DNA of 64,000 nt from Acetobacterium woodii DSM 1030 (lineage in GTDB: Bacteria > Bacillota > Clostridia > Eubacteriales > Eubacteriaceae), in contig NC_016894.1 of assembly GCF_000247605.1 (NCBI RefSeq), positions 1,911,732-1,975,731 on the forward strand, written 5' to 3'. The notes below the pieces were generated by a model. The model saw only the letters and a program-made list of their open reading frames with translations, was not told where the DNA came from and did no database searches. Below, in pieces: positions 1 to 64,000 of this stretch; positions within the stretch are counted from its first letter, which is position 1, and every line of letters begins with the position of its first letter. The position numbers were made by a program, and so were the translations under genes.

Positions 1-1061
1 CGATCGCCGGTTAAATCGTCGGTTCCAGAATAAATCAGGACAAAAGATTTGGCATTAAGGCCAACACCGATTTTGATGCGAGGTTTATTCTTAAAAATTT
101 CCGGGATATTGTCATTCCTCAAGGTGATATATATTTTTTCTTTATCAGCAAAAAGCTTAACTAAAGTCCGGCCATCTTCAGCTTTGATGCTGTACGATCC
201 GTTAAAAGTAATAACTTTGCTGGTTGTTAGGCGGTCCCCTAAAGAAACTAAAAATTCTTCCAGATTTAGTTTTAATTCAGGGTCCCATTGATCTAAAACA
301 ATGGTTCTGACGGTAGGGTCATTATTACTGGCACCGGCTTCAGCGGGCAGATGCAAGATGTTGTTTTTAGCAAGGGCGTAATATCCTTTTTGCGGATTAA
401 CCAGTTTTTGTTTTTCTAACATTTCAAAGGAAATAAGCCCAAAGGATTGTTTGGCAGCACGCCAACCACTGACGCCGATCGGGGGAAAAAAATTAGCATT
501 TTTAAAGGGTTGAATCTCAGCCGGATCATTGGTTAAAGCGACAAACAAAAAATCCGGATTATAACCGAACTGATCAATACAGAGTTTGATTAGAGCAGGT
601 TTTTTAAGGACTTTAGGGACATCATGGTAAAGCTTGCGAGCTTCGTCTAAATCTTCGATAAATCCGCCATCGTTCTGATGATGATAGGCTTTAGCCAGAC
701 GATACATAAGGGCTAAACGGATGTTTAGTTTGGCCGAAATACCTTTATAATTATTGGGAAAAAGTTTGATATTTAATTTTTCTGATGCGTCATCATAGGC
801 AGAAATTTTAGATTCAATAAAAATAACATGCCGTTGGAGGCTTTTTTCTTCAGCGATGATAATCAGATTGGGTTTGCCAAACTGGCCTAGCGCCGGTTCG
901 GCGATAAAACTTATTTTTACAATATCCGGCAGCCATTCGGGTTTAAAGTCATCGGTAAATTTAATAGTATTTAAAAATTCTAGTTGTTTTTCAAAATCGG
1001 CTTCCATATCAAGGATGATGCTGTTCACAACACCTTGGTTACCGTAGAATGTGGTTGTCAT
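1..1061 (-). CDS. Hypothetical protein, 3' end outside window; possible PD-(D/E)XK-like fold
   Basis: The reading frame is open from an ATG at 1061 to the window edge, giving 353 N-terminal residues without a stop. A strong GGAGGA ribosome site lies at 1068-1073. I do not recognise the family. Around residues 60-85 there is a pattern of hydrophobic strands, GKPNL, then FIESK, which resembles the strand and E-x-K element of PD-(D/E)XK nuclease-like folds, but the usual Asp is Asn here. There is no signal peptide or membrane segment in the visible part. The stretch is probably cytoplasmic. The nuclease-like reading is weak inference; the existence of the gene is well supported. Confidence 0.7.
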   Translation of the reverse strand, partial: MTTTFYGNQGVVNSIILDMEADFEKQLEFLNTIKFTDDFKPEWLPDIVKISFIAEPALGQFGKPNLIIIAEEKSLQRHVIFIESKISAYDDASEKLNIKLFPNNYKGISAKLNIRLALMYRLAKAYHHQNDGGFIEDLDEARKLYHDVPKVLKKPALIKLCIDQFGYNPDFLFVALTNDPAEIQPFKNANFFPPIGVSGWRAAKQSFGLISFEMLEKQKLVNPQKGYYALAKNNILHLPAEAGASNNDPTVRTIVLDQWDPELKLNLEEFLVSLGDRLTTSKVITFNGSYSIKAEDGRTLVKLFADKEKIYITLRNDNIPEIFKNKPRIKIGVGLNAKSFVLIYSGTDDLTGD

Positions 1062-1158
1062 AAAAAATCCTCCATATTTATTAAATTTAGTATAACATGA
1101 GAAGCCCATAATAAAAAGGATTTTGATGCATCAAATGACTAAAAATTGGCGTTGTAAA

Positions 1159-2190
1159 TTAATAAAGCGATGAAATTAGCGTTTTTATGCTATCAACAAC
1201 GAAGTCGATATCCGCCGCAGTGACTCCGTGATTAGTGACAAATCGATAGGCTCCATCCTCTTGACCGCTGATTTTTATATTTTTATCCAACAGATACGTA
1301 ACTAGCGTTTCCTCGGTGATCCGTGATTCTGCCAGCGTGAAAAAGACCATATTAATATCTAAACGGTCCTGATAAACATGACAAGCGTCAATTTCCTCAA
1401 GACGGTTGGCAAGGTATTGCGCATTATGATGATCCTCTTCCAGGCGGGTAACCATTTCATTTAAGGCAATGATCCCAGCTGCGGCAAGAATTCCAGCTTG
1501 ACGGAGACCGCCACCCATAAGCTTTCTGTTTTTACGAGCGTGGCTGATAAAACTTTTAGTCCCGAGTAAAAGTGAACCGACCGGGGCACAAAGTCCCTTG
1601 GAGAGACAGACATTAACGGAATCTCCTTGAGCCGCAATCTCTCGGGCCGTCACGCCAAGAGCGATGGCAGCATTAAAAATTCGGGCACCATCGATATGAA
1701 CCGGAATATTTTTGGACTGCGCTAAGGAATAAACATCCTGCATGTTTTTTAATGGAATGACCATTCCTGATGATTGGGCATTTTCCATGCAAATCAGACC
1801 CGTATCCGGGTAATGAATGTCATTTCCACGGATCATCCCTTTTAGTCGGTCAAGATCAACACCATCAGCATTAACCGGGAAGGTTCGGGTTTGAACTCCG
1901 GAAAGTACGGCGGCGGCACCGACTTCGTGAATCAGAATATGGCAGTCTTCGCCAACTAATATTTCATTACCCCGTTGAGTATGGGTCATGATCGCTACTT
2001 GATTTCCAAACGTTCCGGAGGGAACAAACATAGCCGCTTCTTTCCCCAGTATTTCGCACGCCAGTTTTTCCAGCTGGTTGACAGTAGGGTCATCGCCATA
2101 GACATCATCGCCAACAGGGGCTTTCGCCATTGCATCGCGCATCGCTTTTGTGGGCTGAGTGACGGTATCACTTCTTAGATCAATGAACAT
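1159..2190 (-). CDS. ltaE: Low-specificity L-threonine aldolase
   Basis: A PLP-dependent fold-type I enzyme cleaving L-threonine or L-allo-threonine to glycine and acetaldehyde. The 343-residue length is normal for the family. The N-terminus has the RSDTVTQPT substrate/PLP segment, D168 lies in HIDGAR, and the Schiff-base lysine is K198 in CLSKG. A GGAG ribosome site precedes the ATG. The gene is followed by the gene truncated at the left edge, about 100 bases away, and preceded by a repeat-containing intergenic region, so it is probably transcribed from its own promoter. In an acetogen it could supply glycine and C1 units (inference). Confidence 0.95.
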   Translation of the reverse strand: MFIDLRSDTVTQPTKAMRDAMAKAPVGDDVYGDDPTVNQLEKLACEILGKEAAMFVPSGTFGNQVAIMTHTQRGNEILVGEDCHILIHEVGAAAVLSGVQTRTFPVNADGVDLDRLKGMIRGNDIHYPDTGLICMENAQSSGMVIPLKNMQDVYSLAQSKNIPVHIDGARIFNAAIALGVTAREIAAQGDSVNVCLSKGLCAPVGSLLLGTKSFISHARKNRKLMGGGLRQAGILAAAGIIALNEMVTRLEEDHHNAQYLANRLEEIDACHVYQDRLDINMVFFTLAESRITEETLVTYLLDKNIKISGQEDGAYRFVTNHGVTAADIDFVVDSIKTLISSLY

Positions 2191-2214
2191 TGATTTCTCC
2201 TTTAATTCAATATT

Positions 2215-2274
2215 TAGGCAATTGCGAAATTAAAAAATATCGAACAAAGCTTATGATATTTTCGCAATTACCTA
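2215..2274. repeat. Compact palindromic repeat, TAGGCAATTGCGAAA...TTTCGCAATTACCTA
   Basis: A 60-bp near-perfect hairpin: 15-bp outer arms at 2215-2229 and 2260-2274, and a second inverted pair (AAAATATC at 2234-2241 with GATATTTT at 2255-2262). The same ends are found at 20393-20563 and in decayed form near 27284 and 49620. It lies just upstream of ltaE and could be folded in RNA, but its recurrence argues for a dispersed repeat rather than a gene-specific site. Confidence 0.75.
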
Positions 2275-2592
2275 TAAAATAGTTGATTATCGGGAACTAC
2301 ATCGATTTATAAAATATATCGTAAATTCAATAAAATATAATCCCCGTTGGTATTATATGATTTTATTAAAATGAATACCAGCGATTATGATAATTAACGT
2401 TAAAAAAAGTTTGCCTCATCTTCGTAATTAAAAATGAATAGTCATTTTTAGGAAATTTATTCAGATATTTTAAAGAAAAATCAACCTAAAATTTAAAATT
2501 GATGGTATTATTATATTTAAATCCTAACAAAAGTATGTTATTATTGCTCTTGTTTAATTATGATACGCCCGGAAAATGGAAAGGAAAGAAAA
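2275..2592. other. AT-rich intergenic region
   Basis: No gene is supported here. One imperfect inverted repeat is visible (CGTTGGTATT at 2345-2354 with AATACCAGCG at 2374-2383). The stretch must hold the promoter of the HD-GYP gene, but I cannot place it with confidence. Confidence 0.4.
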
Positions 2593-3843
2593 ATGGTCTC
2601 ATTGTTAGAGTTAACTCTTCAATTATCAAGAGCTTCTGATATGGTAAGCCCGGAACTGAATAATCATCAACGTCAAGTAGCTTATATTGCCTATAACCTA
2701 GGAGAAGAGTTGAACTTCGATAAAAAAAAACTCAATGAGGTTAGTGTGGCAGGTATCTTGCACGATGTTGGTGGTTTGAGTATGCAGGAACGGATCAGTG
2801 TTTTAAAATTTGAAGCGATCAATCCTCACAAACATGCAAGAATCGGTTGGCTGCTTTTAAAAGACTATCGGGAATTTGCGGAGATTGCCCGAATTATTAA
2901 ATTTCATCATGTCGATTGGGATTATGGTGCGGGTCTTAGGTATGAGGGTGAAGTAGTCATGCAGGAAAGTCATCTTATTCATCTGGCAGATCGGATTGCT
3001 ACACTAATTAGTCATGAGGATAAGATTATTAACCAGGTCGATCGAATCATTAAAAAAATAAAAAGTACTTCTGGCCGAAAATTTAATCCAGAGTATGTAC
3101 AGGCCTTTGAGCAACTCAAGGATAAAGAGTTTTTCTGGTATGACCTCGAATCAATTTCTAGTGGCCGGAATTTTTATAAAAAAATAAAATTTAAAGATCA
3201 GAATCTTGACATTGATGAATTAATTGGTATTACCAAACTTTTTGCTCGTGTGATTGACTTTCGCAGTAATTTTACCGCGGTGCACAGTGAAGGAGTTTCG
3301 GCAGTGGCAAAACGATTGGCGCAACATCAAGGTTGCGACGAGCTTACTTGTAAAAAAATTCAAGCCGCGGGATATGTTCATGATATTGGAAAATTGACGG
3401 TCAGCAAAGAAATTCTGGAAAAACCGGCAGCGCTTACGAAAGCAGAATTTAGTATTATGAAAGAACATACGTATCATACATATGTTTTGTTGTGCCAAGT
3501 GAAAGGTTTGGAAGAAATTAATGAATATGCATCGATGCATCATGAAAGGTTAGATGGCAGTGGTTATCCATTTAAACTTAAACGTGAAGAGCTTTCATTA
3601 GGTGCTCGGATTATGGCCGTTGCGGATATTTTTACAGCCCTTTCAGAAAATAGGCCTTATCGTAAGGGGATGAAAAAAGAGGAAGTTGTGGAAATCCTCG
3701 AAAGAATGGCAGCTGATAATAAAATTGATGCAGAAGTAGTGAAAACGCTGATTAATAATTATCATGATGTTACAGAGATCCGTATTAAATCGCAGAAAAA
3801 AGCAAGAATTCGTTATAATGATTTTGCAAAATTATTGGTGTAA
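2593..3843 (+). CDS. Tandem-HD protein with C-terminal HD-GYP c-di-GMP phosphodiesterase domain
   Basis: A 416-residue cytoplasmic protein without membrane segments. The C-terminal half has a full HD-GYP signature: HDIGK at about residues 263-267 and HHERLDGSGYP at about 316-326, expected to hydrolyse cyclic di-GMP. The N-terminal half looks like a second, degenerate HD module: HDVGG at 57-61 and an HHVDWDYGAG segment where the GYP loop should be. I chose the ATG at 2593, which follows GGAAAGGAAAG, over an in-frame ATG at 2560 that lacks a ribosome site. The patatin gene starts nine bases after the stop, with its ribosome site abutting the stop, so the two are probably co-transcribed. Confidence 0.88.
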   Translation: MVSLLELTLQLSRASDMVSPELNNHQRQVAYIAYNLGEELNFDKKKLNEVSVAGILHDVGGLSMQERISVLKFEAINPHKHARIGWLLLKDYREFAEIARIIKFHHVDWDYGAGLRYEGEVVMQESHLIHLADRIATLISHEDKIINQVDRIIKKIKSTSGRKFNPEYVQAFEQLKDKEFFWYDLESISSGRNFYKKIKFKDQNLDIDELIGITKLFARVIDFRSNFTAVHSEGVSAVAKRLAQHQGCDELTCKKIQAAGYVHDIGKLTVSKEILEKPAALTKAEFSIMKEHTYHTYVLLCQVKGLEEINEYASMHHERLDGSGYPFKLKREELSLGARIMAVADIFTALSENRPYRKGMKKEEVVEILERMAADNKIDAEVVKTLINNYHDVTEIRIKSQKKARIRYNDFAKLLV

Positions 3844-3852
3844 GGAGAACAT

Positions 3853-4734
3853 ATGGAAATCATCAATAATATCAGTGATATCGCGCTGATTTTCGAAGGT
3901 GGCGGCATGCGTGCGAGCTATACAGCGGGTATTTTAAACAATTTACTGGAAAATAAAATTTATTTTGACTATGTGGCGGGGATATCTGCTGGTTCAAGCC
4001 ATAGTATTAATTATTTATCGCGGGATTCTAAACGAGCACGGCAATCTTTTGTTGATTTGGTGCTGGAACCGGAATTCGGAGGCTGGAAATATTTTTTTAA
4101 AGGAGAGGGTTTTTTCCACTCTAAATATATTTACGAAGGAACGTCACACCCAGAAGGTCCGCTGCCATTCGATTTTGAGAAATTCAAGGCGAACCCGGCA
4201 CAATTACGGATTGGTGTTTTTGATCGGGAACGCGGTGAAGTCGTCTATTTTACAAAAGATGATATTCATGAAATGAATGATCTGATGAAGATTATCCGCT
4301 CTTCATCGTCATTACCAATTTTTATGCCGCCAACTCAGTACAAAGATCATACTTATCTGGATGGCGGATTAGGTGGCGGAATTGCTCTTGATGTTGCAAA
4401 AAAAGACGGTTATAAAAAATATTTTGTTGTTCTTACCCGAGAAAAGGGTTATCGAAAACCACCTTTTAAATTCAAACGGGCAATTAAGGTTTATTATCGC
4501 AAGTATCCCCAAGTGGTAAAAGCAATGTTGACGCGTCATTATTTCTACAATCAAACGCTTGATGAATTGGAACAACTACAACGTAAGGGGCAGGCCTTTC
4601 TGGTCTATCCGGATCAGATGCCAGTATCCAACCGGGAAACTGATTTCAAAAAATTATCTGAATGCTACAAACTCGGATATGTTCAGGGAAAACGCGATAT
4701 CCCGAAGTGGAAATCCTTTCTCGAAATCGATTAA
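3853..4734 (+). CDS. Patatin-like phospholipase
   Basis: A 293-residue serine acyl hydrolase. It has the oxyanion-hole motif FEGGGMR at 15-20, the nucleophile elbow GISAG with S45, and the dyad aspartate D170 in LDGG, so all catalytic elements are present. The family (YjjU-like bacterial patatins) hydrolyses acyl esters of lipids; the natural substrate here is unknown. No signal peptide is visible, so a cytoplasmic or membrane-surface role is likely. An AGGAG site precedes the ATG. It is the second gene of a probable two-gene operon with the HD-GYP protein and is followed by a strong terminator at 4781. Confidence 0.9.
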   Translation: MEIINNISDIALIFEGGGMRASYTAGILNNLLENKIYFDYVAGISAGSSHSINYLSRDSKRARQSFVDLVLEPEFGGWKYFFKGEGFFHSKYIYEGTSHPEGPLPFDFEKFKANPAQLRIGVFDRERGEVVYFTKDDIHEMNDLMKIIRSSSSLPIFMPPTQYKDHTYLDGGLGGGIALDVAKKDGYKKYFVVLTREKGYRKPPFKFKRAIKVYYRKYPQVVKAMLTRHYFYNQTLDELEQLQRKGQAFLVYPDQMPVSNRETDFKKLSECYKLGYVQGKRDIPKWKSFLEID

Positions 4735-4780
4735 GTGTTAGCAATAAGAGCTGGCAAGACATTTTAAATTTTAAGAAATA

Positions 4781-4824
4781 AAAGAACCTCAGTTTAGTCC
4801 AGGTGAAACTGAGGTTCTTTTGCG
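4781..4824 (+). terminator. Rho-independent terminator after the patatin gene
   Basis: A 15-bp perfect stem (AAAGAACCTCAGTTT at 4781-4795 pairing with 4806-4820) with a 10-base loop and a T-rich 3' side. Confidence 0.9.
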
Positions 4825-5105
4825 CCTTCAATAACGACAAGTCAAACAGTCAAGTAAGTTAAATTTTATGGCATGGTTTTATTGAACAAATGCCTATTAA
4901 TAGTTGTTATTATCCGGATCATTTAATTTTGCTTGGAAACAACTGGTTAAATTGTAACGTTCTTGTTATAATAAAGTTAATATAAAAGATGATTAAGATA
5001 AGACACCTGGTTAATAACAACACTAAATCACGTGTGGTGATGATCTAAATCAATTAACTGAAAAGACCGAACGATTAGACGAAATCGGAAGAAAGGATGG
5101 ATTTA
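4825..5105. other. Intergenic region with candidate promoter
   Basis: No gene is seen. A TATAAT hexamer at 4967-4972 could be the -10 of the downstream FIST-GGDEF gene, but no good -35 is at the right distance, so the promoter is tentative. Confidence 0.35.
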
Positions 5106-6866
5106 ATGATTAGTAAAAATCTTGTAATTAATTCAATTGAGGAATTAATTAATTGGGTCGCGTCAAAAGAAATAAAAATACAACTGGATTCTGCTGCCTC
5201 CATATTGGTACAAGTATTTTCGTCGAACTGTGATCCGGAATGGATGCTGGCAATTGAATCGAACCTCCGACCGATGATGCCACAAGCAGTAATTGCAGGG
5301 ACAACCACCATGGGTGAGATTGCCAAAGGTAAACTATTTATTCATACAACAGTTGTTGCAATAACATTTTTTGATAAGGCTCGAATTCAGGGATTTTTGA
5401 GACATAAAGATAAAAAAGAAGTTGATTTAGGGATAGCATTTGCTCAGAAAATTGAGACAGATTGTCAGCAAATTGCCGGAACGATGCTGTACGCAACCCC
5501 GAATACCATGAATGTTTCATTATTTCTGGAAGGTTTTTCAACCGCGCGAAAGGGAACATATCCGGTATTTGGGGGTGGTGCCGGAGACTACCACGTGGTT
5601 CAAAAGCCCGTAATTATGTTAAACGGTGAGTATACATCAACAGGGGTATTGGCAGTTGTTTTTATGAGTGATGATATTCAAATTGATGTACGCACCTATC
5701 TCGGTTGGCAGGCCTTAAGTAAAGAAATGGTGATTACTGAAAGTGATGGTCTTTGGATAAAAAAAATTGATGATCAACCGGCATTTGATGTGTTAAATCG
5801 CTATTTGGATATTCAAAATGATGACGAATTTTTTTATAACGTACTGGTATTTCCATTTCTTTTTAAACGCGATGGCATCAATTATGCGATGACGCCCATA
5901 GAAGTTAATGATGAAAAGGCGATAAAAGTTATTATGAATATAAATGAAGGGGAATCAGTGTGTATCGGGTATGGCAATCCGGCGATAATCATCGAAAAAG
6001 CTAATGATATCCAAAATTGGGTTCGAGCATTTAATTCGGAAGCAATATTTTTGTATTCATGTATTTGTCGAAGATTTCTGCTTCAAGGCGAAGTGGATTT
6101 AGAAACGATTCCATTTGAAACGATCGCCCCAACAGCAGGTTTTTATACATATGGTGAAATAGTTTCTCAGGGTAGTCAGGTAATGTTTTTAAATGCAACG
6201 ATGCTGGCTGTCAGCATGAAAGAAGGCTGTGGCAAAAAACCAAAACTAGAGGCCCAAATTGAGATTAGCAAAACCGATCCCCGCGATCCATTTACCAGCC
6301 AGCACACCCGGATCATTACGCGATTAGTTAATTTTATTAAGGTGGTTACTCAAGAATTAGAGGAAGCTAATGAAGAAGCTAGAAGGTTGGCGGAACAAGA
6401 TTATTTGACAAAAACGAATAATCGGATGAAAGCTCATGAATTTATCAAAAACGAAATAGAACGGTCCAAGCGGTACGAGCTGGAATTTTCCATTATCATG
6501 TTAGATATGGATTTTTTTAAAAAAGTGAACGACACTTATGGACATAATATTGGTGATGAAATTCTTATCTACTTGGTTAAATTACTTAAATTGGAAATTA
6601 GAAAAATAGATATGTTAAGCCGCTGGGGCGGGGAGGAATTTCTGATTGTGATGCCTTTAACCGATAAAGAAGGGGCTCGAATTACGGCGGAAAGGATTCG
6701 TGCTGTGGTAGAATTGTCTTTGTTTCCGAATGCGATTAAGCAGACCTGCAGTTTTGGGGTTGCTTCTTATCAAAAGGGAGAATCGATTGAAATGTTAATT
6801 GATCGCGCCGACAAGGCGCTTTATGAAGCCAAACTTAAGGGGCGAAATTGCGTCGTTACCAAATAA
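5106..6866 (+). CDS. FIST sensor domain-GGDEF diguanylate cyclase
   Basis: A soluble protein of about 586 residues. The first 390 residues match the FIST/FIST_C ligand-sensor pair, including the GGGAGDY loop. A short helical linker (about 400-430) joins a GGDEF domain with an intact active-site loop RWGGEEF near residue 510, so it should make cyclic di-GMP. FIST domains are thought to bind small molecules such as amino acids. I prefer the ATG at 5106, correctly spaced from GAAAGGA; an ATG at 5097 overlaps that ribosome site. It converges on the small degenerate GGDEF gene, with a shared terminator between. Confidence 0.9.
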   Translation: MISKNLVINSIEELINWVASKEIKIQLDSAASILVQVFSSNCDPEWMLAIESNLRPMMPQAVIAGTTTMGEIAKGKLFIHTTVVAITFFDKARIQGFLRHKDKKEVDLGIAFAQKIETDCQQIAGTMLYATPNTMNVSLFLEGFSTARKGTYPVFGGGAGDYHVVQKPVIMLNGEYTSTGVLAVVFMSDDIQIDVRTYLGWQALSKEMVITESDGLWIKKIDDQPAFDVLNRYLDIQNDDEFFYNVLVFPFLFKRDGINYAMTPIEVNDEKAIKVIMNINEGESVCIGYGNPAIIIEKANDIQNWVRAFNSEAIFLYSCICRRFLLQGEVDLETIPFETIAPTAGFYTYGEIVSQGSQVMFLNATMLAVSMKEGCGKKPKLEAQIEISKTDPRDPFTSQHTRIITRLVNFIKVVTQELEEANEEARRLAEQDYLTKTNNRMKAHEFIKNEIERSKRYELEFSIIMLDMDFFKKVNDTYGHNIGDEILIYLVKLLKLEIRKIDMLSRWGGEEFLIVMPLTDKEGARITAERIRAVVELSLFPNAIKQTCSFGVASYQKGESIEMLIDRADKALYEAKLKGRNCVVTK

Positions 6867-6868
6867 AA

Positions 6869-6894
6869 AAAGTCAGGCCCAAAAGCTTGACTTT
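6869..6894. terminator. Bidirectional terminator between convergent GGDEF genes
   Basis: The inverted repeat AAAGTCAGGC / GCTTGACTTT is flanked by A-rich and T-rich sequence on opposite sides and lies in the 40-base gap between convergent stops. Confidence 0.7.
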
Positions 6895-6906
6895 AAATTA
6901 TCGATT

Positions 6907-7434
6907 TTAGCTGTCTTTTCTTGCAGCAAGCAAGGATTGCTTTGCTTTTTGAAGCAGCTCGTCACTAGTAATGTTCTCGGTAAGAATGGAGGTTGCGATG
7001 CCAACGGATAAGGTAACAACTTCGTCAGCCGAGGATTTGGCATGGACAATATTTAAATCTGCGATTGTTTTTTTGGCTTTTTCAGCCATTTTTATTGCAC
7101 CGATAGAATCGGTATCACTTAAAAGACAAATGAACTCCGTATTGCTCCATTTAGCGACCAGATCGCCGGATCGTTTAAAGATACCGGTTAAGGCTAAGGC
7201 AATTTGATGTGAACAGTTGTCAGCGGCCAGACGACCATAAGTGTTGATATATTGATCGAAGGCATTAATGTCAATTATGAGAAGGGATAGATAACGAATG
7301 GTCTCTTTTGCCCGTTCAATTTCGTGGCTCAGCATAGCATCAAATTTTTGCCGACTTATTATATGGGTTGTGGGATCAAAAAATTCAGGATTATCAATAT
7401 CGGACATATTGTTTAGATCATCAAATTTATTCAT
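6907..7434 (-). CDS. Stand-alone degenerate GGDEF-domain protein
   Basis: A 175-residue protein that is essentially one GGDEF domain. The fold-defining segments are present (LIIDINAFDQY, then SVGIATS), but the active-site loop reads KWSNTEF instead of RWGGEEF, so diguanylate cyclase activity is unlikely. It resembles the C-terminal domain of the hybrid protein at 8835-10976, including the shared L-x-D-T-D-S-x-GA segment after the loop, suggesting paralogy. It may act as a c-di-GMP/GTP-binding or regulatory domain (inference). It has no membrane segment. Confidence 0.85.
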   Translation of the reverse strand: MNKFDDLNNMSDIDNPEFFDPTTHIISRQKFDAMLSHEIERAKETIRYLSLLIIDINAFDQYINTYGRLAADNCSHQIALALTGIFKRSGDLVAKWSNTEFICLLSDTDSIGAIKMAEKAKKTIADLNIVHAKSSADEVVTLSVGIATSILTENITSDELLQKAKQSLLAARKDS

Positions 7435-7693
7435 GTTCCCTTCCTTTTTAAATGCTTAGAAAACCGTTTTCCATTGTTTTTATTTTATACTTGGATGGGG
7501 GTAACTGTAAAGCTTTTTATAAGAAAAAGATTGTGATTGATTAAACTAGGATGGTCGTCGAAATTTTAACCACTCAAAGTCATTTCAAAGTATCTAAATA
7601 ATGGGAAAATAACAGAAAAAGATTGGTTTGTCAGTATTCATTGATAACGAATAGCTTAGCGTGTTTCGAAATTATTGAGATAGTGAGGAAAAA

Positions 7694-8578
7694 ATGGATT
7701 TTAATCATGTGAATCTTGTCTATTTTACGGGAACAGGAGGGACAGCTCGGGTCGCTGATGCATTTGAACGATCTTTTCAAAATCACTCAATTACCGTTCA
7801 ACGGACCGAGTTAAAAGGTGTTATCGAACCGATTAATTTAGACGATCTGTTAGTCCTGGTGTTTCCGGTTTATGCATTTAATGCTCCTAAACCGGTTGGT
7901 GAGTGGTTAAAAAAAATCCCGCAGGCAACTGGAAAACCGGTAGTGGTGATTTCCGTTTCTAGTGGTGGGGAAATATCTCCCAATACGGCATGCCGGGTAA
8001 ACACGATTCGGAGGCTGGAAAAAAAAGGTTATGATGTTATTTATGAAAAAATGTTAGTAATGCCTTCGAATTTTATGATTGGTTTTAATGAAAGTCTTAG
8101 TGCGATGGTGCTTCACGCGACGCCAGTAGTAGTTAGCCAAGTAGTAGTGGATTTAATAGCGGGAAAGAGGCGTCGAACATGGCCTTATGGGATCGATCGA
8201 ATTGCTTCAAAACTGGGTTATTTTGAAACTTATGGGGGTCGTTTTTTTGGGAGACACCTTAAAGTAAATGATAACTGTATTAACTGTGGTTGGTGTGAAA
8301 AACTTTGCCCGTTGGATAACATAAAAATTTTGGCGGGTGAACATATCTTTGAAAATAATTGTGTGATTTGCTTGAGATGCGTTTATGGTTGTCCACAACA
8401 TGCGATTCTACCGGGATTAGGGAAGTTTATTCTGATACCGGGTGGCTTTAGCTTGCATAAAGTTGAAAACCGGATGAATCATCTGACGGTTTTTCCTCGT
8501 ATTAGTCAAGTGATCAATCGCGTTTCATTAAGTGGCGTTCGAGATTATCTTATCGAAAGCGGTTGTTTCAAATTATAG
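7694..8578 (+). CDS. EFR1-type flavodoxin-ferredoxin fusion protein
   Basis: A 294-residue protein. The N-terminal 150 residues form a flavodoxin-like domain with the FMN-phosphate loop TGTGGT near residue 11. The C-terminal part carries two [4Fe-4S] motifs, CINCGWCEKLCP starting near residue 195 and CVICLRCVYGCP about 27 residues later. This matches the EFR1 ferrodoxin family, presumed electron carriers; the partner is unknown. A TGAGGAAA ribosome site precedes the ATG. It stands alone, convergent with the hybrid sensor gene, with a long inverted repeat between them. Confidence 0.87.
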   Translation: MDFNHVNLVYFTGTGGTARVADAFERSFQNHSITVQRTELKGVIEPINLDDLLVLVFPVYAFNAPKPVGEWLKKIPQATGKPVVVISVSSGGEISPNTACRVNTIRRLEKKGYDVIYEKMLVMPSNFMIGFNESLSAMVLHATPVVVSQVVVDLIAGKRRRTWPYGIDRIASKLGYFETYGGRFFGRHLKVNDNCINCGWCEKLCPLDNIKILAGEHIFENNCVICLRCVYGCPQHAILPGLGKFILIPGGFSLHKVENRMNHLTVFPRISQVINRVSLSGVRDYLIESGCFKL

Positions 8579-8609
8579 ATATTTTAGTTTAAACAAAAAA
8601 GATAATGTT

Positions 8610-8739
8610 GTACCGACAATTGTTAATCTGTTGCATGCACGCAATTCGTACAGTTGCAATTAAAGCTTTGGCTAAAATAGTCTTTTCGCTGCAACTGTTC
8701 GCCTTGAGGCGCACAACATGATCGAACAATTGTCGGTAC
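8610..8739. repeat. 130-bp interrupted long palindrome
   Basis: Perfect 15-bp outer arms GTACCGACAATTGTT (8610-8624) and AACAATTGTCGGTAC (8725-8739). Inner arms ACAGTTGCA (8650-8658) and TGCAACTGT (8690-8698) share the same centre, so the element can form one long imperfect hairpin. It lies between convergent genes. It could be a MITE-like repeat or a processed 3' structure; no long T run marks it as a normal terminator. Confidence 0.7.
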
Positions 8740-8834
8740 GGTCGTTTATTGACAATCTTAAAAGGACGCGTTCCCTTTTTTCAATCATAATCGGGATTGA
8801 ATGATTTAGCTGCAAGATAACCTAAAACAAGTGG

Positions 8835-10976
8835 TTATTTGTTAGATCGGGTAATCTGATTTCGTCCAGATTGCTTAGCATTGTGTAAAGCAATCTGAGC
8901 ATCGTCTAATAGGCGATCATAAGAATGGGCGATCGTATCAGTTCCGGTAGCAACACCTAATGAGATGGTAATGATCTTTTCAATAGGGGAAGATTGATGG
9001 GGGATTTTGAGATTGCTGATCGTTTGCTTCAAATTTTTGGCGACATGTAAGGCACCTTCGGAATCAGTGTCAGGGAGCAGGCAGACGAATTGTTGACCAC
9101 TCCATCGGGCGATCAGGTCGCCGGCTCTTCTTAATGGTTTTTTAAGGCTGAACGCAATTTCCTGAAGACAAGCATCACCTTCCCAAAATCCGTAGGTCTC
9201 ATTATAGGGTCTAAAGTAATCAATATCAATCATGATAATTGAAAGGGCTGACTTCATTCTTTTTGCTTTTCGTGTTTCAATGGCCAGCGTTTCGTCAAAG
9301 CGACGTCGGTTTGAAATTTGTGTAAGGGCATCCATATCAGAAGTTTGGTTAAGAATATCCTGAAAGTATTGAAGCGCCAGATGATTTCTAATTTTTTCTT
9401 CAACAAGCTTCAAATCAAAAGGTTTACTGATAAAATCAATCGCGCCAGTATTTAATTCGTAAACTTCATTTTCAGCATCGCTTATGGTCGTTAGAAAAAT
9501 GATCGGAATATCTTTGGTAGCTTCTTCCAGATGAATTTCTTTAGAAACATCATAACCGTTCATTCCCGGCATGCTCAAATCTAAAAGAATCATATCAGGG
9601 CGGGGACTGGTTTGCGCTAAGGCCAAGGCATCTTTGCCGTTGTTGGCAATCAAAAGCTCATAGTTTTTGTTTAACGTTTGTGCTAATAATTCCGTATTTT
9701 CCGTTGCATCATCTACAATTAGAAGACGTTGTTTAGGTGTTTCCTGAGGAGTGTCCGCCTTTTTATTAGTTTCCAGTCCCTTGCGTATTTGTTCGATGGC
9801 TCGCAGTTCTTCTGCTTTGAGGCGAGTATTCTGATTGTAGATGGACAGCGATTGAGACGAAGGACGGGTTTTTTCAGGATTTTTTGCGGTTTGATCAAGC
9901 AATAACAAAAGATCAAACGAAACAATAAATTCATCGTCGTTATTTTGGGAAAGTAATAAGTGACCATTCATTTTATTAACTAAAGATTTAACAAGTTCAA
10001 GACCAAAAGACAGCGGGTTGTTCATTTGAGAAAATTCATCATGATTAAAATTTGTAATAAAATCCGAATAATCAGTAATTTCATTTTTATTGAGAATGCC
10101 GATAGTTCTGATTGAAAAATATACTTTAAAAACTGTTTTTATGGTGTCTTCCGGAGTGATATCTATAAAAACAGTTCCTTGTTCTAAGCGTTCGAGTGAA
10201 TTGAGAACCAGGTAGGCAACAATCTGCTTGAGACGATTGGGATCACCCATTACTAATTGCGGTGTTTTAGCATGAATAGACAATTTGATGTTAATGTTTC
10301 TTCGTCGAGCGCGAACAATCAGTGGAATAATCGCGTTTTCAACAATGGTATAAAAATTGAAAGAGATCACATCATGAGTTATGGGTACTCCCGAATCAGT
10401 CCAGATAATAGCATTAATTAAATCCTCCAGAAGTTGAGACGAAAGTTGGATATTTTCCAAGCAGGTAGTTTGATCTGCGATAGTCTGCGTTTTTTTAAGT
10501 AATTTTGAAAAAAGGGTCAGACTTTCCAACGGGGCAAGAATTTCATTTGATAAAATTGAAGTAACTCTGTTTTTTTCAAAAAGGTCTAATTCAGCGGTTT
10601 TATTGGAGTTATAAAATGCACTCAGTTCTTGTCCCGAAGCGTAAATAAGGGTATCAACAAATCTGAATTGCCATTTTGCATGTCGGTAAGTCTCATCTTT
10701 CGAACGTAAACGACTGTTAAAATCTAAAATTTCATTTTGGGTGCCAAGTTGTTCACGGATATGGTTAAAGTTCGCTTTATCTTCAGGATGGAAAAAGTCA
10801 GTTAATTTTTTACTCTCAAGGTCACTCGTTGAATAACCAAGATTGTTCTCCCAGACGGGGTTGACCTTTAAAATTATTCCATTTACATCGGTGATGCAAA
10901 GATAATCCGAACTTACTAAAAAAATATTATTAAGATGTTCGTCGCTTTTTTCATTGATTGGAGATAACCCTTTCAT
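8835..10976 (-). CDS. PAS-kinase-like-REC-GGDEF hybrid signalling protein with degenerate catalytic motifs
   Basis: A 713-residue soluble protein. In order: PAS domain (about 15-125), HisKA-like helices (about 140-190), HATPase-like domain (about 200-360), receiver (about 415-535) and GGDEF domain (about 550-710). The HisKA box reads SNEILAPL where SHEIRTPL is expected, so the phospho-acceptor His is Asn. The ATPase domain keeps an N-box-like LKQIVAYLVLNSLE but lacks a clear DxGxG. The receiver is intact (DD, LLDLSMPG, LTT, SKPF). The GGDEF loop is SGQQF, probably inactive. It may therefore be phosphorylated by another kinase and act by binding. It lies next to other c-di-GMP genes. Confidence 0.87.
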   Translation of the reverse strand: MKGLSPINEKSDEHLNNIFLVSSDYLCITDVNGIILKVNPVWENNLGYSTSDLESKKLTDFFHPEDKANFNHIREQLGTQNEILDFNSRLRSKDETYRHAKWQFRFVDTLIYASGQELSAFYNSNKTAELDLFEKNRVTSILSNEILAPLESLTLFSKLLKKTQTIADQTTCLENIQLSSQLLEDLINAIIWTDSGVPITHDVISFNFYTIVENAIIPLIVRARRRNINIKLSIHAKTPQLVMGDPNRLKQIVAYLVLNSLERLEQGTVFIDITPEDTIKTVFKVYFSIRTIGILNKNEITDYSDFITNFNHDEFSQMNNPLSFGLELVKSLVNKMNGHLLLSQNNDDEFIVSFDLLLLLDQTAKNPEKTRPSSQSLSIYNQNTRLKAEELRAIEQIRKGLETNKKADTPQETPKQRLLIVDDATENTELLAQTLNKNYELLIANNGKDALALAQTSPRPDMILLDLSMPGMNGYDVSKEIHLEEATKDIPIIFLTTISDAENEVYELNTGAIDFISKPFDLKLVEEKIRNHLALQYFQDILNQTSDMDALTQISNRRRFDETLAIETRKAKRMKSALSIIMIDIDYFRPYNETYGFWEGDACLQEIAFSLKKPLRRAGDLIARWSGQQFVCLLPDTDSEGALHVAKNLKQTISNLKIPHQSSPIEKIITISLGVATGTDTIAHSYDRLLDDAQIALHNAKQSGRNQITRSNK

Positions 10977-11057
10977 TGAGATGATCCTTTCTAAAATGGT
11001 AGGATAAAATAATGTTATCTTTTGATAATTTGAAATTTATGTTAAGTCGCGGGGGAT

Positions 11058-11756
11058 CTAGGCGTTAAAAGACCACGTATTTTTTATCTTTACATTTCGT
11101 TCCTTAAAGACTGGGATAACGGTTTTAGTGTTTCCAATTTTATCCTTAAATTTAGTAATTATTTCAAAGTTATCCCTAAAATGCATGGGAATCAAGACTT
11201 TGGGGTGAAACGTTTCAATAAAATATTGGCCGGCTTTATAAAAAGAATCTCCGAGACGCGGATCGACGGGAATAAAAGCATATTCCATAGGTAAATTTTT
11301 CATTTTTTCTAATTCGTTTTTATAGTCTTTTTCTTCTTGGGCAATATCCAGATTAGGTTTTTCCACGGGATCCCAATCCCACCAGTTTAAGTCACCGGCG
11401 TGAAAAATGCGGTGCGAGTTGGTGGCAATATAAAATGAAACGCCCTGATCCGTTGAACCAAAAGTCTTAATATCCATTCCGCCCAGAGACATGTGCTGAT
11501 AGGGTCCAATGGCATGGGTTTTATGGGTGGAATCATTAGAAATATCATTGCTTAAGATATAGGAAGGGTGGTAAATTCGGCTGGTTGAAAAAATATCAGT
11601 TGAATAATGATCACTATGTCCATGAGACACAAAAAAATAGTGAGGCAAGCCTTTTCGGAGCAGACTGCTAGGGATATGGGTAAAACAATCAAAAATAATC
11701 GTTTTGTCTTCAAACTGAATCAGAAAACCGCTATGGTGCAAGTGATAAATTTTCAT
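11058..11756 (-). CDS. UlaG-like MBL-fold metallo-hydrolase
   Basis: A 232-residue metallo-beta-lactamase-fold protein with the metal motif SHGHSDH at about 44-50, a further His/Asp in HAGDLNWWD and a C-terminal MHFRDN. The arrangement matches the UlaG/YtnP-like branch of MBL hydrolases; the substrate cannot be told from sequence. It is soluble and has no signal peptide. It follows the hybrid sensor on the same strand (82 bases upstream of it in transcription order), so the two could share a transcript. Confidence 0.85.
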   Translation of the reverse strand: MKIYHLHHSGFLIQFEDKTIIFDCFTHIPSSLLRKGLPHYFFVSHGHSDHYSTDIFSTSRIYHPSYILSNDISNDSTHKTHAIGPYQHMSLGGMDIKTFGSTDQGVSFYIATNSHRIFHAGDLNWWDWDPVEKPNLDIAQEEKDYKNELEKMKNLPMEYAFIPVDPRLGDSFYKAGQYFIETFHPKVLIPMHFRDNFEIITKFKDKIGNTKTVIPVFKERNVKIKNTWSFNA

Positions 11757-11956
11757 TTGAAACCTCGCTCATAAATATATTTTAAATTAATGATGCTTAA
11801 ATATTATCATCATAATACCTGTTATGTATTAATTTATAAAACAAATTATATCACATTAACGCTTACTTAAAAACAGACGATCAAGAAAAAACATAATTGT
11901 TATAAGTTGTTTCAGAAAATGAAATGGATAAAGAATAATAAAGGAATTAAAAAAAA

Positions 11957-12000
11957 TAATCCGAACGTTTTAAATTCTATTGAAATTATTGTTCGGAAAT
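11957..12000 (+). promoter_or_regulatory. Paired PurBox operator (PurR site)
   Basis: CCGAAC at 11961-11966 and the inverted GTTCGG at 11991-11996, each in an AT-rich PurBox context, are separated by 24 bases. This matches the known inverted pair of 13-14-bp PurBoxes with a 16-18-bp gap in Firmicutes PurR operators. The pair overlaps the purL promoter, so binding would block transcription. Confidence 0.85.
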
Positions 12001-12008
12001 AGTAGAAT
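11980..12008 (+). promoter_or_regulatory. purL operon promoter
   Basis: TTGAAA at 11980-11985, a 17-base spacer and TAGAAT at 12003-12008. The leader would be only about 25 bases, so there is no room for a purine or PRPP riboswitch; control is by the PurBoxes. Confidence 0.75.
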
Positions 12009-12038
12009 GGTTTTATCATTTAAAAAGGTGGAATAATT

Positions 12039-15000
12039 GTGATAAAACGAATTTTTGTAGAAAAAAAAGATAAGTATCAAGTAGAAGCTAAATCTCTGAA
12101 ACAAACTTTTCAACGAATTTTGAAGATTCAGGGGCTTGAATCGATGCGTATTTTATACCGATACGACGTTGAAGGGGTAAAAGAGGACTTATTTAAGCAG
12201 ATTATTGGTACCATTTTATCCGAACCTAATGTGGACAAGGTATTTGAAGATTCAATTCAAATAGAAGAAGGCGATAAAATTTTTGGCATTTCATATTTGC
12301 CTGGTCAATATGATCAACATGGAGACTCTGCGGTGCAATGTATTCAGATCGTGTCCGGTCAACGGGCATTGGTTAAAGTAGCAAAAATTGTTATCCTCAC
12401 CGGAGCATTGACTCAAACAGAATTTGATAAGATTAAACATTATATGATTAATCCGGTCGATTCTCAGGAAACCAGTCTTGAACCATTTGAAACTCTGACT
12501 GACGAAATAAGGGAGCCTCAAAATATTTTGCCTTTAGTGGGTTTTATTACGTTGACTTCCGATCAATTAGAAGCGTTTCGGCAAGATAACGGATTCGCAA
12601 TGACAACTGAAGATCTTCAGTTCGTCCAAAATTATTTTAATAACGATGAAAAACGAAATCCGACCATAACGGAATTAAAGGTGATTGATACCTATTGGTC
12701 GGATCATTGTCGTCATACGACCTTTTTAACACAGATCCAGCAAGTGACTTTCTTGGGAGACGACCCCATTTCGCAAGAAATGAAACAAGCTTATGATGAT
12801 TATTCCCAGGCACGAACGGAACTTTACGGCAAAAATACCAACCGCCCGATTAGTTTAATGGATTTAGCCGTAATGGGAACCAAGATTTTAAAGAAACAGG
12901 AACGAATTCTTGATTTAGATGAATCAGAAGAAATTAACGCCTGCAGTATTAATATCGTTGTTGATCATGATGGTGTTGACGAAAACTGGTTATTGATGTT
13001 TAAGAACGAAACACATAATCATCCAACCGAAATTGAACCTTTTGGGGGAGCAGCGACTTGTTTAGGAGGGGCCATACGGGATCCGCTTTCAGGGCGCAGT
13101 TATGTTTATCAGGCGATGCGGGTAACCGGTGCTTGGGACCCGCGCAGTGCCATTGAAGACACCTTGCCCGGCAAGTTGCCACAACGAAAAATTTCGACCG
13201 AAGCTGCGCATGGTTATAGCTCTTACGGAAACCAAATTGGTTTAGCGACAGGACAAGTGACTGAAATCTATGATCCGGGATTTTTGGCAAAACGAATGGA
13301 AGTTGGTGCGGTGATTGCCGCGACACCAAAGGAAAATGTAATCCGAGAACGTCCGGTACCGGGTGATGTTGTGTTGTTGGTTGGCGGACGTACCGGACGT
13401 GACGGTTGTGGCGGTGCCACCGGTTCATCTAAGGCCCATACTGAAGAATCAATTTTGGAAAGCGGGGCCGAAGTTCAAAAAGGAAATCCGGTCGAGGAAC
13501 GAAAAATCCAACGGCTGTTTAGAAATAAAAAACTGGCCAACTTAATCAAACGATGCAACGATTTTGGCGCTGGTGGGGTATCGGTTGCGATTGGGGAATT
13601 GGCCGATAGTCTGGAAATTGATCTCGACCAGGTACCCAAAAAATATGAAGGTTTGGATGGCACGGAGTTGGCTATTTCAGAATCCCAAGAGCGGATGGCA
13701 GTTGTTGTTGAGGCCCAGGATGTCGAGACCTTTATTGCGATGGGAAACGCCGAAAATCTTGAAGTGACACCGGTTGCAGTTGTTACCGATTCAGGTCGGC
13801 TGGTGATGAAATGGCGCGAAGCCGAGATTCTTAATATTTCCCGCGCTTTTTTGGAAACAAATGGAGCACCACAGTTTATTGATGTGGTCGTTGAAGCACC
13901 GCATAAAATAACCGAAGCAAAAACAGCAGTATTTATTGATTTTAAAAGTAAAATGCTGGAAACCCTCAAAGATTTAAATGTGGCCAGTCAGCGGGGCATG
14001 GTTGAAATGTTTGATTCCACTATTGGGGCCGGGACTGTGGCGATGCCGTATGGCGGAAAAAACGCATTGTCGCCAATGGATGGCATGGTTGCCAAAATTC
14101 CGATGTGTGAGGGTGATACGACAACTTGCAGTATGATGACGTTTGGTTATAATCCCGTTATTGCTAAACAAAGCCCCTATTTAGGCGGCATGATGGGCGT
14201 ATTGGAATCATTATCTAAATTAGCTGCCATGGGTGGGGATTATAAACAAGCCCGCCTTAGCTTCCAGGAATACTTCGAGCGGTTAGGCACAGAGCCGGTT
14301 AAATGGGGGCGTCCATTTGCTGCCCTATTAGGGGCCTATCAGGTGCAGACAGCTTTGGGAACACCCGCGATCGGGGGCAAGGATAGTATGTCCGGAACTT
14401 TTGGTGAACTTACAGTTCCGCCAACCCTGATTTCATTTGCGGTGGCAACAGCTCATGTGGAAGCTGTAATTACCAGCGAAATCAAATCTACAGAGTCATT
14501 GATTCAGTTATTTACGCTTCCTTTGGATGACAATGGCGTTCCCGAATTAACGGTTGTAAAAGCTGTTTACGACATTCTTATTAAAGCCAATCAGGAAGGT
14601 AAAATTCTCAGTGCCAAAACCGTTGGTTTAGGCGGCCTGGCCGAAGCAGTGGCTAAAATGTCTTTTGGTAATGGCATTGGTGTCACTCTAAATGATCATA
14701 TTGAGCTAAGCTTTTTATTTAAACCCTTGTATGGCGGAATTTTGATTGAAAGCTTTGAAATTCTTGAAGGTTCAACTCCAATCGGAAAAACAAACAATAA
14801 GGGTGAAATTATTTATGCGCATGAGGCAATTAATATTAATGAGTTAGTGGAAGCATGGGAAACACCACTCAGATCAGTTTATCCTGAAAAAGTTGAATGT
14901 CAAGGTGATGTCAAAACGCTGAGTTATGAGCAAACGCCATTTATTTACAGCAAAGCAAAAATATTAAAACCACAAGTTTTTATTCCTGTTTTTCCGGGGA

Positions 15001-15764
15001 CAAATTGCGAATATGATTCGGTTAAAGCATTTGAAAATGCCGGGGCAAAAGCGGTAACGACAATTTTTAGAAATCAGACGGTACAAGATATTTCCCAGTC
15101 AATTGATGAAATGGTCGCCACGATCAAAGCGTCGCAGATGATTATGATTCCTGGCGGTTTCAGCGCTGGCGATCAGCCGAACGGTTCGGGGAAATTTATT
15201 GCCGCTGTTTTCCGGAATCCTAAAATGATGGATGCGGTGATGGAATTATTAAATAAACGTGATGGTCTGGTATTGGGAATATGCAACGGCTTTCAAGCGC
15301 TGATTAAATTGGGATTGGTGCCCAATGGCGAAATCTGTGAGATTACCGATGCGATGCCGACTTTGACCTTTAACACCATCGGCCGCCACGTCTCCACCAT
15401 TCCAATGACCAGAATCAGTTCGAATTTATCACCATGGCTGGCTAACACCGAGGTTGGTGATGTTTACCGGATGCCAATGTCGCATGGGGAAGGGCGATTT
15501 GTGGCGAGTGATGAGGTACTTGAAACATTGATCAAAAATGGCCAAATTGCAACCCAATATGTTGATTTCGAGGGGAATGCCACCCTGGATGGTCGATTTA
15601 ATCCCAATGGTTCCGTTTATGGCGTTGAAGGGATCACCAGTTTGGACGGCCGAGTGCTGGGAAAAATGGGCCATTCCGAACGAATTGGAAAAAACTTATA
15701 TAAAAACATTCCGGGCAATATGGATCAGCAGATTTTTAAAGCCGGGGTCAATTATTTTAAATAG
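12039..15764 (+). CDS. purL: Phosphoribosylformylglycinamidine synthase, single-chain clostridial type
   Basis: Catalyses ATP- and glutamine-dependent conversion of FGAR to FGAM, step 4 of purine synthesis. The 1241 residues hold the N-terminal PurS-like and linker regions, two AIRS-like synthase halves (KNETHNHPTEIEPFGGAATC around residue 325) and a C-terminal class-I glutaminase with nucleophile Cys in LGICNGFQ near residue 1082. This is the long fused form typical of clostridia, not split PurS/PurQ/PurL. The start is GTG, preceded by AAGGTGGA. It is the first gene of the purine operon and lies directly behind the PurBox promoter. Confidence 0.97.
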   Translation: MIKRIFVEKKDKYQVEAKSLKQTFQRILKIQGLESMRILYRYDVEGVKEDLFKQIIGTILSEPNVDKVFEDSIQIEEGDKIFGISYLPGQYDQHGDSAVQCIQIVSGQRALVKVAKIVILTGALTQTEFDKIKHYMINPVDSQETSLEPFETLTDEIREPQNILPLVGFITLTSDQLEAFRQDNGFAMTTEDLQFVQNYFNNDEKRNPTITELKVIDTYWSDHCRHTTFLTQIQQVTFLGDDPISQEMKQAYDDYSQARTELYGKNTNRPISLMDLAVMGTKILKKQERILDLDESEEINACSINIVVDHDGVDENWLLMFKNETHNHPTEIEPFGGAATCLGGAIRDPLSGRSYVYQAMRVTGAWDPRSAIEDTLPGKLPQRKISTEAAHGYSSYGNQIGLATGQVTEIYDPGFLAKRMEVGAVIAATPKENVIRERPVPGDVVLLVGGRTGRDGCGGATGSSKAHTEESILESGAEVQKGNPVEERKIQRLFRNKKLANLIKRCNDFGAGGVSVAIGELADSLEIDLDQVPKKYEGLDGTELAISESQERMAVVVEAQDVETFIAMGNAENLEVTPVAVVTDSGRLVMKWREAEILNISRAFLETNGAPQFIDVVVEAPHKITEAKTAVFIDFKSKMLETLKDLNVASQRGMVEMFDSTIGAGTVAMPYGGKNALSPMDGMVAKIPMCEGDTTTCSMMTFGYNPVIAKQSPYLGGMMGVLESLSKLAAMGGDYKQARLSFQEYFERLGTEPVKWGRPFAALLGAYQVQTALGTPAIGGKDSMSGTFGELTVPPTLISFAVATAHVEAVITSEIKSTESLIQLFTLPLDDNGVPELTVVKAVYDILIKANQEGKILSAKTVGLGGLAEAVAKMSFGNGIGVTLNDHIELSFLFKPLYGGILIESFEILEGSTPIGKTNNKGEIIYAHEAININELVEAWETPLRSVYPEKVECQGDVKTLSYEQTPFIYSKAKILKPQVFIPVFPGTNCEYDSVKAFENAGAKAVTTIFRNQTVQDISQSIDEMVATIKASQMIMIPGGFSAGDQPNGSGKFIAAVFRNPKMMDAVMELLNKRDGLVLGICNGFQALIKLGLVPNGEICEITDAMPTLTFNTIGRHVSTIPMTRISSNLSPWLANTEVGDVYRMPMSHGEGRFVASDEVLETLIKNGQIATQYVDFEGNATLDGRFNPNGSVYGVEGITSLDGRVLGKMGHSERIGKNLYKNIPGNMDQQIFKAGVNYFK

Positions 15765-15843
15765 ATCGTTTTGGTTGAAACAAAATCAACTAACCGCATT
15801 TTAATAATTTATTGAGAATTTAGAAGAAGACAAGGAGATTAAC

Positions 15844-16338
15844 ATGAACACACCAAAAGTTGCCGTTATTATGGGCAGTGATTCGGATTTTGAAATTGTC
15901 AAAAAATGTTTGATTGCTTTAGAAAAATTCGATATTGCCTACGATGTGCAGGTTATTTCGGCCCATCGAAACCCTCAGAAAATTTTTGAATACGCGTCAA
16001 CAGCAGAAGAACGGGGAATTGAAGTGATCATTGGAGCAGCCGGAAAAGCGGCTCATTTGCCAGGGGTTATTGCCGGAATCACACCACTTCCGGTAATTGG
16101 AATTCCGATTCAAACATCTTTTCAGGGCGGATTGGATTCCCTTTTGTCAATTGTCCAAATGCCATCGGGCGTACCGGTTGCAACGGTAGCGGTTAATGGT
16201 GCTGAAAACGCCGGTATTCTAGCGGCTCAGATGCTTTCGATCAAATACCCGGAAATTCGGGCGAAAATGAAAGCTTTTAAGATTCAATTAAATGATGAAG
16301 TTGTCGCTAAAAATGAAAAAGTTCAGGAAATATTGTAA
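15844..16338 (+). CDS. purE: N5-carboxyaminoimidazole ribonucleotide mutase (PurE)
   Basis: A 164-residue PurE with the GSDSD phosphate loop (residues 11-15) and the catalytic His in SAHRNP near residue 45, as in class I enzymes, which isomerise N5-CAIR to CAIR. Class I normally needs PurK to make N5-CAIR, but no purK lies in this operon; it may be elsewhere. An AAGGAG site precedes the ATG. It is the second gene of the operon, 79 bases after purL. Confidence 0.96.
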   Translation: MNTPKVAVIMGSDSDFEIVKKCLIALEKFDIAYDVQVISAHRNPQKIFEYASTAEERGIEVIIGAAGKAAHLPGVIAGITPLPVIGIPIQTSFQGGLDSLLSIVQMPSGVPVATVAVNGAENAGILAAQMLSIKYPEIRAKMKAFKIQLNDEVVAKNEKVQEIL

Positions 16339-16373
16339 ATTACAACATCAATTAAAAAACAAAGGAGATTAAG

Positions 16374-17081
16374 ATGGAAAAGTTAGAACAATTGTATGAA
16401 GGCAAAGCAAAGAAAGTTTTTAAAACGGATCAACCGGATGCGTTTATTATTGAATATAAAGATGATGCGACAGCGTTTAACGGTGAAAAAAAGGGAAGTA
16501 TCGGGGGCAAAGGCGTTATCAATAATAAAATGACCGGTGTTATTTTTACGATGCTGGAAAAACATGGCATTCCAACCCATTTTGTTAAAATTCTTTCCGA
16601 AAACGAACAATTAGTTCAAGCAGTTACTATTTTTCCACTGGAAGTTATTATTCGAAATACCGCTGCCGGATCGATTTGTAAACGCCTGGGACTGGAAGAA
16701 GGTTTGAAATTAAAAGCACCAATTTTTGAATTTTGTTATAAAAATGATGATTTCGGTGATCCGATGATTAATGACTATCATGTAATTGCAATGGAATTGG
16801 CTACACCAGAAGAAATTGAAATAATCCGTGAAATGACATTTAAAATAAATGATATTTTAAAAGCCTATTTTCTGGAAAAAGGGATTAATCTGATTGATTT
16901 TAAAATTGAGTTTGGAAAAAACAATCGGGGTCAAATTGTTTTGGCGGATGAAATTTCACCGGATACTTGTCGTTTTTGGGACGTAAAAACCAACGAAAAA
17001 CTCGACAAAGATCGCTTTAGACGTAATTTAGGCAACATCGAAGAAGCCTATGAGGAAATGTTAAAACGGGTTCAGGCATAA
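16374..17081 (+). CDS. purC: SAICAR synthetase
   Basis: Phosphoribosylaminoimidazole-succinocarboxamide synthase joins CAIR and aspartate using ATP. The 235 residues are the usual length. The N-terminal [12 protein letters not shown]-loop segment and the DFKIEFG and [12 protein letters not shown] motifs of the active site are all present. An AAGGAG site precedes the ATG. It lies 35 bases after purE on the same strand and in step with the purine pathway. Confidence 0.96.
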
Positions 17082-17161
17082 TCCTTATCAGATGAATAAA
17101 TAAGCAAATAAAGGTAATACGCGGATTAAAATTTAATGTACCTGAAGGGAAATACACACCA

Positions 17162-18550
17162 ATGATGAATGATAAGTTTAAAGATGAATGTGGAATAATG
17201 GGAGTTTATCTCAAAAATAAAGAACTTAACAGTTCTTCCTATGTTTATTATGGACTGTATGCACTGCAACATCGCGGACAAGAAAGTGCTGGTATCTCAG
17301 TGAATAAGGATGGCAAAATCGTAACCCATAAGGAAACTGGTCTGGTTAGCGATGCTTTTAAAGGAAATGTATTAAAACAACTCAAAGGAAATATTGGTAT
17401 CGGTCACGTCCGTTATTCTACTTCGGGAGAAGATGGCGTAACCAATGCTCAGCCATTAACGGTTAACCATAGTGTGGGTCAGATTGCATTGGCACATAAT
17501 GGGAATCTCATTAATGACAGTGCCTTACGAAACATGTTGGAAGATTCCGGGGTTGTTTTTCAAACGACCATCGATACGGAGGTAATGGTCAATATTTTAG
17601 CTAGAGGGTTGCGTCATGGGATGATTGAAGCGATTCAACGTATGGTCGAAATTATTAAAGGCGCTTATGCGCTGGTAATTACTGTTGGTGATAAATTAGT
17701 GGGCGTTCGTGATCCATATGGGTTACGGCCATTATGTATTGGTAAAAAAGATGAAGATTATTTTCTGGCTTCAGAAAGTTGTGCCCTTGATGCCATTGGA
17801 GCTGAGTTGCTTCGGGATGTTGAACCCGGCGAGATTGTTGTCATTGACGAAAATGGCTTAACCAGTTACGGTCAAAACAACTGGGTTAAAAAGAAAGCCT
17901 GTATTTTTGAGTTGATCTATTTCGCTCGTCCGGATTCCGTGATGGATGAAACGTCAGTTTATGCAGCCCGCCATGAAGCGGGAAAAATTCTGGCCAAAGA
18001 AAGCCCCGTTGAGGCCGATGTTGTTATTGGTGTTCCCGATTCAGGAATTGCCGCTGCCATTGGTTATGCTGAAGCTTCGGGAATCCCCTATGGTGTAGGA
18101 TTAATAAAAAATAAATATATTGGCCGGACGTTTATTCAACCGAACCAAAAATTGCGGGAAGAAGGCGTTCGGATTAAACTAAATCCTTTAAAAGAAACGA
18201 TTAAAGATAAACGCGTTATTATCATTGACGATTCCATAGTTCGAGGAACAACATCCAAGCGATTGATTGCTATTTTAAAACAAGCTGGGGCAAAAGAAGT
18301 ACATTTTCGAGTAACGAGCCCTCCGGTATCGCATACCTGTCATTTTGGGATTGATACGCCACGACGAAAATATCTAATTGGGGCCAAGAAGACGCAAGAA
18401 GAAATCCGCGAAATTTTAGGAGCCGATTCGCTGGCTTATATTTCGCTAGAGGGACTTAACCAATCAGTCGGTGGTAAAACAACTTTTTGTCGGGCCTGCT
18501 TTGATGGGGAATATCCGATGGAAGTGCCGATTTTAAATGCGAACGACTAA
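17162..18550 (+). CDS. purF: Amidophosphoribosyltransferase
   Basis: Makes phosphoribosylamine from PRPP and glutamine, the committed step. The 462-residue protein has a short propeptide ending at Glu, then CGIMGVY: Cys10 would become the N-terminal nucleophile of the Ntn glutaminase domain after cleavage. The PRPP loop VIIIDDSIVRGTTS is present. Cysteines in KKACIF and FCRACF match positions that bind a [4Fe-4S] cluster in the Bacillus-type enzyme, so an oxygen-sensitive Fe-S form is likely. Two adjacent ATGs (17162 and 17165) are possible starts; GAAGGGA lies upstream. Confidence 0.96.
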   Translation: MMNDKFKDECGIMGVYLKNKELNSSSYVYYGLYALQHRGQESAGISVNKDGKIVTHKETGLVSDAFKGNVLKQLKGNIGIGHVRYSTSGEDGVTNAQPLTVNHSVGQIALAHNGNLINDSALRNMLEDSGVVFQTTIDTEVMVNILARGLRHGMIEAIQRMVEIIKGAYALVITVGDKLVGVRDPYGLRPLCIGKKDEDYFLASESCALDAIGAELLRDVEPGEIVVIDENGLTSYGQNNWVKKKACIFELIYFARPDSVMDETSVYAARHEAGKILAKESPVEADVVIGVPDSGIAAAIGYAEASGIPYGVGLIKNKYIGRTFIQPNQKLREEGVRIKLNPLKETIKDKRVIIIDDSIVRGTTSKRLIAILKQAGAKEVHFRVTSPPVSHTCHFGIDTPRRKYLIGAKKTQEEIREILGADSLAYISLEGLNQSVGGKTTFCRACFDGEYPMEVPILNAND

Positions 18551-18631
18551 GTTCTCATTTTAAACGAAATCGATCGTAGTGGCGACAATTTTTGGTAATT
18601 GATTAAGGATAAAAAAAGAGATGGAGGAAAT

Positions 18632-19687
18632 ATGTCAGAAAATCAAATAAAAACAGATGCATATCGAGAGGCCGGAGTGGATGTCGAAGCCGGGTACCAG
18701 TCGGTTAAACTTATGAAAGCCGATGTCCAAAGAACCTTTAATGATCGTGTTTTATCGCATTTAGGGGGATTTGGCGGATTGTTTGAACTGCCGGAGGGTT
18801 ATCGAAAACCAGTGTTAGTTTCCGGGACCGATGGTGTGGGGACTAAGTTGCGGCTGGCATTTATGATGGATCGTCATGATACCATTGGTTTAGATTGTGT
18901 GGCAATGTGTGTGAATGATATTTTATGTCAAGGGGCGCAACCGATGTTCTTTTTAGACTATGTTGCTTGTGGTAAAAATTATCCGGAAAAAATTGCGACG
19001 ATTGTCAAAGGAATTGCGGAAGGTTGTCTGCAGGGCAATATGGCGTTGATTGGAGGAGAAACCGCAGAAATGCCGGATATGTATAGCTTAGACGAATATG
19101 ACCTGGCTGGTTTTGCGGTCGGAATCGTTGAAAAAGACGAGATTGTCACAGGAGCTACTATTTCCGAAGGTGATGTACTGATCGGGTTGCCTTCTTCGGG
19201 GGTTCATAGCAACGGTTTTTCATTGGTACGAAAAGTTTTGTTTAAGGATTTGTCGTTGGATGTCAATACCTATGTGGACGACTTGGGGATGACCCTGGGT
19301 GAAGCATTGTTAACGCCGACACGCATTTATGTCAAAGCCTTATCGGATCTCATTAAACCGTGTCAAATTAAAGGAATGAGTCATATCACCGGCGGCGGTT
19401 TTTATGAAAACATTCCGCGGATGATTCCCGATGGCTTATGCGCCAAGGTGGATACCAGCGTGATCGAAACATTGCCCATCTTTAATTTCATTCAGAAGGC
19501 CGGAAAAATTGCCGCAGAAAGTATGTATGCTACTTTTAATATGGGAATCGGTTTGGTAGTTGCGGTTTCAGCTGAGAAGGCCGATGCGTTACTTGCCGGA
19601 CTGACCGCAAAGGGTGAAAAACCAGTGGTATTAGGTAACATTGTCAAGGGAGAGGAAAAAATCGATTTATGTTTGTCAAACCGTTAA
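18632..19687 (+). CDS. purM: AIR synthetase (phosphoribosylformylglycinamidine cyclo-ligase)
   Basis: Closes FGAM to AIR with ATP, step 5 of the pathway. With the ATG at 18632 the protein has 351 residues, normal for PurM; GGAGGA lies directly upstream, so an in-frame TTG at 18599 is not needed. Characteristic segments are [13 protein letters not shown] at the N-terminus, [11 protein letters not shown] and GETAEMP. The last 19 bases overlap the start of purN, indicating translational coupling. Confidence 0.96.
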
Positions 19688-20325
19688 AAAAAATCGGCGT
19701 GTTGATCTCGGGCAGTGGTACCAATTTTCAGTCGCTGATTGATACCGTTCATCAAAAAGATGGCGAGATCGTTGTGGTTATTTCAAATAATTGTGATGCT
19801 TACGGGTTGGAACGCGGAAAGTGTGCCCAAATACCAGCAGTTGCAGTAAATCCACAAGAATATCCTTCCAATGAGGCTTTTGATCGTAAAATTATAGGAC
19901 TGTTAAAAGAATATGGGGTCGAGTTGGTGGTTCTGGCTGGATACATGAAAATTATTACGTCGGACTTTGTTAAGGCTTACCCAAACGCCATTATTAATAT
20001 TCATCCGGCTTTAATTCCGTCATTTTGCGGAGTCGGTTTTTATGGTATGCGAGTTCATCAGGCGGTGATTAACTACGGCGTGAAAGTTACTGGCGCAACG
20101 GTTCATTTTGTCAATGAAGTCGCTGATGGAGGACCTATTATCGCTCAAGAGATTGTTTTGGTTGATGATGAGGACACGCCGGAAACAATTCAGAAAAAAG
20201 TTTTGAAAGTAGAACACGAGCTTTTACCAAGGGCGGTGAGGGCTTTTTGTCTTGATCAATTAGATGTTGTTGGCCGAATTGTTAAAAAACGAAAAAATAA
20301 TGACGAGGGAGTCTTGTTGCAGTAA
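19669..20325 (+). CDS. purN: Phosphoribosylglycinamide formyltransferase
   Basis: Transfers the formyl group of 10-formyl-THF to GAR. The 218-residue protein has the GSGTNFQSL phosphate loop, the catalytic N-x-H...D set in [11 protein letters not shown] and ADGGPI. It overlaps purM by 19 bases; the GGGAGAGG upstream of the ATG lies inside purM. In an acetogen the formyl donor comes directly from the Wood-Ljungdahl methyl branch. The gene is followed by a 171-bp palindromic repeat before purH. Confidence 0.95.
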
Positions 20326-20392
20326 TCAATTGATTATATATATAAGGATGATTGATGTTATTGGTTGGTTGTAAAGACCTAATTCTAATTTA

Positions 20393-20563
20393 TAGGCGTT
20401 TGCGAAATTAAAAAACATCAAACAACGGTTGCTTTGGGTGCAGTTTCCACAAACGATTTCGTAACGTGTAGGCGAACAGTTCATCGAACTGTCCGCTGTA
20501 CAGTGTAGAAATTGTTTCGTGCGAAACTGGGCCCAAAGCCCAGGGCACTTTCGCAATTACCTA
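20393..20563. repeat. MITE-like palindromic element between purN and purH
   Basis: The ends TAGGCGTTTGCGAAA (20393-20407) and TTTCGCAATTACCTA (20549-20563) are inverted repeats. Inner arms also match (for example GCTTTGGG and CAGTTTC near 20430-20447 against their complements near 20520-20540), so the whole unit can fold as one long hairpin. It is flanked by an 11-bp direct repeat ATTCTAATTTA (20382-20392 and 20564-20574), extending to 16 bp if the last TIR bases are counted, as expected for a target-site duplication. It encodes nothing visible. Confidence 0.8.
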
Positions 20564-20590
20564 ATTCTAATTTAAATTTGGAGGAATAAA

Positions 20591-22120
20591 ATGAGAGCAT
20601 TGATAAGTGTATCGGATAAACGTGGAATTGTTGAATTCGCATCAAAGCTGGCCGCAATGGGATGGGAAATTTTGTCTACTGGTGGAACCGCAAAAGCTTT
20701 ACGAGAAGCTGGACTTAACATCACGGGAGTTTCCGAAGTAACCGGTTTTCCGGAATGTCTGGATGGTCGGGTGAAAACCCTTCATCCTAAAATCCATGGT
20801 GGAATTTTGGGAATCCGTAATAACCCCGATCACCAGAAACAAATGGCAGATTTAGATATCACACCGATTGACTTATTAGTAATTAACCTTTATCCTTTTA
20901 AGAATACGATTTTAAAAGAAGGCGTAGCTTTTGAAGACGCGATCGAAAACATTGACATTGGTGGTCCAACGATGTTACGTTCGGCAGCGAAAAACTTTAA
21001 TGATGTAACCGTAATTGTTGATCCTCAGGACTATGCGGTGGTTTTATCGGAACTTCAAAAAAACGGTAAAACTTCATATGATACGCGCTATAACCTGGCT
21101 TTGAAAGTGTTTGAAACAACTTCAAATTATGATACCATGATTGCGGATTACTTAAAAAAACGAGTAGCCGCGGAAGTCTTAGAAGATACTTTTACGATGA
21201 CGTTTGAAAAGGTTCAAGATCTGCGCTATGGCGAAAATCCCCATCAAAAAGCAGCTTTTTACGGCGAAATAATACCGGTAAAAGGGTCTTTGACGATGGC
21301 CAAACAACTACAGGGAAAAGAACTTTCTTATAACAATATCAACGATACGAATGGGGCGTTGGAAATTTTAAAAGAATATGGCGATGAACCGACCGTAGTG
21401 GCGGTTAAACATGCCAATCCTTGTGGGATTGCCAGTGATGAAAATATCGCTGCAGCTTATAAAAAAGCCTATGCCAGTGATCCCGTATCTATTTATGGCG
21501 GAATTATTGCAACGAATCGCTTGATTGATGAAGCAGCGGCCAACGAGATGGTCAAAACATTTTTGGAAGTAATTGTCGCTCCCGGATTTACGCCAGAAGC
21601 ATTAAGCGTTTTGGCGGTGAAACCAAACTTACGGTTATTGGATCTGGCCGATATTACAGTGAACGAACCTGGTTATGAAGTTAAAAAAGTAATGGGTGGG
21701 TTGCTGGTTCAAGAACGTGATACCAAGTTGTACAATGATTTAAAAGTTGTAACGAAACGAGAACCCAGTGCGGCAGAAATGGAAGAATTGCTTTTTGCCT
21801 GGAAAGCGGTTAAAAATACCAAATCAAATGCGATTAGCTTAAGTAAAAATAAATGTTTAATGGCTAATGGCCCCGGACAAGTCAGCCGTATTTGGGCGCT
21901 GGAAAACGCCATTCGTCAGGCCGGAGAATCGGTAAAAGGGACAGTGATGGCTTCGGATGCTTTTTTCCCATTTGATGATTGCGTGAGAACGGCAGCCGCA
22001 GCGGGGATTACCGCGATTATTCAACCCGGCGGGGCAGGCCGCGATGACGAGTCAATCAAAGCTTGCGACGAGTTGGGTTTAGCGATGGTCTTTACCGGCA
22101 TGCGTCATTTTAAGCATTAA
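20591..22120 (+). CDS. purH: Bifunctional AICAR transformylase/IMP cyclohydrolase
   Basis: Performs the last two steps to IMP. The 509 residues comprise the N-terminal IMP cyclohydrolase (MGS-like, [13 protein letters not shown] and the [14 protein letters not shown] motif) and the C-terminal AICAR formyltransferase with the catalytic KHANPCG segment near residue 270. A GGAGGA site precedes the ATG. The gene is separated from purN by the palindromic element but no terminator is evident, so transcription from the purL promoter probably continues. Confidence 0.97.
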
Positions 22121-22175
22121 TCTTATGATCGGATTAAAAACGGCGGGAAAATTTTAACAAAATGAGGAGAGCTTG

Positions 22176-23432
22176 ATGAAAGTATTAATGATTGGATCCG
22201 GCGGACGGGAACATGTGCTGACATGGAAAATTGCTCAGAGTCCCCGGGTAGAAAAAATATATGCGGCTCCGGGTAACGGAGGGATGGCAGCATTAGCTGA
22301 ATGTGTCGACTTATCGGTTGAGGATATTCCGGGTTGTCTGGATTTTGCCAAAAAACACGACATTGATCTGACCGTTGTGGGTCCGGAAGTACCGCTGGTA
22401 ATGGGGATGGTGGATGCTTTTGAGGCTGAAGGGTTAAAGGTCTTTGGTCCGAACAAGCAATGTGCTCAATTTGAAGGCAGCAAAGCTTTTACGAAAGAAT
22501 TTCTGTTTCGCCATAACATTCCGACCGCGGCTTACAAAGAATATACAGATTTTGATGAAATCATTAAAGATCTTGGCCTTTATGGTTATCCCATGGTGAT
22601 TAAAGCGGATGGTTTAGCGGCCGGAAAAGGTGTTCTGATTCCAGAAAATAAGGAAGATGCCCTGGCCGGTATGGAAATGATCATGAAAAAACGAGCATTT
22701 GGAGAAGCGGGTGACAAAGTCGTTATTGAAGAATTTTTAACTGGACAGGAAGCTTCAATGCTTTGTTTTGTTGATGGAAAAACGATTGTTCCAATGGAAA
22801 GTGCTCAGGATTATAAACGGGCTTTCGATAATGATAAAGGGCTAAATACTGGCGGAATGGGAACTTATTCGCCGAATGTTCTGTTTGCTGATGAAACCTT
22901 GAACAAGCGGATTAAAGCAGAAATCCTTGATCCCATTATCAATGGTTTTATTGCTGATGGATTGGATTTTAAGGGAATTTTATTCATTGGGTTGATGATT
23001 GATAAAGGGGTGCCAAAAGTCCTGGAATTTAATGTCCGATTCGGCGATCCGGAAGCGCAAAGTGTCCTGGTGAGAATGGAGTCAGATCTAGTTGATATCA
23101 TGACAGCGGTTATCGACGGAAAATTGTCAGAATGTGAAATTAAATGGAGCCAGCAAGAAGCAGTTACCGTCGTTATTGCTGCTGGCGGTTATCCGGGTTT
23201 ATATGAAAAAGGAAAAGTGATTACCGGCATTCAAGATGTTAAGGATTGTGTGGTATTTCATGCCGGAACTAAGTTGGTAAATGGTGAGTTACTCACTAAC
23301 GGGGGGCGCGTTCTTTGTGTGACAGCACTGGGTGAAAACCGCGAGGCCGCCAGAAAAACAGTTTATGATAATATTAACAAAATTCATTTCGATGGTGCGC
23401 AATATCGCACCGATATAGCTAAGTTTAATTAG
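22176..23432 (+). CDS. purD: Phosphoribosylamine-glycine ligase
   Basis: GAR synthetase joins phosphoribosylamine and glycine with ATP, step 2 of the pathway. The 418-residue protein is an ATP-grasp enzyme: GSGGREH at the N-terminus, KADGLAAGKGV (ATP-binding) and EFNVRFGDPE near residue 285 that carries metal ligands. The ATG at 22176 is well spaced from GAGGAGA; a TTG one codon earlier is the alternative. It is the last gene of the purine operon and is followed by a strong terminator at 23495. Confidence 0.96.
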   Translation: MKVLMIGSGGREHVLTWKIAQSPRVEKIYAAPGNGGMAALAECVDLSVEDIPGCLDFAKKHDIDLTVVGPEVPLVMGMVDAFEAEGLKVFGPNKQCAQFEGSKAFTKEFLFRHNIPTAAYKEYTDFDEIIKDLGLYGYPMVIKADGLAAGKGVLIPENKEDALAGMEMIMKKRAFGEAGDKVVIEEFLTGQEASMLCFVDGKTIVPMESAQDYKRAFDNDKGLNTGGMGTYSPNVLFADETLNKRIKAEILDPIINGFIADGLDFKGILFIGLMIDKGVPKVLEFNVRFGDPEAQSVLVRMESDLVDIMTAVIDGKLSECEIKWSQQEAVTVVIAAGGYPGLYEKGKVITGIQDVKDCVVFHAGTKLVNGELLTNGGRVLCVTALGENREAARKTVYDNINKIHFDGAQYRTDIAKFN

Positions 23433-23494
23433 CAACCAATGTAAACAGAGTCCGTTACTACTAAATAGATTGGCGGAGTTTTGTCGCCAGCCTT

Positions 23495-23530
23495 ACCCAT
23501 TAATTTAAGAATTAATGGGTTTTTCTATTT
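23495..23530 (+). terminator. Terminator of the purine operon
   Basis: A perfect 11-bp stem ACCCATTAATT / AATTAATGGGT with a 4-base loop, followed by TTTTCTATTTT. Confidence 0.92.
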
Positions 23531-23626
23531 TAGGTTTGCACTGGATTCAATTAAAGTCTAAAATAGGGGTATAAATAAAATAATAGTTGAATCATTTCAA
23601 TGTTGATAGAAATGTAAGGAGTTATC

Positions 23627-24448
23627 GTGAAAAATAATATTGGTTTTATCGGTTGCGGAAATATGGCGAAAGCCATGATTGGCGGTTTACTAAAAGGCAA
23701 GGTTTTCAAACCCGAGAATATTTTGTGTTTTGATCCGTCAGAAACTGCCAGAAAAACGATGGCAGAAGAATTTGGAATCAATGTGAAGAATTCAAATGTC
23801 GAGGTATCAAAAGAAGCAGACTATTTGGTTTTAGCGGTGAAGCCTTTTGTTTACTACAAAATATTGGAAGAAATAGCCTCAAATATTAAACCTTCAGTGA
23901 TTATTGTTTCAATTGCTGTTGGTGTCAGCTTTGCGGATATTAAAGATTTGTTAGGAAAAGAAGTTAAGGTAATTAGAACACAGCCCAGTACACCAGCGTT
24001 TGTGGGTGAATCAGATTCGACATTGTGTCCGGATGAACAGATGACACCAGCAGAAGTACAGGATATTGTGACTATTTTTGAAAGTTTTGGGAAAGTTGAA
24101 ATAATCAGTGAAAAGCTGATGGAAGTGGTTCCGGGAATTGCCAGTTCAGCACCTGCGTATACGATGCTTTTGATTGAGGCAATGGCTGATGCCGGCGTGC
24201 TCCATGGGTTTCCCCGCGATCAAGCATATCGGTTGTCGGCGCAAGCAGTGTATGGTGCGGCTAAACTGGTTTTGGAGTCGGGTGAACATCCGGCAAAGTT
24301 AAAAGATCAGATTTGCACCCCGGGGGGAACTACGATTGAAGCGGTGCGAGTTCTGGAAGCAAAAGGTTTCAGGGATGCGGTGATTTCCGCGGTCGATGCT
24401 TGTGCTCAGAAATCACTGGCGATGAGCAAACATCAATTAAATGGTTGA
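23627..24448 (+). CDS. proC: Pyrroline-5-carboxylate reductase
   Basis: NAD(P)H-dependent reduction of P5C to proline. The 273 residues show the Rossmann start IGFIGCGNMAKAM and the family signature near the C-terminus in KDQICTPGGTTIEAVRVLE. The start is GTG at 23627 with AAGGAG upstream. It stands alone between the purine-operon terminator and a GH3 gene. No proA or proB is adjacent. Confidence 0.95.
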   Translation: MKNNIGFIGCGNMAKAMIGGLLKGKVFKPENILCFDPSETARKTMAEEFGINVKNSNVEVSKEADYLVLAVKPFVYYKILEEIASNIKPSVIIVSIAVGVSFADIKDLLGKEVKVIRTQPSTPAFVGESDSTLCPDEQMTPAEVQDIVTIFESFGKVEIISEKLMEVVPGIASSAPAYTMLLIEAMADAGVLHGFPRDQAYRLSAQAVYGAAKLVLESGEHPAKLKDQICTPGGTTIEAVRVLEAKGFRDAVISAVDACAQKSLAMSKHQLNG

Positions 24449-24583
24449 GGAATGCATAGCGATAATTGTTAAATAACTGGTTAAAATTATCATCGAAATG
24501 CAGTTATAATTGACTAAACGGGGATTATTAAAAATTAAAAATATTACCTAGTTTGGTTAATTCAATAAGGAGTTGATCGAGTC

Positions 24584-27190
24584 ATGGATGACGGATTAAT
24601 TAAAAAAATACGACGAAACATGAGTTTAGAGGAAATGGTTGCCCTTTGTTCGGGTCAAACTGATTGGGAAACTGTGGCTTACCCCAAATATGGTATTGGG
24701 CCAGTGACAATGGCCGATGGCCCGCATGGGATGCGGGTGATCGTTAATGACGGTTCAGTGGGGATTCCTCAGGGAAAACCGGCCACCTGTTTTCCGCCAG
24801 CGGTACTTTCTGCTTGTTCCTGGGATGAAGGACTGCTGGAATTGATGGGCAAGAGCATTGCCCGGGAAGCACGCACCTTAGGGGTTGATTTGATCCTGGG
24901 ACCGGGAATTAATATAAAAAGATCGCCGCTGTGCGGACGAAATTTTGAGTATTTTTCAGAAGATCCGTTGCTATCGGGCCGATTGGGAAAAAATTTTGTT
25001 CTGGGTGCAAAAAAGTATGGCGTTGGGTCAACGGTTAAACATTATCTGGCCAATAATCAGGAAACCCGGCGGATGACGGTTGACGAAAAAATTGATATTC
25101 GGGCGCTGCGAGAAATTTATTTAAAGCCCTTTGAAATTGTGATTAAAGAAAGCAAACCAATGGCGGTGATGTGTTCTTATAACAGTATTAATGGAAAGTT
25201 TGTATCCCAAAGCAAATATTTTCTGACGCGATTGCTTCGCGACGAATGGGGTTTTGAAGGGATTGTTATGTCCGATTGGGGTGCTGTTTATGACCGGGTT
25301 CGGGGTGTAGTTGCCGGAATGGATCTGGAGATGCCGGGAAATGGCGGCATTAACAACAAAAAAATATTTGACCGGATTAAAGAAGGCAAACTAAAAGTGA
25401 CCATTCTTAACGAAATGGTTGAACGATTAATTCGATTTTCATTTCAGGCTAAGGAAAATCGAGAACACTATCATTCAACAGAAATTGAGATTGAGCCCAA
25501 AGAGCAACATAAAATTGCTAATTTAGTGGCGCTCGAGAGTATGGTGCTGTTAAAAAACGACGATCAGATTTTACCGATTGATCGGACAAAAATAAAAAAA
25601 ATAGCCATTATCGGCAGCATGGCCTTTGATCCGCGATTTCAGGGAACCGGTAGTTCGAAAATAAATCCTTTTCAAATTGATTCACCCTATGAGCAAATCA
25701 AAAAATTAGTAGCTGATGAAATTCAACTATTTCCGCATCAGGGGTACATTCACGATGAAATAGTTGAACAAGTACATCTGGCTGAACAAGCGGTAGAAGT
25801 GGCAAAAAATTCCGAATTGGCATTATTGTTTGTGGGTTTACCAGATCATGAAGAGTCGGAGGGTTATGATCGCACGCATTTGAATCTACCACCCAAACAA
25901 ATGGCCTTGATCCGAAAAATTTGCAAAATTCAGCCAAATACAGTAGTGATCATTCAAAATGGTGGGGTTGTGGATATTAATTGGGAGCATCAGCCGAAAG
26001 CTATCGTAGAGATGTTTTTAGGTGGGCAGGCTGGCGGTGATGCTATTGCTAAACTATTGTTTGGTGAGGAAAATTTTTGCGGAAAGCTGGCCGAAACCAT
26101 TCCAATGCGGTTAGAGGATACGCCAGCGTACATCAATTTCCCTGGAATTCATGACGAAGTCGTGTATGGCGAAAGTATCTTTGTTGGATATCGTTATTAT
26201 GACTACACAAAAAAGCGGGTGCGGTATCCATTTGGATTTGGCCTCAGCTATACCAAGTTTAGTTATGAGTCACTTGAAATGCCTGATTTAGTGATTGATG
26301 CCGAAAAAATTGCGACCGTTAAATGTCGGATCACCAATATCGGAGATATGAATGGCAAAGAAATTATTCAGCTTTATACGGGTAAGATCGACACCAAAAT
26401 ATTACGGCCATTACGAGAGCTGCGAGACTTCAAAAAGGTATTCATTCCCAAAGGACGTTCGACGGAAATATGCTTTGAAGTCGGGTTAAATGACTTTAGT
26501 TATTATAACCCGACCACCAAAAATTGGGAACATGAGTCAGGTGTCCATGAAGTTTATATTGGCTCATCCAGTCGGGATTTGCCGATTGTTTATCAAGTTG
26601 AAATTACTAAAGATCTGATTCATCCGATTAACCCCTTATCTTATCTCGGTGATTTCGAGAAAACGGAACGCGGACAAACAATTTTAAAATTGCTGCTATC
26701 AGGATTTGAAGAAATCATGGGTAATGATCAAACCAAAGAAGATGCATTTTTTATGACAATGTTGTCGAATACACCTGTTTGTAAGTTAGTTGAGTCATCA
26801 AATGGGGTGTTTACGGAAGAATGTATTGATAAAATTATTAATCTGGTGAATTCGGATGAATCATTGGAAGGAATTACATTTGAATCCCTGATCACTTGCG
26901 GAGAAAAGAAAAAAGGCTTTTTAAAAAACTTGTTCAATTGGAATAATGAAGAATATTTGTCGATTTATTCCAAAGTTCGTGATCTTGTTGAAGATGAAGA
27001 TGTTATGAAGATTTTGCGAAACTATTTTGGTGATGAAACCTTTGAAAGTGAGTATTTGCAAATGGCAATCAAAATGGGCGTCTGTTTTGACAAAGCTCAG
27101 AAAGTTTTGCCCGATGAGTTTTTTTCCGATGAAAAACTTAAGGCAATCGATAAAGATTTAACCGCTTTGGCTAAACTTAAAAAGAAATAG
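24584..27190 (+). CDS. GH3-family beta-glycosidase, cytoplasmic
   Basis: An 868-residue glycoside hydrolase family 3 protein, probably a beta-glucosidase. The N-terminal TIM-barrel domain has GPVTMADGPHGMR, KHYLANNQE and the nucleophile Asp in MSDWG near residue 231. A GH3 C-terminal domain follows, then a fibronectin III-like module ending near residue 680. The last 180 residues are acidic, helical and not recognised. There is no signal peptide, so it would act on imported di- or oligosaccharides or glycosides. AAGGAG precedes the ATG. Exact substrate is unknown; plant aryl-glucosides would fit an aryl-ether-using acetogen (inference). Confidence 0.9.
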   Translation: MDDGLIKKIRRNMSLEEMVALCSGQTDWETVAYPKYGIGPVTMADGPHGMRVIVNDGSVGIPQGKPATCFPPAVLSACSWDEGLLELMGKSIAREARTLGVDLILGPGINIKRSPLCGRNFEYFSEDPLLSGRLGKNFVLGAKKYGVGSTVKHYLANNQETRRMTVDEKIDIRALREIYLKPFEIVIKESKPMAVMCSYNSINGKFVSQSKYFLTRLLRDEWGFEGIVMSDWGAVYDRVRGVVAGMDLEMPGNGGINNKKIFDRIKEGKLKVTILNEMVERLIRFSFQAKENREHYHSTEIEIEPKEQHKIANLVALESMVLLKNDDQILPIDRTKIKKIAIIGSMAFDPRFQGTGSSKINPFQIDSPYEQIKKLVADEIQLFPHQGYIHDEIVEQVHLAEQAVEVAKNSELALLFVGLPDHEESEGYDRTHLNLPPKQMALIRKICKIQPNTVVIIQNGGVVDINWEHQPKAIVEMFLGGQAGGDAIAKLLFGEENFCGKLAETIPMRLEDTPAYINFPGIHDEVVYGESIFVGYRYYDYTKKRVRYPFGFGLSYTKFSYESLEMPDLVIDAEKIATVKCRITNIGDMNGKEIIQLYTGKIDTKILRPLRELRDFKKVFIPKGRSTEICFEVGLNDFSYYNPTTKNWEHESGVHEVYIGSSSRDLPIVYQVEITKDLIHPINPLSYLGDFEKTERGQTILKLLLSGFEEIMGNDQTKEDAFFMTMLSNTPVCKLVESSNGVFTEECIDKIINLVNSDESLEGITFESLITCGEKKKGFLKNLFNWNNEEYLSIYSKVRDLVEDEDVMKILRNYFGDETFESEYLQMAIKMGVCFDKAQKVLPDEFFSDEKLKAIDKDLTALAKLKKK

Positions 27191-27238
27191 CGAACAACTG
27201 GCATAAAAGGCGTTGTTATAGATTAATACCAAGGGAGT

Positions 27239-27275
27239 GTACCGATCAATTAATTTATGATCGGTACCTTCTCTT
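27239..27275 (+). terminator. Hairpin terminator after the GH3 gene
   Basis: The 10-bp stem GTACCGATCA (27239-27248) pairs with TGATCGGTAC (27258-27267), followed by CTTCTCTTTGTT. Confidence 0.75.
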
Positions 27276-27283
27276 TGTTCTAT

Positions 27284-27318
27284 CGGTTGCGAAACTTACG
27301 ATACTTTCACAACTAACT
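27284..27318. repeat. Decayed copy of the GCGAAA palindromic repeat
   Basis: GGTTGCGAAA and CTTTCACAACTAA flank a short centre, resembling the ends of the compact element at 2215-2274 with substitutions. It lies just upstream of tsaB. The relationship is suggestive only. Confidence 0.35.
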
Positions 27319-27346
27319 AAAATTAAATACAATTAAAAGGAACAAA

Positions 27347-28036
27347 ATGATGAATACACTCACTATCGATACATCAACAATTGTGGCCTCTGTCGCCATC
27401 TTAAATGAAGAGAAACTGGTTGGAGAAATGATTATTAACCATCAAAAGAAACATTCTGAAAAACTCATGATCGCCATCGATCATTTATTAGTTGATGGCG
27501 GTCTTTCCATTCAAGACATGGACATTTTTGGCATTGTTTCTGGTCCGGGTTCTTTTACTGGTCTCAGGATTGGCATGGCTACCGTTAAAGGATTTGCCCA
27601 GGCCTTAAATAAGCCGATCGTAGGGGTTTCCACCCTCGAAAGCCTGGCGATGAATATTCCCTTTGCCGATGGGCTTATCTGTCCCATTCTGGATGCTCAG
27701 CGAAATCAGACCTATACTGGGGTTTTTCATTTCCAGAATGGCCAGCTCAAAAGGGATCTGGCCGATTCGGTAATGGAGATCGATGATTTAATTGCTTTTT
27801 TAAACACGCAAAACGAAAATATCTTTTTTTTAGGAGACGGATTAGGACGATTTTCAAATATCTTGCTTGAAGCCTGCCCGGGAAGTCAGATCGTGCCAAA
27901 CTATCTTAATATGAATCGCGCTTCATCAGCCGGAGCATTAGTGTTGAAACGGGCATTAGAAGGAGAAACAAGTCATTATTTAGATGTTGAACCTTATTAT
28001 ATTCGGCCCTCTTATGCTGAAGAACATAAAAAATGA
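27347..28036 (+). CDS. tsaB: tRNA threonylcarbamoyladenosine synthesis protein TsaB
   Basis: TsaB is an ASKHA-fold partner that dimerises with TsaD and, with TsaE, transfers threonylcarbamoyl to A37 of ANN-decoding tRNAs. The 229-residue protein has the typical N-terminus TLTIDTST and the SGPGSFTGLRIG signature. It overlaps rimI by four bases. AAGGAAC precedes two consecutive ATGs. It is the first gene of the tsaB-rimI-membrane protein-tsaD cluster. tsaE is not in the window. Confidence 0.95.
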   Translation: MMNTLTIDTSTIVASVAILNEEKLVGEMIINHQKKHSEKLMIAIDHLLVDGGLSIQDMDIFGIVSGPGSFTGLRIGMATVKGFAQALNKPIVGVSTLESLAMNIPFADGLICPILDAQRNQTYTGVFHFQNGQLKRDLADSVMEIDDLIAFLNTQNENIFFLGDGLGRFSNILLEACPGSQIVPNYLNMNRASSAGALVLKRALEGETSHYLDVEPYYIRPSYAEEHKK

Positions 28037-28473
28037 TGAATTATCGTATGATCGAAAATCAGGATATTGACGGCGTTTTTAATGTTGATCAAGCCTGCTT
28101 TAAGCATAATTGGACCAGAGATTCTTATTTGGCGGAGACAAAAAATATCCTGTCAAATTATATTGTGGCTGAAGATAAGGATCAGATTATTGGATTTGGC
28201 GGCTTCTGGCAGATTATTGATGAAGCACACATTACCAATATCGCAGTGCTTGCATCTTATCGCCAGAAAGGTGTTGGCCAGGGAGTCATGGCGGCTATGA
28301 TTTCCCGGGCACTTGAAAAAGGCTGTGTTAGGATGACTTTAGAAGTTCGGGAGGACAACCAACCAGCAATTAGTTTCTATCTCAAAAATGGATTTACGCG
28401 AGAAGGTCGACGAAAAAACTATTATGGGAATGGCATCGATGCGATTATTATGTGGAGGTACGAACTTGGATAA
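28033..28473 (+). CDS. rimI: Ribosomal protein S18-alanine N-acetyltransferase
   Basis: A 146-residue GNAT-fold acetyltransferase. The acetyl-CoA loop RQKGVGQGVM, the preceding ITNIAVLASYR strand and the SFYLKNGF motif near the C-terminus match RimI, which acetylates the N-terminal Ala of S18. Its position between tsaB and tsaD is the common Firmicutes arrangement. The start ATG overlaps the tsaB stop, and its end overlaps the next gene by eight bases. Confidence 0.92.
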   Translation: MMNYRMIENQDIDGVFNVDQACFKHNWTRDSYLAETKNILSNYIVAEDKDQIIGFGGFWQIIDEAHITNIAVLASYRQKGVGQGVMAAMISRALEKGCVRMTLEVREDNQPAISFYLKNGFTREGRRKNYYGNGIDAIIMWRYELG

Positions 28474-29170
28474 AACAATCAAACTATGTTCTGTGATTCT
28501 GGCAATTCTTTTTCCCTTTGTTGTTTTTGTCAGCGGAATCGAAGGAGCTGTATTTGATAAGGCTTTTTATATGAAGGAAATGGAAAAAAACCAGGTGACA
28601 AAAAATACGGGTATCTATCCTCCGGATATGGAACTGGTCGTTGATGAGATATTAAATTATTTAAAGGGCGATCGGGCAGATTTTGATATTCAAGCTCGTT
28701 TAGCACCAGAAGATGCAAAAAATGTTATTGAGAGCGTGTCTATTTTTAATGAAAAAGAGATTACTCACATGGAGGATGTCAGAGCGTTGCTTTTGTTTTT
28801 TTTGGCTCTTCGTGATGTCACGATGGTTCTGGCATTAATTGTTTTTCTGATTCTGATGAAATACGATCCCCAAGCAATTGTGAAGTCTTTATTTTATGGA
28901 TCGATAACCTTTACCGCGATATTTGTGATTATTGGAGGTAGTTTTGTTTTTAATTTTAACAATACTTTTATCCTTTTTCATCAAATGTTTTTTGCCAATG
29001 ATTTATGGATTATGGATCCATCAACGGACCGATTGATCTGGATTGTGCCGGAGCCCTTTTTTTTCGCGATGATTAGCCGGATGGTGATGTACACACTCAT
29101 TCCGTTGGGGCTGACAACACTGGGAATGGGATTGGTGCTGTTTAACAAAAAAATAATTAATTCAAACTGA
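28466..29170 (+). CDS. TIGR01906-family (DUF1461) integral membrane protein
   Basis: A protein of about 234 residues with four predicted membrane segments: an N-terminal one (CSVILAILFPFVVFV), one near 120-140, one near 150-170 and one close to the C-terminus. A loop of about 90 residues between the first and second segments should face outside. I chose the TTG at 28466, seven bases after GGAGG and overlapping the rimI stop; the frame is open further upstream but only inside rimI. The function is unknown. It matches the conserved lactococcal/clostridial TIGR01906 family and is placed within the t6A operon here. Confidence 0.82.
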   Translation: MDKTIKLCSVILAILFPFVVFVSGIEGAVFDKAFYMKEMEKNQVTKNTGIYPPDMELVVDEILNYLKGDRADFDIQARLAPEDAKNVIESVSIFNEKEITHMEDVRALLLFFLALRDVTMVLALIVFLILMKYDPQAIVKSLFYGSITFTAIFVIIGGSFVFNFNNTFILFHQMFFANDLWIMDPSTDRLIWIVPEPFFFAMISRMVMYTLIPLGLTTLGMGLVLFNKKIINSN

Positions 29171-29225
29171 ATAATCAACAAAATAAAAACATGATAAATA
29201 AATAGTAATTTTAATCGAGGTAAAA

Positions 29226-30239
29226 ATGAAAATTCTTAGCATTGAGACATCCTGTGACGAGACCGCAGTTGCCATTGTGGAAAATGGTCGAAAAATATTA
29301 ACGAACCGTATTTATTCTCAAATTGATATCCATCAGAAATATGGCGGGGTTGTCCCCGAAATAGCATCACGAAATCACATCGTCAAACTACCTTATATCA
29401 TCGACGAAGCCCTTGCCGAAAGCCAGTTGACATTAGCAGATATTGACGCAATTGGGGTGACGAACGGCCCCGGTTTAGTGGGAGCACTTCTGATTGGTCT
29501 ATCAACGGCAAAAGCAATGGCTTACAGTTTGGGAAAACCACTTATCGGAGTCCATCATATTGAAGGTCATATCGCTGCCAATTTTTTGCAATACCCGGAC
29601 TTAGAACCGCCGTTTTTAACACTGGTGGTTTCGGGCGGACATAGCCATTTGGTTTTAGTTGAGGATTTCCAAACGTTCAAGGTATTGGGTAGAACCATCG
29701 ATGACGCAGCCGGCGAGGCTTTTGACAAGATTTCGCGGGTATTAGGTCTGGGATACCCCGGCGGTCCGGCGATTGATTTGGCAGCTCAAAATGGTAATCC
29801 TGCGGCGATAGCTTTTCCGCGAGTGATGTTAGATAAAAACAAGTTTGATTTTAGTTTTAGCGGATTAAAGTCAGCCGTTTTGAATTATATTAATGGGAAA
29901 AAAATGAAAAACGAAGCGATTGATCCGAATGACGTAGCGGCTTCTTTTCAGATGGCCGTCGTTGAAGTGTTGGTCAGAAAAACAATCGCCTGTGCTGAAA
30001 AGATAAAAATAAAAACCCTTTGTATGGCAGGTGGTGTGTCATGCAATAGTCTTTTACGAAAAATGATGACCGTAGCAGCTGAAGAAGCCGGGATAACATT
30101 ATGTTACCCGGATCCGATTCTTTGTACCGATAATGCGGCAATGATCGGATCAATGGCTTATTATAATTATATTAACGGCGGTGAAAGTGATCTTAGTTTA
30201 AATGGAATACCAGGGATGAAAATAGGTTATCGGCAGTGA
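29226..30239 (+). CDS. tsaD: tRNA N6-adenosine threonylcarbamoyltransferase TsaD
   Basis: The catalytic subunit of the t6A complex. The 337 residues include the N-terminal ETSCDETAVAI motif, metal ligands in HHIEGHIAANF near residues 110-120, VSGGHSHL and a C-terminal ASKHA phosphate segment. An AGGTAA ribosome-like site precedes the ATG. It is the last gene of the tsaB cluster. A weak hairpin (AGCGAA / TTCGCT, 30293-30307) lies downstream. Confidence 0.96.
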   Translation: MKILSIETSCDETAVAIVENGRKILTNRIYSQIDIHQKYGGVVPEIASRNHIVKLPYIIDEALAESQLTLADIDAIGVTNGPGLVGALLIGLSTAKAMAYSLGKPLIGVHHIEGHIAANFLQYPDLEPPFLTLVVSGGHSHLVLVEDFQTFKVLGRTIDDAAGEAFDKISRVLGLGYPGGPAIDLAAQNGNPAAIAFPRVMLDKNKFDFSFSGLKSAVLNYINGKKMKNEAIDPNDVAASFQMAVVEVLVRKTIACAEKIKIKTLCMAGGVSCNSLLRKMMTVAAEEAGITLCYPDPILCTDNAAMIGSMAYYNYINGGESDLSLNGIPGMKIGYRQ

Positions 30240-30365
30240 AGATTCCTGAAATTTATTATTTCATTTACAAAAGAGTATTCCGGTTTATATAAAGCGAATT
30301 GTTCGCTCTTTAAATATTAAAACAATCTTAAAAAAATTTAAGTTCTGTAAAAAAGGAAAAAAAAC

Positions 30366-30394
30366 TTGCAATCAAGGAACAAATCATTTAAAAT
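30366..30394 (+). promoter_or_regulatory. groESL promoter
   Basis: TTGCAA at 30366-30371, a 17-base spacer and TAAAAT at 30389-30394. The start site would fall at or inside the CIRCE element. Confidence 0.65.
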
Positions 30395-30398
30395 ACTA

Positions 30399-30425
30399 TT
30401 AGCACTCAAGATCAATGAGTGCTAA
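30399..30425 (+). promoter_or_regulatory. CIRCE operator (HrcA site)
   Basis: TTAGCACTC, a nine-base spacer and GAGTGCTAA form the exact consensus CIRCE inverted repeat 50 bases upstream of groES. HrcA repression of groESL is therefore expected; hrcA itself is not in the window. Confidence 0.97.
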
Positions 30426-30475
30426 TAAAAAAATAAAAGGTACCGAGTACCCAATATAATTATACGGAGGAAAAA

Positions 30476-30760
30476 ATGAGTTTAAGACCTTTAGGTGACA
30501 AAGTAGTTATTAAAGTTAAAGCTGAAGAAGTGATGACTTCAAGTGGAATTGTTTTGCCGGGATCAGCACAGGAAAAGCCGCAACAAGGTAAAGTTATTGC
30601 AGTTGGAACCGGCGAGATTATTGATGGTAAAAAAGTACCATTAGATGTAAAAGTAGACGATGAAGTTATTTACTCCAAATACTCAGGCAGTGAAGTTAAA
30701 ATTGGCGAAGAAGAATACTTAATTATTAAACAAGCAGATATTTTAGCAATCGTAGAATAA
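30476..30760 (+). CDS. groES: Co-chaperonin GroES
   Basis: The 94-residue lid of the GroEL chamber. It has the RPLGDKVVIK N-terminus, the mobile-loop region TSSGIVLPGSA and the C-terminal IKQADILAIVE. A GGAGG site precedes the ATG. groEL begins 30 bases downstream; both are under the CIRCE operator. Confidence 0.97.
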   Translation: MSLRPLGDKVVIKVKAEEVMTSSGIVLPGSAQEKPQQGKVIAVGTGEIIDGKKVPLDVKVDDEVIYSKYSGSEVKIGEEEYLIIKQADILAIVE

Positions 30761-30769
30761 TAAAATTAA

Positions 30770-32429
<1,660 letters not shown>

Positions 32430-32465
32430 ATTGCGCCTGCTTTAAAATTCTAATTTTATTTACAA

Positions 32466-32503
32466 AAAGGCAGTCTCGTAAGAGATTGTCTTTTTATTTA
32501 TGC
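32466..32503 (+). terminator. groESL terminator
   Basis: AAGGCAGTCTC pairs with GAGATTGTCTT (two G-T wobbles) across a GTAA loop and is followed by a T run. Confidence 0.85.
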
Positions 32504-32644
32504 ATTGTTAAATCGGTGGTATGCGATCATTACTAAAAACGTAAAATATTTTCTTTAAGCTTGTTGCTTTTAATATTAAATAGGTTTAATATTAATGTAA
32601 CATAGTTTTAACATATAGACTTGGATTAGAAACGGAGAATAGGT

Positions 32645-33295
32645 ATGCTAGATTTTAAAGAATTAACCTTAGCAATGGGGAAATTAGAAGACGAAAAAGT
32701 AGTGGAAATAATAACTGATTTTGTCAAATCGTGTCCTTCAAAACAAGAAGCATTGGAAGTTTTGAAAATTTGTCAGTTATCAATGGATATGGTTGGTAAG
32801 AGTTATGAAAAAGGTGAATATTTTGTCGCAGATTTAATTTTTGCGGGAAAATTATTAACGATGTCGATTGATATTTTAAAACCGGTATTGTGTAATCAAG
32901 AAGAATTTGTAGCCGGAAAAATCCTAATCGGAACTGTCCAGGGTGATTTACACGACATTGGAAAAAATATTTTCACAGGTCTTGCGAAAACCGTCGGTTT
33001 TGAATTGTTCGATTTAGGGATTGATGTAGCAGTTGAAACATTTGTGGAAAAAGCCAAGATCGTTAAACCAGATATTATTGGTTTAAGCGGTATTTTAACA
33101 ATGGCCATTGATTCAATGAAAGGTACCGTTGACGGCTTGAAAGAAGCCGGTATCGAGGCTAAAATAATCATTGGCGGAGTTCCGGTATCAGAAGCTACCT
33201 GTGCTTATATTGGGGCCGATGCATTCACAAATAATGCCGCCGAAGGGGTCAAAATCTGTCAGGATTGGATGCAATTGAGAGAAATTGAAAATTGA
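32645..33295 (+). CDS. Orphan methyltransferase corrinoid protein
   Basis: A 216-residue MtaC/MtbC-like corrinoid carrier: an N-terminal helical cap (1-88) and a B12-binding Rossmann domain with GTVQGDLHDIGKN, where H103 should be the lower cobalt ligand, plus LFDLGIDV and IIGGVPVSE. Such proteins accept a methyl group from a substrate-specific methyltransferase and pass it to tetrahydrofolate. No methyltransferase gene is adjacent; neighbours are groEL and a 77-residue unknown. GGAGAATAGG precedes the ATG. Its partner must lie elsewhere. Confidence 0.9.
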   Translation: MLDFKELTLAMGKLEDEKVVEIITDFVKSCPSKQEALEVLKICQLSMDMVGKSYEKGEYFVADLIFAGKLLTMSIDILKPVLCNQEEFVAGKILIGTVQGDLHDIGKNIFTGLAKTVGFELFDLGIDVAVETFVEKAKIVKPDIIGLSGILTMAIDSMKGTVDGLKEAGIEAKIIIGGVPVSEATCAYIGADAFTNNAAEGVKICQDWMQLREIEN

Positions 33296-33419
33296 AATGC
33301 TCCCGTTAAATAATTAAAAACAATAGTATCGTAAAGATATTTTAAAGAGAGCAGATTTTAAAAATAACAAATTATTAGAAGCATTTCAAATCTCATGGGA
33401 TAAGTTTATGAGTGATTTT

Positions 33420-33653
33420 TTAGTTGACATCATAGGGAATTCCGGCAAAAACGACTTCCATCTCCGGTTGTTCCAATTCAGCTAGTTTGATAATGAGCCC
33501 GTTGAGAAGCGTAATCAAGGCCTGTGCATCAGGTGAATCGTCATTAATTGGTTTGGCAGCATAAAGGGCAATCAACATCGTATTGCGAGTTGTTCCTTTA
33601 ATATCTTTAAATAGGGTGTTTAACACCCGTTTTTCATTAATCGTCAGTTCCAT
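33420..33653 (-). CDS. Small hypothetical protein, 77 residues
   Basis: I do not recognise the family. The ORF has a strong ribosome site (GGAGGT, five bases from the ATG), which supports it being real. The product is soluble and acidic-to-neutral, probably mostly helical, and begins MELTINEKRVLNTLF. It has no cysteines. It lies on the minus strand just downstream of the ABC-F gene (about 100 bases) and could be co-transcribed with it. Confidence 0.6.
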   Translation of the reverse strand: MELTINEKRVLNTLFKDIKGTTRNTMLIALYAAKPINDDSPDAQALITLLNGLIIKLAELEQPEMEVVFAGIPYDVN

Positions 33654-33756
33654 TTTTACCTCCAGAATTTTCGTTGTTTCAGCAATCGCGAAATAGCGCA
33701 GAATTGAATCTTATTGCTTAAATCGTTGTTAATAGTTTTGCGTGATTAAGTTGTCT

Positions 33757-35685
33757 TTACAATGTTTCAAGTGCCATCAGTGCTTCTTCCCATTCATCGG
33801 TGAGTTCTGATAATTGGCGTTTATGCTCTTCATAGGAAAGGTTGATTTCAGCCGCTAAAGTTGGGTTCTCATAAAAATCTGGAGCACACATGGTTTCTTC
33901 AAGGACTTTAATTTTTTGTTCCTGGGCGAGAATGACGTCTTCAATGGTTTTAACTTTTTTTCTAAAAAAACGGATTTTCGATTCTTCTTCCTTTTGCTTT
34001 TTTCGATCAAATTTTTGCTGAGTTTTGGTGATGGTTGTTTTTGCTTCTTCGGCGAGAAGCGCTTTCCGCTCAGAAGCATCAGCTTTGTGTTTTAAATAGT
34101 CATCGTAGTTACCTAAATGAATTTCCATTCCATTTTCAGAAAATTGATAGATTTTATTGGCAATTCGATTCAGAAAATAGCGATCATGGGATATGAACAG
34201 CAAGGTACCATCATATTGTGCTAACGCATTTTCCAGAATTTCTTTAGTGTCCATATCAATATGATTGGTGGGCTCATCCATAAGCAGAAAATTCGATTGG
34301 GAAATCATTAATCGCGCCAGTAGCAAACGAGCTTTTTCTCCCCCCGACAGGGTATCGATGGATTTAAAAACTTCATCTCCGATAAAAAGAAAAGCGGCAA
34401 GAATATTACGCAGTTCGCCTTCGGTTAACTTTGAGTCAACATCCCAAAGTGCTTCCAGAAGGTTTTCCTGATAGAATTTTTTTAGGTCTTGGTGTTCTTG
34501 ATCAAAATATCCAAGATGGACTTTTTGTCCAAAGCGGATGTCACCGGCATCAGCTGCTATTTTTTTTTGGAGAATCCGAAAAAGGGTCGTTTTTCCAGCG
34601 CCATTCGGACCAATGATCCCGATTTTATCGCCGCGATGAATTTCAAAACTCATGTTTTGAAAAAGGAGATGATCATTAAAAGCTTTTTTAAGACCTGTAA
34701 CCGCTAAAACATCATTCCCGCTTTTTACGCGCGGATTAAAGGTGAAATGACTGTTATGAACAGTTTCAACCTTATCAATTAATTCAATTTTGTTTAAAGC
34801 TTTTTCCCTGCTGGAAGCACGTTTTGAGCTTTTGATTGAATTATAGGCTCGAAATCGATCAATTACTTCCTGCTGGTGTTTGATCTCTTTCATTTGTTGC
34901 TGATACTGATGATTTTGCTCCATTAGGTCCTGGCGTTTTTTGACAGCATACTGAGTATAGTTTCCTAAATATTCTTTGACGTTTTTTTGATTGACTTCAA
35001 TAATAGAAGTACAAACTTTATCAATAAAGTAACGGTCATGGGAAACGATTATGAAAGTGCTGGGATAATTATTTAAATATTGTTCCAACCATTGCAAGGC
35101 ATCAATATCCAAATAATTGGTAGGTTCGTCCAGAAGCAGCAGATCGGGTTCTTGCAACAAAATCTGCCCCAGCATGGCACGGGTTTTTTCTCCTCCGCTA
35201 AGCATCGAGAAGGCTTTATTCTGATCTTCTGGTTTGAATCCTAAGCCGTTGATAACACCGCGGATTCGGCTGGAATATTCATAGCCGTTTTTATTGACAA
35301 ATTCTTCCTGAAGTTCACCAAATTCATGCACTAGTTTTTCTTGCTGATCACCGGATGTTTGAGCAATTTCTTCGCCAATTAGTTTCATTTTTGTTTCTAT
35401 ATCGATGAGCGGTTTAAAAACTGCGGTTAGCATTTCAATGAGCGTTGTATTTTCTGAGATAGCGGACTCTTGAGATAAATAACCGATGGTGAGGCCCTTT
35501 TTTTTACTGATTCGTCCATGGTCAGGGGTCAGTTCTCCGATTAATAATTTTAATAAGGTAGATTTGCCTGTTCCGTTTCGACCGACCAAGCCGATTTGCT
35601 TTTTTTCGTTGATTGAAAGACTCAACTGATTAAAGATTTCGCGGATGCCATAACTAAAAGATATATTTTCAATATTAATTAACAT
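33757..35685 (-). CDS. ABC-F family ATP-binding protein
   Basis: A soluble tandem ABC ATPase of 642 residues without membrane domains, so a ribosome-associated ABC-F protein rather than a transporter. Walker A motifs are GRNGTGKST (about residue 36) and GPNGAGKTT (about residue 360). The two signatures are LSGGEKTRAM and LSGGEKARLL, each followed by a Walker B DEPTN. A charged linker of about 80 residues joins them, and a C-terminal coiled coil follows, as in the YdiF/Uup-like subgroup. No antibiotic-resistance context is visible. It is divergent from rex. Confidence 0.93.
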   Translation of the reverse strand: MLINIENISFSYGIREIFNQLSLSINEKKQIGLVGRNGTGKSTLLKLLIGELTPDHGRISKKKGLTIGYLSQESAISENTTLIEMLTAVFKPLIDIETKMKLIGEEIAQTSGDQQEKLVHEFGELQEEFVNKNGYEYSSRIRGVINGLGFKPEDQNKAFSMLSGGEKTRAMLGQILLQEPDLLLLDEPTNYLDIDALQWLEQYLNNYPSTFIIVSHDRYFIDKVCTSIIEVNQKNVKEYLGNYTQYAVKKRQDLMEQNHQYQQQMKEIKHQQEVIDRFRAYNSIKSSKRASSREKALNKIELIDKVETVHNSHFTFNPRVKSGNDVLAVTGLKKAFNDHLLFQNMSFEIHRGDKIGIIGPNGAGKTTLFRILQKKIAADAGDIRFGQKVHLGYFDQEHQDLKKFYQENLLEALWDVDSKLTEGELRNILAAFLFIGDEVFKSIDTLSGGEKARLLLARLMISQSNFLLMDEPTNHIDMDTKEILENALAQYDGTLLFISHDRYFLNRIANKIYQFSENGMEIHLGNYDDYLKHKADASERKALLAEEAKTTITKTQQKFDRKKQKEEESKIRFFRKKVKTIEDVILAQEQKIKVLEETMCAPDFYENPTLAAEINLSYEEHKRQLSELTDEWEEALMALETL

Positions 35686-35768
35686 TATTCACCTATTTTC
35701 GCGATTGTACATTTTTAAAGTTTCTTCTACTATTGTATCAAAAAAAAGACTAAATTAAAATGAATAAT

Positions 35769-35797
35769 TTGACGTAATTGATACCTATTGATATAAT
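35769..35797 (+). promoter_or_regulatory. rex promoter
   Basis: TTGACG at 35769-35774, a 17-base spacer and TATAAT at 35792-35797, 33 bases upstream of the rex ATG. Confidence 0.8.
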
Positions 35798-35829
35798 TAA
35801 TTAATTAACCGAAGAAAGGAGAAGTTATC

Positions 35830-36459
35830 ATGCATCGCTTCTCAAAAAAAGTATCTATGACCGTCGTAAAACGGTTGCCAAAATATTACCAGTATCTAAG
35901 TGATTTACAATTAAATGATATCGAAAAAATATCATCCCGAGAATTAGCAAGTTTAATGGGACTTACAGCTTCTCAAATTCGTCAGGATTTAAATTCTTTT
36001 GGAGGTTATGGTCAGCAAGGTTATGGCTATAATGTCGGCGAATTACGGGAAGCAATCAAGGAGATTCTTGGTCTTGATAGTGAATATAATTGTATTATTA
36101 TCGGTGGTGGTAATATGGGCCATGCTATTGCAAATTATGAACGTTTTAAACGCGAGGGTGTGATCCTAAAGGGTGTATTTGATGTTAATCCACTGACTGT
36201 GGGGACTGTTATTGCTGATGTGGTCGTTAAACACATGGATGAGATTGACGAATTTATTAAGAATAACGAAATTGATATTGCCATTTTATGTGTGCCGCGA
36301 GAAGTAGGACAAATCGTAGCGACACAGATCACCGATTTGGGTGTTAAGGGAATTCTTAATTTTAGTCCGTTAGATCTGGATGTACCCAGTGACGTTGTGG
36401 TTGAAAATGTAAATATTACAGATAGTTTATTCACATTAACCTATTTATTGGGAGAATAA
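35830..36459 (+). CDS. rex: Redox-sensing transcriptional repressor Rex
   Basis: Senses the NADH/NAD+ ratio and represses fermentation and energy genes when NADH is low. The 209 residues have an N-terminal winged helix with the recognition segment SQIRQDLNSFGGYG and a Rossmann domain with IIGGGNMGHAI, which binds NAD(H). AAGGAG precedes the ATG. It is monocistronic with its own promoter and terminator. No clear Rex operator was found elsewhere in the window. Confidence 0.96.
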   Translation: MHRFSKKVSMTVVKRLPKYYQYLSDLQLNDIEKISSRELASLMGLTASQIRQDLNSFGGYGQQGYGYNVGELREAIKEILGLDSEYNCIIIGGGNMGHAIANYERFKREGVILKGVFDVNPLTVGTVIADVVVKHMDEIDEFIKNNEIDIAILCVPREVGQIVATQITDLGVKGILNFSPLDLDVPSDVVVENVNITDSLFTLTYLLGE

Positions 36460-36484
36460 ATATTTGCATTAAATTTTCGCGAAC

Positions 36485-36518
36485 AAAAAAAGCTTGAATT
36501 AAATTCAGGCTTTTTTTC
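36485..36518 (+). terminator. rex terminator
   Basis: AAAAAAGCTTGAATT pairs with ATTCAGGCTTTTTTT across a two-base gap, ending in a T7 run. The A run on the other side may also serve the convergent XRE gene. Confidence 0.85.
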
Positions 36519-36632
36519 ATACAAACTGATCGTAATCTTTACAAACAAATTAAATATTTAAAAATAAAAAAGAAACACGAATAACGCGTTTCTTCGAATT
36601 TATAACAAGTTGTATAAAAGTTTTCAATGTTT

Positions 36633-37019
36633 TTAGAGTTGTTTGCCGCTGGTGCTTTTAAAATTAATAAAATCAAGCACTTCTTGTTTGTAACTTTCCG
36701 GGAAAGAGAAGTAAGCAGAAAAAGAATCTACTTCCTCGTTGGAAAAAACGTAAGATTTTAAAAATTCTTCACAGGTCATCGGTTTGGGGTTACTTGGTAA
36801 AAGTTTTGGTTGATCTGTTCTGCATAGTAAATAATCTACAGAAACTTCGAAAAAATCAGCTATTTTAATCAGCAGTTGGTTTTCCGGTAAGTTTTTATCT
36901 TTTTCATATTTAGAGATTGAACTCTTGTTTAAATAAAATAGATTAGCGAAATTTTCCTGGGTTAATCGTTTCGAAATTCGCAACGCCTTTAATCGACTAC
37001 CAAAAGTATTATTTTCCAT
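36633..37019 (-). CDS. XRE-family transcriptional regulator
   Basis: A 128-residue protein with an N-terminal Cro/C1-type helix-turn-helix (LTQENFANLFYLNKSSISKY, about residues 20-39) and the usual VDYLLCRTDQP end of the DNA-binding domain near residue 70. The C-terminal 55 residues are unrecognised. I use the ATG at 37019, preceded by AAGGTG; the frame extends upstream to 37103 but that region contains the promoter. Targets are unknown. Confidence 0.88.
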   Translation of the reverse strand: MENNTFGSRLKALRISKRLTQENFANLFYLNKSSISKYEKDKNLPENQLLIKIADFFEVSVDYLLCRTDQPKLLPSNPKPMTCEEFLKSYVFSNEEVDSFSAYFSFPESYKQEVLDFINFKSTSGKQL

Positions 37020-37075
37020 TTTTTCACCTTCTTTCAGATTAGAATTGTTGGCGCAAATGCACTGCCTACTGTTTA

Positions 37076-37103
37076 AGTATAACATATCTTTAACATTTGT
37101 CAA
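37076..37103 (-). promoter_or_regulatory. XRE regulator promoter
   Basis: On the minus strand, TTGACA (37103-37098), a 16-base spacer and TATACT (37081-37076). Confidence 0.75.
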
Positions 37104-37148
37104 TAATCATGGTTGAATTTAAGTAAAATATTAGAAAGTGATAACGCA

Positions 37149-37979
37149 TTAAAAAGGCGCTCTTGCAATTTTTAAAAGCCGCAGGCATTCCGCGTATTTG
37201 ATTTTTTCTGGAGCTGTTTCGGTGGCTGGAAAAGGGGCATCCAGCGATTGACTATTTACAGCATCATTGGTTAAAGTGTCAAATAAAGCATTAAAATCTG
37301 TGCCTTCTGTTGGATCAGTTGACTTATGCTTTGATTTTCCGTCTTCGATTATGGTTTCGTCATAACTAAGGTTGATCAGGGTAGGACCATTAAAAGTCGC
37401 TTGTAGAACGCCTTGATATCCTTCGGGGTCAATCGGGGTAGTAATGGTATAAGTATCAAAGGTATCAATTTTTACTGTTTCATGATCACCTTTTTTTGCT
37501 TGCTCTAAAATTGCTTTTGATAGTTTAACAAAACGGTCGGATGTTTGAGTCGCCCCAGAGACGGAATTAGTTTCATCTGGATTTTGAGAAAGAAGAAGTC
37601 CGTTATAAAGCCGCAAATAAAGTGCATTAAGGTTGGCAATACTCAAATCTTCCCAGGTGAGATCGGCGCCTTCCTGGGTAATTCGATCGATTTTATTTTG
37701 CGAAATTTCTTTAAAATTCACTTGTGTAAGGATACCGTTTTTTATTAATATGTTTAATTGTTGAACATAACCGCGCGAATCGTAATAACTTGTTGTTGCA
37801 GAATATTGTCCATCCATCAGCGATGTTGTATTTTCAGTGGGTAGAATTGAACCGGTTACAGGATCATTTATCAGTTCTTTTTCCACACATCCGCTCAAGA
37901 TCAAGGTTAACAAACCGTAGGTAAGTAGAACCACCGCAAATACGAAATGCTTGCGTGGTTTTAATTTTTTATGTAACAT
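37149..37979 (-). CDS. FMN-binding-domain-type lipoprotein
   Basis: A 276-residue exported lipoprotein: a basic N-terminus, a hydrophobic stretch and the lipobox LSGC with the lipidated Cys at 31. The mature part starts with a region like FMN-binding domains (GQYSATTSYYDSRGYVQQL) and has SVSGATQTSDRF near residue 140, the segment where related proteins attach FMN through Thr/Ser. A second, less clear repeat follows (YTITTPIDPEGYQG). The role may be in extracytoplasmic electron transfer (inference). It ends 45 bases from the XRE gene's stop side and may be regulated with it. Confidence 0.78.
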   Translation of the reverse strand: MLHKKLKPRKHFVFAVVLLTYGLLTLILSGCVEKELINDPVTGSILPTENTTSLMDGQYSATTSYYDSRGYVQQLNILIKNGILTQVNFKEISQNKIDRITQEGADLTWEDLSIANLNALYLRLYNGLLLSQNPDETNSVSGATQTSDRFVKLSKAILEQAKKGDHETVKIDTFDTYTITTPIDPEGYQGVLQATFNGPTLINLSYDETIIEDGKSKHKSTDPTEGTDFNALFDTLTNDAVNSQSLDAPFPATETAPEKIKYAECLRLLKIARAPF

Positions 37980-38005
37980 ATTTTCACCAATTTATAAATT
38001 TTATT

Positions 38006-39628
38006 TTAATACGCTGAAGCGTTCATCAGCGGCGGTATGATTTGTTTTTTTCTGGAGAATACACCATTCATATATTTGCTGAACTCGCCCGGTTGGAAAT
38101 CGAAGGCCAGCTGCGCCAGATTTTTAGCTTCGCCGGCGATGATCAGTTCGGTACCACCTAAAAGGATGTCGGTTACCATTAAAATAGCTAAATTAAGGTT
38201 TTCCCGTTCACACATTTGTTCCATTTCCATGAGGACATCATCAAGTTTATCAAAAATACCTCTAAAATCACCGGTGTTGATTTGCGAAACAGAAATTTTA
38301 TAAGCACCCATGGTAAATAGTTTTTGATCAGTTGAAAGAATTTCAGAGGGGGGCATTTCTTTTAAATTACTTCCGGCAATCAACATTTTTTCGCCGTAGT
38401 TGTTGATATCCAAATCAAGAATTTGACCCAATTCAGTGGCAATAAGACGATCATCTTCGGTACAAGTGGGAGAATTAAATAAAAGTGTATCCGAGATAAT
38501 CGCGCTAAGCATTAATCCAGCCATTGATTCCGGTATGGGAACATTAGCTTCATGATACATTTTAGCAATGATGGTGGCAGTGCAGCCAACCGGTTCGATG
38601 CGGAGGTACAATGGTGTAGCAGTTTGAATTTCAGCAATTCGATGATGATCAATAACTTCGATGATTTCAGACTCTTCCACCCCAATGATCGACTGATTTC
38701 GTTCATTGTGATCGACAAGAATAACCTTTTTGCGATTGAAATCGATGAGGTTACTACGGGAAATAGTTGAAATTACGCTCCCCTCCACATCAACAACCGG
38801 AAATCGCTCATGATCCGAAGTTAACATATTTTTTTTCACATCGTCGATGGTTTCATAGGTTATGAAATATTCAAGATTGTTTTTTTGGTAATAGTTTTTA
38901 ATCGGAATTCCTTGTATCAGCAGGCGGATGACTTCAAATGGTCCAAACGAGACGATCAGGACGGCGCCTTTATAATCATCAGGGATGTGAAGAACAATAT
39001 CTGGCAAGGCGTTGCTAACAATAATAATGCCGGCGCCGGTTGCAAAGGCGCGGGTCAGATACATTTCCTGTTGAACCGTAATGAGGATATCAGAGCTTTT
39101 TAGCTGTTGTCCGTCCGTAATTTCAGTTATTGTAAAAACGTCTCCTTGGACAAATTCAGATTTCAGGAATCCATAAACTTGAGCTTCCAGTAAGTCGATA
39201 ATATTATCAAGCGGCGTTTCACTGTCACGGAGCAACGATTTAGAAAAAGCATCGGTATATGCCGGAATGATATCCGATAAGGAAACCATTCCAATAAGTT
39301 TTTTATCATCATTGATGACGGGTAACGAACGACCCGGATGCCCAATGATTTGCGCCATTGTTTTAGAAACGGAGTCATTTTCATAGGCCATCGAAAAATC
39401 AGTAAGAATGAGATCTGAAACTTGTGGTTTAACATCCTTGATGAGTTCAGGGAGCTCAACTTGAAAGGTATCCAGAACAAACTGTGTTTCTTTATTAATT
39501 GGTCCTAGCCGTGCTGGAAATATGTAAGCGTGACCAAGCGCTTGTTTTAAATAAGCGTATGCAATGGCAGAACAGATAGAATCAGTATCTGGATTTTTAT
39601 GTCCGAAAACATATGTTTTTTGAGTCAT
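38006..39628 (-). CDS. ppaC: Manganese-dependent inorganic pyrophosphatase with CBS and DRTGG domains
   Basis: A 540-residue family II pyrophosphatase of the DHH superfamily, splitting PPi to phosphate. The DHH catalytic core is divided: GHKNPDTDS at the N-terminus, then a regulatory insert with two CBS repeats flanking a DRTGG domain (about residues 65-300), then LVDHNE, IDHHRI and the DHHA2 domain. CBS insertion makes such enzymes sensitive to AMP/ADP (inhibition) and diadenosine polyphosphates in characterised homologues. AGGATCT-like sequence precedes the ATG. It stands upstream of the lipoprotein on the same strand. Confidence 0.94.
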   Translation of the reverse strand: MTQKTYVFGHKNPDTDSICSAIAYAYLKQALGHAYIFPARLGPINKETQFVLDTFQVELPELIKDVKPQVSDLILTDFSMAYENDSVSKTMAQIIGHPGRSLPVINDDKKLIGMVSLSDIIPAYTDAFSKSLLRDSETPLDNIIDLLEAQVYGFLKSEFVQGDVFTITEITDGQQLKSSDILITVQQEMYLTRAFATGAGIIIVSNALPDIVLHIPDDYKGAVLIVSFGPFEVIRLLIQGIPIKNYYQKNNLEYFITYETIDDVKKNMLTSDHERFPVVDVEGSVISTISRSNLIDFNRKKVILVDHNERNQSIIGVEESEIIEVIDHHRIAEIQTATPLYLRIEPVGCTATIIAKMYHEANVPIPESMAGLMLSAIISDTLLFNSPTCTEDDRLIATELGQILDLDINNYGEKMLIAGSNLKEMPPSEILSTDQKLFTMGAYKISVSQINTGDFRGIFDKLDDVLMEMEQMCERENLNLAILMVTDILLGGTELIIAGEAKNLAQLAFDFQPGEFSKYMNGVFSRKKQIIPPLMNASAY

Positions 39629-39706
39629 CGAAGGATCTCCTTTGTCAATCAGATTGAGTGAATGGCCGGAATACGGTGATTTTTATGAAACTTTACAAGT
39701 GGCAAT

Positions 39707-40642
39707 CTATGAGATCGAGCGGGTATTTAAAAAACGCAAAATATCCTGAAAGACAAGTTCATGATTATCTTCAAACAGGATTTCGTGCCGCATTAATGGA
39801 TAAAGAATAAGCTCGCTTGACCGGTGCCCAGTTTTTTTTAATTGCGTAACATAATGATTGACTTCTTTTCCCATCCCACCGACAGGGTCGTCGCGGCCGG
39901 ATAAAAAAAGAAGTGGAAAATCACGGGGGATCTTTTTAATGTTGGCGGCTTTGGTGGTAAAATCAAGTCCATAAAACAAATCCCGATAAAAACCGGCACT
40001 GCAAGTGAATCCGCAAAGAGGATCGGTGATATACTGATCGACATTTGTTTTACTCAAAGATAACCAATCATAGCTGGTTCGGTTTGTTTTGAATTTTTTG
40101 TTATAACTACCAAACGATAGTGTTGACAATAAGTGCGATGGCGTTTTTTCGCCATGCTTTTTTATTTCCCGTTCGGCAATTAAACGGGCTGTTTTTCGCA
40201 TCAGCTTGTTAATCCCAATGGTGGTGCCAATGATAACTGCGCCTTGATAAAGTTGCGGATAGGCAATCACAGCATGACGAGTGACCACGGAACCCATACT
40301 ATGACCAATAATAAAAAGAGGCAGATGGGGGTACGCTTCTTTAAAGGAAAGCGATAGTTCCCGGACATCAGAAACGACCCGTTCCCAACCATTATCACTG
40401 GCAAAAAAGCCCAGTTCGCCAGTTCGTTTTCCAGTTAAACCATGACCACGTTGATCGTGGGCGACAGCCAGATAATTATTGTTGTATAAAAAGTCCATAA
40501 ATTCATGATAACGAGAGGCATGTTCTGCCATACCATGGACAATGAGGACAATGCCTTTTGGTTTTGCCGGGCAAGGGGTCTCATAATAAGTCAGTTTTAC
40601 TTCATCGGATGTATAAAAACCACAGGTGGTTAAATCGATCAT
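39707..40642 (-). CDS. Alpha/beta hydrolase, monoacylglycerol lipase-like
   Basis: A 311-residue serine hydrolase. It has HGMAEHASRY in the oxyanion-hole region, the nucleophile Ser in GHSMGS near residue 117, an acid in LSGRDDPVGG and the catalytic His in RHEILFED near the C-terminus. The pattern matches the lysophospholipase/monoacylglycerol lipase branch. There is no signal peptide. It lies 78 bases upstream of the pyrophosphatase on the same strand. Confidence 0.9.
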   Translation of the reverse strand: MIDLTTCGFYTSDEVKLTYYETPCPAKPKGIVLIVHGMAEHASRYHEFMDFLYNNNYLAVAHDQRGHGLTGKRTGELGFFASDNGWERVVSDVRELSLSFKEAYPHLPLFIIGHSMGSVVTRHAVIAYPQLYQGAVIIGTTIGINKLMRKTARLIAEREIKKHGEKTPSHLLSTLSFGSYNKKFKTNRTSYDWLSLSKTNVDQYITDPLCGFTCSAGFYRDLFYGLDFTTKAANIKKIPRDFPLLFLSGRDDPVGGMGKEVNHYVTQLKKTGHRSSELILYPLMRHEILFEDNHELVFQDILRFLNTRSIS

Positions 40643-40786
40643 TAGTTACCCTTCTTTCGATGTTGTTTTGTTAATTGATGTTCTCATTATAACAAAATTT
40701 CTTAAAAAAATCAGGTTTTCTAATACTAAAAAGTAGGTAACCAGTGTATAATTAAGTTAAAATCATGGGAAAGATGGGTGGTTAAT

Positions 40787-41512
40787 GTGAAATTAACAGT
40801 GCTTGGTAATAATGGACCTTATCCCGGACCTGGAGGCGCTTGTTCAGGGTATCTTTTTAATATAGGGGATTTGAATATTGTTTTGGATTTTGGAAATGGT
40901 ACACTTTCAAATTTGCAAAAACTGATACAGATAGCGGATATTGATTTTATTATTTGTTCGCATCTTCACGCAGATCATATTTCGGATCTTTTTGTTTTGC
41001 ATTACGCCCTTCAGATGAAAAATCAGCAGCTAAAGCTTTATGCCCCAGCAGAACCGGCATTGGAATTAAAAAAACTGGAGTTGAGTAGTTATCAGATCAC
41101 CAAAATTAATGAAAGCCTGGAAATAATAACAAACGGCTTAACGATCAGTTTCAAAGAATTGAGACATCCGTTTATGGATTTTGGAATTAAGATAAGCGAT
41201 GGCGAAACGACCTTTTTATACACTGGAGACACTAGCTATACGTCCAATCTTCTGGAATTTGCCAAAGGTGTGGATATCGTGTTGTGTGATGGCGCTTTCC
41301 TTGAAGATGTTGTTTCGGACAAACATCTGAGTGTTAAGGAAGCCTGCGAAGTGGCCACCGAAGCAGGTGTTAAAACCCTTATTCTGACCCATTTGGAGCC
41401 GTTCGAAAAACCCGAAACATATTTGGAAAAAGGGAAAAGACATTTTAAAGGAAATCTTTTGATTACGGAGATTGGAAAAACCTTTGACCTAAAAGCATTA
41501 ACAAAAGTATAA
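40787..41512 (+). CDS. MBL-fold hydrolase, RNase Z-like branch
   Basis: A 241-residue metallo-hydrolase with the motif SHLHADHISDL near residue 65, Asp in YTGDTSYT and a late His in LTHLEPF. The arrangement resembles the RNase Z/phosphodiesterase branch, but the exosite arm of true tRNase Z is not evident, so the substrate is open. I prefer the GTG at 40787, spaced from GGGTGG; a GTG at 40778 is also in frame. It is the first gene of a tight row with comEC and holA (11- and 12-base gaps). Confidence 0.87.
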   Translation: MKLTVLGNNGPYPGPGGACSGYLFNIGDLNIVLDFGNGTLSNLQKLIQIADIDFIICSHLHADHISDLFVLHYALQMKNQQLKLYAPAEPALELKKLELSSYQITKINESLEIITNGLTISFKELRHPFMDFGIKISDGETTFLYTGDTSYTSNLLEFAKGVDIVLCDGAFLEDVVSDKHLSVKEACEVATEAGVKTLILTHLEPFEKPETYLEKGKRHFKGNLLITEIGKTFDLKALTKV

Positions 41513-41523
41513 GTTGAATATAG

Positions 41524-43920
41524 ATGAAGCGACCATTATTATGGGGATTTGCCGCCCTTAGTTTAGGGGTAGTCACTTCCTTTTATCGTGCGCCGTTGTG
41601 GTTAATACTGATTTTTTCGTGTTTGTTAGTGGTGATGCCATTTTTTATCAAACAGGTAAAAAACAGTCAAGTTTTTTTTATTTTAGGTTTGTTTTGTTTA
41701 GGATTAGTGTTAGGATCTACTACATTTTTGCAAAGTGATGAGCTGGAACCTTTTTATGAAAAAGAGGTATCTGTTTTAGGGGTTGTTACCGATTATCCAA
41801 TCAGTAAAGCAGGTCAATTAGCAATTAAATTAAAAACTAAAGAGATTTCCAGCAGCAATGATCTGAAAAAACAATTAAAAAAGCAAATTGGATTAAAGAC
41901 GACCATTTACCTTGAATCAGATAATAATAGTAAAATAAAATCATCCAACTTAAATTACATTCCTGGTGACATTTTATTATTAAAAGGAAATTTGTCGGAG
42001 CCGGCGGGCAAACGCAATCCGGGCGGATTTGATTATGATCTCTATCTTAAATCGCAGTCGATTGATGCATTATTAAGTGTTCGACCGGAAAATATTGAAT
42101 TAATCGGTCAGGAAACATCGATTTATGATCAAATATTAAAAATTAAACGGACGTTGGAAGATCAAAGCGATGCCTATTTATCAGAAGATGTATCAGACTT
42201 GCTTAAAGGTGTTGTCTTTGGTGAAAAAGACATCAGCAACGAACTGTCGCAACGCTTTCAGGATGCCGGGGTCAGTCATGTTTTAGCAGTTTCCGGTCTG
42301 CATGTGGGTTATCTTTTTGTCGCACTTTCGTTTTTGTTAATGACGATGAAAATCAGGAGACAATACTGGATAATTTTTCTTGCCCCGATGTTATTTTTTT
42401 ATATCGCCCTGACCGGATTTGCGCCTTCGGTAATTCGGGCGTCAATCATGCTTTTATGCCTGACATTGGGTCAGGGAATTCATCGGGAGCACGATGCCTT
42501 AAATCAACTTTCACTGGCAGGACTGATAATAATCTGGATATGGCCGGCACAGCTTTTTCAAGCTGGCTTTCAGCTATCGATGGGGGCGGTATTGGGGATT
42601 GTTATCTTTTATCAACCCTTGCTATATCGTTATGAAAAAATTCGCAATCACAAGCGGGTAAAAAACAAAATAACATCAGGGCCGTTGATGCAAGGACTGA
42701 TTTTAACTTTTTGTGCGACGGTAGGGACTCTGCCGATTCTGTTATATCATTTTAAAAGCTTTACCTTAATCAGTTTTTTTGCAAATATTGTCGTAGTGCC
42801 GCTGATTGGCATATTTTTATTAACCAGTTTGGTTTTTTTGCTGTTGATCTCTTGTTTCCCATTTCTGGGGCCGGTATTGTCAATCCCGGTAGGCTTTTTA
42901 GGGGAATCTATTGTTGTGATGCTGATGGGAATCAATGATGTGGGGGACACCCTTGGTTTTTTATGGATCAACCGGGGTGGTTTTACGGTAGCTGAAATAG
43001 GGTTGTTTTTATGGGCAATATTTTTGATTTCCGGGTATTTTTATCTTAAATTACCACGCGTTAAACAGCTCGTGACGGCAGTCGGAATGGGTTTGATATT
43101 AATTCTGATGGTGTCGCTATTTTTGCCCAAAAACCTGGTGGTCACGATTCTTGATGTCGGGCAGGGTGATAGTATTCTCATTGAAACGCCAGAAGGACAT
43201 CATTATCTGGTTGATGGTGGGGGTTATCTTTTTGAAAAATCAACAACGATTTCGGAAAATGTCCTTTATCCGGTTTTGTATTCAAAAAATATTAAAAAAC
43301 TTGACGGTGTTTTTTTAACACATAATCATGTGGATCATAGCCAGGGAATTGAAGAACTAATATTTGATGGGTATCCCGTAGAAAATCTCTTTATGAGCAT
43401 TCAGACAAACAATGAAAAACTACTGCAACAACAAATGGCACCGGTGATTTTATTAAAAAAAGGGTCGGTAATTGAAGAACCTGGCGGAATCACGATTGAA
43501 GTTTATAATCCCGAGGGAAAAATTAACCCTAAAGATGATGACGAACAAAATAATACATCACTGGTGATGAGACTTTCATATAAAAATACCAATTTGCTTT
43601 TATGCGGCGATATTGAAGCAGCGGTTGAAAGTCAATTGGCGGAAATATTAGCGGCAGAAAGCAAAAAAAGAGATTTCCAGATGATCAAAATACCGCATCA
43701 TGGGAGTAAGACTTCCTCAACCCCGGCATTTATTCAAGCGATCGAACCAGAGATGGCGGTCATCTCTGTGGGTGCGCATAATTTATTCGGGCATCCAAGC
43801 GATGAGGTTCTCCATCGCTTAGAGGATAACGACATCACGACCTTGCGAACCGACAAAAATGGGGCGATCGAAATTACCAGTAATGGGGAATGGATTCATT
43901 ATAAAAACTATCAAAACTAA
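41524..43920 (+). CDS. comEC: ComEC/Rec2-family DNA uptake channel protein
   Basis: A 798-residue polytopic membrane protein. The N-terminus has two membrane segments and a DUF4131 region, then the Competence domain (about 220-500) with several segments and the family motif VSGLHVG, then a C-terminal metallo-beta-lactamase-like domain with LDVGQGDSILI and THNHVDHSQG near residue 600. In competent bacteria it moves single-stranded DNA across the membrane. All domains look intact. No other competence gene is in the window. Confidence 0.94.
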   Translation: MKRPLLWGFAALSLGVVTSFYRAPLWLILIFSCLLVVMPFFIKQVKNSQVFFILGLFCLGLVLGSTTFLQSDELEPFYEKEVSVLGVVTDYPISKAGQLAIKLKTKEISSSNDLKKQLKKQIGLKTTIYLESDNNSKIKSSNLNYIPGDILLLKGNLSEPAGKRNPGGFDYDLYLKSQSIDALLSVRPENIELIGQETSIYDQILKIKRTLEDQSDAYLSEDVSDLLKGVVFGEKDISNELSQRFQDAGVSHVLAVSGLHVGYLFVALSFLLMTMKIRRQYWIIFLAPMLFFYIALTGFAPSVIRASIMLLCLTLGQGIHREHDALNQLSLAGLIIIWIWPAQLFQAGFQLSMGAVLGIVIFYQPLLYRYEKIRNHKRVKNKITSGPLMQGLILTFCATVGTLPILLYHFKSFTLISFFANIVVVPLIGIFLLTSLVFLLLISCFPFLGPVLSIPVGFLGESIVVMLMGINDVGDTLGFLWINRGGFTVAEIGLFLWAIFLISGYFYLKLPRVKQLVTAVGMGLILILMVSLFLPKNLVVTILDVGQGDSILIETPEGHHYLVDGGGYLFEKSTTISENVLYPVLYSKNIKKLDGVFLTHNHVDHSQGIEELIFDGYPVENLFMSIQTNNEKLLQQQMAPVILLKKGSVIEEPGGITIEVYNPEGKINPKDDDEQNNTSLVMRLSYKNTNLLLCGDIEAAVESQLAEILAAESKKRDFQMIKIPHHGSKTSSTPAFIQAIEPEMAVISVGAHNLFGHPSDEVLHRLEDNDITTLRTDKNGAIEITSNGEWIHYKNYQN

Positions 43921-43932
43921 CGGAGAGATAAC

Positions 43933-44949
43933 GTGAATTATAAAGAACTTAATCAATGTCTAAAAAAAAATGAAATCAGTCCGGTATATTTATTTACCGG
44001 TCCAGAACAATATATTGGTCATATCATGGAAAAGACACTTATTGATACGGAAATTGCCAAAGGACTGGAACCGCTTAATTTAACGATCTACAGTGATAAG
44101 AATATCGATGTATCAGAGTTTCTGGCGACTTGCGAAACATTGCCGATGATGAGTCGAAAGCGCATTGTTATTGTCCGGGAAGAAGCACAACTCGACAAAA
44201 TTAGCGATAAAAAAGTTTTGGATCGAATTAATGCATATCTGGAGAAACCCTGCCTTTCAACGTTGCTTATTATCTACTGGGAACAGCCTGATAAACGCAA
44301 AAAAATGTATAAGAATTTGATTAAAACGGGAAGTTTAGTTGTTTTTGAAAAATTGGATATGAGTGATTTACAGACTTGGATTATACGCCGGATGAAAAAT
44401 GCCCAAAAGCAGATGAATCGCGCCGCACTGGAGCTTTTTATTCAGCGTTCAATGTATTTAATGAATGAAAAAAAAACGATGGAGATGGTTGACAATGAAC
44501 TTAACAGTCTGATCGATTATGCCGGCGACCGGAACGAAATAACCAAAGAAGATGTTTTGTTGATCTTACCCCAATCTGTCGAGGAGGGGATTTTTAAACT
44601 GATTGATTATGCTATCAGCGGAAAAAAAGACCAGGCATTGTTAATGCTTAATCAATTTTATATGGAAGGAGAGTCGCCTTTTGGGATCTTCAGTTTGCTT
44701 TTGCGACAAATCAGAATGCTTTTGATGGTGAAAATATACACCAGCAGAGGTTTAGCGGCCAAAGCAGTTGCTACTGAAATGAAGTTGGCACCATTTATTG
44801 TTAACAAGGTTTTGAAAAATGGAAAACATTATCCGATTGATAACTTGTGGGAAATTATGATTATTGGTGCCGATCTTGATGCGCAGATGAAATTGGGGGA
44901 AATTGATCAGAATTTTGCGTTAGAGTTATTCTTAATGAAAATTGCTTAA
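43933..44949 (+). CDS. holA: DNA polymerase III, delta subunit
   Basis: A 338-residue clamp-loader delta subunit, which opens the beta clamp. The N-terminal segment VYLFTGPEQYIG, the central AAA-like lid and the C-terminal helical collar are in the expected order. The GTG start at 43933 follows GGAGAG. The comEC-holA pairing, with rpsT and lepA next, is a conserved Firmicutes neighbourhood. Confidence 0.93.
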   Translation: MNYKELNQCLKKNEISPVYLFTGPEQYIGHIMEKTLIDTEIAKGLEPLNLTIYSDKNIDVSEFLATCETLPMMSRKRIVIVREEAQLDKISDKKVLDRINAYLEKPCLSTLLIIYWEQPDKRKKMYKNLIKTGSLVVFEKLDMSDLQTWIIRRMKNAQKQMNRAALELFIQRSMYLMNEKKTMEMVDNELNSLIDYAGDRNEITKEDVLLILPQSVEEGIFKLIDYAISGKKDQALLMLNQFYMEGESPFGIFSLLLRQIRMLLMVKIYTSRGLAAKAVATEMKLAPFIVNKVLKNGKHYPIDNLWEIMIIGADLDAQMKLGEIDQNFALELFLMKIA

Positions 44950-45010
44950 TTAGACAAGATTGAGACGTTTTTTTAATGATAAAGGTGAGGCCTAAAGTGA
45001 ATACGCTTGT

Positions 45011-45045
45011 GCCATAAACAAACTTTGTCTGTTTATGGCTTTCTC
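45011..45045 (+). terminator. Candidate holA terminator
   Basis: GCCATAAACA (45011-45020) pairs with TGTTTATGGC (45030-45039), followed by a short TTTCTC run. Confidence 0.6.
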
Positions 45046-45054
45046 GCAAATAAA

Positions 45055-45084
45055 AAAAGATGTACCTGAGTAAGTACATCTTTG
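45055..45084 (-). terminator. rpsT terminator
   Basis: AAAGATGTAC / GTACATCTTT hairpin; on the minus strand it is followed by a seven-T run, as expected for termination of rpsT. Confidence 0.85.
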
Positions 45085-45129
45085 GATAGACCCTAGAGAC
45101 ACGGGTTTGGGAATATATAAATGAGGTAA

Positions 45130-45396
45130 TTAAGCAGTCAATTTGTTTAAGATTCTAGCCAAAGTACTTTTTTTACGTGCTGCTGTGTTTTTATGTAAAA
45201 CACCTTTTGTAACAGCCATATCAATTTTCTTTGTAGCTAAACGAAATGCTTCCTGCGCTGCTTCGACGTTACCTTCAGTAACTGCAAGATCAAATTTCTT
45301 AACAGAAGTCTTAAGATTTGTTTTAACCATCTTATTTCGTTGACGACTGATTTCATTTGTTTTAGCTCGTTTCATAGCTGATTTAATGTTAGCCAT
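45130..45396 (-). CDS. rpsT: 30S ribosomal protein S20
   Basis: A basic, helical 88-residue protein binding 16S rRNA. The start MANIKSAMKRAKTN and the segment KGVLHKNTAARKKSTLARILN are diagnostic. A GGGGGG-rich ribosome site lies just upstream of the ATG. It is convergent with holA and divergent from lepA, the usual Firmicutes order. Confidence 0.97.
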   Translation of the reverse strand: MANIKSAMKRAKTNEISRQRNKMVKTNLKTSVKKFDLAVTEGNVEAAQEAFRLATKKIDMAVTKGVLHKNTAARKKSTLARILNKLTA

Positions 45397-45430
45397 GGGT
45401 TCACCCCCCTCATTTATTTATAACATAGCA

Positions 45431-45459
45431 ATTCTAACACATTTAACGATGATTATCAA
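45431..45459 (-). promoter_or_regulatory. rpsT promoter
   Basis: On the minus strand, TTGATA (45459-45454), a 17-base spacer and TAGAAT (45436-45431), about 35 bases before the ATG. Confidence 0.75.
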
Positions 45460-45660
45460 GAAAAAACGTGACAAAAAAATATTTCTTGATAGAATATTGG
45501 TCTAGGCAGAAAAACTGGAGAAAATGCAATTATCCGGTTGGTGATAAACCGTCATACCAACCAATTTTAAATCGGTTGATTGCTTGTAATTTGACCAGAA
45601 TTTCAAAATTTAATAAGCATTTTATTATGATATAGATTTGAAAGTAGAGGATTATAAAAA

Positions 45661-47466
45661 TTGACAGACAAACAATTACATACACGAAATTTTTCGATTA
45701 TTGCACATATTGACCACGGCAAGTCAACGCTTGCCGATCGGCTGATCGAAGACACCGGACTGATGAGCAAACGAGATATGGAAGAACAATTCTTAGATAA
45801 TATGGATATTGAACGGGAGCGGGGCATTACCATCAAACTGCAGGCGGTTCGTTTGTTGTATACCGCTGATGATGGGGAAGAGTATCTGTTGAACCTCATT
45901 GATACACCGGGTCACGTCGATTTTACCTACGAGGTATCTCGAAGTCTTGCTGCTTGCGAAGGGGCATTATTGGTTGTCGATGGCTCGCAGGGCATTGAAG
46001 CGCAAACAATCGCTAATGTTTATTTGGCTATGGACAATAACCTGGAAGTTATTCCGGTTATTAATAAGATTGATCTTTTAAGTGCCGATCCGCAACGGGT
46101 GAAAGATGAAATTGAACATGTTATTGGGATTGAAGCCCAAGATGCACCGTTGATTTCGGCGAAAGCCGGTCTTAATATTCGAGCCGTCTTGGAGGCGATT
46201 GTCAAACAAGTGCCACCACCAACTGGCGACGTGGATGCGCCTTTGCAGGCTTTGATTTTTGATTCTTATTATGATCAGTACCGCGGTGTGATTGCATCCA
46301 TTCGGGTCGTTCAAGGGAAAATCCGAAAAGGGATGAAAATCGATATGATGGCAGTTGGGAAAACATTTGAAGTTGATGAGGTCGGTGTTTTTGGTAAAGG
46401 CTTGATTCCGATTAGCGAACTCTGTGCAGGCGATGTTGGTTATGTCAATGCCGGGATTAAAAATGTTCGGGATACGCGAGTCGGTGATACTATCACCGAG
46501 ACCTTAAATCCGGCCAAAGAAGCATTGCCGGGTTATAAAAAAGTGACTTCGATGGTTTTTTGTGGAATTTATCCAGCCGATGGTTCTCGGTATGAAGATT
46601 TAAAAGAAGCCTTGGCGAAACTGCAGCTTAACGATGCATCGCTTCTTTATGAAGCTGAGACCTCCATGGCGCTTGGTTTTGGTTTTAGATGTGGTTTTTT
46701 AGGTTTGCTTCACATGGAAATTATTCAGGAACGACTCGAGCGTGAATTTAATTTAGATCTGGTCACCACGGCACCAAGTGTTATTTACAAAGTAATCAAA
46801 ACGGATGGAACCGAATTGTGGGTTGATAATCCTACTAATTTACCAAATCCGGTTGAGATTAAAACCATGGAGGAACCAATTGTAGATGCTGATATTATGG
46901 TGCCTTCCGAATATTTGGGGGCGATTATGGAGTTATGCCAGGAGCGTCGCGGGGTCTATCTGACAATGGATTACGTGGAAGAAAACCGGGTTATTCTAAA
47001 ATATGAATTACCGCTTAATGAGATCATTTATGATTTTTTTGATGCCCTTAAATCGCGAACGCGGGGTTATGCATCGTTTGATTATAGCATTAAAGAATAC
47101 CGAGCATCAGATTTGGTAAAATTGGATATTCTTCTTAACGGTGAATTGGTGGATGCCTTGTCCTTTATTGTTCATCGTGATAAAGCAGCAAACCGGGGAC
47201 GGTTGATTGCCAAAAAACTAAAAGAAGAAATCCCCCGCCAGATGTTCGAAATTCCGGTTCAGGCGGCCATTGGTACAAAAGTAGTCGCGAGAGAAACCAT
47301 CCGGGCGATGCGAAAAGACGTTTTAGCCAAATGTTATGGCGGAGATATCAGCCGAAAACGAAAACTACTGGAGAAACAAAAAGAAGGTAAGAAACGGATG
47401 CGTCAAGTTGGTAATGTTGAAGTTCCTCAAGAAGCGTTTATGGCGGTTCTTAAACTGGATTCTTAA
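45661..47466 (+). CDS. lepA: Elongation factor 4 (LepA)
   Basis: A 601-residue translational GTPase. G-motifs are visible: AHIDHGKST (G1), RERGITI (G2), DTPGHVD (G3) and NKID (G4). Domains II-V follow, with the LepA-specific C-terminal domain ([24 protein letters not shown] in two overlapping motifs). The start is TTG at 45661 with GAGGAT upstream. A small peptidase gene follows after three bases. Confidence 0.96.
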
Positions 47467-47469
47467 ACG

Positions 47470-47895
47470 ATGAAAGATAATAAAATGCCTCGGGTTCATC
47501 AGAAACTTAATAGTGACGCGCTTTTTTTTCAATTAAAAGATCAAGATCAAAAACAGCAGGAAAAGGCAGTCAAGCGGGAAGATTTTCGGTGTGATTGTCA
47601 AGGTCGATATTGTGATGGTTTTCCGGCAGGAATTAATCCGACTCTGGTAGATAAAATCGACGAACTGGAAAAAATATTAAAAAAAAAGGTCCAAATAATT
47701 TCGGGGGTACGATGTGAAAAGCGCAATGCTGAAGCAGATGGCTCAAACCACTCGTTTCATTTGCTCGGCAGAGCTGCTGATATTCGTTGTGAACCAATGA
47801 GTGTTGATGAGTTGGCAGCGGTGGCAGAAGCCGTTGGATTATTGGTGATCCGGGACTATCGGGACGATGTCGTCCATTGCCAATGGAATGATTAG
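47470..47895 (+). CDS. YcbK-like peptidase M15 (D,D-carboxypeptidase-type) protein
   Basis: A 141-residue protein matching the peptidase M15A/YcbK fold. Candidate zinc-site residues are visible: His and Asp in SFHLLGRAADI (about residues 95-105) and His in VVHCQW at the C-terminus. Family members cut D-Ala-D-Ala-type or other peptidoglycan peptides. No signal peptide is seen, which is unusual for a wall enzyme, and short cellular or phage-derived relatives exist. It starts three bases after lepA and is followed by a strong terminator. Confidence 0.82.
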   Translation: MKDNKMPRVHQKLNSDALFFQLKDQDQKQQEKAVKREDFRCDCQGRYCDGFPAGINPTLVDKIDELEKILKKKVQIISGVRCEKRNAEADGSNHSFHLLGRAADIRCEPMSVDELAAVAEAVGLLVIRDYRDDVVHCQWND

Positions 47896-47903
47896 AGAGA
47901 TAA

Positions 47904-47945
47904 AAGCGGTTATCGATGAACGAACATCGATAACCGCTTATTTTA
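47904..47945 (+). terminator. Terminator after the lepA-peptidase pair
   Basis: A perfect 15-bp stem AAGCGGTTATCGATG (47904-47918) / CATCGATAACCGCTT (47925-47939) with a 6-base loop, then ATTTTAT. Confidence 0.93.
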
Positions 47946-48215
47946 TAATTAAGATGAAGCAAGATGCTCAGTTGTCTGCAAACGAGGCTTATTAATCATC
48001 TGGTTATTACAGAACAAAATGCCAAAGAGGTGTTAAATTATGATGATGAGAAATGATAATTTGCAAAAATATTATAAAATATTGCTTTGTTATATGTTTT
48101 AAAGTAAAATTTGTGCATAAAAGACTAAAAAAGTTAGCTGAGTTTTGAGAAATGAAACAATGATAAGATAATTGGCATAATTTTTATCTGGTTTACACGT
48201 AAAAGGAGAAAATAA
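47946..48215. other. AT-rich intergenic region before the DeoR gene
   Basis: No gene is seen. It should contain the DeoR gene's promoter, but no clean -35/-10 pair could be chosen. AAAGGAGA at 48201-48208 is the ribosome site of the DeoR gene. Confidence 0.4.
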
Positions 48216-48983
48216 ATGTTGCATATTGATCGAAGAAAAGAAATTCTTAATACAATTATGAGTAAAGGTTCGGTTAAAGTTGCCAATCTTTCAAAAAAAT
48301 ACGGTGTGGGAGAGGCAACAATACGTCGAGATTTAAAATACCTAGCGGAAGAATACGGGATCACTTTATCATACGGTGGGGCTTTCACCAAAGAAAAAAT
48401 TAATTATCAGACGACATCGGAAATGGATATTTACAAAAAGCGAACCCATAATATCGAGGAAAAGCGAATGATTGCCCAAAAAGCGGCAAAGCTTATTAAA
48501 AATGGAGATACTATTGCTTTAAATGCGGGTAGTACGGTAGAACTGGTTCTTGATTATCTTGAAAATATCAAGGACATTAATTTGATTACCTTATCGCTTA
48601 ATGTCGCGTTAAAGGCAGCCTCCATTCCGGGGATTACTGTTTATATGCCAGGTGGGAGGCTTCGTAGTTTTTCAGGAGCATTTTATGGGAAAGAGGCGAA
48701 TGAATTTTTGAAGAGCTTTAACATTGATAAAGCATTTATGGGGGTCATGGCGGTTTCTATAAGTAAGGGCATTACTCACGGAGCCTTTGAAGAAATTGAA
48801 ATAAATCAGACGATTTATGAAATTAGCCGGAAATGTTATCTTATGGCAGACTATTCAAAATTTGATAAGATTTCTTTGACTAAAATGGTTGATTTAACTA
48901 TTTTTGACGGTTTTGTTTTGGATGATAAAACCCCGGAACTCTATCATGAATATTGTAAAAGTAACAGTATAGAAATTATTTAA
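48216..48983 (+). CDS. DeoR/GlpR-family transcriptional regulator
   Basis: A 255-residue repressor-type protein. The N-terminus has the DeoR helix-turn-helix (VKVANLSKKYGVGEATIRRDL, in two parts around residues 20-40) preceded by RRKEIL. The C-terminal DeoR sensor domain shows NAGSTVE and the late DYSKFDKISL motif. These regulators respond to sugar or polyol phosphates. It precedes the FGGY kinase-methyltransferase genes and is a likely controller of them (inference). It is followed by its own terminator at 49022. Confidence 0.92.
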   Translation: MLHIDRRKEILNTIMSKGSVKVANLSKKYGVGEATIRRDLKYLAEEYGITLSYGGAFTKEKINYQTTSEMDIYKKRTHNIEEKRMIAQKAAKLIKNGDTIALNAGSTVELVLDYLENIKDINLITLSLNVALKAASIPGITVYMPGGRLRSFSGAFYGKEANEFLKSFNIDKAFMGVMAVSISKGITHGAFEEIEINQTIYEISRKCYLMADYSKFDKISLTKMVDLTIFDGFVLDDKTPELYHEYCKSNSIEII

Positions 48984-49021
48984 ATAATCAATTTGAAACA
49001 AATCCAATTTATAAATATATT

Positions 49022-49055
49022 AAAGGCACATCAAAATCGATGATGCTTTTTTTTT
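49022..49055 (+). terminator. DeoR gene terminator
   Basis: The hairpin AAAGGCA-CATC / GATG-A-TGCTTTT (one bulged A, one G-T pair) with a six-base loop ends in nine Ts. Confidence 0.75.
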
Positions 49056-49155
49056 GGCAAAATTCGGGATATTTGTTTAGTTAATAGAAAAACATAATAT
49101 ATTCGTAAATGACAGATAAATACAAAAATATAATATCGATTTTATGGTAGAAATG

Positions 49156-49184
49156 TTGACATATAAATATAAAATGACTATAAA
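49156..49184 (+). promoter_or_regulatory. Promoter P1 upstream of the kinase-methyltransferase genes
   Basis: TTGACA at 49156-49161, a 17-base spacer and TATAAA at 49179-49184. Confidence 0.7.
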
Positions 49185-49220
49185 TAATATATAAAATGAA
49201 TATGAAATTACTATGAAATA

Positions 49221-49249
49221 TTGACATTGCATATTTATCGTGATATATT
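49221..49249 (+). promoter_or_regulatory. Promoter P2 upstream of the kinase-methyltransferase genes
   Basis: TTGACA at 49221-49226, a 17-base spacer and TATATT at 49244-49249. P1 and P2 are 65 bp apart and share surrounding AT-rich words such as TATAAAAT and TGAAAT, possible regulator sites. Confidence 0.75.
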
Positions 49250-49369
49250 AGAAAAATAAAGATGTAAAAATATTAAAATTTACGAAAAATATAATTTGAT
49301 ATGACACTATTGATTCAAATGACAAGACGTTAGCGTCTAAAAAGATCAGGATAATGATAAAAGTATTAA

Positions 49370-49525
49370 GGTCAGAAAGTCATTGATATTGGAATTGCTG
49401 TACCACGAGAGAATTTCATAATCTCTTACTCAAGATTTCTATGCTGAATGGGAAGTGATAGATTTGCAAAAGATACTGGAGGTGTTGTCGCGAACTGTGT
49501 CAAAATAACGTTTATCTCTGACTAA
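49370..49525 (+). pseudogene. Relic of a methyltransferase corrinoid protein
   Basis: One frame reads GQKVIDIGIAVPRENF followed by a stop, then in the same frame MGSDRFAKDTGGVVANCVK and a terminal stop at 49523-49525. The first part matches GLKVIDIGIDVPAEKF and the second matches TGCDAYAKDAGGAAALAVK of the intact corrinoid protein at 52504-53133, in the same order and with the second part at the C-terminus. About 50 intervening residues and the N-terminal half are missing. It is therefore a decayed corrinoid-protein gene lying between promoters P1/P2 and the FGGY kinase. Confidence 0.75.
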
Positions 49526-49612
49526 GCCACAATGATTGAAATGCTAGGAGTTTTTGTACATAATTGTTGCTGAGATGTTGTTGGTTTAACTAATAATTGA
49601 TTATTTGTTAAA

Positions 49613-49676
49613 GTTCACAAAATTGTTTCGTGCGAAACCGATCACAAAACTCATGGCAGTTTCGCAATTATCTAAG
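49613..49676. repeat. Partial copy of the palindromic repeat upstream of the FGGY kinase
   Basis: AAATTGTTTCGTGCGAAAC (49619-49637) and GGCAGTTTCGCAATTATCTAA (split here as GGCAGTTTCG and CAATTATCTAA) match the right end of the element at 20393-20563 in the same order and spacing. The left arm was not found, so it is truncated or diverged. It lies just upstream of the kinase ribosome site. Confidence 0.6.
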
Positions 49677-49703
49677 TACAATCAAATTTAAAAGGAGATA
49701 GAA

Positions 49704-51191
49704 ATGGGAAAGTACGTACTCGTTATTGATGAAGGAACCTCCGGCACTCGAGCTTTGATTTTCAATGAAAAATTACAAATAGTTGCTCAGAGTTATGAGG
49801 AATTCACACAGTATACCCCTAGCGAAGAAAAGGTCGAGCATGACGCTTTGGAAATTTATGAAAAAAGCGTTGCAATGTGTAAAAAAGCCATAGGCGAGGC
49901 CATGATTTCACCTGAAGAAATTGCTTGTATTGGGATTACTAACCAGCGGGCTACCTGTTTGGTATGGGATAAGGAAACCGGAGAACCTTTATATCATGCT
50001 ATCGTTTGGCAGGATACAAGAACCGCAGCCCTTTGTCAGGAACTCAATGCCGGAGAATGGGGCGAAAAGGCAAGAAAGACAACTGGTTGGACATTGGCTC
50101 CGGTCTATTCTTCAATGATGTTGAATTGGTACCTTAATAATGTTCCCATTATTAAGAAAAAAATTGAAGCCGGTGAAGCCCTCTTTGGTACCATTGATAC
50201 CTGGCTTATCTGGAAATTAACCGGTGGAAAAAAACATGCAGTCAGTTATTCCAATGCCTCTGTGATGGGGAGTCTTGATTTAAAAACCGGAGAATGGTAT
50301 GACGAATTTCTAACTTATCTTGGCATTGATCGAAAAATATTTCCGGAAATTATCACTGATTCAGGTGATTTTGGAGTTGTACAAAAGGATATTTTGGGTG
50401 CTGAAATTCAAATTACCGGTGTTATTGCTGATCAGCATGCCGCTTTGTTTGCGCAAGGCTGCCGTACCGCAGGGACCGGAAAAATCACGAATGGCACCGG
50501 TTCATTTTTGGATATCAACGTTGGAACAGAATGTGTTATTTCTAACCAGGGACTTAATACAGTAATTGCCTGGAAAATTGGAGATGCGATGACTTATGCC
50601 CTTGAAGGTTATGAATCCGTTACTGGTTCTGCCGTTCAATGGCTAAGAGATGGTTTGGAAGTGATTACCGAGTCCAGCGAAACAGAAGCTCTGGCTCGAT
50701 CGGTTGAAGACACGAATGGGGTATACTTTGTTCCAGCGCTTGCCGGATTGAGTGCACCATATCATGACCCTTATGCGCGCGGTACTATTTTTGGTATCAC
50801 TCGTGGGACAAAAAAAGCACATTTGGTCAGAGCTACATTGGAAGGTATTGCCTTTAGACTCAAAGACATTATGGACGTTGTGGCTAAAGAGGCTGGTATT
50901 AAAATGAAAGCTATTCGTATTGATGGCGGGGCTTCTAAAAATAATTTATTAGCTCAAATGATGGCAGACATGATGGATGTCCAGGTAGATCGACCTTTTT
51001 CAGTGGAAGCAACCAGTTTAGGCGCAGCTGAAATGGCTGGACTTTTTATCGGGCTATGGAAAGAAGAAGATTTTGTTGAAGCACTCACCATTGAAGCAAG
51101 CTTTACGCCTGAAATTGCTAAAGAAAAACGAAGCAAAGCCTATGCCGGATGGCAGGAAGCTATCAAGCGATCAATGGACTGGAATTATTGA
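49704..51191 (+). CDS. FGGY-family carbohydrate kinase, glycerol-kinase-like
   Basis: A 495-residue ASKHA-fold sugar/polyol kinase most like glycerol kinase along its length (VIDEGTSGTRALIF, IVWQDTRTA, DPYARGTIFGITRG). Glycerol-contact residues differ, by alignment with E. coli GlpK from memory: R83 is kept (R82 here), E84 is Ala (A83), Y135 appears as Val (V134), D245 is kept in IADQHAALF with Gln246 replaced by His. The substrate is therefore probably a polyol or sugar other than glycerol. AAGGAG precedes the ATG. It is the first intact gene of a row with the methyltransferase and corrinoid protein (150- and 13-base gaps). Confidence 0.88.
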   Translation: MGKYVLVIDEGTSGTRALIFNEKLQIVAQSYEEFTQYTPSEEKVEHDALEIYEKSVAMCKKAIGEAMISPEEIACIGITNQRATCLVWDKETGEPLYHAIVWQDTRTAALCQELNAGEWGEKARKTTGWTLAPVYSSMMLNWYLNNVPIIKKKIEAGEALFGTIDTWLIWKLTGGKKHAVSYSNASVMGSLDLKTGEWYDEFLTYLGIDRKIFPEIITDSGDFGVVQKDILGAEIQITGVIADQHAALFAQGCRTAGTGKITNGTGSFLDINVGTECVISNQGLNTVIAWKIGDAMTYALEGYESVTGSAVQWLRDGLEVITESSETEALARSVEDTNGVYFVPALAGLSAPYHDPYARGTIFGITRGTKKAHLVRATLEGIAFRLKDIMDVVAKEAGIKMKAIRIDGGASKNNLLAQMMADMMDVQVDRPFSVEATSLGAAEMAGLFIGLWKEEDFVEALTIEASFTPEIAKEKRSKAYAGWQEAIKRSMDWNY

Positions 51192-51338
51192 TTTAATTAA
51201 AAACGGCATGATTAAAAAGTAAAAAACGAGTCAATTGGAAAAGTGGCACGAGTTTTGTTGTCTGTTCCTATAACCAGAAGAAATTCGCAGTAAAATTAAT
51301 GAATTTCATAAGAGTGATGATTACAAGGGAGGTATAAA

Positions 51339-52490
51339 ATGAATTCACGTGAAAGAGTCATGACTGCAGCCAATCACGAAGAACCAGATCGAGTGCCTGT
51401 GGATATGGTATTGACCATTGATGTATACCGAGATATGAAAAAATTTTTGAATATGGAGCATCTTCCGGAAACTCCCAGAATGGGACGATGGACAGAGGTG
51501 CAGATGCCGATTGAAATGATAAAAAAATTGGGAATCGACATGTATTACATTTCCCCTCGTTCCGGGAAATCTATTCATAGTAAAAGTTTTGACGACGGCA
51601 GTTTCATCGATGAATGGGGATGCTACTGGAAAAAAACAGCCATTGATGGCGGTCATTTTTATTTTGAACTGATTAATCCGCCTCTGGCTCAAGCTTCGAT
51701 TGATGATCTGGAAACCTATGTTTGGCCGGATCCCGAAGATCCTAAACGCTATGCTGGTCTGAAGGAAGAAATGAAAGAGGTAAGAGAAACCACAGATCTT
51801 GCCATTCTGGCTAAATTTGCTGGAGCCGTTTTTGAACTGGCAACCTATATGAGAGGTCACGAACAATGGTATCGGGATATTATTAATAATCAGGAATTTG
51901 CCCATGCCCTCATGGATAAAATATGTCAGATTCAAAAGCGGACTAACGAGGTAATTATGGCTGAGGTCGGAGAATACGTGGATATTTTAAGACTTAGTGG
52001 TGAAGATCTGGGAATGCAGGATCGTCCGCTGATTTCACCGAAAACGTTTAGAAAGGTGGTTAAACCCCATCTTAAGGAACTTTGGGAGCATGCAAAAATG
52101 ACATTGCATCAATATAATCCGGAAGCAAAAATTATGTTGCATAGCTGCGGGTCAGTTAGACCATTTATATCGGATATAATCGAATGCGGAGTGGATATTC
52201 TTGATCCGGTGCAGCCTGCAGCTAAAAATATGAATCGTTATGAATTAAAAGAAGCCTTCGGCAAGGATATCGTTTTTCACGGTAACATTGATATTCAAAA
52301 TATTTTACCTTTTGGAACTATCGAAGATGTTACTGGAGAGGTGCGGGATGCTATTAAAGCCTTAGCACCTGGTGGAGGATTTTTATTGGCACCGGCCCAC
52401 AATGTTCAGGGAGATGTGAGTGCGGAAAAATTGGTGCACATGGTTAAATGTGTTCACGAATTCGGAAACTATCCCATTAATCTGGAGTAA
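51339..52490 (+). CDS. URO-D-family corrinoid methyltransferase
   Basis: A 383-residue protein of the uroporphyrinogen decarboxylase/MtaA-MtvB superfamily. It has the family start RVMTAANHEEPDRVPVD and a zinc site of the methyltransferase type: H268-x-C270 in MLHSCGS and H354 in APAHNVQ in place of the Cys of MtaA. The corrinoid protein follows directly, so it most likely moves a methyl group from a substrate to that protein, as O-demethylases of acetogens do. The methyl donor is unknown. True UroD (heme synthesis) is unlikely given the zinc motif and the partner gene. GGGAGGT precedes the ATG. Confidence 0.88.
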   Translation: MNSRERVMTAANHEEPDRVPVDMVLTIDVYRDMKKFLNMEHLPETPRMGRWTEVQMPIEMIKKLGIDMYYISPRSGKSIHSKSFDDGSFIDEWGCYWKKTAIDGGHFYFELINPPLAQASIDDLETYVWPDPEDPKRYAGLKEEMKEVRETTDLAILAKFAGAVFELATYMRGHEQWYRDIINNQEFAHALMDKICQIQKRTNEVIMAEVGEYVDILRLSGEDLGMQDRPLISPKTFRKVVKPHLKELWEHAKMTLHQYNPEAKIMLHSCGSVRPFISDIIECGVDILDPVQPAAKNMNRYELKEAFGKDIVFHGNIDIQNILPFGTIEDVTGEVRDAIKALAPGGGFLLAPAHNVQGDVSAEKLVHMVKCVHEFGNYPINLE

Positions 52491-52503
52491 GGGAGGAATG
52501 AAA

Positions 52504-53133
52504 ATGGAAATACTAAAGAAAATATCGGAAACATTGTATGACGGCGATGAATATGCCATGCCCGGACTCGTCCAGGAGGCCATCGATGCCGACATCTCTC
52601 CTCAGGAAGTGTTAGATGCCATGATGGCAGGAATGGCTATTGTGGGTGAAGAATTCAGCCGGGATGAACTTTATATTCCAGAAGTTCTCTGTTCTTGTCA
52701 CGCCATGATGGAAGGGTCGAAAATATTAAAGCCTCTGTTGACAGATCGGGATGCGAAATCGTTAGGTACCGTTATTCTTGGTAGTGTCCAGGGCGATATG
52801 CATGATATCGGGAAAAATCTGGTTGGGATGCTGTTGGAGGGCCGGGGCCTGAAGGTGATTGATATCGGCATCGATGTGCCGGCTGAAAAATTTGTGGAAG
52901 CGGCAATTGCAAATAAGGCAGATATTGTAGCCTGTTCAGCACTATTGACAACCACAATGCCAGAAGTTCCCCAAATTATTAAAGCATTTGAGGAGGCCGG
53001 GACACGGGATCAGGTGAAAATAATGATTGGTGGGGCACCAATCACCCAGGAATTCTGTGATCGCACCGGTTGTGATGCTTATGCTAAAGATGCCGGGGGA
53101 GCTGCTGCGCTGGCCGTTAAATTGTGTCAATAA
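52504..53133 (+). CDS. Methyltransferase corrinoid protein
   Basis: A 209-residue cognate corrinoid protein. An N-terminal helical domain is followed by a B12-binding domain with SVQGDMHDIGKN (H100 as cobalt ligand), VIDIGIDVP, SALLTTTM and IGGAPIT. GGGAGGA is six bases before the ATG at 52504; an ATG at 52498 overlaps it. It pairs with the URO-D methyltransferase, whose stop is 13 bases upstream. The methyl would go next to tetrahydrofolate by a MeTr-type enzyme not in the window. A reductive activator is also needed and is not seen here. Confidence 0.93.
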   Translation: MEILKKISETLYDGDEYAMPGLVQEAIDADISPQEVLDAMMAGMAIVGEEFSRDELYIPEVLCSCHAMMEGSKILKPLLTDRDAKSLGTVILGSVQGDMHDIGKNLVGMLLEGRGLKVIDIGIDVPAEKFVEAAIANKADIVACSALLTTTMPEVPQIIKAFEEAGTRDQVKIMIGGAPITQEFCDRTGCDAYAKDAGGAAALAVKLCQ

Positions 53134-53229
53134 TGGGGAGGTCCAATTAATGGATTCTGTCGGAACAGTAATTTGTTTTTAATCGAATCAGTGATGTAGA
53201 TCTATAGCGAATCAATTTGTAGCGTATAA

Positions 53230-53275
53230 AACAGTAGCCAATCATCTTCAGACTGGCTGCTGTTTAATTTTTTTT
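53230..53275 (+). terminator. Terminator after the methyltransferase operon
   Basis: AACAGTAGCCA (53230-53240) pairs with TGGCTGCTGTT (53254-53264), one G-T pair, followed by a run of Ts. Confidence 0.88.
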
Positions 53276-53331
53276 AACGGTTATCTCGAATCAGAGGAGC
53301 TTGTAAAAAATGGTATTTGAAAAAAAGTCAA

Positions 53332-54330
53332 TCATTTCACCAGATATGGCGTTCGCGCCGGAGCTTCCCAAAATTTTAATTTTTCGGCATCCATCCGGGC
53401 AAAAAACAATTGGAAGCCGGCTTGTTCCTGGACAGTTAAAATTTCTTCAACCCAATTTGCCACGATGATGATGCCTTTTTTATTTAAATATTTATAAACT
53501 TTTCGATAAATAATCAACATTTCCATGATTGTTGTAGCGCCCGTGCCATTGACAATGACCATTATTTCATCACCAGAATGAAGGTTTAAATCTTTAATGA
53601 GTAAATCTGACATTAACATTGCAGTTTCATCAGCACTGGCCATTTTTTGACGTCGGTTACCGCCTTCACCATGCTGGCCCGTGCCAATTTCCATTTCATC
53701 ATCGTTGAGAACAGAAAAAGCGGAGCCATTTTGCGGATGTGTTGCTGTTTTAGAGGCGACACCAATAGTAGCCATATTTTCAGAAAAATTCTGGGCTAAA
53801 GTGGTAATTTGATGAAGTGTTTTTCCTTGCGCTGCGGCGGCACCAGTTATTTTAAATAGCGGAACACAACCCACTAAGCCACGGCGTTTTAGACTTTCTG
53901 AACGGGCCGCGACAGCAATGTCTTCATGAGTAATGACCATCGAAACATCGAGCCCGATTTTTTTTACTTCTTGCATGGCTTTATTAGCCGTAAGAATATC
54001 ACCGTTATGGTTGAGAACAATGAGTAATATTCCTTTTCCTTTGTCAGCAAGTTGGAGCGCTTCAAAAACGGATTGACAACCAGGTGCTGAAAAAATCTCC
54101 CCAACAACGGCAATATCGATCATTCCTTCACTAACGTATCCTTCAAGCGCCGGTTCATGGCCTGATCCTCCCAGAGTAACAATAGTGACCCGATTTGCGT
54201 GCATTAAATCCTTGCTGATAACAAGATTGTTTGAAGTTACTTCGAGAATCGATTGATTCGCAAGAGCAAGACCTTCTAACAATTCTGTTGTGATATTTTC
54301 AGGACGGTTAATAAATTTTTTCTGGATCAT
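53332..54330 (-). CDS. dhaK: Dihydroxyacetone kinase subunit DhaK homologue
   Basis: A 332-residue DhaK-like protein that in the known family binds dihydroxyacetone covalently. All key residues are visible: H58 in GGSGHEP, D111 in NGDIL and the hemiaminal His H220 in GTGQHGEGG. No DhaL (ATP/ADP subunit) or DhaM (PTS subunit) is adjacent, so phosphorylation needs a partner from elsewhere, or the protein serves as a binding or sensing subunit. It is convergent with the corrinoid gene and divergent from the two-component genes. Confidence 0.88.
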   Translation of the reverse strand: MIQKKFINRPENITTELLEGLALANQSILEVTSNNLVISKDLMHANRVTIVTLGGSGHEPALEGYVSEGMIDIAVVGEIFSAPGCQSVFEALQLADKGKGILLIVLNHNGDILTANKAMQEVKKIGLDVSMVITHEDIAVAARSESLKRRGLVGCVPLFKITGAAAAQGKTLHQITTLAQNFSENMATIGVASKTATHPQNGSAFSVLNDDEMEIGTGQHGEGGNRRQKMASADETAMLMSDLLIKDLNLHSGDEIMVIVNGTGATTIMEMLIIYRKVYKYLNKKGIIIVANWVEEILTVQEQAGFQLFFARMDAEKLKFWEAPARTPYLVK

Positions 54331-54520
54331 CGTATTTTCCTTTGTATTTAAAATAGAATCAAATTTGAGTAGTTATAAAAATATTGATATATATAATCAT
54401 AATATTAACAAGAGTTTATTTATCTTAACAAAAATAAAGAAGTTTAACAACAGCGATGTAATGAAAAGCTGTTTAACGGTAATGAAAAAAAGAATTAATC
54501 CTCAAATCAGTGTGAGAAAG

Positions 54521-54557
54521 TTGTAACCATGAGATTAATCAGTTATAATTAATCAGT
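54521..54557 (+). promoter_or_regulatory. Promoter of the two-component operon with direct repeats
   Basis: TTGTAA at 54521-54526, a 17-base spacer and TATAAT at 54544-54549. The word ATTAATCAGT occurs at 54534-54543 and again at 54548-54557, 14 bp apart and overlapping the -10; it may be a regulator site. The rest of the 54331-54661 gap is AT-rich with no supported gene. Confidence 0.6.
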
Positions 54558-54661
54558 ATTGAATAGAGCTTCATTTGAAAAATAATAGAATTCTGTAAGA
54601 CGAATATAAAACTTTCTGGATTAGTAAAGTTTCCTGTAAAGAAGTATAAAAGGTGGAAGAA

Positions 54662-55375
54662 ATGTTGAAAATAGCGATTTGCGAAGACGAAGAAGAACAT
54701 AAAAATTTATTAGTTGAGTTAATTAATCGTTTTGAATTTGGAAGCGATTATTTATTGACAGCGTTTAAATTTGGTAAAGACTTAATCGCTGAGTATCATA
54801 ACGGAAATAGGTATGATATTATTTTTCTTGATATGCATTTAGAAAATGAAGATGGCATTGATGTCGCTAATGAGATTAGAAAAAAAGATGAAAAAACTCA
54901 GATTGTCATTACAACGTCATTAATTGAATATGCGATCTTAGGTTATTCGGTCAATGCCAGTGATTTCCTTCTTAAGCCTTTATCTCAGGAAAAAGTAGAT
55001 CTAATTTTAAATAAAATGGTGCAAAAAAAGAAAAAATTAGCTGCAAATTTTCATGAAATAGAAATTAACAATGAAAAAGTTATCTTGAGAACGGATGAAA
55101 TCTTGTATTTTGAAAGTATTGGACGAAAAATAAAAGTGGTAACAACGGATGGATCTTATGACTATTATTATACCATATCAGCTTTAGTGAGGGATTTGGA
55201 CCCGACTCAGTTTATCTTGTGTCATCGTTCTTATATCATAAACTTAAAAAATGTGAGACGAATTAAAAAAGGTCTGGCGGTTATTAAAAAAGGAGTCGAG
55301 ATACCGATTAGTGTAAAAAAGTATCAGCTTGTCTATGATGCATTTACAAAATATTTGTCTGAGGAAATTCGATGA
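54662..55375 (+). CDS. AgrA-like response regulator with LytTR DNA-binding domain
   Basis: A 237-residue regulator: receiver domain (1-120) with acidic pocket CEDEEEH, phospho-acceptor Asp in FLDMHL, and LLKPL; then a LytTR domain (about 135-235) with ILYFESIGRKIKVVT and FILCHRSYIINLKNV. I prefer the ATG at 54662, six bases after AAAGGTGGA; a GTG at 54653 is inside that site. The stop overlaps the histidine kinase start by four bases (ATGA). Confidence 0.92.
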   Translation: MLKIAICEDEEEHKNLLVELINRFEFGSDYLLTAFKFGKDLIAEYHNGNRYDIIFLDMHLENEDGIDVANEIRKKDEKTQIVITTSLIEYAILGYSVNASDFLLKPLSQEKVDLILNKMVQKKKKLAANFHEIEINNEKVILRTDEILYFESIGRKIKVVTTDGSYDYYYTISALVRDLDPTQFILCHRSYIINLKNVRRIKKGLAVIKKGVEIPISVKKYQLVYDAFTKYLSEEIR

Positions 55376-56727
55376 ACGATTTAAATGACTATATCATGTT
55401 CGTTTCCATTATATCAAATGTATCAGCAATTGCGATTTGTTATTATTTTTTAAACGGTATACTGGACAAAAAAGTAATGCCGAAAATTTTAAAATACGCT
55501 ATTTTAATTTGTCTGGCATTTTTATTTATTGGTATTTTGTTGATATACCGACAGTCAATAATTTTTGTTTTTGTATCGGCGCTTGTTTTTTCGTTGATCA
55601 GTTTAATTTTTTTTCAGGGGCATATCGCCGTCCGTTTATTTTTTGGATTGTTATTTCTGATTTTTGGGATATTTTGTGAATTTATCGCAGGCGTAATTTT
55701 ATCAGTCGTTTTTTCCTTCCCACTTATCGAATTGCAACATTATACGGCATATTATGCCGCGGTGGTTGTTTTTTCTAAAATATTGTTACTGATGATTGTC
55801 TATTTTTTATTTGTAATAACCAAAAGAGGTGCAATACCTTCAGTACGTTTTATTTGGATTTTAGTTTCCAGTATACCCATTAGCAGTTTGATCGTTAGTT
55901 TAAACTTATACGTAATGGTAACTCGGATCGAAGGTAGTGCATGCATTGGCATTATGACGGCATTAACATTGATCTATATCAATATCGTTTTTTTTGCAAT
56001 CTTAAAAGTGATGAAAATCGAGTCAGAAAAAACGGTTCAATATAAAAATGAAAATATCCAATTAGAATTCCAACAGCAGCATTATCATGATCTGCTCGAG
56101 ACAAATCACGAAGTGCGTGCGATCTGGCATGATATGAATAATCATTTGATAACACTACAATATTTAATTGATAAATGCGCTTATGACGAAATCAATAGTT
56201 ACCTCGATCAATTACTAAAAAACGTCCATGAAACGGACAAGCATAACATCTCAGGAAATTATGTAGTTGACGCGATATTAGGGAACAAGATTAAAGTGGC
56301 AGAGCAGAATGACATTAAGTTTATTCATTCAATTTCCATGCCGGAAGTGATTGAAATTGATAATGTCGATTTTTCGATTCTGTTAGGGAACATTATTGAT
56401 AATGCAATTGAAGGGTGTTTGCGAGCTAAACCTGAATGTGAGAAGATCATTAAATTAAATTTACGATTTCACAAAGAAGTGCTATTAATTTATGTCGAAA
56501 ATACCTGTGATATTGATACGATAACAGAAATTGATCATTCATATATCAGTAGCAAAAAAAAGAATACGAACAAAAGAGGGTACGGGATTACGAACATCAA
56601 TTATGTGTTAGATAAATATGAAGGCAATATTGTTAATCAAATAGAAAAAAATCGCTTTATTAGTACAATTCTTATTCCTTTTGTTAAAGAAACAGAACAA
56701 AAAACCATGAAAATTGACAAAATCTGA
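55372..56727 (+). CDS. AgrC-like sensor histidine kinase (GHKL)
   Basis: A 451-residue membrane sensor. About six to seven hydrophobic segments fill residues 8-215, with little extracellular loop, as in peptide- or small-molecule-sensing AgrC/VirS-like kinases. The phospho-acceptor His is H253 in IWHDMNNH. The GHKL ATPase has NIIDNAIEG and RGYGITNI. Its start overlaps the response regulator stop. No signalling peptide gene was recognised nearby, so the ligand may be a nutrient from the adjacent pathway (inference). Confidence 0.9.
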   Translation: MNDLNDYIMFVSIISNVSAIAICYYFLNGILDKKVMPKILKYAILICLAFLFIGILLIYRQSIIFVFVSALVFSLISLIFFQGHIAVRLFFGLLFLIFGIFCEFIAGVILSVVFSFPLIELQHYTAYYAAVVVFSKILLLMIVYFLFVITKRGAIPSVRFIWILVSSIPISSLIVSLNLYVMVTRIEGSACIGIMTALTLIYINIVFFAILKVMKIESEKTVQYKNENIQLEFQQQHYHDLLETNHEVRAIWHDMNNHLITLQYLIDKCAYDEINSYLDQLLKNVHETDKHNISGNYVVDAILGNKIKVAEQNDIKFIHSISMPEVIEIDNVDFSILLGNIIDNAIEGCLRAKPECEKIIKLNLRFHKEVLLIYVENTCDIDTITEIDHSYISSKKKNTNKRGYGITNINYVLDKYEGNIVNQIEKNRFISTILIPFVKETEQKTMKIDKI

Positions 56728-56742
56728 TGAATGCGGTATTAT
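56714..56742 (+). promoter_or_regulatory. Promoter of the SorC-type regulator inside the kinase gene
   Basis: TTGACA at 56714-56719, a 17-base spacer and TATTAT at 56737-56742. The -35 lies within the end of the kinase coding region. Confidence 0.8.
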
Positions 56743-56773
56743 ACTGGCATTTAAAGATAGTCGAGGTGAAGGT

Positions 56774-57718
56774 TTGAAAGAGAAAGAAGAAAATGAATTA
56801 AATCGATTGATTTATGTTTCGAAAAGTTATTATGAAGAAAATAAAACCCAATCTGAAATCGCAAAAGAACTTGATATTTCGCGACCAACGGTAAGTTATC
56901 TTTTGAATAAAGCGAGAAAGGCTGGAATTGTTAAAATTGATGTTTTAACTTATTATCAGACACATCGGGGAATCAGTCAGGAATTGTGCCAACAGTTTAA
57001 TTTAAAAAGTTGTCAAGTTATTACGAACCCAGACGATTTATACCAGGCTGCCGGTAATCGCTTGCTGGAATTTTTGCCCAAAACCAGGGTGTTGGGTTTA
57101 GGTTGGGGGATTAATATCAGTCGGATTATTGACGGGATCGCGCGGCAAACAAAATGGCAAATAACGGATAAAATAGTATGTCCACTGATTGGACCAACCA
57201 TTGCACCGCTTAGGGGGTACGACCCGAATGAGTTGATTAAAGAGCTTTCTCAAAAGATCTTTTTTGAGGCTGAATATTTAAACTGCCCCGCATTTCCAAT
57301 CAGTAGTCAGGAGCAAAATGATTTTTTAGAGACTGAAAATTATCAAAAAATACATAAATTATGGAAAAAAACGAACACCGCCTTAGTTGCTTTTGGTAGT
57401 TTTCCTTCGGTACCCGATCATGCGTCAGCATTACGTTTTGGAAAAAAACTGATCGAAGAGAAAGCCGAAGGTTGCTTACTTTCATACTTTTTTAATCCTG
57501 CCGGAGAACTGATAAAAGGCAGTGATGATTTTAGTATTCAGATCCCCTTAAATTTCCTCAAGCGCGTCCGGAATGTGATTGGTTTTGTGCCTCAGGAAGC
57601 AAATGTCTTTGCTATTTTAAGCGGATTAAAGGCTGGATACGTTAATCATCTGGTGATATCAGAAGAACTGGCTGAAGAACTTATAAAAACCAATCATTTA
57701 TTAGCGAATTTGAGGTAA
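56774..57718 (+). CDS. SorC/CggR-type sugar-binding transcriptional regulator
   Basis: A 314-residue regulator. An N-terminal helix-turn-helix (KTQSEIAKELDISRPTVSYL, about residues 22-41) is followed by a large sugar-phosphate-binding domain typical of SorC/DeoR-type regulators (VLGLGWGINI, late GLKAGYVNHLVISE). I chose the TTG at 56774, five bases after GAGGTG; an upstream in-frame TTG at 56714 coincides with the promoter -35 and is unlikely. It is a second candidate regulator of the kinase-methyltransferase or dhaK genes. Confidence 0.88.
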   Translation: MKEKEENELNRLIYVSKSYYEENKTQSEIAKELDISRPTVSYLLNKARKAGIVKIDVLTYYQTHRGISQELCQQFNLKSCQVITNPDDLYQAAGNRLLEFLPKTRVLGLGWGINISRIIDGIARQTKWQITDKIVCPLIGPTIAPLRGYDPNELIKELSQKIFFEAEYLNCPAFPISSQEQNDFLETENYQKIHKLWKKTNTALVAFGSFPSVPDHASALRFGKKLIEEKAEGCLLSYFFNPAGELIKGSDDFSIQIPLNFLKRVRNVIGFVPQEANVFAILSGLKAGYVNHLVISEELAEELIKTNHLLANLR

Positions 57719-57719
57719 T

Positions 57720-57750
57720 AAAAAGCAAGCTGCTAAGCTTGCTTTTTTTA
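57720..57750 (+). terminator. Terminator of the SorC-type regulator gene
   Basis: AAAAGCAAGC / GCTTGCTTTT stem with a TGCTAA loop, ending in a T7 run. Confidence 0.88.
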
Positions 57751-57818
57751 ATGGCATTTTTATTATTTTACGCACTTATATCCAGAGTGTTTATTTTGGG
57801 AGTGTGGTTTTGTGGTAG

Positions 57819-59735
57819 TTACCAACTACCAACGCCTCCGCCCCCGCCCCCGCCACCGGAGAAACCACCCCCACCGGAAAAGCCGCCGCCGCCAAAACCG
57901 CCAGATCCGGAATGGGGAGGAACAATAATCGTTGATGCGATATGATCCATACTATGCATCAGGCTTGAGGCAAAGAGTAGCGATGTGAAATTATTGCCAT
58001 AAGTGGCTCCATAATACCAACTTGGTTGGGGGATGTTAATTGTTTCAAAGTTTTTTGCCCATTTATCGGTGATTCCTAAAACGTAAGCATATGGAAGAAT
58101 ATTGAAAAAATATTGAGGATTTTCGTTTACCAGGGCAATAATCCGATCTTTTTCGGCTTTTTCAATAAAATTCTTAAACCCCAGTACCTGTCCAAGCCAA
58201 AGGCGACCGGTCTCTGTACGTTGCGTTGCAACGATTTGGAAACAGGCGATCCCGCCGGTAGCGAATAACGCCAACAGGATGGGCAAAATAGAGGTATAAT
58301 CCATCAGAGAATTGATTAAAATCAGAATCGCAATGGAGACAAGTAACAATAAAAGACCAAGGATCAAACGACCGATGGTTTTTTTTCTGGCCATACCATT
58401 ACGATTACGGATAGCCGAAGTAATGAGATTAGCACTAAAAACAGTCGGTACGATTGCAAAACATGAGACGATCCCAATAAATAGCAATCCGTCGGATAAC
58501 GGTGTTAACATCCCAATTTTGTATACGCCATTGATAACATAAGCCAGTAATGGCAAAGCCATTAAAATACTGATCACTACGAGACCGGCTTTAGAAGAAT
58601 GGGTGAATAGTTGGTTTTCGGGAATATCAAAATAGTCTTTGATTTGTCCTTTGGTGGCAATAAAGGTATCATAAAAACTTTCCGGCACACTGGTTGTTGA
58701 AAAACTGTCTTTTTGATCAAAAATATCATTAAATAAAGTTTGTTCAAAATCGAAGGCGTCGGCAGGTAAGTTTTTAATTTTGTGAAAAATGAAATTTTTC
58801 TTGTCAATTTGTTCAATTGTCATATATCCTTTGTCAGCCCAATACATCAACAAGGATAAAACTTCAGCTTTATCCAAGGTGCCATCGACAACAAAGCCGA
58901 TTTGTGATGGGGTGAAATTTTGAGGAGGATAAAACTCGATTGTTTCAACTGGCTTTTTATCGCGACCGGTGAAAAACCAGATTACAGCTGCGCCAATGAG
59001 GGCAAGCGCAAAAATAATGTACATCAATGGATCAAATTCATTACCGGTAAAAGCGCCAATAAAATAACCTTGAGGTAAATTTATTTTTAAAGTTACGCCC
59101 TGGTTATTGGATAATGGTTGGTTAAGGTTCCCTTCAATGGTATTTCCATTAACGGTAAAACTAACACCGTCGGTATTGGTGCTACCATATCCACCAGTGA
59201 TAAATTCCACTTGCGAAGCATCAAAAGCTTTGGGCATGACAATTTTGAAATGAGCGTTTTGAATACTGGTGTCCGAATTCTGCGGGATAATATTAAAGTA
59301 GACATCATCCATGGAGCTTATTTTATCATCACCAGGATCCCAGATATAAGAAATTAGATAGCTTTGAGTTCCGCTGACATAGCTGTTGCTATTTCCGATT
59401 TTGATAAGATAATTGTCATTTTCGGTGGATACGTCATAATCAAAATTAGCAACATTTATCTTGCTGACCCGAGCACGATACGATGTTTCGACCGGTTGAC
59501 CGTTTATTTCGCGGTAAAAACTGCCAGCGTAAGGAATATAGCGATAAATACCATGGCTTTGTTGGGAAAAAGTAACTGTTAGATTTTCGTTAACAGCATA
59601 GGCATGATTTTCCTGAACATTCATGGTTACATCGTATTGGTTAATAATAAAATTTTCTTGAGCCAAGGCATTTCCCGGAAACATAATGCCGCAAAAAAGA
59701 AGCCCAAGAAGGAGTAGGATACTGTGTTTTTTCAT
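57819..59735 (-). CDS. DUF2207-domain membrane protein with glycine-rich tail
   Basis: A 638-residue protein. An N-terminal signal peptide (about 25 residues, ending near NALAQ) leads to an extracytoplasmic DUF2207 domain (about 30-230), then a membrane segment near 240-260, a cytoplasmic part with a winged-helix-like stretch, two to four more membrane segments near 395-500, and a C-terminal tail of glycine with Phe and Ser that ends VGSW. Function is unknown. It follows the LemA gene by 121 bases on the same strand, a very common pairing, so an envelope role together with LemA is likely. Confidence 0.87.
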   Translation of the reverse strand: MKKHSILLLLGLLFCGIMFPGNALAQENFIINQYDVTMNVQENHAYAVNENLTVTFSQQSHGIYRYIPYAGSFYREINGQPVETSYRARVSKINVANFDYDVSTENDNYLIKIGNSNSYVSGTQSYLISYIWDPGDDKISSMDDVYFNIIPQNSDTSIQNAHFKIVMPKAFDASQVEFITGGYGSTNTDGVSFTVNGNTIEGNLNQPLSNNQGVTLKINLPQGYFIGAFTGNEFDPLMYIIFALALIGAAVIWFFTGRDKKPVETIEFYPPQNFTPSQIGFVVDGTLDKAEVLSLLMYWADKGYMTIEQIDKKNFIFHKIKNLPADAFDFEQTLFNDIFDQKDSFSTTSVPESFYDTFIATKGQIKDYFDIPENQLFTHSSKAGLVVISILMALPLLAYVINGVYKIGMLTPLSDGLLFIGIVSCFAIVPTVFSANLITSAIRNRNGMARKKTIGRLILGLLLLLVSIAILILINSLMDYTSILPILLALFATGGIACFQIVATQRTETGRLWLGQVLGFKNFIEKAEKDRIIALVNENPQYFFNILPYAYVLGITDKWAKNFETINIPQPSWYYGATYGNNFTSLLFASSLMHSMDHIASTIIVPPHSGSGGFGGGGFSGGGGFSGGGGGGGGVGSW

Positions 59736-59856
59736 ACTGTTTACCTCCCAAAAGATTAGAGTAAGTCAGTCATAGCAAATCGTGATGATTTCATATCGGT
59801 TGGTTACAACAAATTTGAAAAAATAGTTGACAAAAACAGCAACTAATTGGATTTAA

Positions 59857-60414
59857 CTAATTAAACTTAACTTTAACATTTTCTCTTTCTTCCTGAGAAC
59901 CAACTTCAAAGAACGGTTGTTTCTTAAATCCGAACATACTGGCAACAAGATTACTGGGGAATGATTCGACCTTTGTATTCATCGTTCGAACAACGGCATT
60001 ATAGTATTTTCGGGAGTTGGCAATGTCATCTTCGAGCGACTTGAGTTGTTGCTGCAAATCGAGGAAGTTGGTGTTTGCCTGAAGCTGCGGATATGCTTCG
60101 GCAACTGCAAAAAGGCTTTTTAAAGTCCCGGATAAAGCATTTTCATTAGCAATTTTTTCGTCAATGCTTGTCGAATTCATGGCAGCTGTACGGGCCGCAG
60201 TTACCTTCGTAAAGGTTTCTGATTCATGGGTGGCGTAACCTTTAACTGTTTCCACCAGATTGGGAATGAGATCATATCTTTTTTTCAGGTAAACATCCAT
60301 CGTTGAGAATGCTTCTTCAACCTGATTTTTAATACTGACAAAGCTATTACGCGATGTGATCAGCCACAGACCAATAATCACAATAAGACCAATAATAATT
60401 AACATAGCAATCAT
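59857..60414 (-). CDS. lemA: LemA family protein
   Basis: A 185-residue protein with one N-terminal membrane anchor (residues 2-20) and a helical, mainly coiled domain. The segment MDVYLKKRYDLIPNLVETVKG is typical of LemA (shown here only to its length limit). Function in bacteria is not settled. GGAGGA precedes the ATG. It forms an operon with the DUF2207 protein. Confidence 0.92.
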   Translation of the reverse strand: MIAMLIIIGLIVIIGLWLITSRNSFVSIKNQVEEAFSTMDVYLKKRYDLIPNLVETVKGYATHESETFTKVTAARTAAMNSTSIDEKIANENALSGTLKSLFAVAEAYPQLQANTNFLDLQQQLKSLEDDIANSRKYYNAVVRTMNTKVESFPSNLVASMFGFKKQPFFEVGSQEERENVKVKFN

Positions 60415-60449
60415 TTTAATAATCCTCCTTAAAAGTTTAGTTTGATTTT

Positions 60450-60478
60450 ATTATATCACGTCCCTATGCTGGCGACAA
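60450..60478 (-). promoter_or_regulatory. lemA promoter
   Basis: On the minus strand, TTGTCG (60478-60473), a 17-base spacer and TATAAT (60455-60450). Confidence 0.75.
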
Positions 60479-60562
60479 TAAAATCTCGGAATACTTTTAA
60501 CTGTGTAAAAAAGCATAAAAAAAACATTATTTAAACGATTTAATGCTAATAAGAGTAATATT

Positions 60563-60591
60563 TTGTCTTGTTGGACGGAAACTTCTATATT
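60563..60591 (+). promoter_or_regulatory. Candidate promoter of the HAD gene
   Basis: TTGTCT at 60563-60568, a 17-base spacer and TATATT at 60586-60591. Confidence 0.6.
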
Positions 60592-60644
60592 ATAATTATT
60601 ATAAAAGAAAAATGATGATCTGATCATTAATACAAGGAGTGTTT

Positions 60645-61292
60645 ATGAAATATTCACATATATTGTTTGATCTGGACGGCACACTTATTGATTCAAAAGA
60701 GACAATTTGTCGTTCATTTGAATATGCCTTAAATAAAATGCAGGTACCAAATTCAAAAATAACGGATGTTAATGCTCTAATTGGGCCACCAATGCTGACA
60801 ACTTTGCAGGAAGTTTTTGGATTTACTTTAGATGAAGCCCAAAAAGGGTATCAATATTACCTTGAGGAATATGTCGATAATGGGCAAATGTTTCATGCTA
60901 AACTCTATGATGGGGTCCAAGAAACAGTCCACAAACTATCTCAATTAGGGTGCTTTTTAGCTGTAGCAACCACTAAAAATGAAATAAATGCCCGGAAGAT
61001 TGTAAAAAAGCAGGATCTTGACATTGAAACCCAGCATGTTTACGGGACTTATAACGATGGAACGCGGAGTGATAAAAAACGAATCATTACTGATCTTCTT
61101 GATGATTATAATATCACAAATCGATCCGAAGTATTGATGGTGGGGGACCGACATTTCGATATCATTGGTGCCCATGAAGTAGGCATCGATTCAGTTGGCG
61201 TTTTATATGGTTGTGGTAGTGCCAAAGAACTGCAGGATGCAGGACCGACTTATTTAATTTCAAGTATTAACGAATTATTGACCATTATCTAG
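60645..61292 (+). CDS. HAD-family phosphatase, phosphoglycolate phosphatase-like
   Basis: A 215-residue HAD hydrolase with all four motifs: FDLDGTLIDS (nucleophile Asp at residue 8), the Thr of VATTKN, a Lys in RSDKKRI and VGDRHFDIIGA. The helical cap and sequence resemble Gph-type phosphatases; the substrate is unknown. The ATG at 60645 is six bases after AAGGAG; an upstream GTG at 60639 overlaps that site. Confidence 0.88.
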   Translation: MKYSHILFDLDGTLIDSKETICRSFEYALNKMQVPNSKITDVNALIGPPMLTTLQEVFGFTLDEAQKGYQYYLEEYVDNGQMFHAKLYDGVQETVHKLSQLGCFLAVATTKNEINARKIVKKQDLDIETQHVYGTYNDGTRSDKKRIITDLLDDYNITNRSEVLMVGDRHFDIIGAHEVGIDSVGVLYGCGSAKELQDAGPTYLISSINELLTII

Positions 61293-61482
61293 ATTATCGC
61301 AAAAATGATGGGTGTTATCACTTTCAATTTCTCAAGATGACGATAAAAAGCTTTAACGCGTCTAAACGGTTATACAGGGAGCGGTGCGCAGTGCGCTGAA
61401 TTGTTGGAAGATTAATAGGGATCAACCCCATGATGTTTTTGAGTTTTGCAATGATCTGGAATACGATAAAAGAGGAGGAAAA

Positions 61483-63267
61483 ATGATGGAATCAAGAAAT
61501 ATTAATTTAGAACGGACGGCTTTAATTAAAGGTGATTTGAAATTTACAAATTTTGGACAACTCATTAAATCGACGCTTTTTAGAAAACTGATAAAAACTT
61601 TTATTGATGAACTCACCGTTAAAAAATCATATTTATTAAAAACGTTGGAACCTTTTCAAAATGAAGAAGGCGAATTTAAAGAAGGCGCTTTTATTGATTT
61701 TATTTACCTGCTCAATATCAATTCATTAGAGGAAATTATTTGTTCCGGATATTTTGATATTCAATTCACTTATGAAGAATATTCGCAGTTGTTTCTTGGC
61801 TTTCTCGAAGGGATCTATAATTATTGGCGAAGCATTCAGCGGTTTATGATAAAAACTGATGTTTATAGTGCGGACGAAAATACCAAACGATCAAAAGCTT
61901 ATTCGTTAGCGTCAAACAATGATGCCTTTAAAAAAATGGTTTTGGACCTTTATCGAAATATTCACTTCAATGTTACCGGAAAAAGTGTCAGCATTTACCG
62001 ACAATTGCCAAGTGGTGCACAAGTTGCGTTTTTGACGGACAATTTTGAATTTGATCGTGAAGTAAAAAGTAAAAATGATTCATTGTATAAGGTTCCCTAT
62101 GTTTGGGAGGCGATCTTTGAGCCGCCGGTTATTTTCTATACCCAATCCAGTAAACGTGATGGCGTTTTTCCGGTAAAGGACAAACGTATTTTGCAAAAGT
62201 TTTATTTGGATAGCGATGAATGGTTTGCCATTCCGGTTAAAGTTGGTCGTTTGTTATCGATCGTCTATGTGCAAAAAGAATATCTGGCGTTGGGGGCTGG
62301 TTTATTCAATTTATTTGAAATGGCTACGCCTGAAGAATTTACCAAGCAAAAGCCAGATGCCGTTGTTTTCTTTGGACTGGATAAATCCCTTTTTGAAGAA
62401 GATGAAATGCTGGGATTTGTCACTAAAGAGGAAGATGTCTATTATGGATTGATTCCGGATAGTGCCGGGATCGATTATTTTGGTTATATGAAAAAAATAA
62501 TGTTGACATTACATAATATTATTCAAATTGAAAAGAAAGCGATGCCGGTTCATGGGGCTTTTGCAAAAATTAGAGTTGGCGGTAAGAAATCGGCTAATAT
62601 CATGTTGATTGGTGATAGCGGCGCTGGTAAATCAGAGACGCTGGAAGCCATCAACAAATTACCTAAGTCATTAGCTTGCGATTTTGACATTCTTATTGAT
62701 GATATGGGTTCACTTCACTTTAATAAAGAAGGCGAGTTGATGGCAGTGGGAACGGAAATAGGGGCTTTTGTTCGTTTGGATGATCTCCAGCCGGGATATG
62801 CCTACAGTACCATGGATCGCAGTATTTTTATGAATCCGAATATTGTTAATGCTCGCGTAATCGTTCCTCAGATGTCATATGAAGAAATATCAAAATCAAC
62901 CCGCGTCGATTTTGTATTTTATATTAATAATTATGAAGAGATTAGTGAGTCAACGCCACCAATCGAATTATTCGCGGATTTAGACAAGGCGTACTCCGTT
63001 TTTTCGGAAGGAAAAAGGATGGCAAAAGGAACAACCGGAGAAGTTGGCATCACGACGACCTATTTTGCCAATCCGTTTGGGGCCGTTCAGTTAAAAGAAG
63101 AACATGAAAAAATTGCTAAAAATACTTTTAAAAAAATGACAGAAGTTGGCGTTGGCGTTGGAATGATTCGAACCCAACTGGGAATCCCCGGGTATGAGCA
63201 AAGTGGGCCTTTTGATGCAGCGCAAGCACTCATTCAGTTTATCGATGAGTTGAACAAATTGGATTAA
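61483..63267 (+). CDS. HprK/PEPCK-like P-loop protein of unknown function
   Basis: A soluble protein of 594 residues from the ATG at 61483, which follows AGGAGG; the frame is open upstream to 61384 but without a ribosome site. The N-terminal 350 residues are not recognised. The C-terminal part has a Walker A loop GDSGAGKSET near residues 377-386, nearly the HPr-kinase loop, then LIDDMGSL (Walker B-like), MDRSIFMNPNIVNARVIVP and TTYFANPFGAV, which recall ATP-dependent PEP carboxykinases. It could be a kinase or a PEPCK-fold enzyme; I cannot tell which. It lies between a HAD phosphatase and rubrerythrin. Confidence 0.75.
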   Translation: MMESRNINLERTALIKGDLKFTNFGQLIKSTLFRKLIKTFIDELTVKKSYLLKTLEPFQNEEGEFKEGAFIDFIYLLNINSLEEIICSGYFDIQFTYEEYSQLFLGFLEGIYNYWRSIQRFMIKTDVYSADENTKRSKAYSLASNNDAFKKMVLDLYRNIHFNVTGKSVSIYRQLPSGAQVAFLTDNFEFDREVKSKNDSLYKVPYVWEAIFEPPVIFYTQSSKRDGVFPVKDKRILQKFYLDSDEWFAIPVKVGRLLSIVYVQKEYLALGAGLFNLFEMATPEEFTKQKPDAVVFFGLDKSLFEEDEMLGFVTKEEDVYYGLIPDSAGIDYFGYMKKIMLTLHNIIQIEKKAMPVHGAFAKIRVGGKKSANIMLIGDSGAGKSETLEAINKLPKSLACDFDILIDDMGSLHFNKEGELMAVGTEIGAFVRLDDLQPGYAYSTMDRSIFMNPNIVNARVIVPQMSYEEISKSTRVDFVFYINNYEEISESTPPIELFADLDKAYSVFSEGKRMAKGTTGEVGITTTYFANPFGAVQLKEEHEKIAKNTFKKMTEVGVGVGMIRTQLGIPGYEQSGPFDAAQALIQFIDELNKLD

Positions 63268-63277
63268 TTAAATATCT

Positions 63278-63305
63278 TTGCATTCAATGAATGCTGGTAT
63301 ATAAT
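63278..63305 (+). promoter_or_regulatory. Rubrerythrin promoter
   Basis: TTGCAT at 63278-63283, a 16-base spacer and TATAAT at 63300-63305, 36 bases before the start codon. Confidence 0.75.
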
Positions 63306-63340
63306 ATAGATAATTTTATATCATGATAAGGGAGGAAAAA

Positions 63341-63937
63341 ATGGGTAAATTACAAGGAACACAAACGTTAGTTAATTTAATGGCGGCTTTTGTTGGAGAA
63401 TGCCAGGCGAGAATGCGCTATACTTATTTTGCATCAATTGCTAAAAAAGAAGGGTATGTTCAAATCAGTAACATTTTCACGGAAACAGCTGGTAATGAAA
63501 AGGAACACGGTGAACTATTTTATAAACACATTGCCGAGAACGAATACACCGTTGGTAATGCAGTCGAAATTCCAGTGAATGCGACTTTCCCTGTTGCGCT
63601 TGGGGATACAAAAAATAATTTATTACATGCAGCTTCCGGAGAAAATGAAGAATGGAATGAACTTTATCCTAAATTTGCTGAGATTGCTAAAAAAGAAGGA
63701 TTTGATGAAATTGCTCAAACCTGGCTTGAAGTTATTGTTGCTGAAAGAGCACATGAAACGCGTTATTTAAAATTGGCGGCTAATATCGAACTGGGACGAA
63801 CTTTCAAACGTTTTAGTGAGGTTAAATGGAAATGTGGAAACTGTGGTTACATTCATATCGGTTCAGAAGCACCCGATGAGTGTCCAGCCTGCAAACATCC
63901 ACAAGCTTATTTCGAATTATTTGCTGAAACTTACTAA
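63341..63937 (+). CDS. rbr: Rubrerythrin
   Basis: A non-heme iron peroxidase that reduces hydrogen peroxide in anaerobes. The 198 residues comprise a ferritin-like diiron domain (1-150) with the ligand-bearing GECQARMRY and AGNEKEHGE helices, and a C-terminal rubredoxin-like domain with CGNCGY and CPACKHP. The ATG at 63341 follows GGGAGG; an ATG six codons upstream has no site. It has its own promoter and a terminator at the window end. Confidence 0.96.
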   Translation: MGKLQGTQTLVNLMAAFVGECQARMRYTYFASIAKKEGYVQISNIFTETAGNEKEHGELFYKHIAENEYTVGNAVEIPVNATFPVALGDTKNNLLHAASGENEEWNELYPKFAEIAKKEGFDEIAQTWLEVIVAERAHETRYLKLAANIELGRTFKRFSEVKWKCGNCGYIHIGSEAPDECPACKHPQAYFELFAETY

Positions 63938-63967
63938 GCTGAAACTTACGATAAGAATAATAACAAA

Positions 63968-64000
63968 AAAGAAACGGAGCGTTTTCGCATCCGTTTCTTT
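63968..64000 (+). terminator. Rubrerythrin terminator (at window edge)
   Basis: AAAGAAACGGA (63968-63978) pairs with TCCGTTTCTTT (63990-64000), with an inner GCG/CGC pair; the T run may continue past the edge. Confidence 0.85.

Follow-up and report, generated by a model that had tools for sequence, protein, structure and literature searches.

A conserved methyltransferase, corrinoid protein and kinase unit in Acetobacterium woodii points to use of methylated small alcohols

A. woodii encodes a URO-D-fold methyltransferase I (MT) and its cognate corrinoid protein (CP) in line with a glycerol-kinase-like FGGY kinase (FGGY1), and, judged from sequence, the three form a shared gene unit. The module points to an undescribed use of small alcohols that carry methyl groups, glycerol ethers being one example. 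We tentatively favor a corrinoid O-demethylase coupled to a kinase whose substrate would be a small O-methylated polyol, with glycerol ethers (e.g. mono-O-methylglycerol) as the likeliest type; both the methyl ether as donor and the glycerol type of the substrate are inferred. Acetogen genomes hold many methyltransferase systems that lack an assigned substrate (A. dehalogenans has 26 putative systems; PMC13222342). Here, the kinase pocket and the operon found in relatives narrow the class. If the favored explanation is true, an aliphatic methyl ether joins the diet of a model acetogen. Among the matches listed in our literature searches, on kinase-methyltransferase pairing or methylglycerol use and on glycerol ether breakdown, there was no description of the module.

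Gene layout and conservation

The window, which is the whole 64-kb stretch of DNA analyzed, contains intact, collinear reading frames for DeoR, FGGY1, MT and CP (Table 1). Gaps of 147 bp between FGGY1 and MT and 13 bp between MT and CP hold no terminator-like site on the plus strand; two such sites, at 51025 and 51805, fall within the FGGY1 and MT genes. The unit has no transporter or dehydrogenase gene, and no gene for a methyltransferase II (MTII) lies in the cluster. The corrinoid-gene remnant matches the corrinoid gene of locus L046 (8624-9256) over 47 bp (80%) and 58 bp (78%), with the order kept.

Table 1. Features of the A. woodii window
Feature	Position	Strand	Basis
DeoR-family repressor, probable unit regulator	48216..48983	+	HTH_DeoR PF08220 46.7 bits, DeoRC sensor PF00455 153.9 bits
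Five tandem 11-bp repeats, candidate DeoR operator	49167..49219	+	End 1 bp before -35 box
Sigma-70-type promoter, TG before -10	49221..49249	+	11/12 consensus positions
Decayed remnant of second corrinoid-protein gene	about 49370-49482	+	DNA matches to L046 corrinoid gene
FGGY1, glycerol-kinase-like FGGY kinase, altered pocket (Glu84 to Ala, Tyr135 to Val)	49704..51191	+	PF00370/PF02782
MT, URO-D-fold methyltransferase I	51339..52490	+	URO-D fold and Pfam match
CP, cognate two-domain B12-binding corrinoid protein	52504..53133	+	PF02310, PF02607
Dak1 (DhaK)	53332-54330	-	Family match
LytTR response regulator	54653-55375	+	Family match
GHKL kinase	55372-56727	+	Family match
SorC-type regulator	56714-57718	+	Family match

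We searched 40 family genomes for MT (E<=1e-60) and for FGGY1 orthologues (73% or more). Each was found in 17 genomes, 16 of them common to both (16/1/1/22; Fisher p 4.4e-9, uncorrected for kinship). The association between MT and FGGY1 is not chance; in Acetobacterium, part of the linkage may stem from neighbors being gained and lost together. Wherever MT is intact (16 of the 40 genomes), its cluster includes a CP and an FGGY kinase, and an FGGY1 orthologue is present somewhere in the genome; in G007 (L047), both are fragments. CP adjoins MT in Acetobacterium and lies one gene away in Eubacterium, and MTII (PF00809) follows CP in L034 and L035. DeoR orthologues precede FGGY1 or MT at 10 Acetobacterium-group loci (81-90%; L028-L032, L034, L037, L039, L040, L041). 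They also occur in three of the four Eubacterium g3 genomes with MT (69%; G022-G024, not G025) and in two FGGY1 operons that stand apart (62%; L163 and L164).

A preliminary description of this DNA had joined all the genes from DeoR through the SorC-type regulator into one module and had set two checks in advance: whether the trio is conserved in relatives and whether the kinase is a plain glycerol kinase expressed independently of MT. The genes it named are all present, open and in the families it gave; it did not mention the corrinoid-gene remnant. Its trio recurs in the 16 genomes with intact MT and, outside the family, at L216, which supports a conserved unit of methyltransferase, CP and polyol-kinase relative. 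On expression, the check covered the promoter common to the unit and the lack of a terminator. The support does not extend to DhaK, the LytTR pair and SorC, which come after the module in seven Acetobacterium records (the window, L028, L030, L031, L032, L034 and L039) and are absent after it in L029, L033 (a short contig), L037, L040, L041 and the Eubacterium loci read. These genes were ruled out as members because they are not conserved with MT.

The promoter-like site upstream of FGGY1 had the top score between positions 48000 and 58000, tied with one at 56714. The 11-bp repeat pattern has one match in the window, with 0 mismatches. Repeats occur no more than about 350 bp ahead of FGGY1 or MT at 11 of the 16 related loci scanned and at none of eight control loci, with a pattern drawn up by eye from several of the loci later scanned. 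DeoR may be the reader of these repeats. A known leader RNA or riboswitch was rejected: Rfam gave nothing at gathering scores for the window, L038, L034 or L163, and folding of the leader (49250-49703) was no better than that of shuffled sequences (z 0.68).

Kinase pocket and methyltransferase site

FGGY1 reaches the cut-off of the broader subfamily model PRK00047 (580.8 bits) and falls under that of TIGR01311, the curated GlpK equivalog (575.9 bits; cut-off 590.35). The GlpK signature is Arg83, Glu84, Tyr135, Asp245 and Phe270 (PMC3245297). In all 17 FGGY1 orthologues, these positions read Arg, Ala, Val, Asp and Phe, so two of the five residues are replaced, and these residues rule out a plain glycerol kinase, the kinase half of the second preset check. 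In GlpK, Glu84 and Tyr135 bind the glycerol hydroxyls (PMC3245297; PMC2680290). Because these hydroxyl-binding residues are lost, the kinase may act on the methylated compound itself. Arg83, Trp103, Asp245, Gln246 and Phe270 are retained, so the pocket keeps its glycerol-type character. A structure model of FGGY1 was discarded (pLDDT 41.9).

Paralogues of FGGY1 with 55-62% identity that do not lie beside MT carry Asn/His at 84/135 in five cases and Ser/Ala in one, and the A. woodii copy is also changed. Therefore, the change at these positions is not peculiar to kinases with a methyltransferase partner. A second A. woodii GlpK has all five signature residues and lies beside GlpP, GlpA and GlpB homologues.

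We take the motif of zinc-type O-demethylase methyltransferases I (veratrol/vanillate, A. dehalogenans) to be E-X14-E-X20-H. Glu/Asp44, Glu59 and His80 of MT match this spacing, with D/E, E and H in 16/16 aligned rows. The motif did not appear in the portions of the literature searched for it, so the fit is a lead only. An MtaA-type zinc site presumably has His-x-Cys plus a distal Cys as ligands. His268 and Cys270 of MT, invariant in 16/16 rows, align to the HxC of 4ay7, and the distal zinc Cys of 4ay7 is Gly in MT. Zinc is not universal, being absent in CdmB and a Moorella O-demethylase (PMC13222342). MT is 19-22% identical to four URO-D proteins of its own genome and to one CP-linked URO-D protein of L040, and CP scores 190.9 bits against TIGR02370, below the 215.3 cut-off.

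Candidate substrates and order of steps

Under the favored explanation, DeoR would let go of the promoter at 49221 and FGGY1 would phosphorylate the polyol. MT would then take the methyl group off the ether oxygen and load it onto Co(I) of CP; an MTII encoded elsewhere in the genome would hand it over to tetrahydrofolate and on into the Wood-Ljungdahl pathway. The polyol phosphate, now demethylated, would enter triose metabolism. We lean towards the kinase step coming before demethylation, an inferred order that is close to an even call. In favor of this explanation are the recurring trio, including the grouping at L216, the altered pocket, the other A. woodii GlpK with its full signature, the glycerol-related genes of the Eubacterium context, the channel gene of L217 and the MTII behind CP in L034 and L035. 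For E. limosum SA11, a strain that may or may not carry the cluster, glycerol, ethylene glycol and 2-methoxyethanol supported no growth (PMC4791908). We counted this growth result against the favored explanation, along with the paralogue changes, the neighborhoods outside the family, the Gly at the distal Cys, the lack of a transporter or dehydrogenase gene in the unit, and the possible joint gain and loss of neighbors in Acetobacterium.

The order may also be reversed, as in the preliminary description, with MT demethylating a methyl polyol and FGGY1 phosphorylating the freed polyol, a non-glycerol one suiting the changed pocket. Where a kinase adjoins catabolic enzymes, its usual substrate is the sugar alcohol that they release, which fits this order. 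With two glycerol contacts missing from FGGY1 and a further GlpK encoded by A. woodii, the product need not be glycerol. A 61% paralogue, also changed at 84 and 135, lies beside SDR and transketolase-like genes (named by eye), a setting that would suit a longer polyol. However, the five retained residues keep the glycerol-type pocket, and both replaced residues bind hydroxyls, as would fit a capped hydroxyl. We consider this order somewhat unlikely.

About equally doubtful is a methylated sugar, sugar acid or tetritol as donor in place of a glycerol ether. Sugar transport, KDG-kinase-like or OtnK-like genes (named by eye) are found close to MT relatives, among them ones at 34-37% identity. Many of 20 neighborhoods of MT relatives outside the family resemble sugar or acid-sugar clusters (by eye); 15 lack FGGY and 15 lack CP in the stretch read, so these relatives may do other chemistry or use other sugars. 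The best NCBIfam model for FGGY2, the kinase beside MT in Eubacterium, is XylB (371.8 bits; cut-off 380.25), but glycerol kinases come closest to it among solved structures (6k78, E 9e-68). FGGY2 (4/4 aligned) and the L216 kinase have Cys84, Thr135 and Val270 and, like FGGY1, retain the GlpK-like Arg83, Trp103, Asp245 and Gln246, a set that the FGGY kinases near the distant MT relatives L115, L220, L224, L226 and L227 lack. Moreover, glycerol-related genes accompany the module in some genomes. A GlpP antiterminator gene adjoins MT in all six Eubacterium genomes with MT, GldA- and GlpA-type genes occur in the Eubacterium context, and L217 has a MIP channel between CP and an MTII-like gene.

It is improbable that the donor is a methyl halide, quaternary amine or thioether, with the kinase merely sharing the locus. 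CdmB of A. dehalogenans, which has a related fold, acts on chloromethane (PMC13222342), but the starts of MT and CP are unlike those of CdmB and CdmC. The FGGY-MT-CP association also spans two FGGY subfamilies and extends to another class, in which L216 groups CP (40%), a PocR-type regulator, FGGY2 (53%), MT (45%) and a RACo activator.

The FGGY1 gene of Eubacterium opens a glp-like operon that also encodes an alkyl-DHAP-synthase-like FAD enzyme. Among solved structures, AGPS matches this enzyme best (E 1.9e-53, against 9.3e-35 for the best D-lactate dehydrogenase). The enzyme has an SHHHG-GK motif and a Tyr aligned to AGPS Tyr578, and the 373-aa protein encoded after it has no Pfam match and a best PDB match at E 0.16. 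With little probability, there may be an anaerobic glycerol-ether route in which the opened-pocket kinase acts first and MT removes the methyl from the phosphorylated ether; in Eubacterium, longer alkyl ethers would become alkyl-DHAP through a GlpA/GlpB-like pair and be split by the AGPS-like enzyme in the breakdown direction. If this ether-lipid side holds, it hints at how anaerobes degrade glycerol ethers. We dropped the AGPS-like gene from the A. woodii pathway, with no match in that genome at E<=1e-60. That the Eubacterium operon instead serves ether lipid synthesis, tied to the methyltransferase by regulation only, is very unlikely: the AGPS likeness and the presence of the gene in G012, without MT or FGGY1 at the cut-offs used, favor it, but DeoR/GlpP control and GlpA-type oxidation suggest catabolism, and of the 10 Acetobacterium genomes that have both FGGY1 and MT, 8 lack the gene (E<=1e-60), including that of A. 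woodii.

Comparison with known systems

The AGPS homologue of the Eubacterium FGGY1 operons shares the His-rich motif of AGPS, whereas A. woodii has no such homologue at that cut-off. The module shares a three-protein plan and the MTI superfamily with CdmBCA of A. dehalogenans. It differs at the N-termini of CdmB and CdmC, read from published primers, also when MT and CP of the A. dehalogenans locus L034 are compared, and these N-termini rule out identity with that chloromethane system; according to PMC13222342, Cdm did not demethylate methylated or methoxylated alcohols.

FGGY1 shares 46% of its residues with the GlpP-linked GlpK that A. woodii also encodes, and Eubacterium has a gene set similar to the GlpK-GlpP-GlpA-GlpB-DUF1667 operon. 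Unlike GlpK, FGGY1 is changed at two signature residues, scores under the TIGR01311 cut-off and is joined to a methyltransferase. Acetogen corrinoid O-demethylases of the MtvB/VdmB/OdmB type comprise a URO-D MTI, a CP, an MTII and an activating enzyme. The module likewise has a URO-D-fold MTI and a two-domain CP, with MTII in several relatives and RACo in L216. It is set apart from the MtvB/VdmB/OdmB systems by gene context, being tied to glycerol-kinase-like kinases and, in Eubacterium, also to glp-type genes, and its MT is distant (19-22% identity) from the five URO-D proteins compared.

Conservation of the kinase, methyltransferase and corrinoid protein module

The preliminary description had proposed a methyltransferase, corrinoid protein and polyol kinase module with DhaK, a LytTR pair, and DeoR and SorC regulators. 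Every gene it named is open and belongs to the family claimed. We compared the glycerol-kinase-like kinase (FGGY1), the URO-D-fold methyltransferase (MT) and the corrinoid protein (CP) with relatives in Acetobacterium, Eubacterium and MAGs classified to family or phylum only (G numbers denote genomes, L numbers loci read in these or other genomes). Of 40 family genomes, 17 have an MT match (E<=1e-60); the gene is intact in 16 and a fragment in G007. FGGY1 orthologues (at least 73% identity) also occur in 17, and 16 genomes have both. Two genomes are misfits: both genes are fragmentary in G007 (L047), and G026, which is 80% complete, yielded no MT match, its FGGY1 starting 96 bases away from the end of a contig.

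FGGY1 lies within the MT-CP cluster in 10 of the 10 Acetobacterium genomes having both. In G022-G025 the MT cluster holds FGGY1 and a second kinase, FGGY2; in G027 and G028 FGGY2 is alone there and FGGY1 is the first gene of an operon elsewhere. In each of these six genomes MT and CP flank FGGY2. Directly 3' of CP lies an ORF of 268-270 aa in five loci, recognized by PF00809 in L034, by similar sequence by eye in L040 and L041, and by length alone in L032 and L033; a PF00809 gene follows CP in L035 as well. A. woodii has a 75% identical methyltransferase II (MTII) at 1849395, next to another corrinoid gene. Taken together, the FGGY-MT-CP module is very likely real and conserved.

Features of the A. 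woodii gene unit
Feature	Position	Description
Five 11-bp repeats	49167-49219	last one stops one base 5' of the promoter
Promoter, TTGACA-17-TATATT	49221-49249	upstream of FGGY1
Decayed corrinoid-protein gene	between promoter and FGGY1	47- and 58-bp matches to L046 corrinoid gene
FGGY1	49704-51191	same strand as MT and CP
MT	51339-52490	same strand as FGGY1 and CP
CP	52504-53133	same strand as FGGY1 and MT

A search of the FGGY1-MT and MT-CP gaps found no terminator-like site. Both matching stretches of the decayed gene are collinear with the L046 corrinoid gene. L046 itself is arranged as DeoR, MT, CP, 285-aa ORF, FGGY1, MT, CP. An upstream copy was thus probably lost in A. woodii.

DhaK (53332-54330) has no adjoining DhaL. 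Several relatives carry a second cluster between LepA and DeoR, with DhaK, DhaL, a 106-aa ORF, a DeoC/LacD-type aldolase and a SorC gene; this second cluster is absent from the A. woodii locus. The GHKL kinase (55372-56727) has 451 aa, whereas the corresponding ORF has 286 aa in relatives, L028 and L034 among them, so its N-terminal sensor part is, judging by ORF length, different or broken there.

Kinase pocket and upstream repeats

PMC3245297 describes Arg83, Glu84, Tyr135 and Asp245 of GlpK as hydrogen-bonding glycerol, with Phe270 also a signature residue; PMC2680290 gives similar contacts. All 17 FGGY1 orthologues have Arg, Ala, Val, Asp and Phe at these positions. The A. woodii GlpK adjoining GlpP keeps all five residues. 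In FGGY2 and the L216 kinase the five are Arg, Cys, Thr, Asp and Val, even though among solved structures FGGY2 comes nearest to glycerol kinases. Both partner kinases of MT thus depart from GlpK at two shared positions that bind hydroxyls; FGGY2 departs at Phe270 as well. Such a pocket would fit, but does not prove, a glycerol-like substrate with one hydroxyl capped or missing. Counting against a link between pocket change and methylation, FGGY1 paralogues (55-62%) away from MT are also altered at 84/135 (Asn/His in L138-L142; Ser/Ala in L137 and the A. woodii copy). Position 135 is Asn in a 46% paralogue at 1048133, and the Arg83 pattern is not shared by FGGY kinases near distant MT relatives (L220, L224, L226, L227, L115).

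The 61% paralogue L057 (G000:C1:2733773-2735251, in A. woodii) has Ser in place of Asp10, Ser84, Ala135 and Ile270, lacks the GTG loop, and may be catalytically impaired or changed. By eye, it adjoins SDR and transketolase-like genes.

The upstream repeats were scanned as a three-unit pattern with up to 3 mismatches. Because several of the scanned loci served to define this pattern by eye, matches in them arise partly by construction. In the window it matched once, without a mismatch. Among 16 scanned loci bearing FGGY1 or MT, 11 had a match, always within about 350 bp upstream of either gene. No match was found in scanned loci L029, L037, L040, L041 and L165 or in 8 control loci, and shuffling the window in blocks five times produced one match in total. 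The scan left out L033, L035, L036 and duplicate stretches. Matches 5' of FGGY1 in L038, L042 and L044, three closely related loci, fall in stretches unseen when the pattern was drawn. A DeoR orthologue accompanies FGGY1 even when MT lies elsewhere (L163, L164); the MT loci of G025, G027 and G028 showed no DeoR neighbour. At L167:879-9582, a 55% FGGY1 paralogue and a DeoR gene have as neighbours an apparent glycyl-radical enzyme, its activase and a distant URO-D-like protein, judged by eye.

Distant relatives and the Eubacterium glp-like context

MT matches were found in 10 of 391 class-sample genomes (E<=1e-60), five being Eubacteriaceae, and in 33 of 398 phylum-sample genomes (E<=1e-50), including A. 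woodii. We examined the top match in each of the 20 best-scoring other phylum-sample genomes (L216-L235; L219, L227 and L230 are shortened by contig ends). Five stretches hold FGGY (L216, L220, L224, L226, L227) and five hold CP (L216, L217, L218, L222, L225); L216 alone has both, ordered CP, PocR-AraC regulator, FGGY2 (53%), MT (45%) and the corrinoid activator RACo. L217 contains URO-D, CP, a MIP channel in two ORFs, MTII, MT and CP. L224 has MT, an FGGY kinase, triosephosphate isomerase and GlpA-, GlpB- and DUF1667-like genes, with CP absent from the stretch. Eight further relatives (L113-L120; 34-37% identity) showed no CP in the stretch read. Against four URO-D proteins from A. woodii itself and a CP-linked URO-D from L040, MT shows 19-22% identity.

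The MIP channel gene (L217:6493-7158) is split in two: one ORF spans profile positions 8-113, the other 145-222. URO-D proteins of L113-L120 and 15 of the 20 phylum stretches, 32-38% identical to MT by BLAST, lack CP in the stretches read; many are surrounded, by eye, by sugar or acid-sugar clusters.

The E. callanderi locus L038 reads GldA, DeoR, GlpP (PF04309), MT, FGGY2, CP, FGGY1, then FAD enzymes and a DUF1667 homologue (Pfam match made in L163). Its GlpA-like FAD enzyme scores 265.6 bits against NF033460, versus a cut-off of 460, and we label a second FAD/NAD oxidoreductase GlpB-like. GlpP adjoins MT in 6 of 6 Eubacterium genomes with MT. The FAD enzyme after the DUF1667 homologue (L165 copy) has alkyl-DHAP synthase as its best PDB match (E 1.9e-53), versus 9.3e-35 for the best D-lactate dehydrogenase. 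This AGPS-like enzyme has SHHHGSGK versus SHHHGVGK of alkyl-DHAP synthase and a Tyr aligned to Tyr578; we take the SHHHG-GK motif and Tyr578 to be important residues in that synthase. Its presence in the Eubacterium glp-like FGGY1 context is what prompts a speculative reading as ether breakdown. Among the 40 family genomes, 10 carry an orthologue (at least 66%); the Acetobacterium ones are G006, G009 and G012. G012 lacks MT and FGGY1, and this search found no orthologue in A. woodii. Copies in Eubacterium glp-like operons (L163:12081-13499, L165:4935-6395, L166:9260-10687) adjoin FGGY1 or a 59% paralogue.

Substrate and comparison with known systems

We consider it probable that the module demethylates an O-methyl polyol. 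A glycerol-ether type of substrate is a tentative proposal, somewhat short of an even chance; if it holds, the odds that the kinase acts first are about balanced. According to PMC4791908, glycerol, ethylene glycol and 2-methoxyethanol do not support growth of E. limosum SA11; should SA11 carry the cluster, this would count against the hypothesis in its simple forms. Within partial literature coverage, we found no work joining FGGY with corrinoid and methyltransferase, or glycerol kinase with URO-D; titles and abstract openings on methylglycerols, also partially covered, included none on corrinoid demethylation. The CdmBCA system is described in PMC13222342, and the primers given there show CdmB and CdmC to be proteins distinct from MT and CP.
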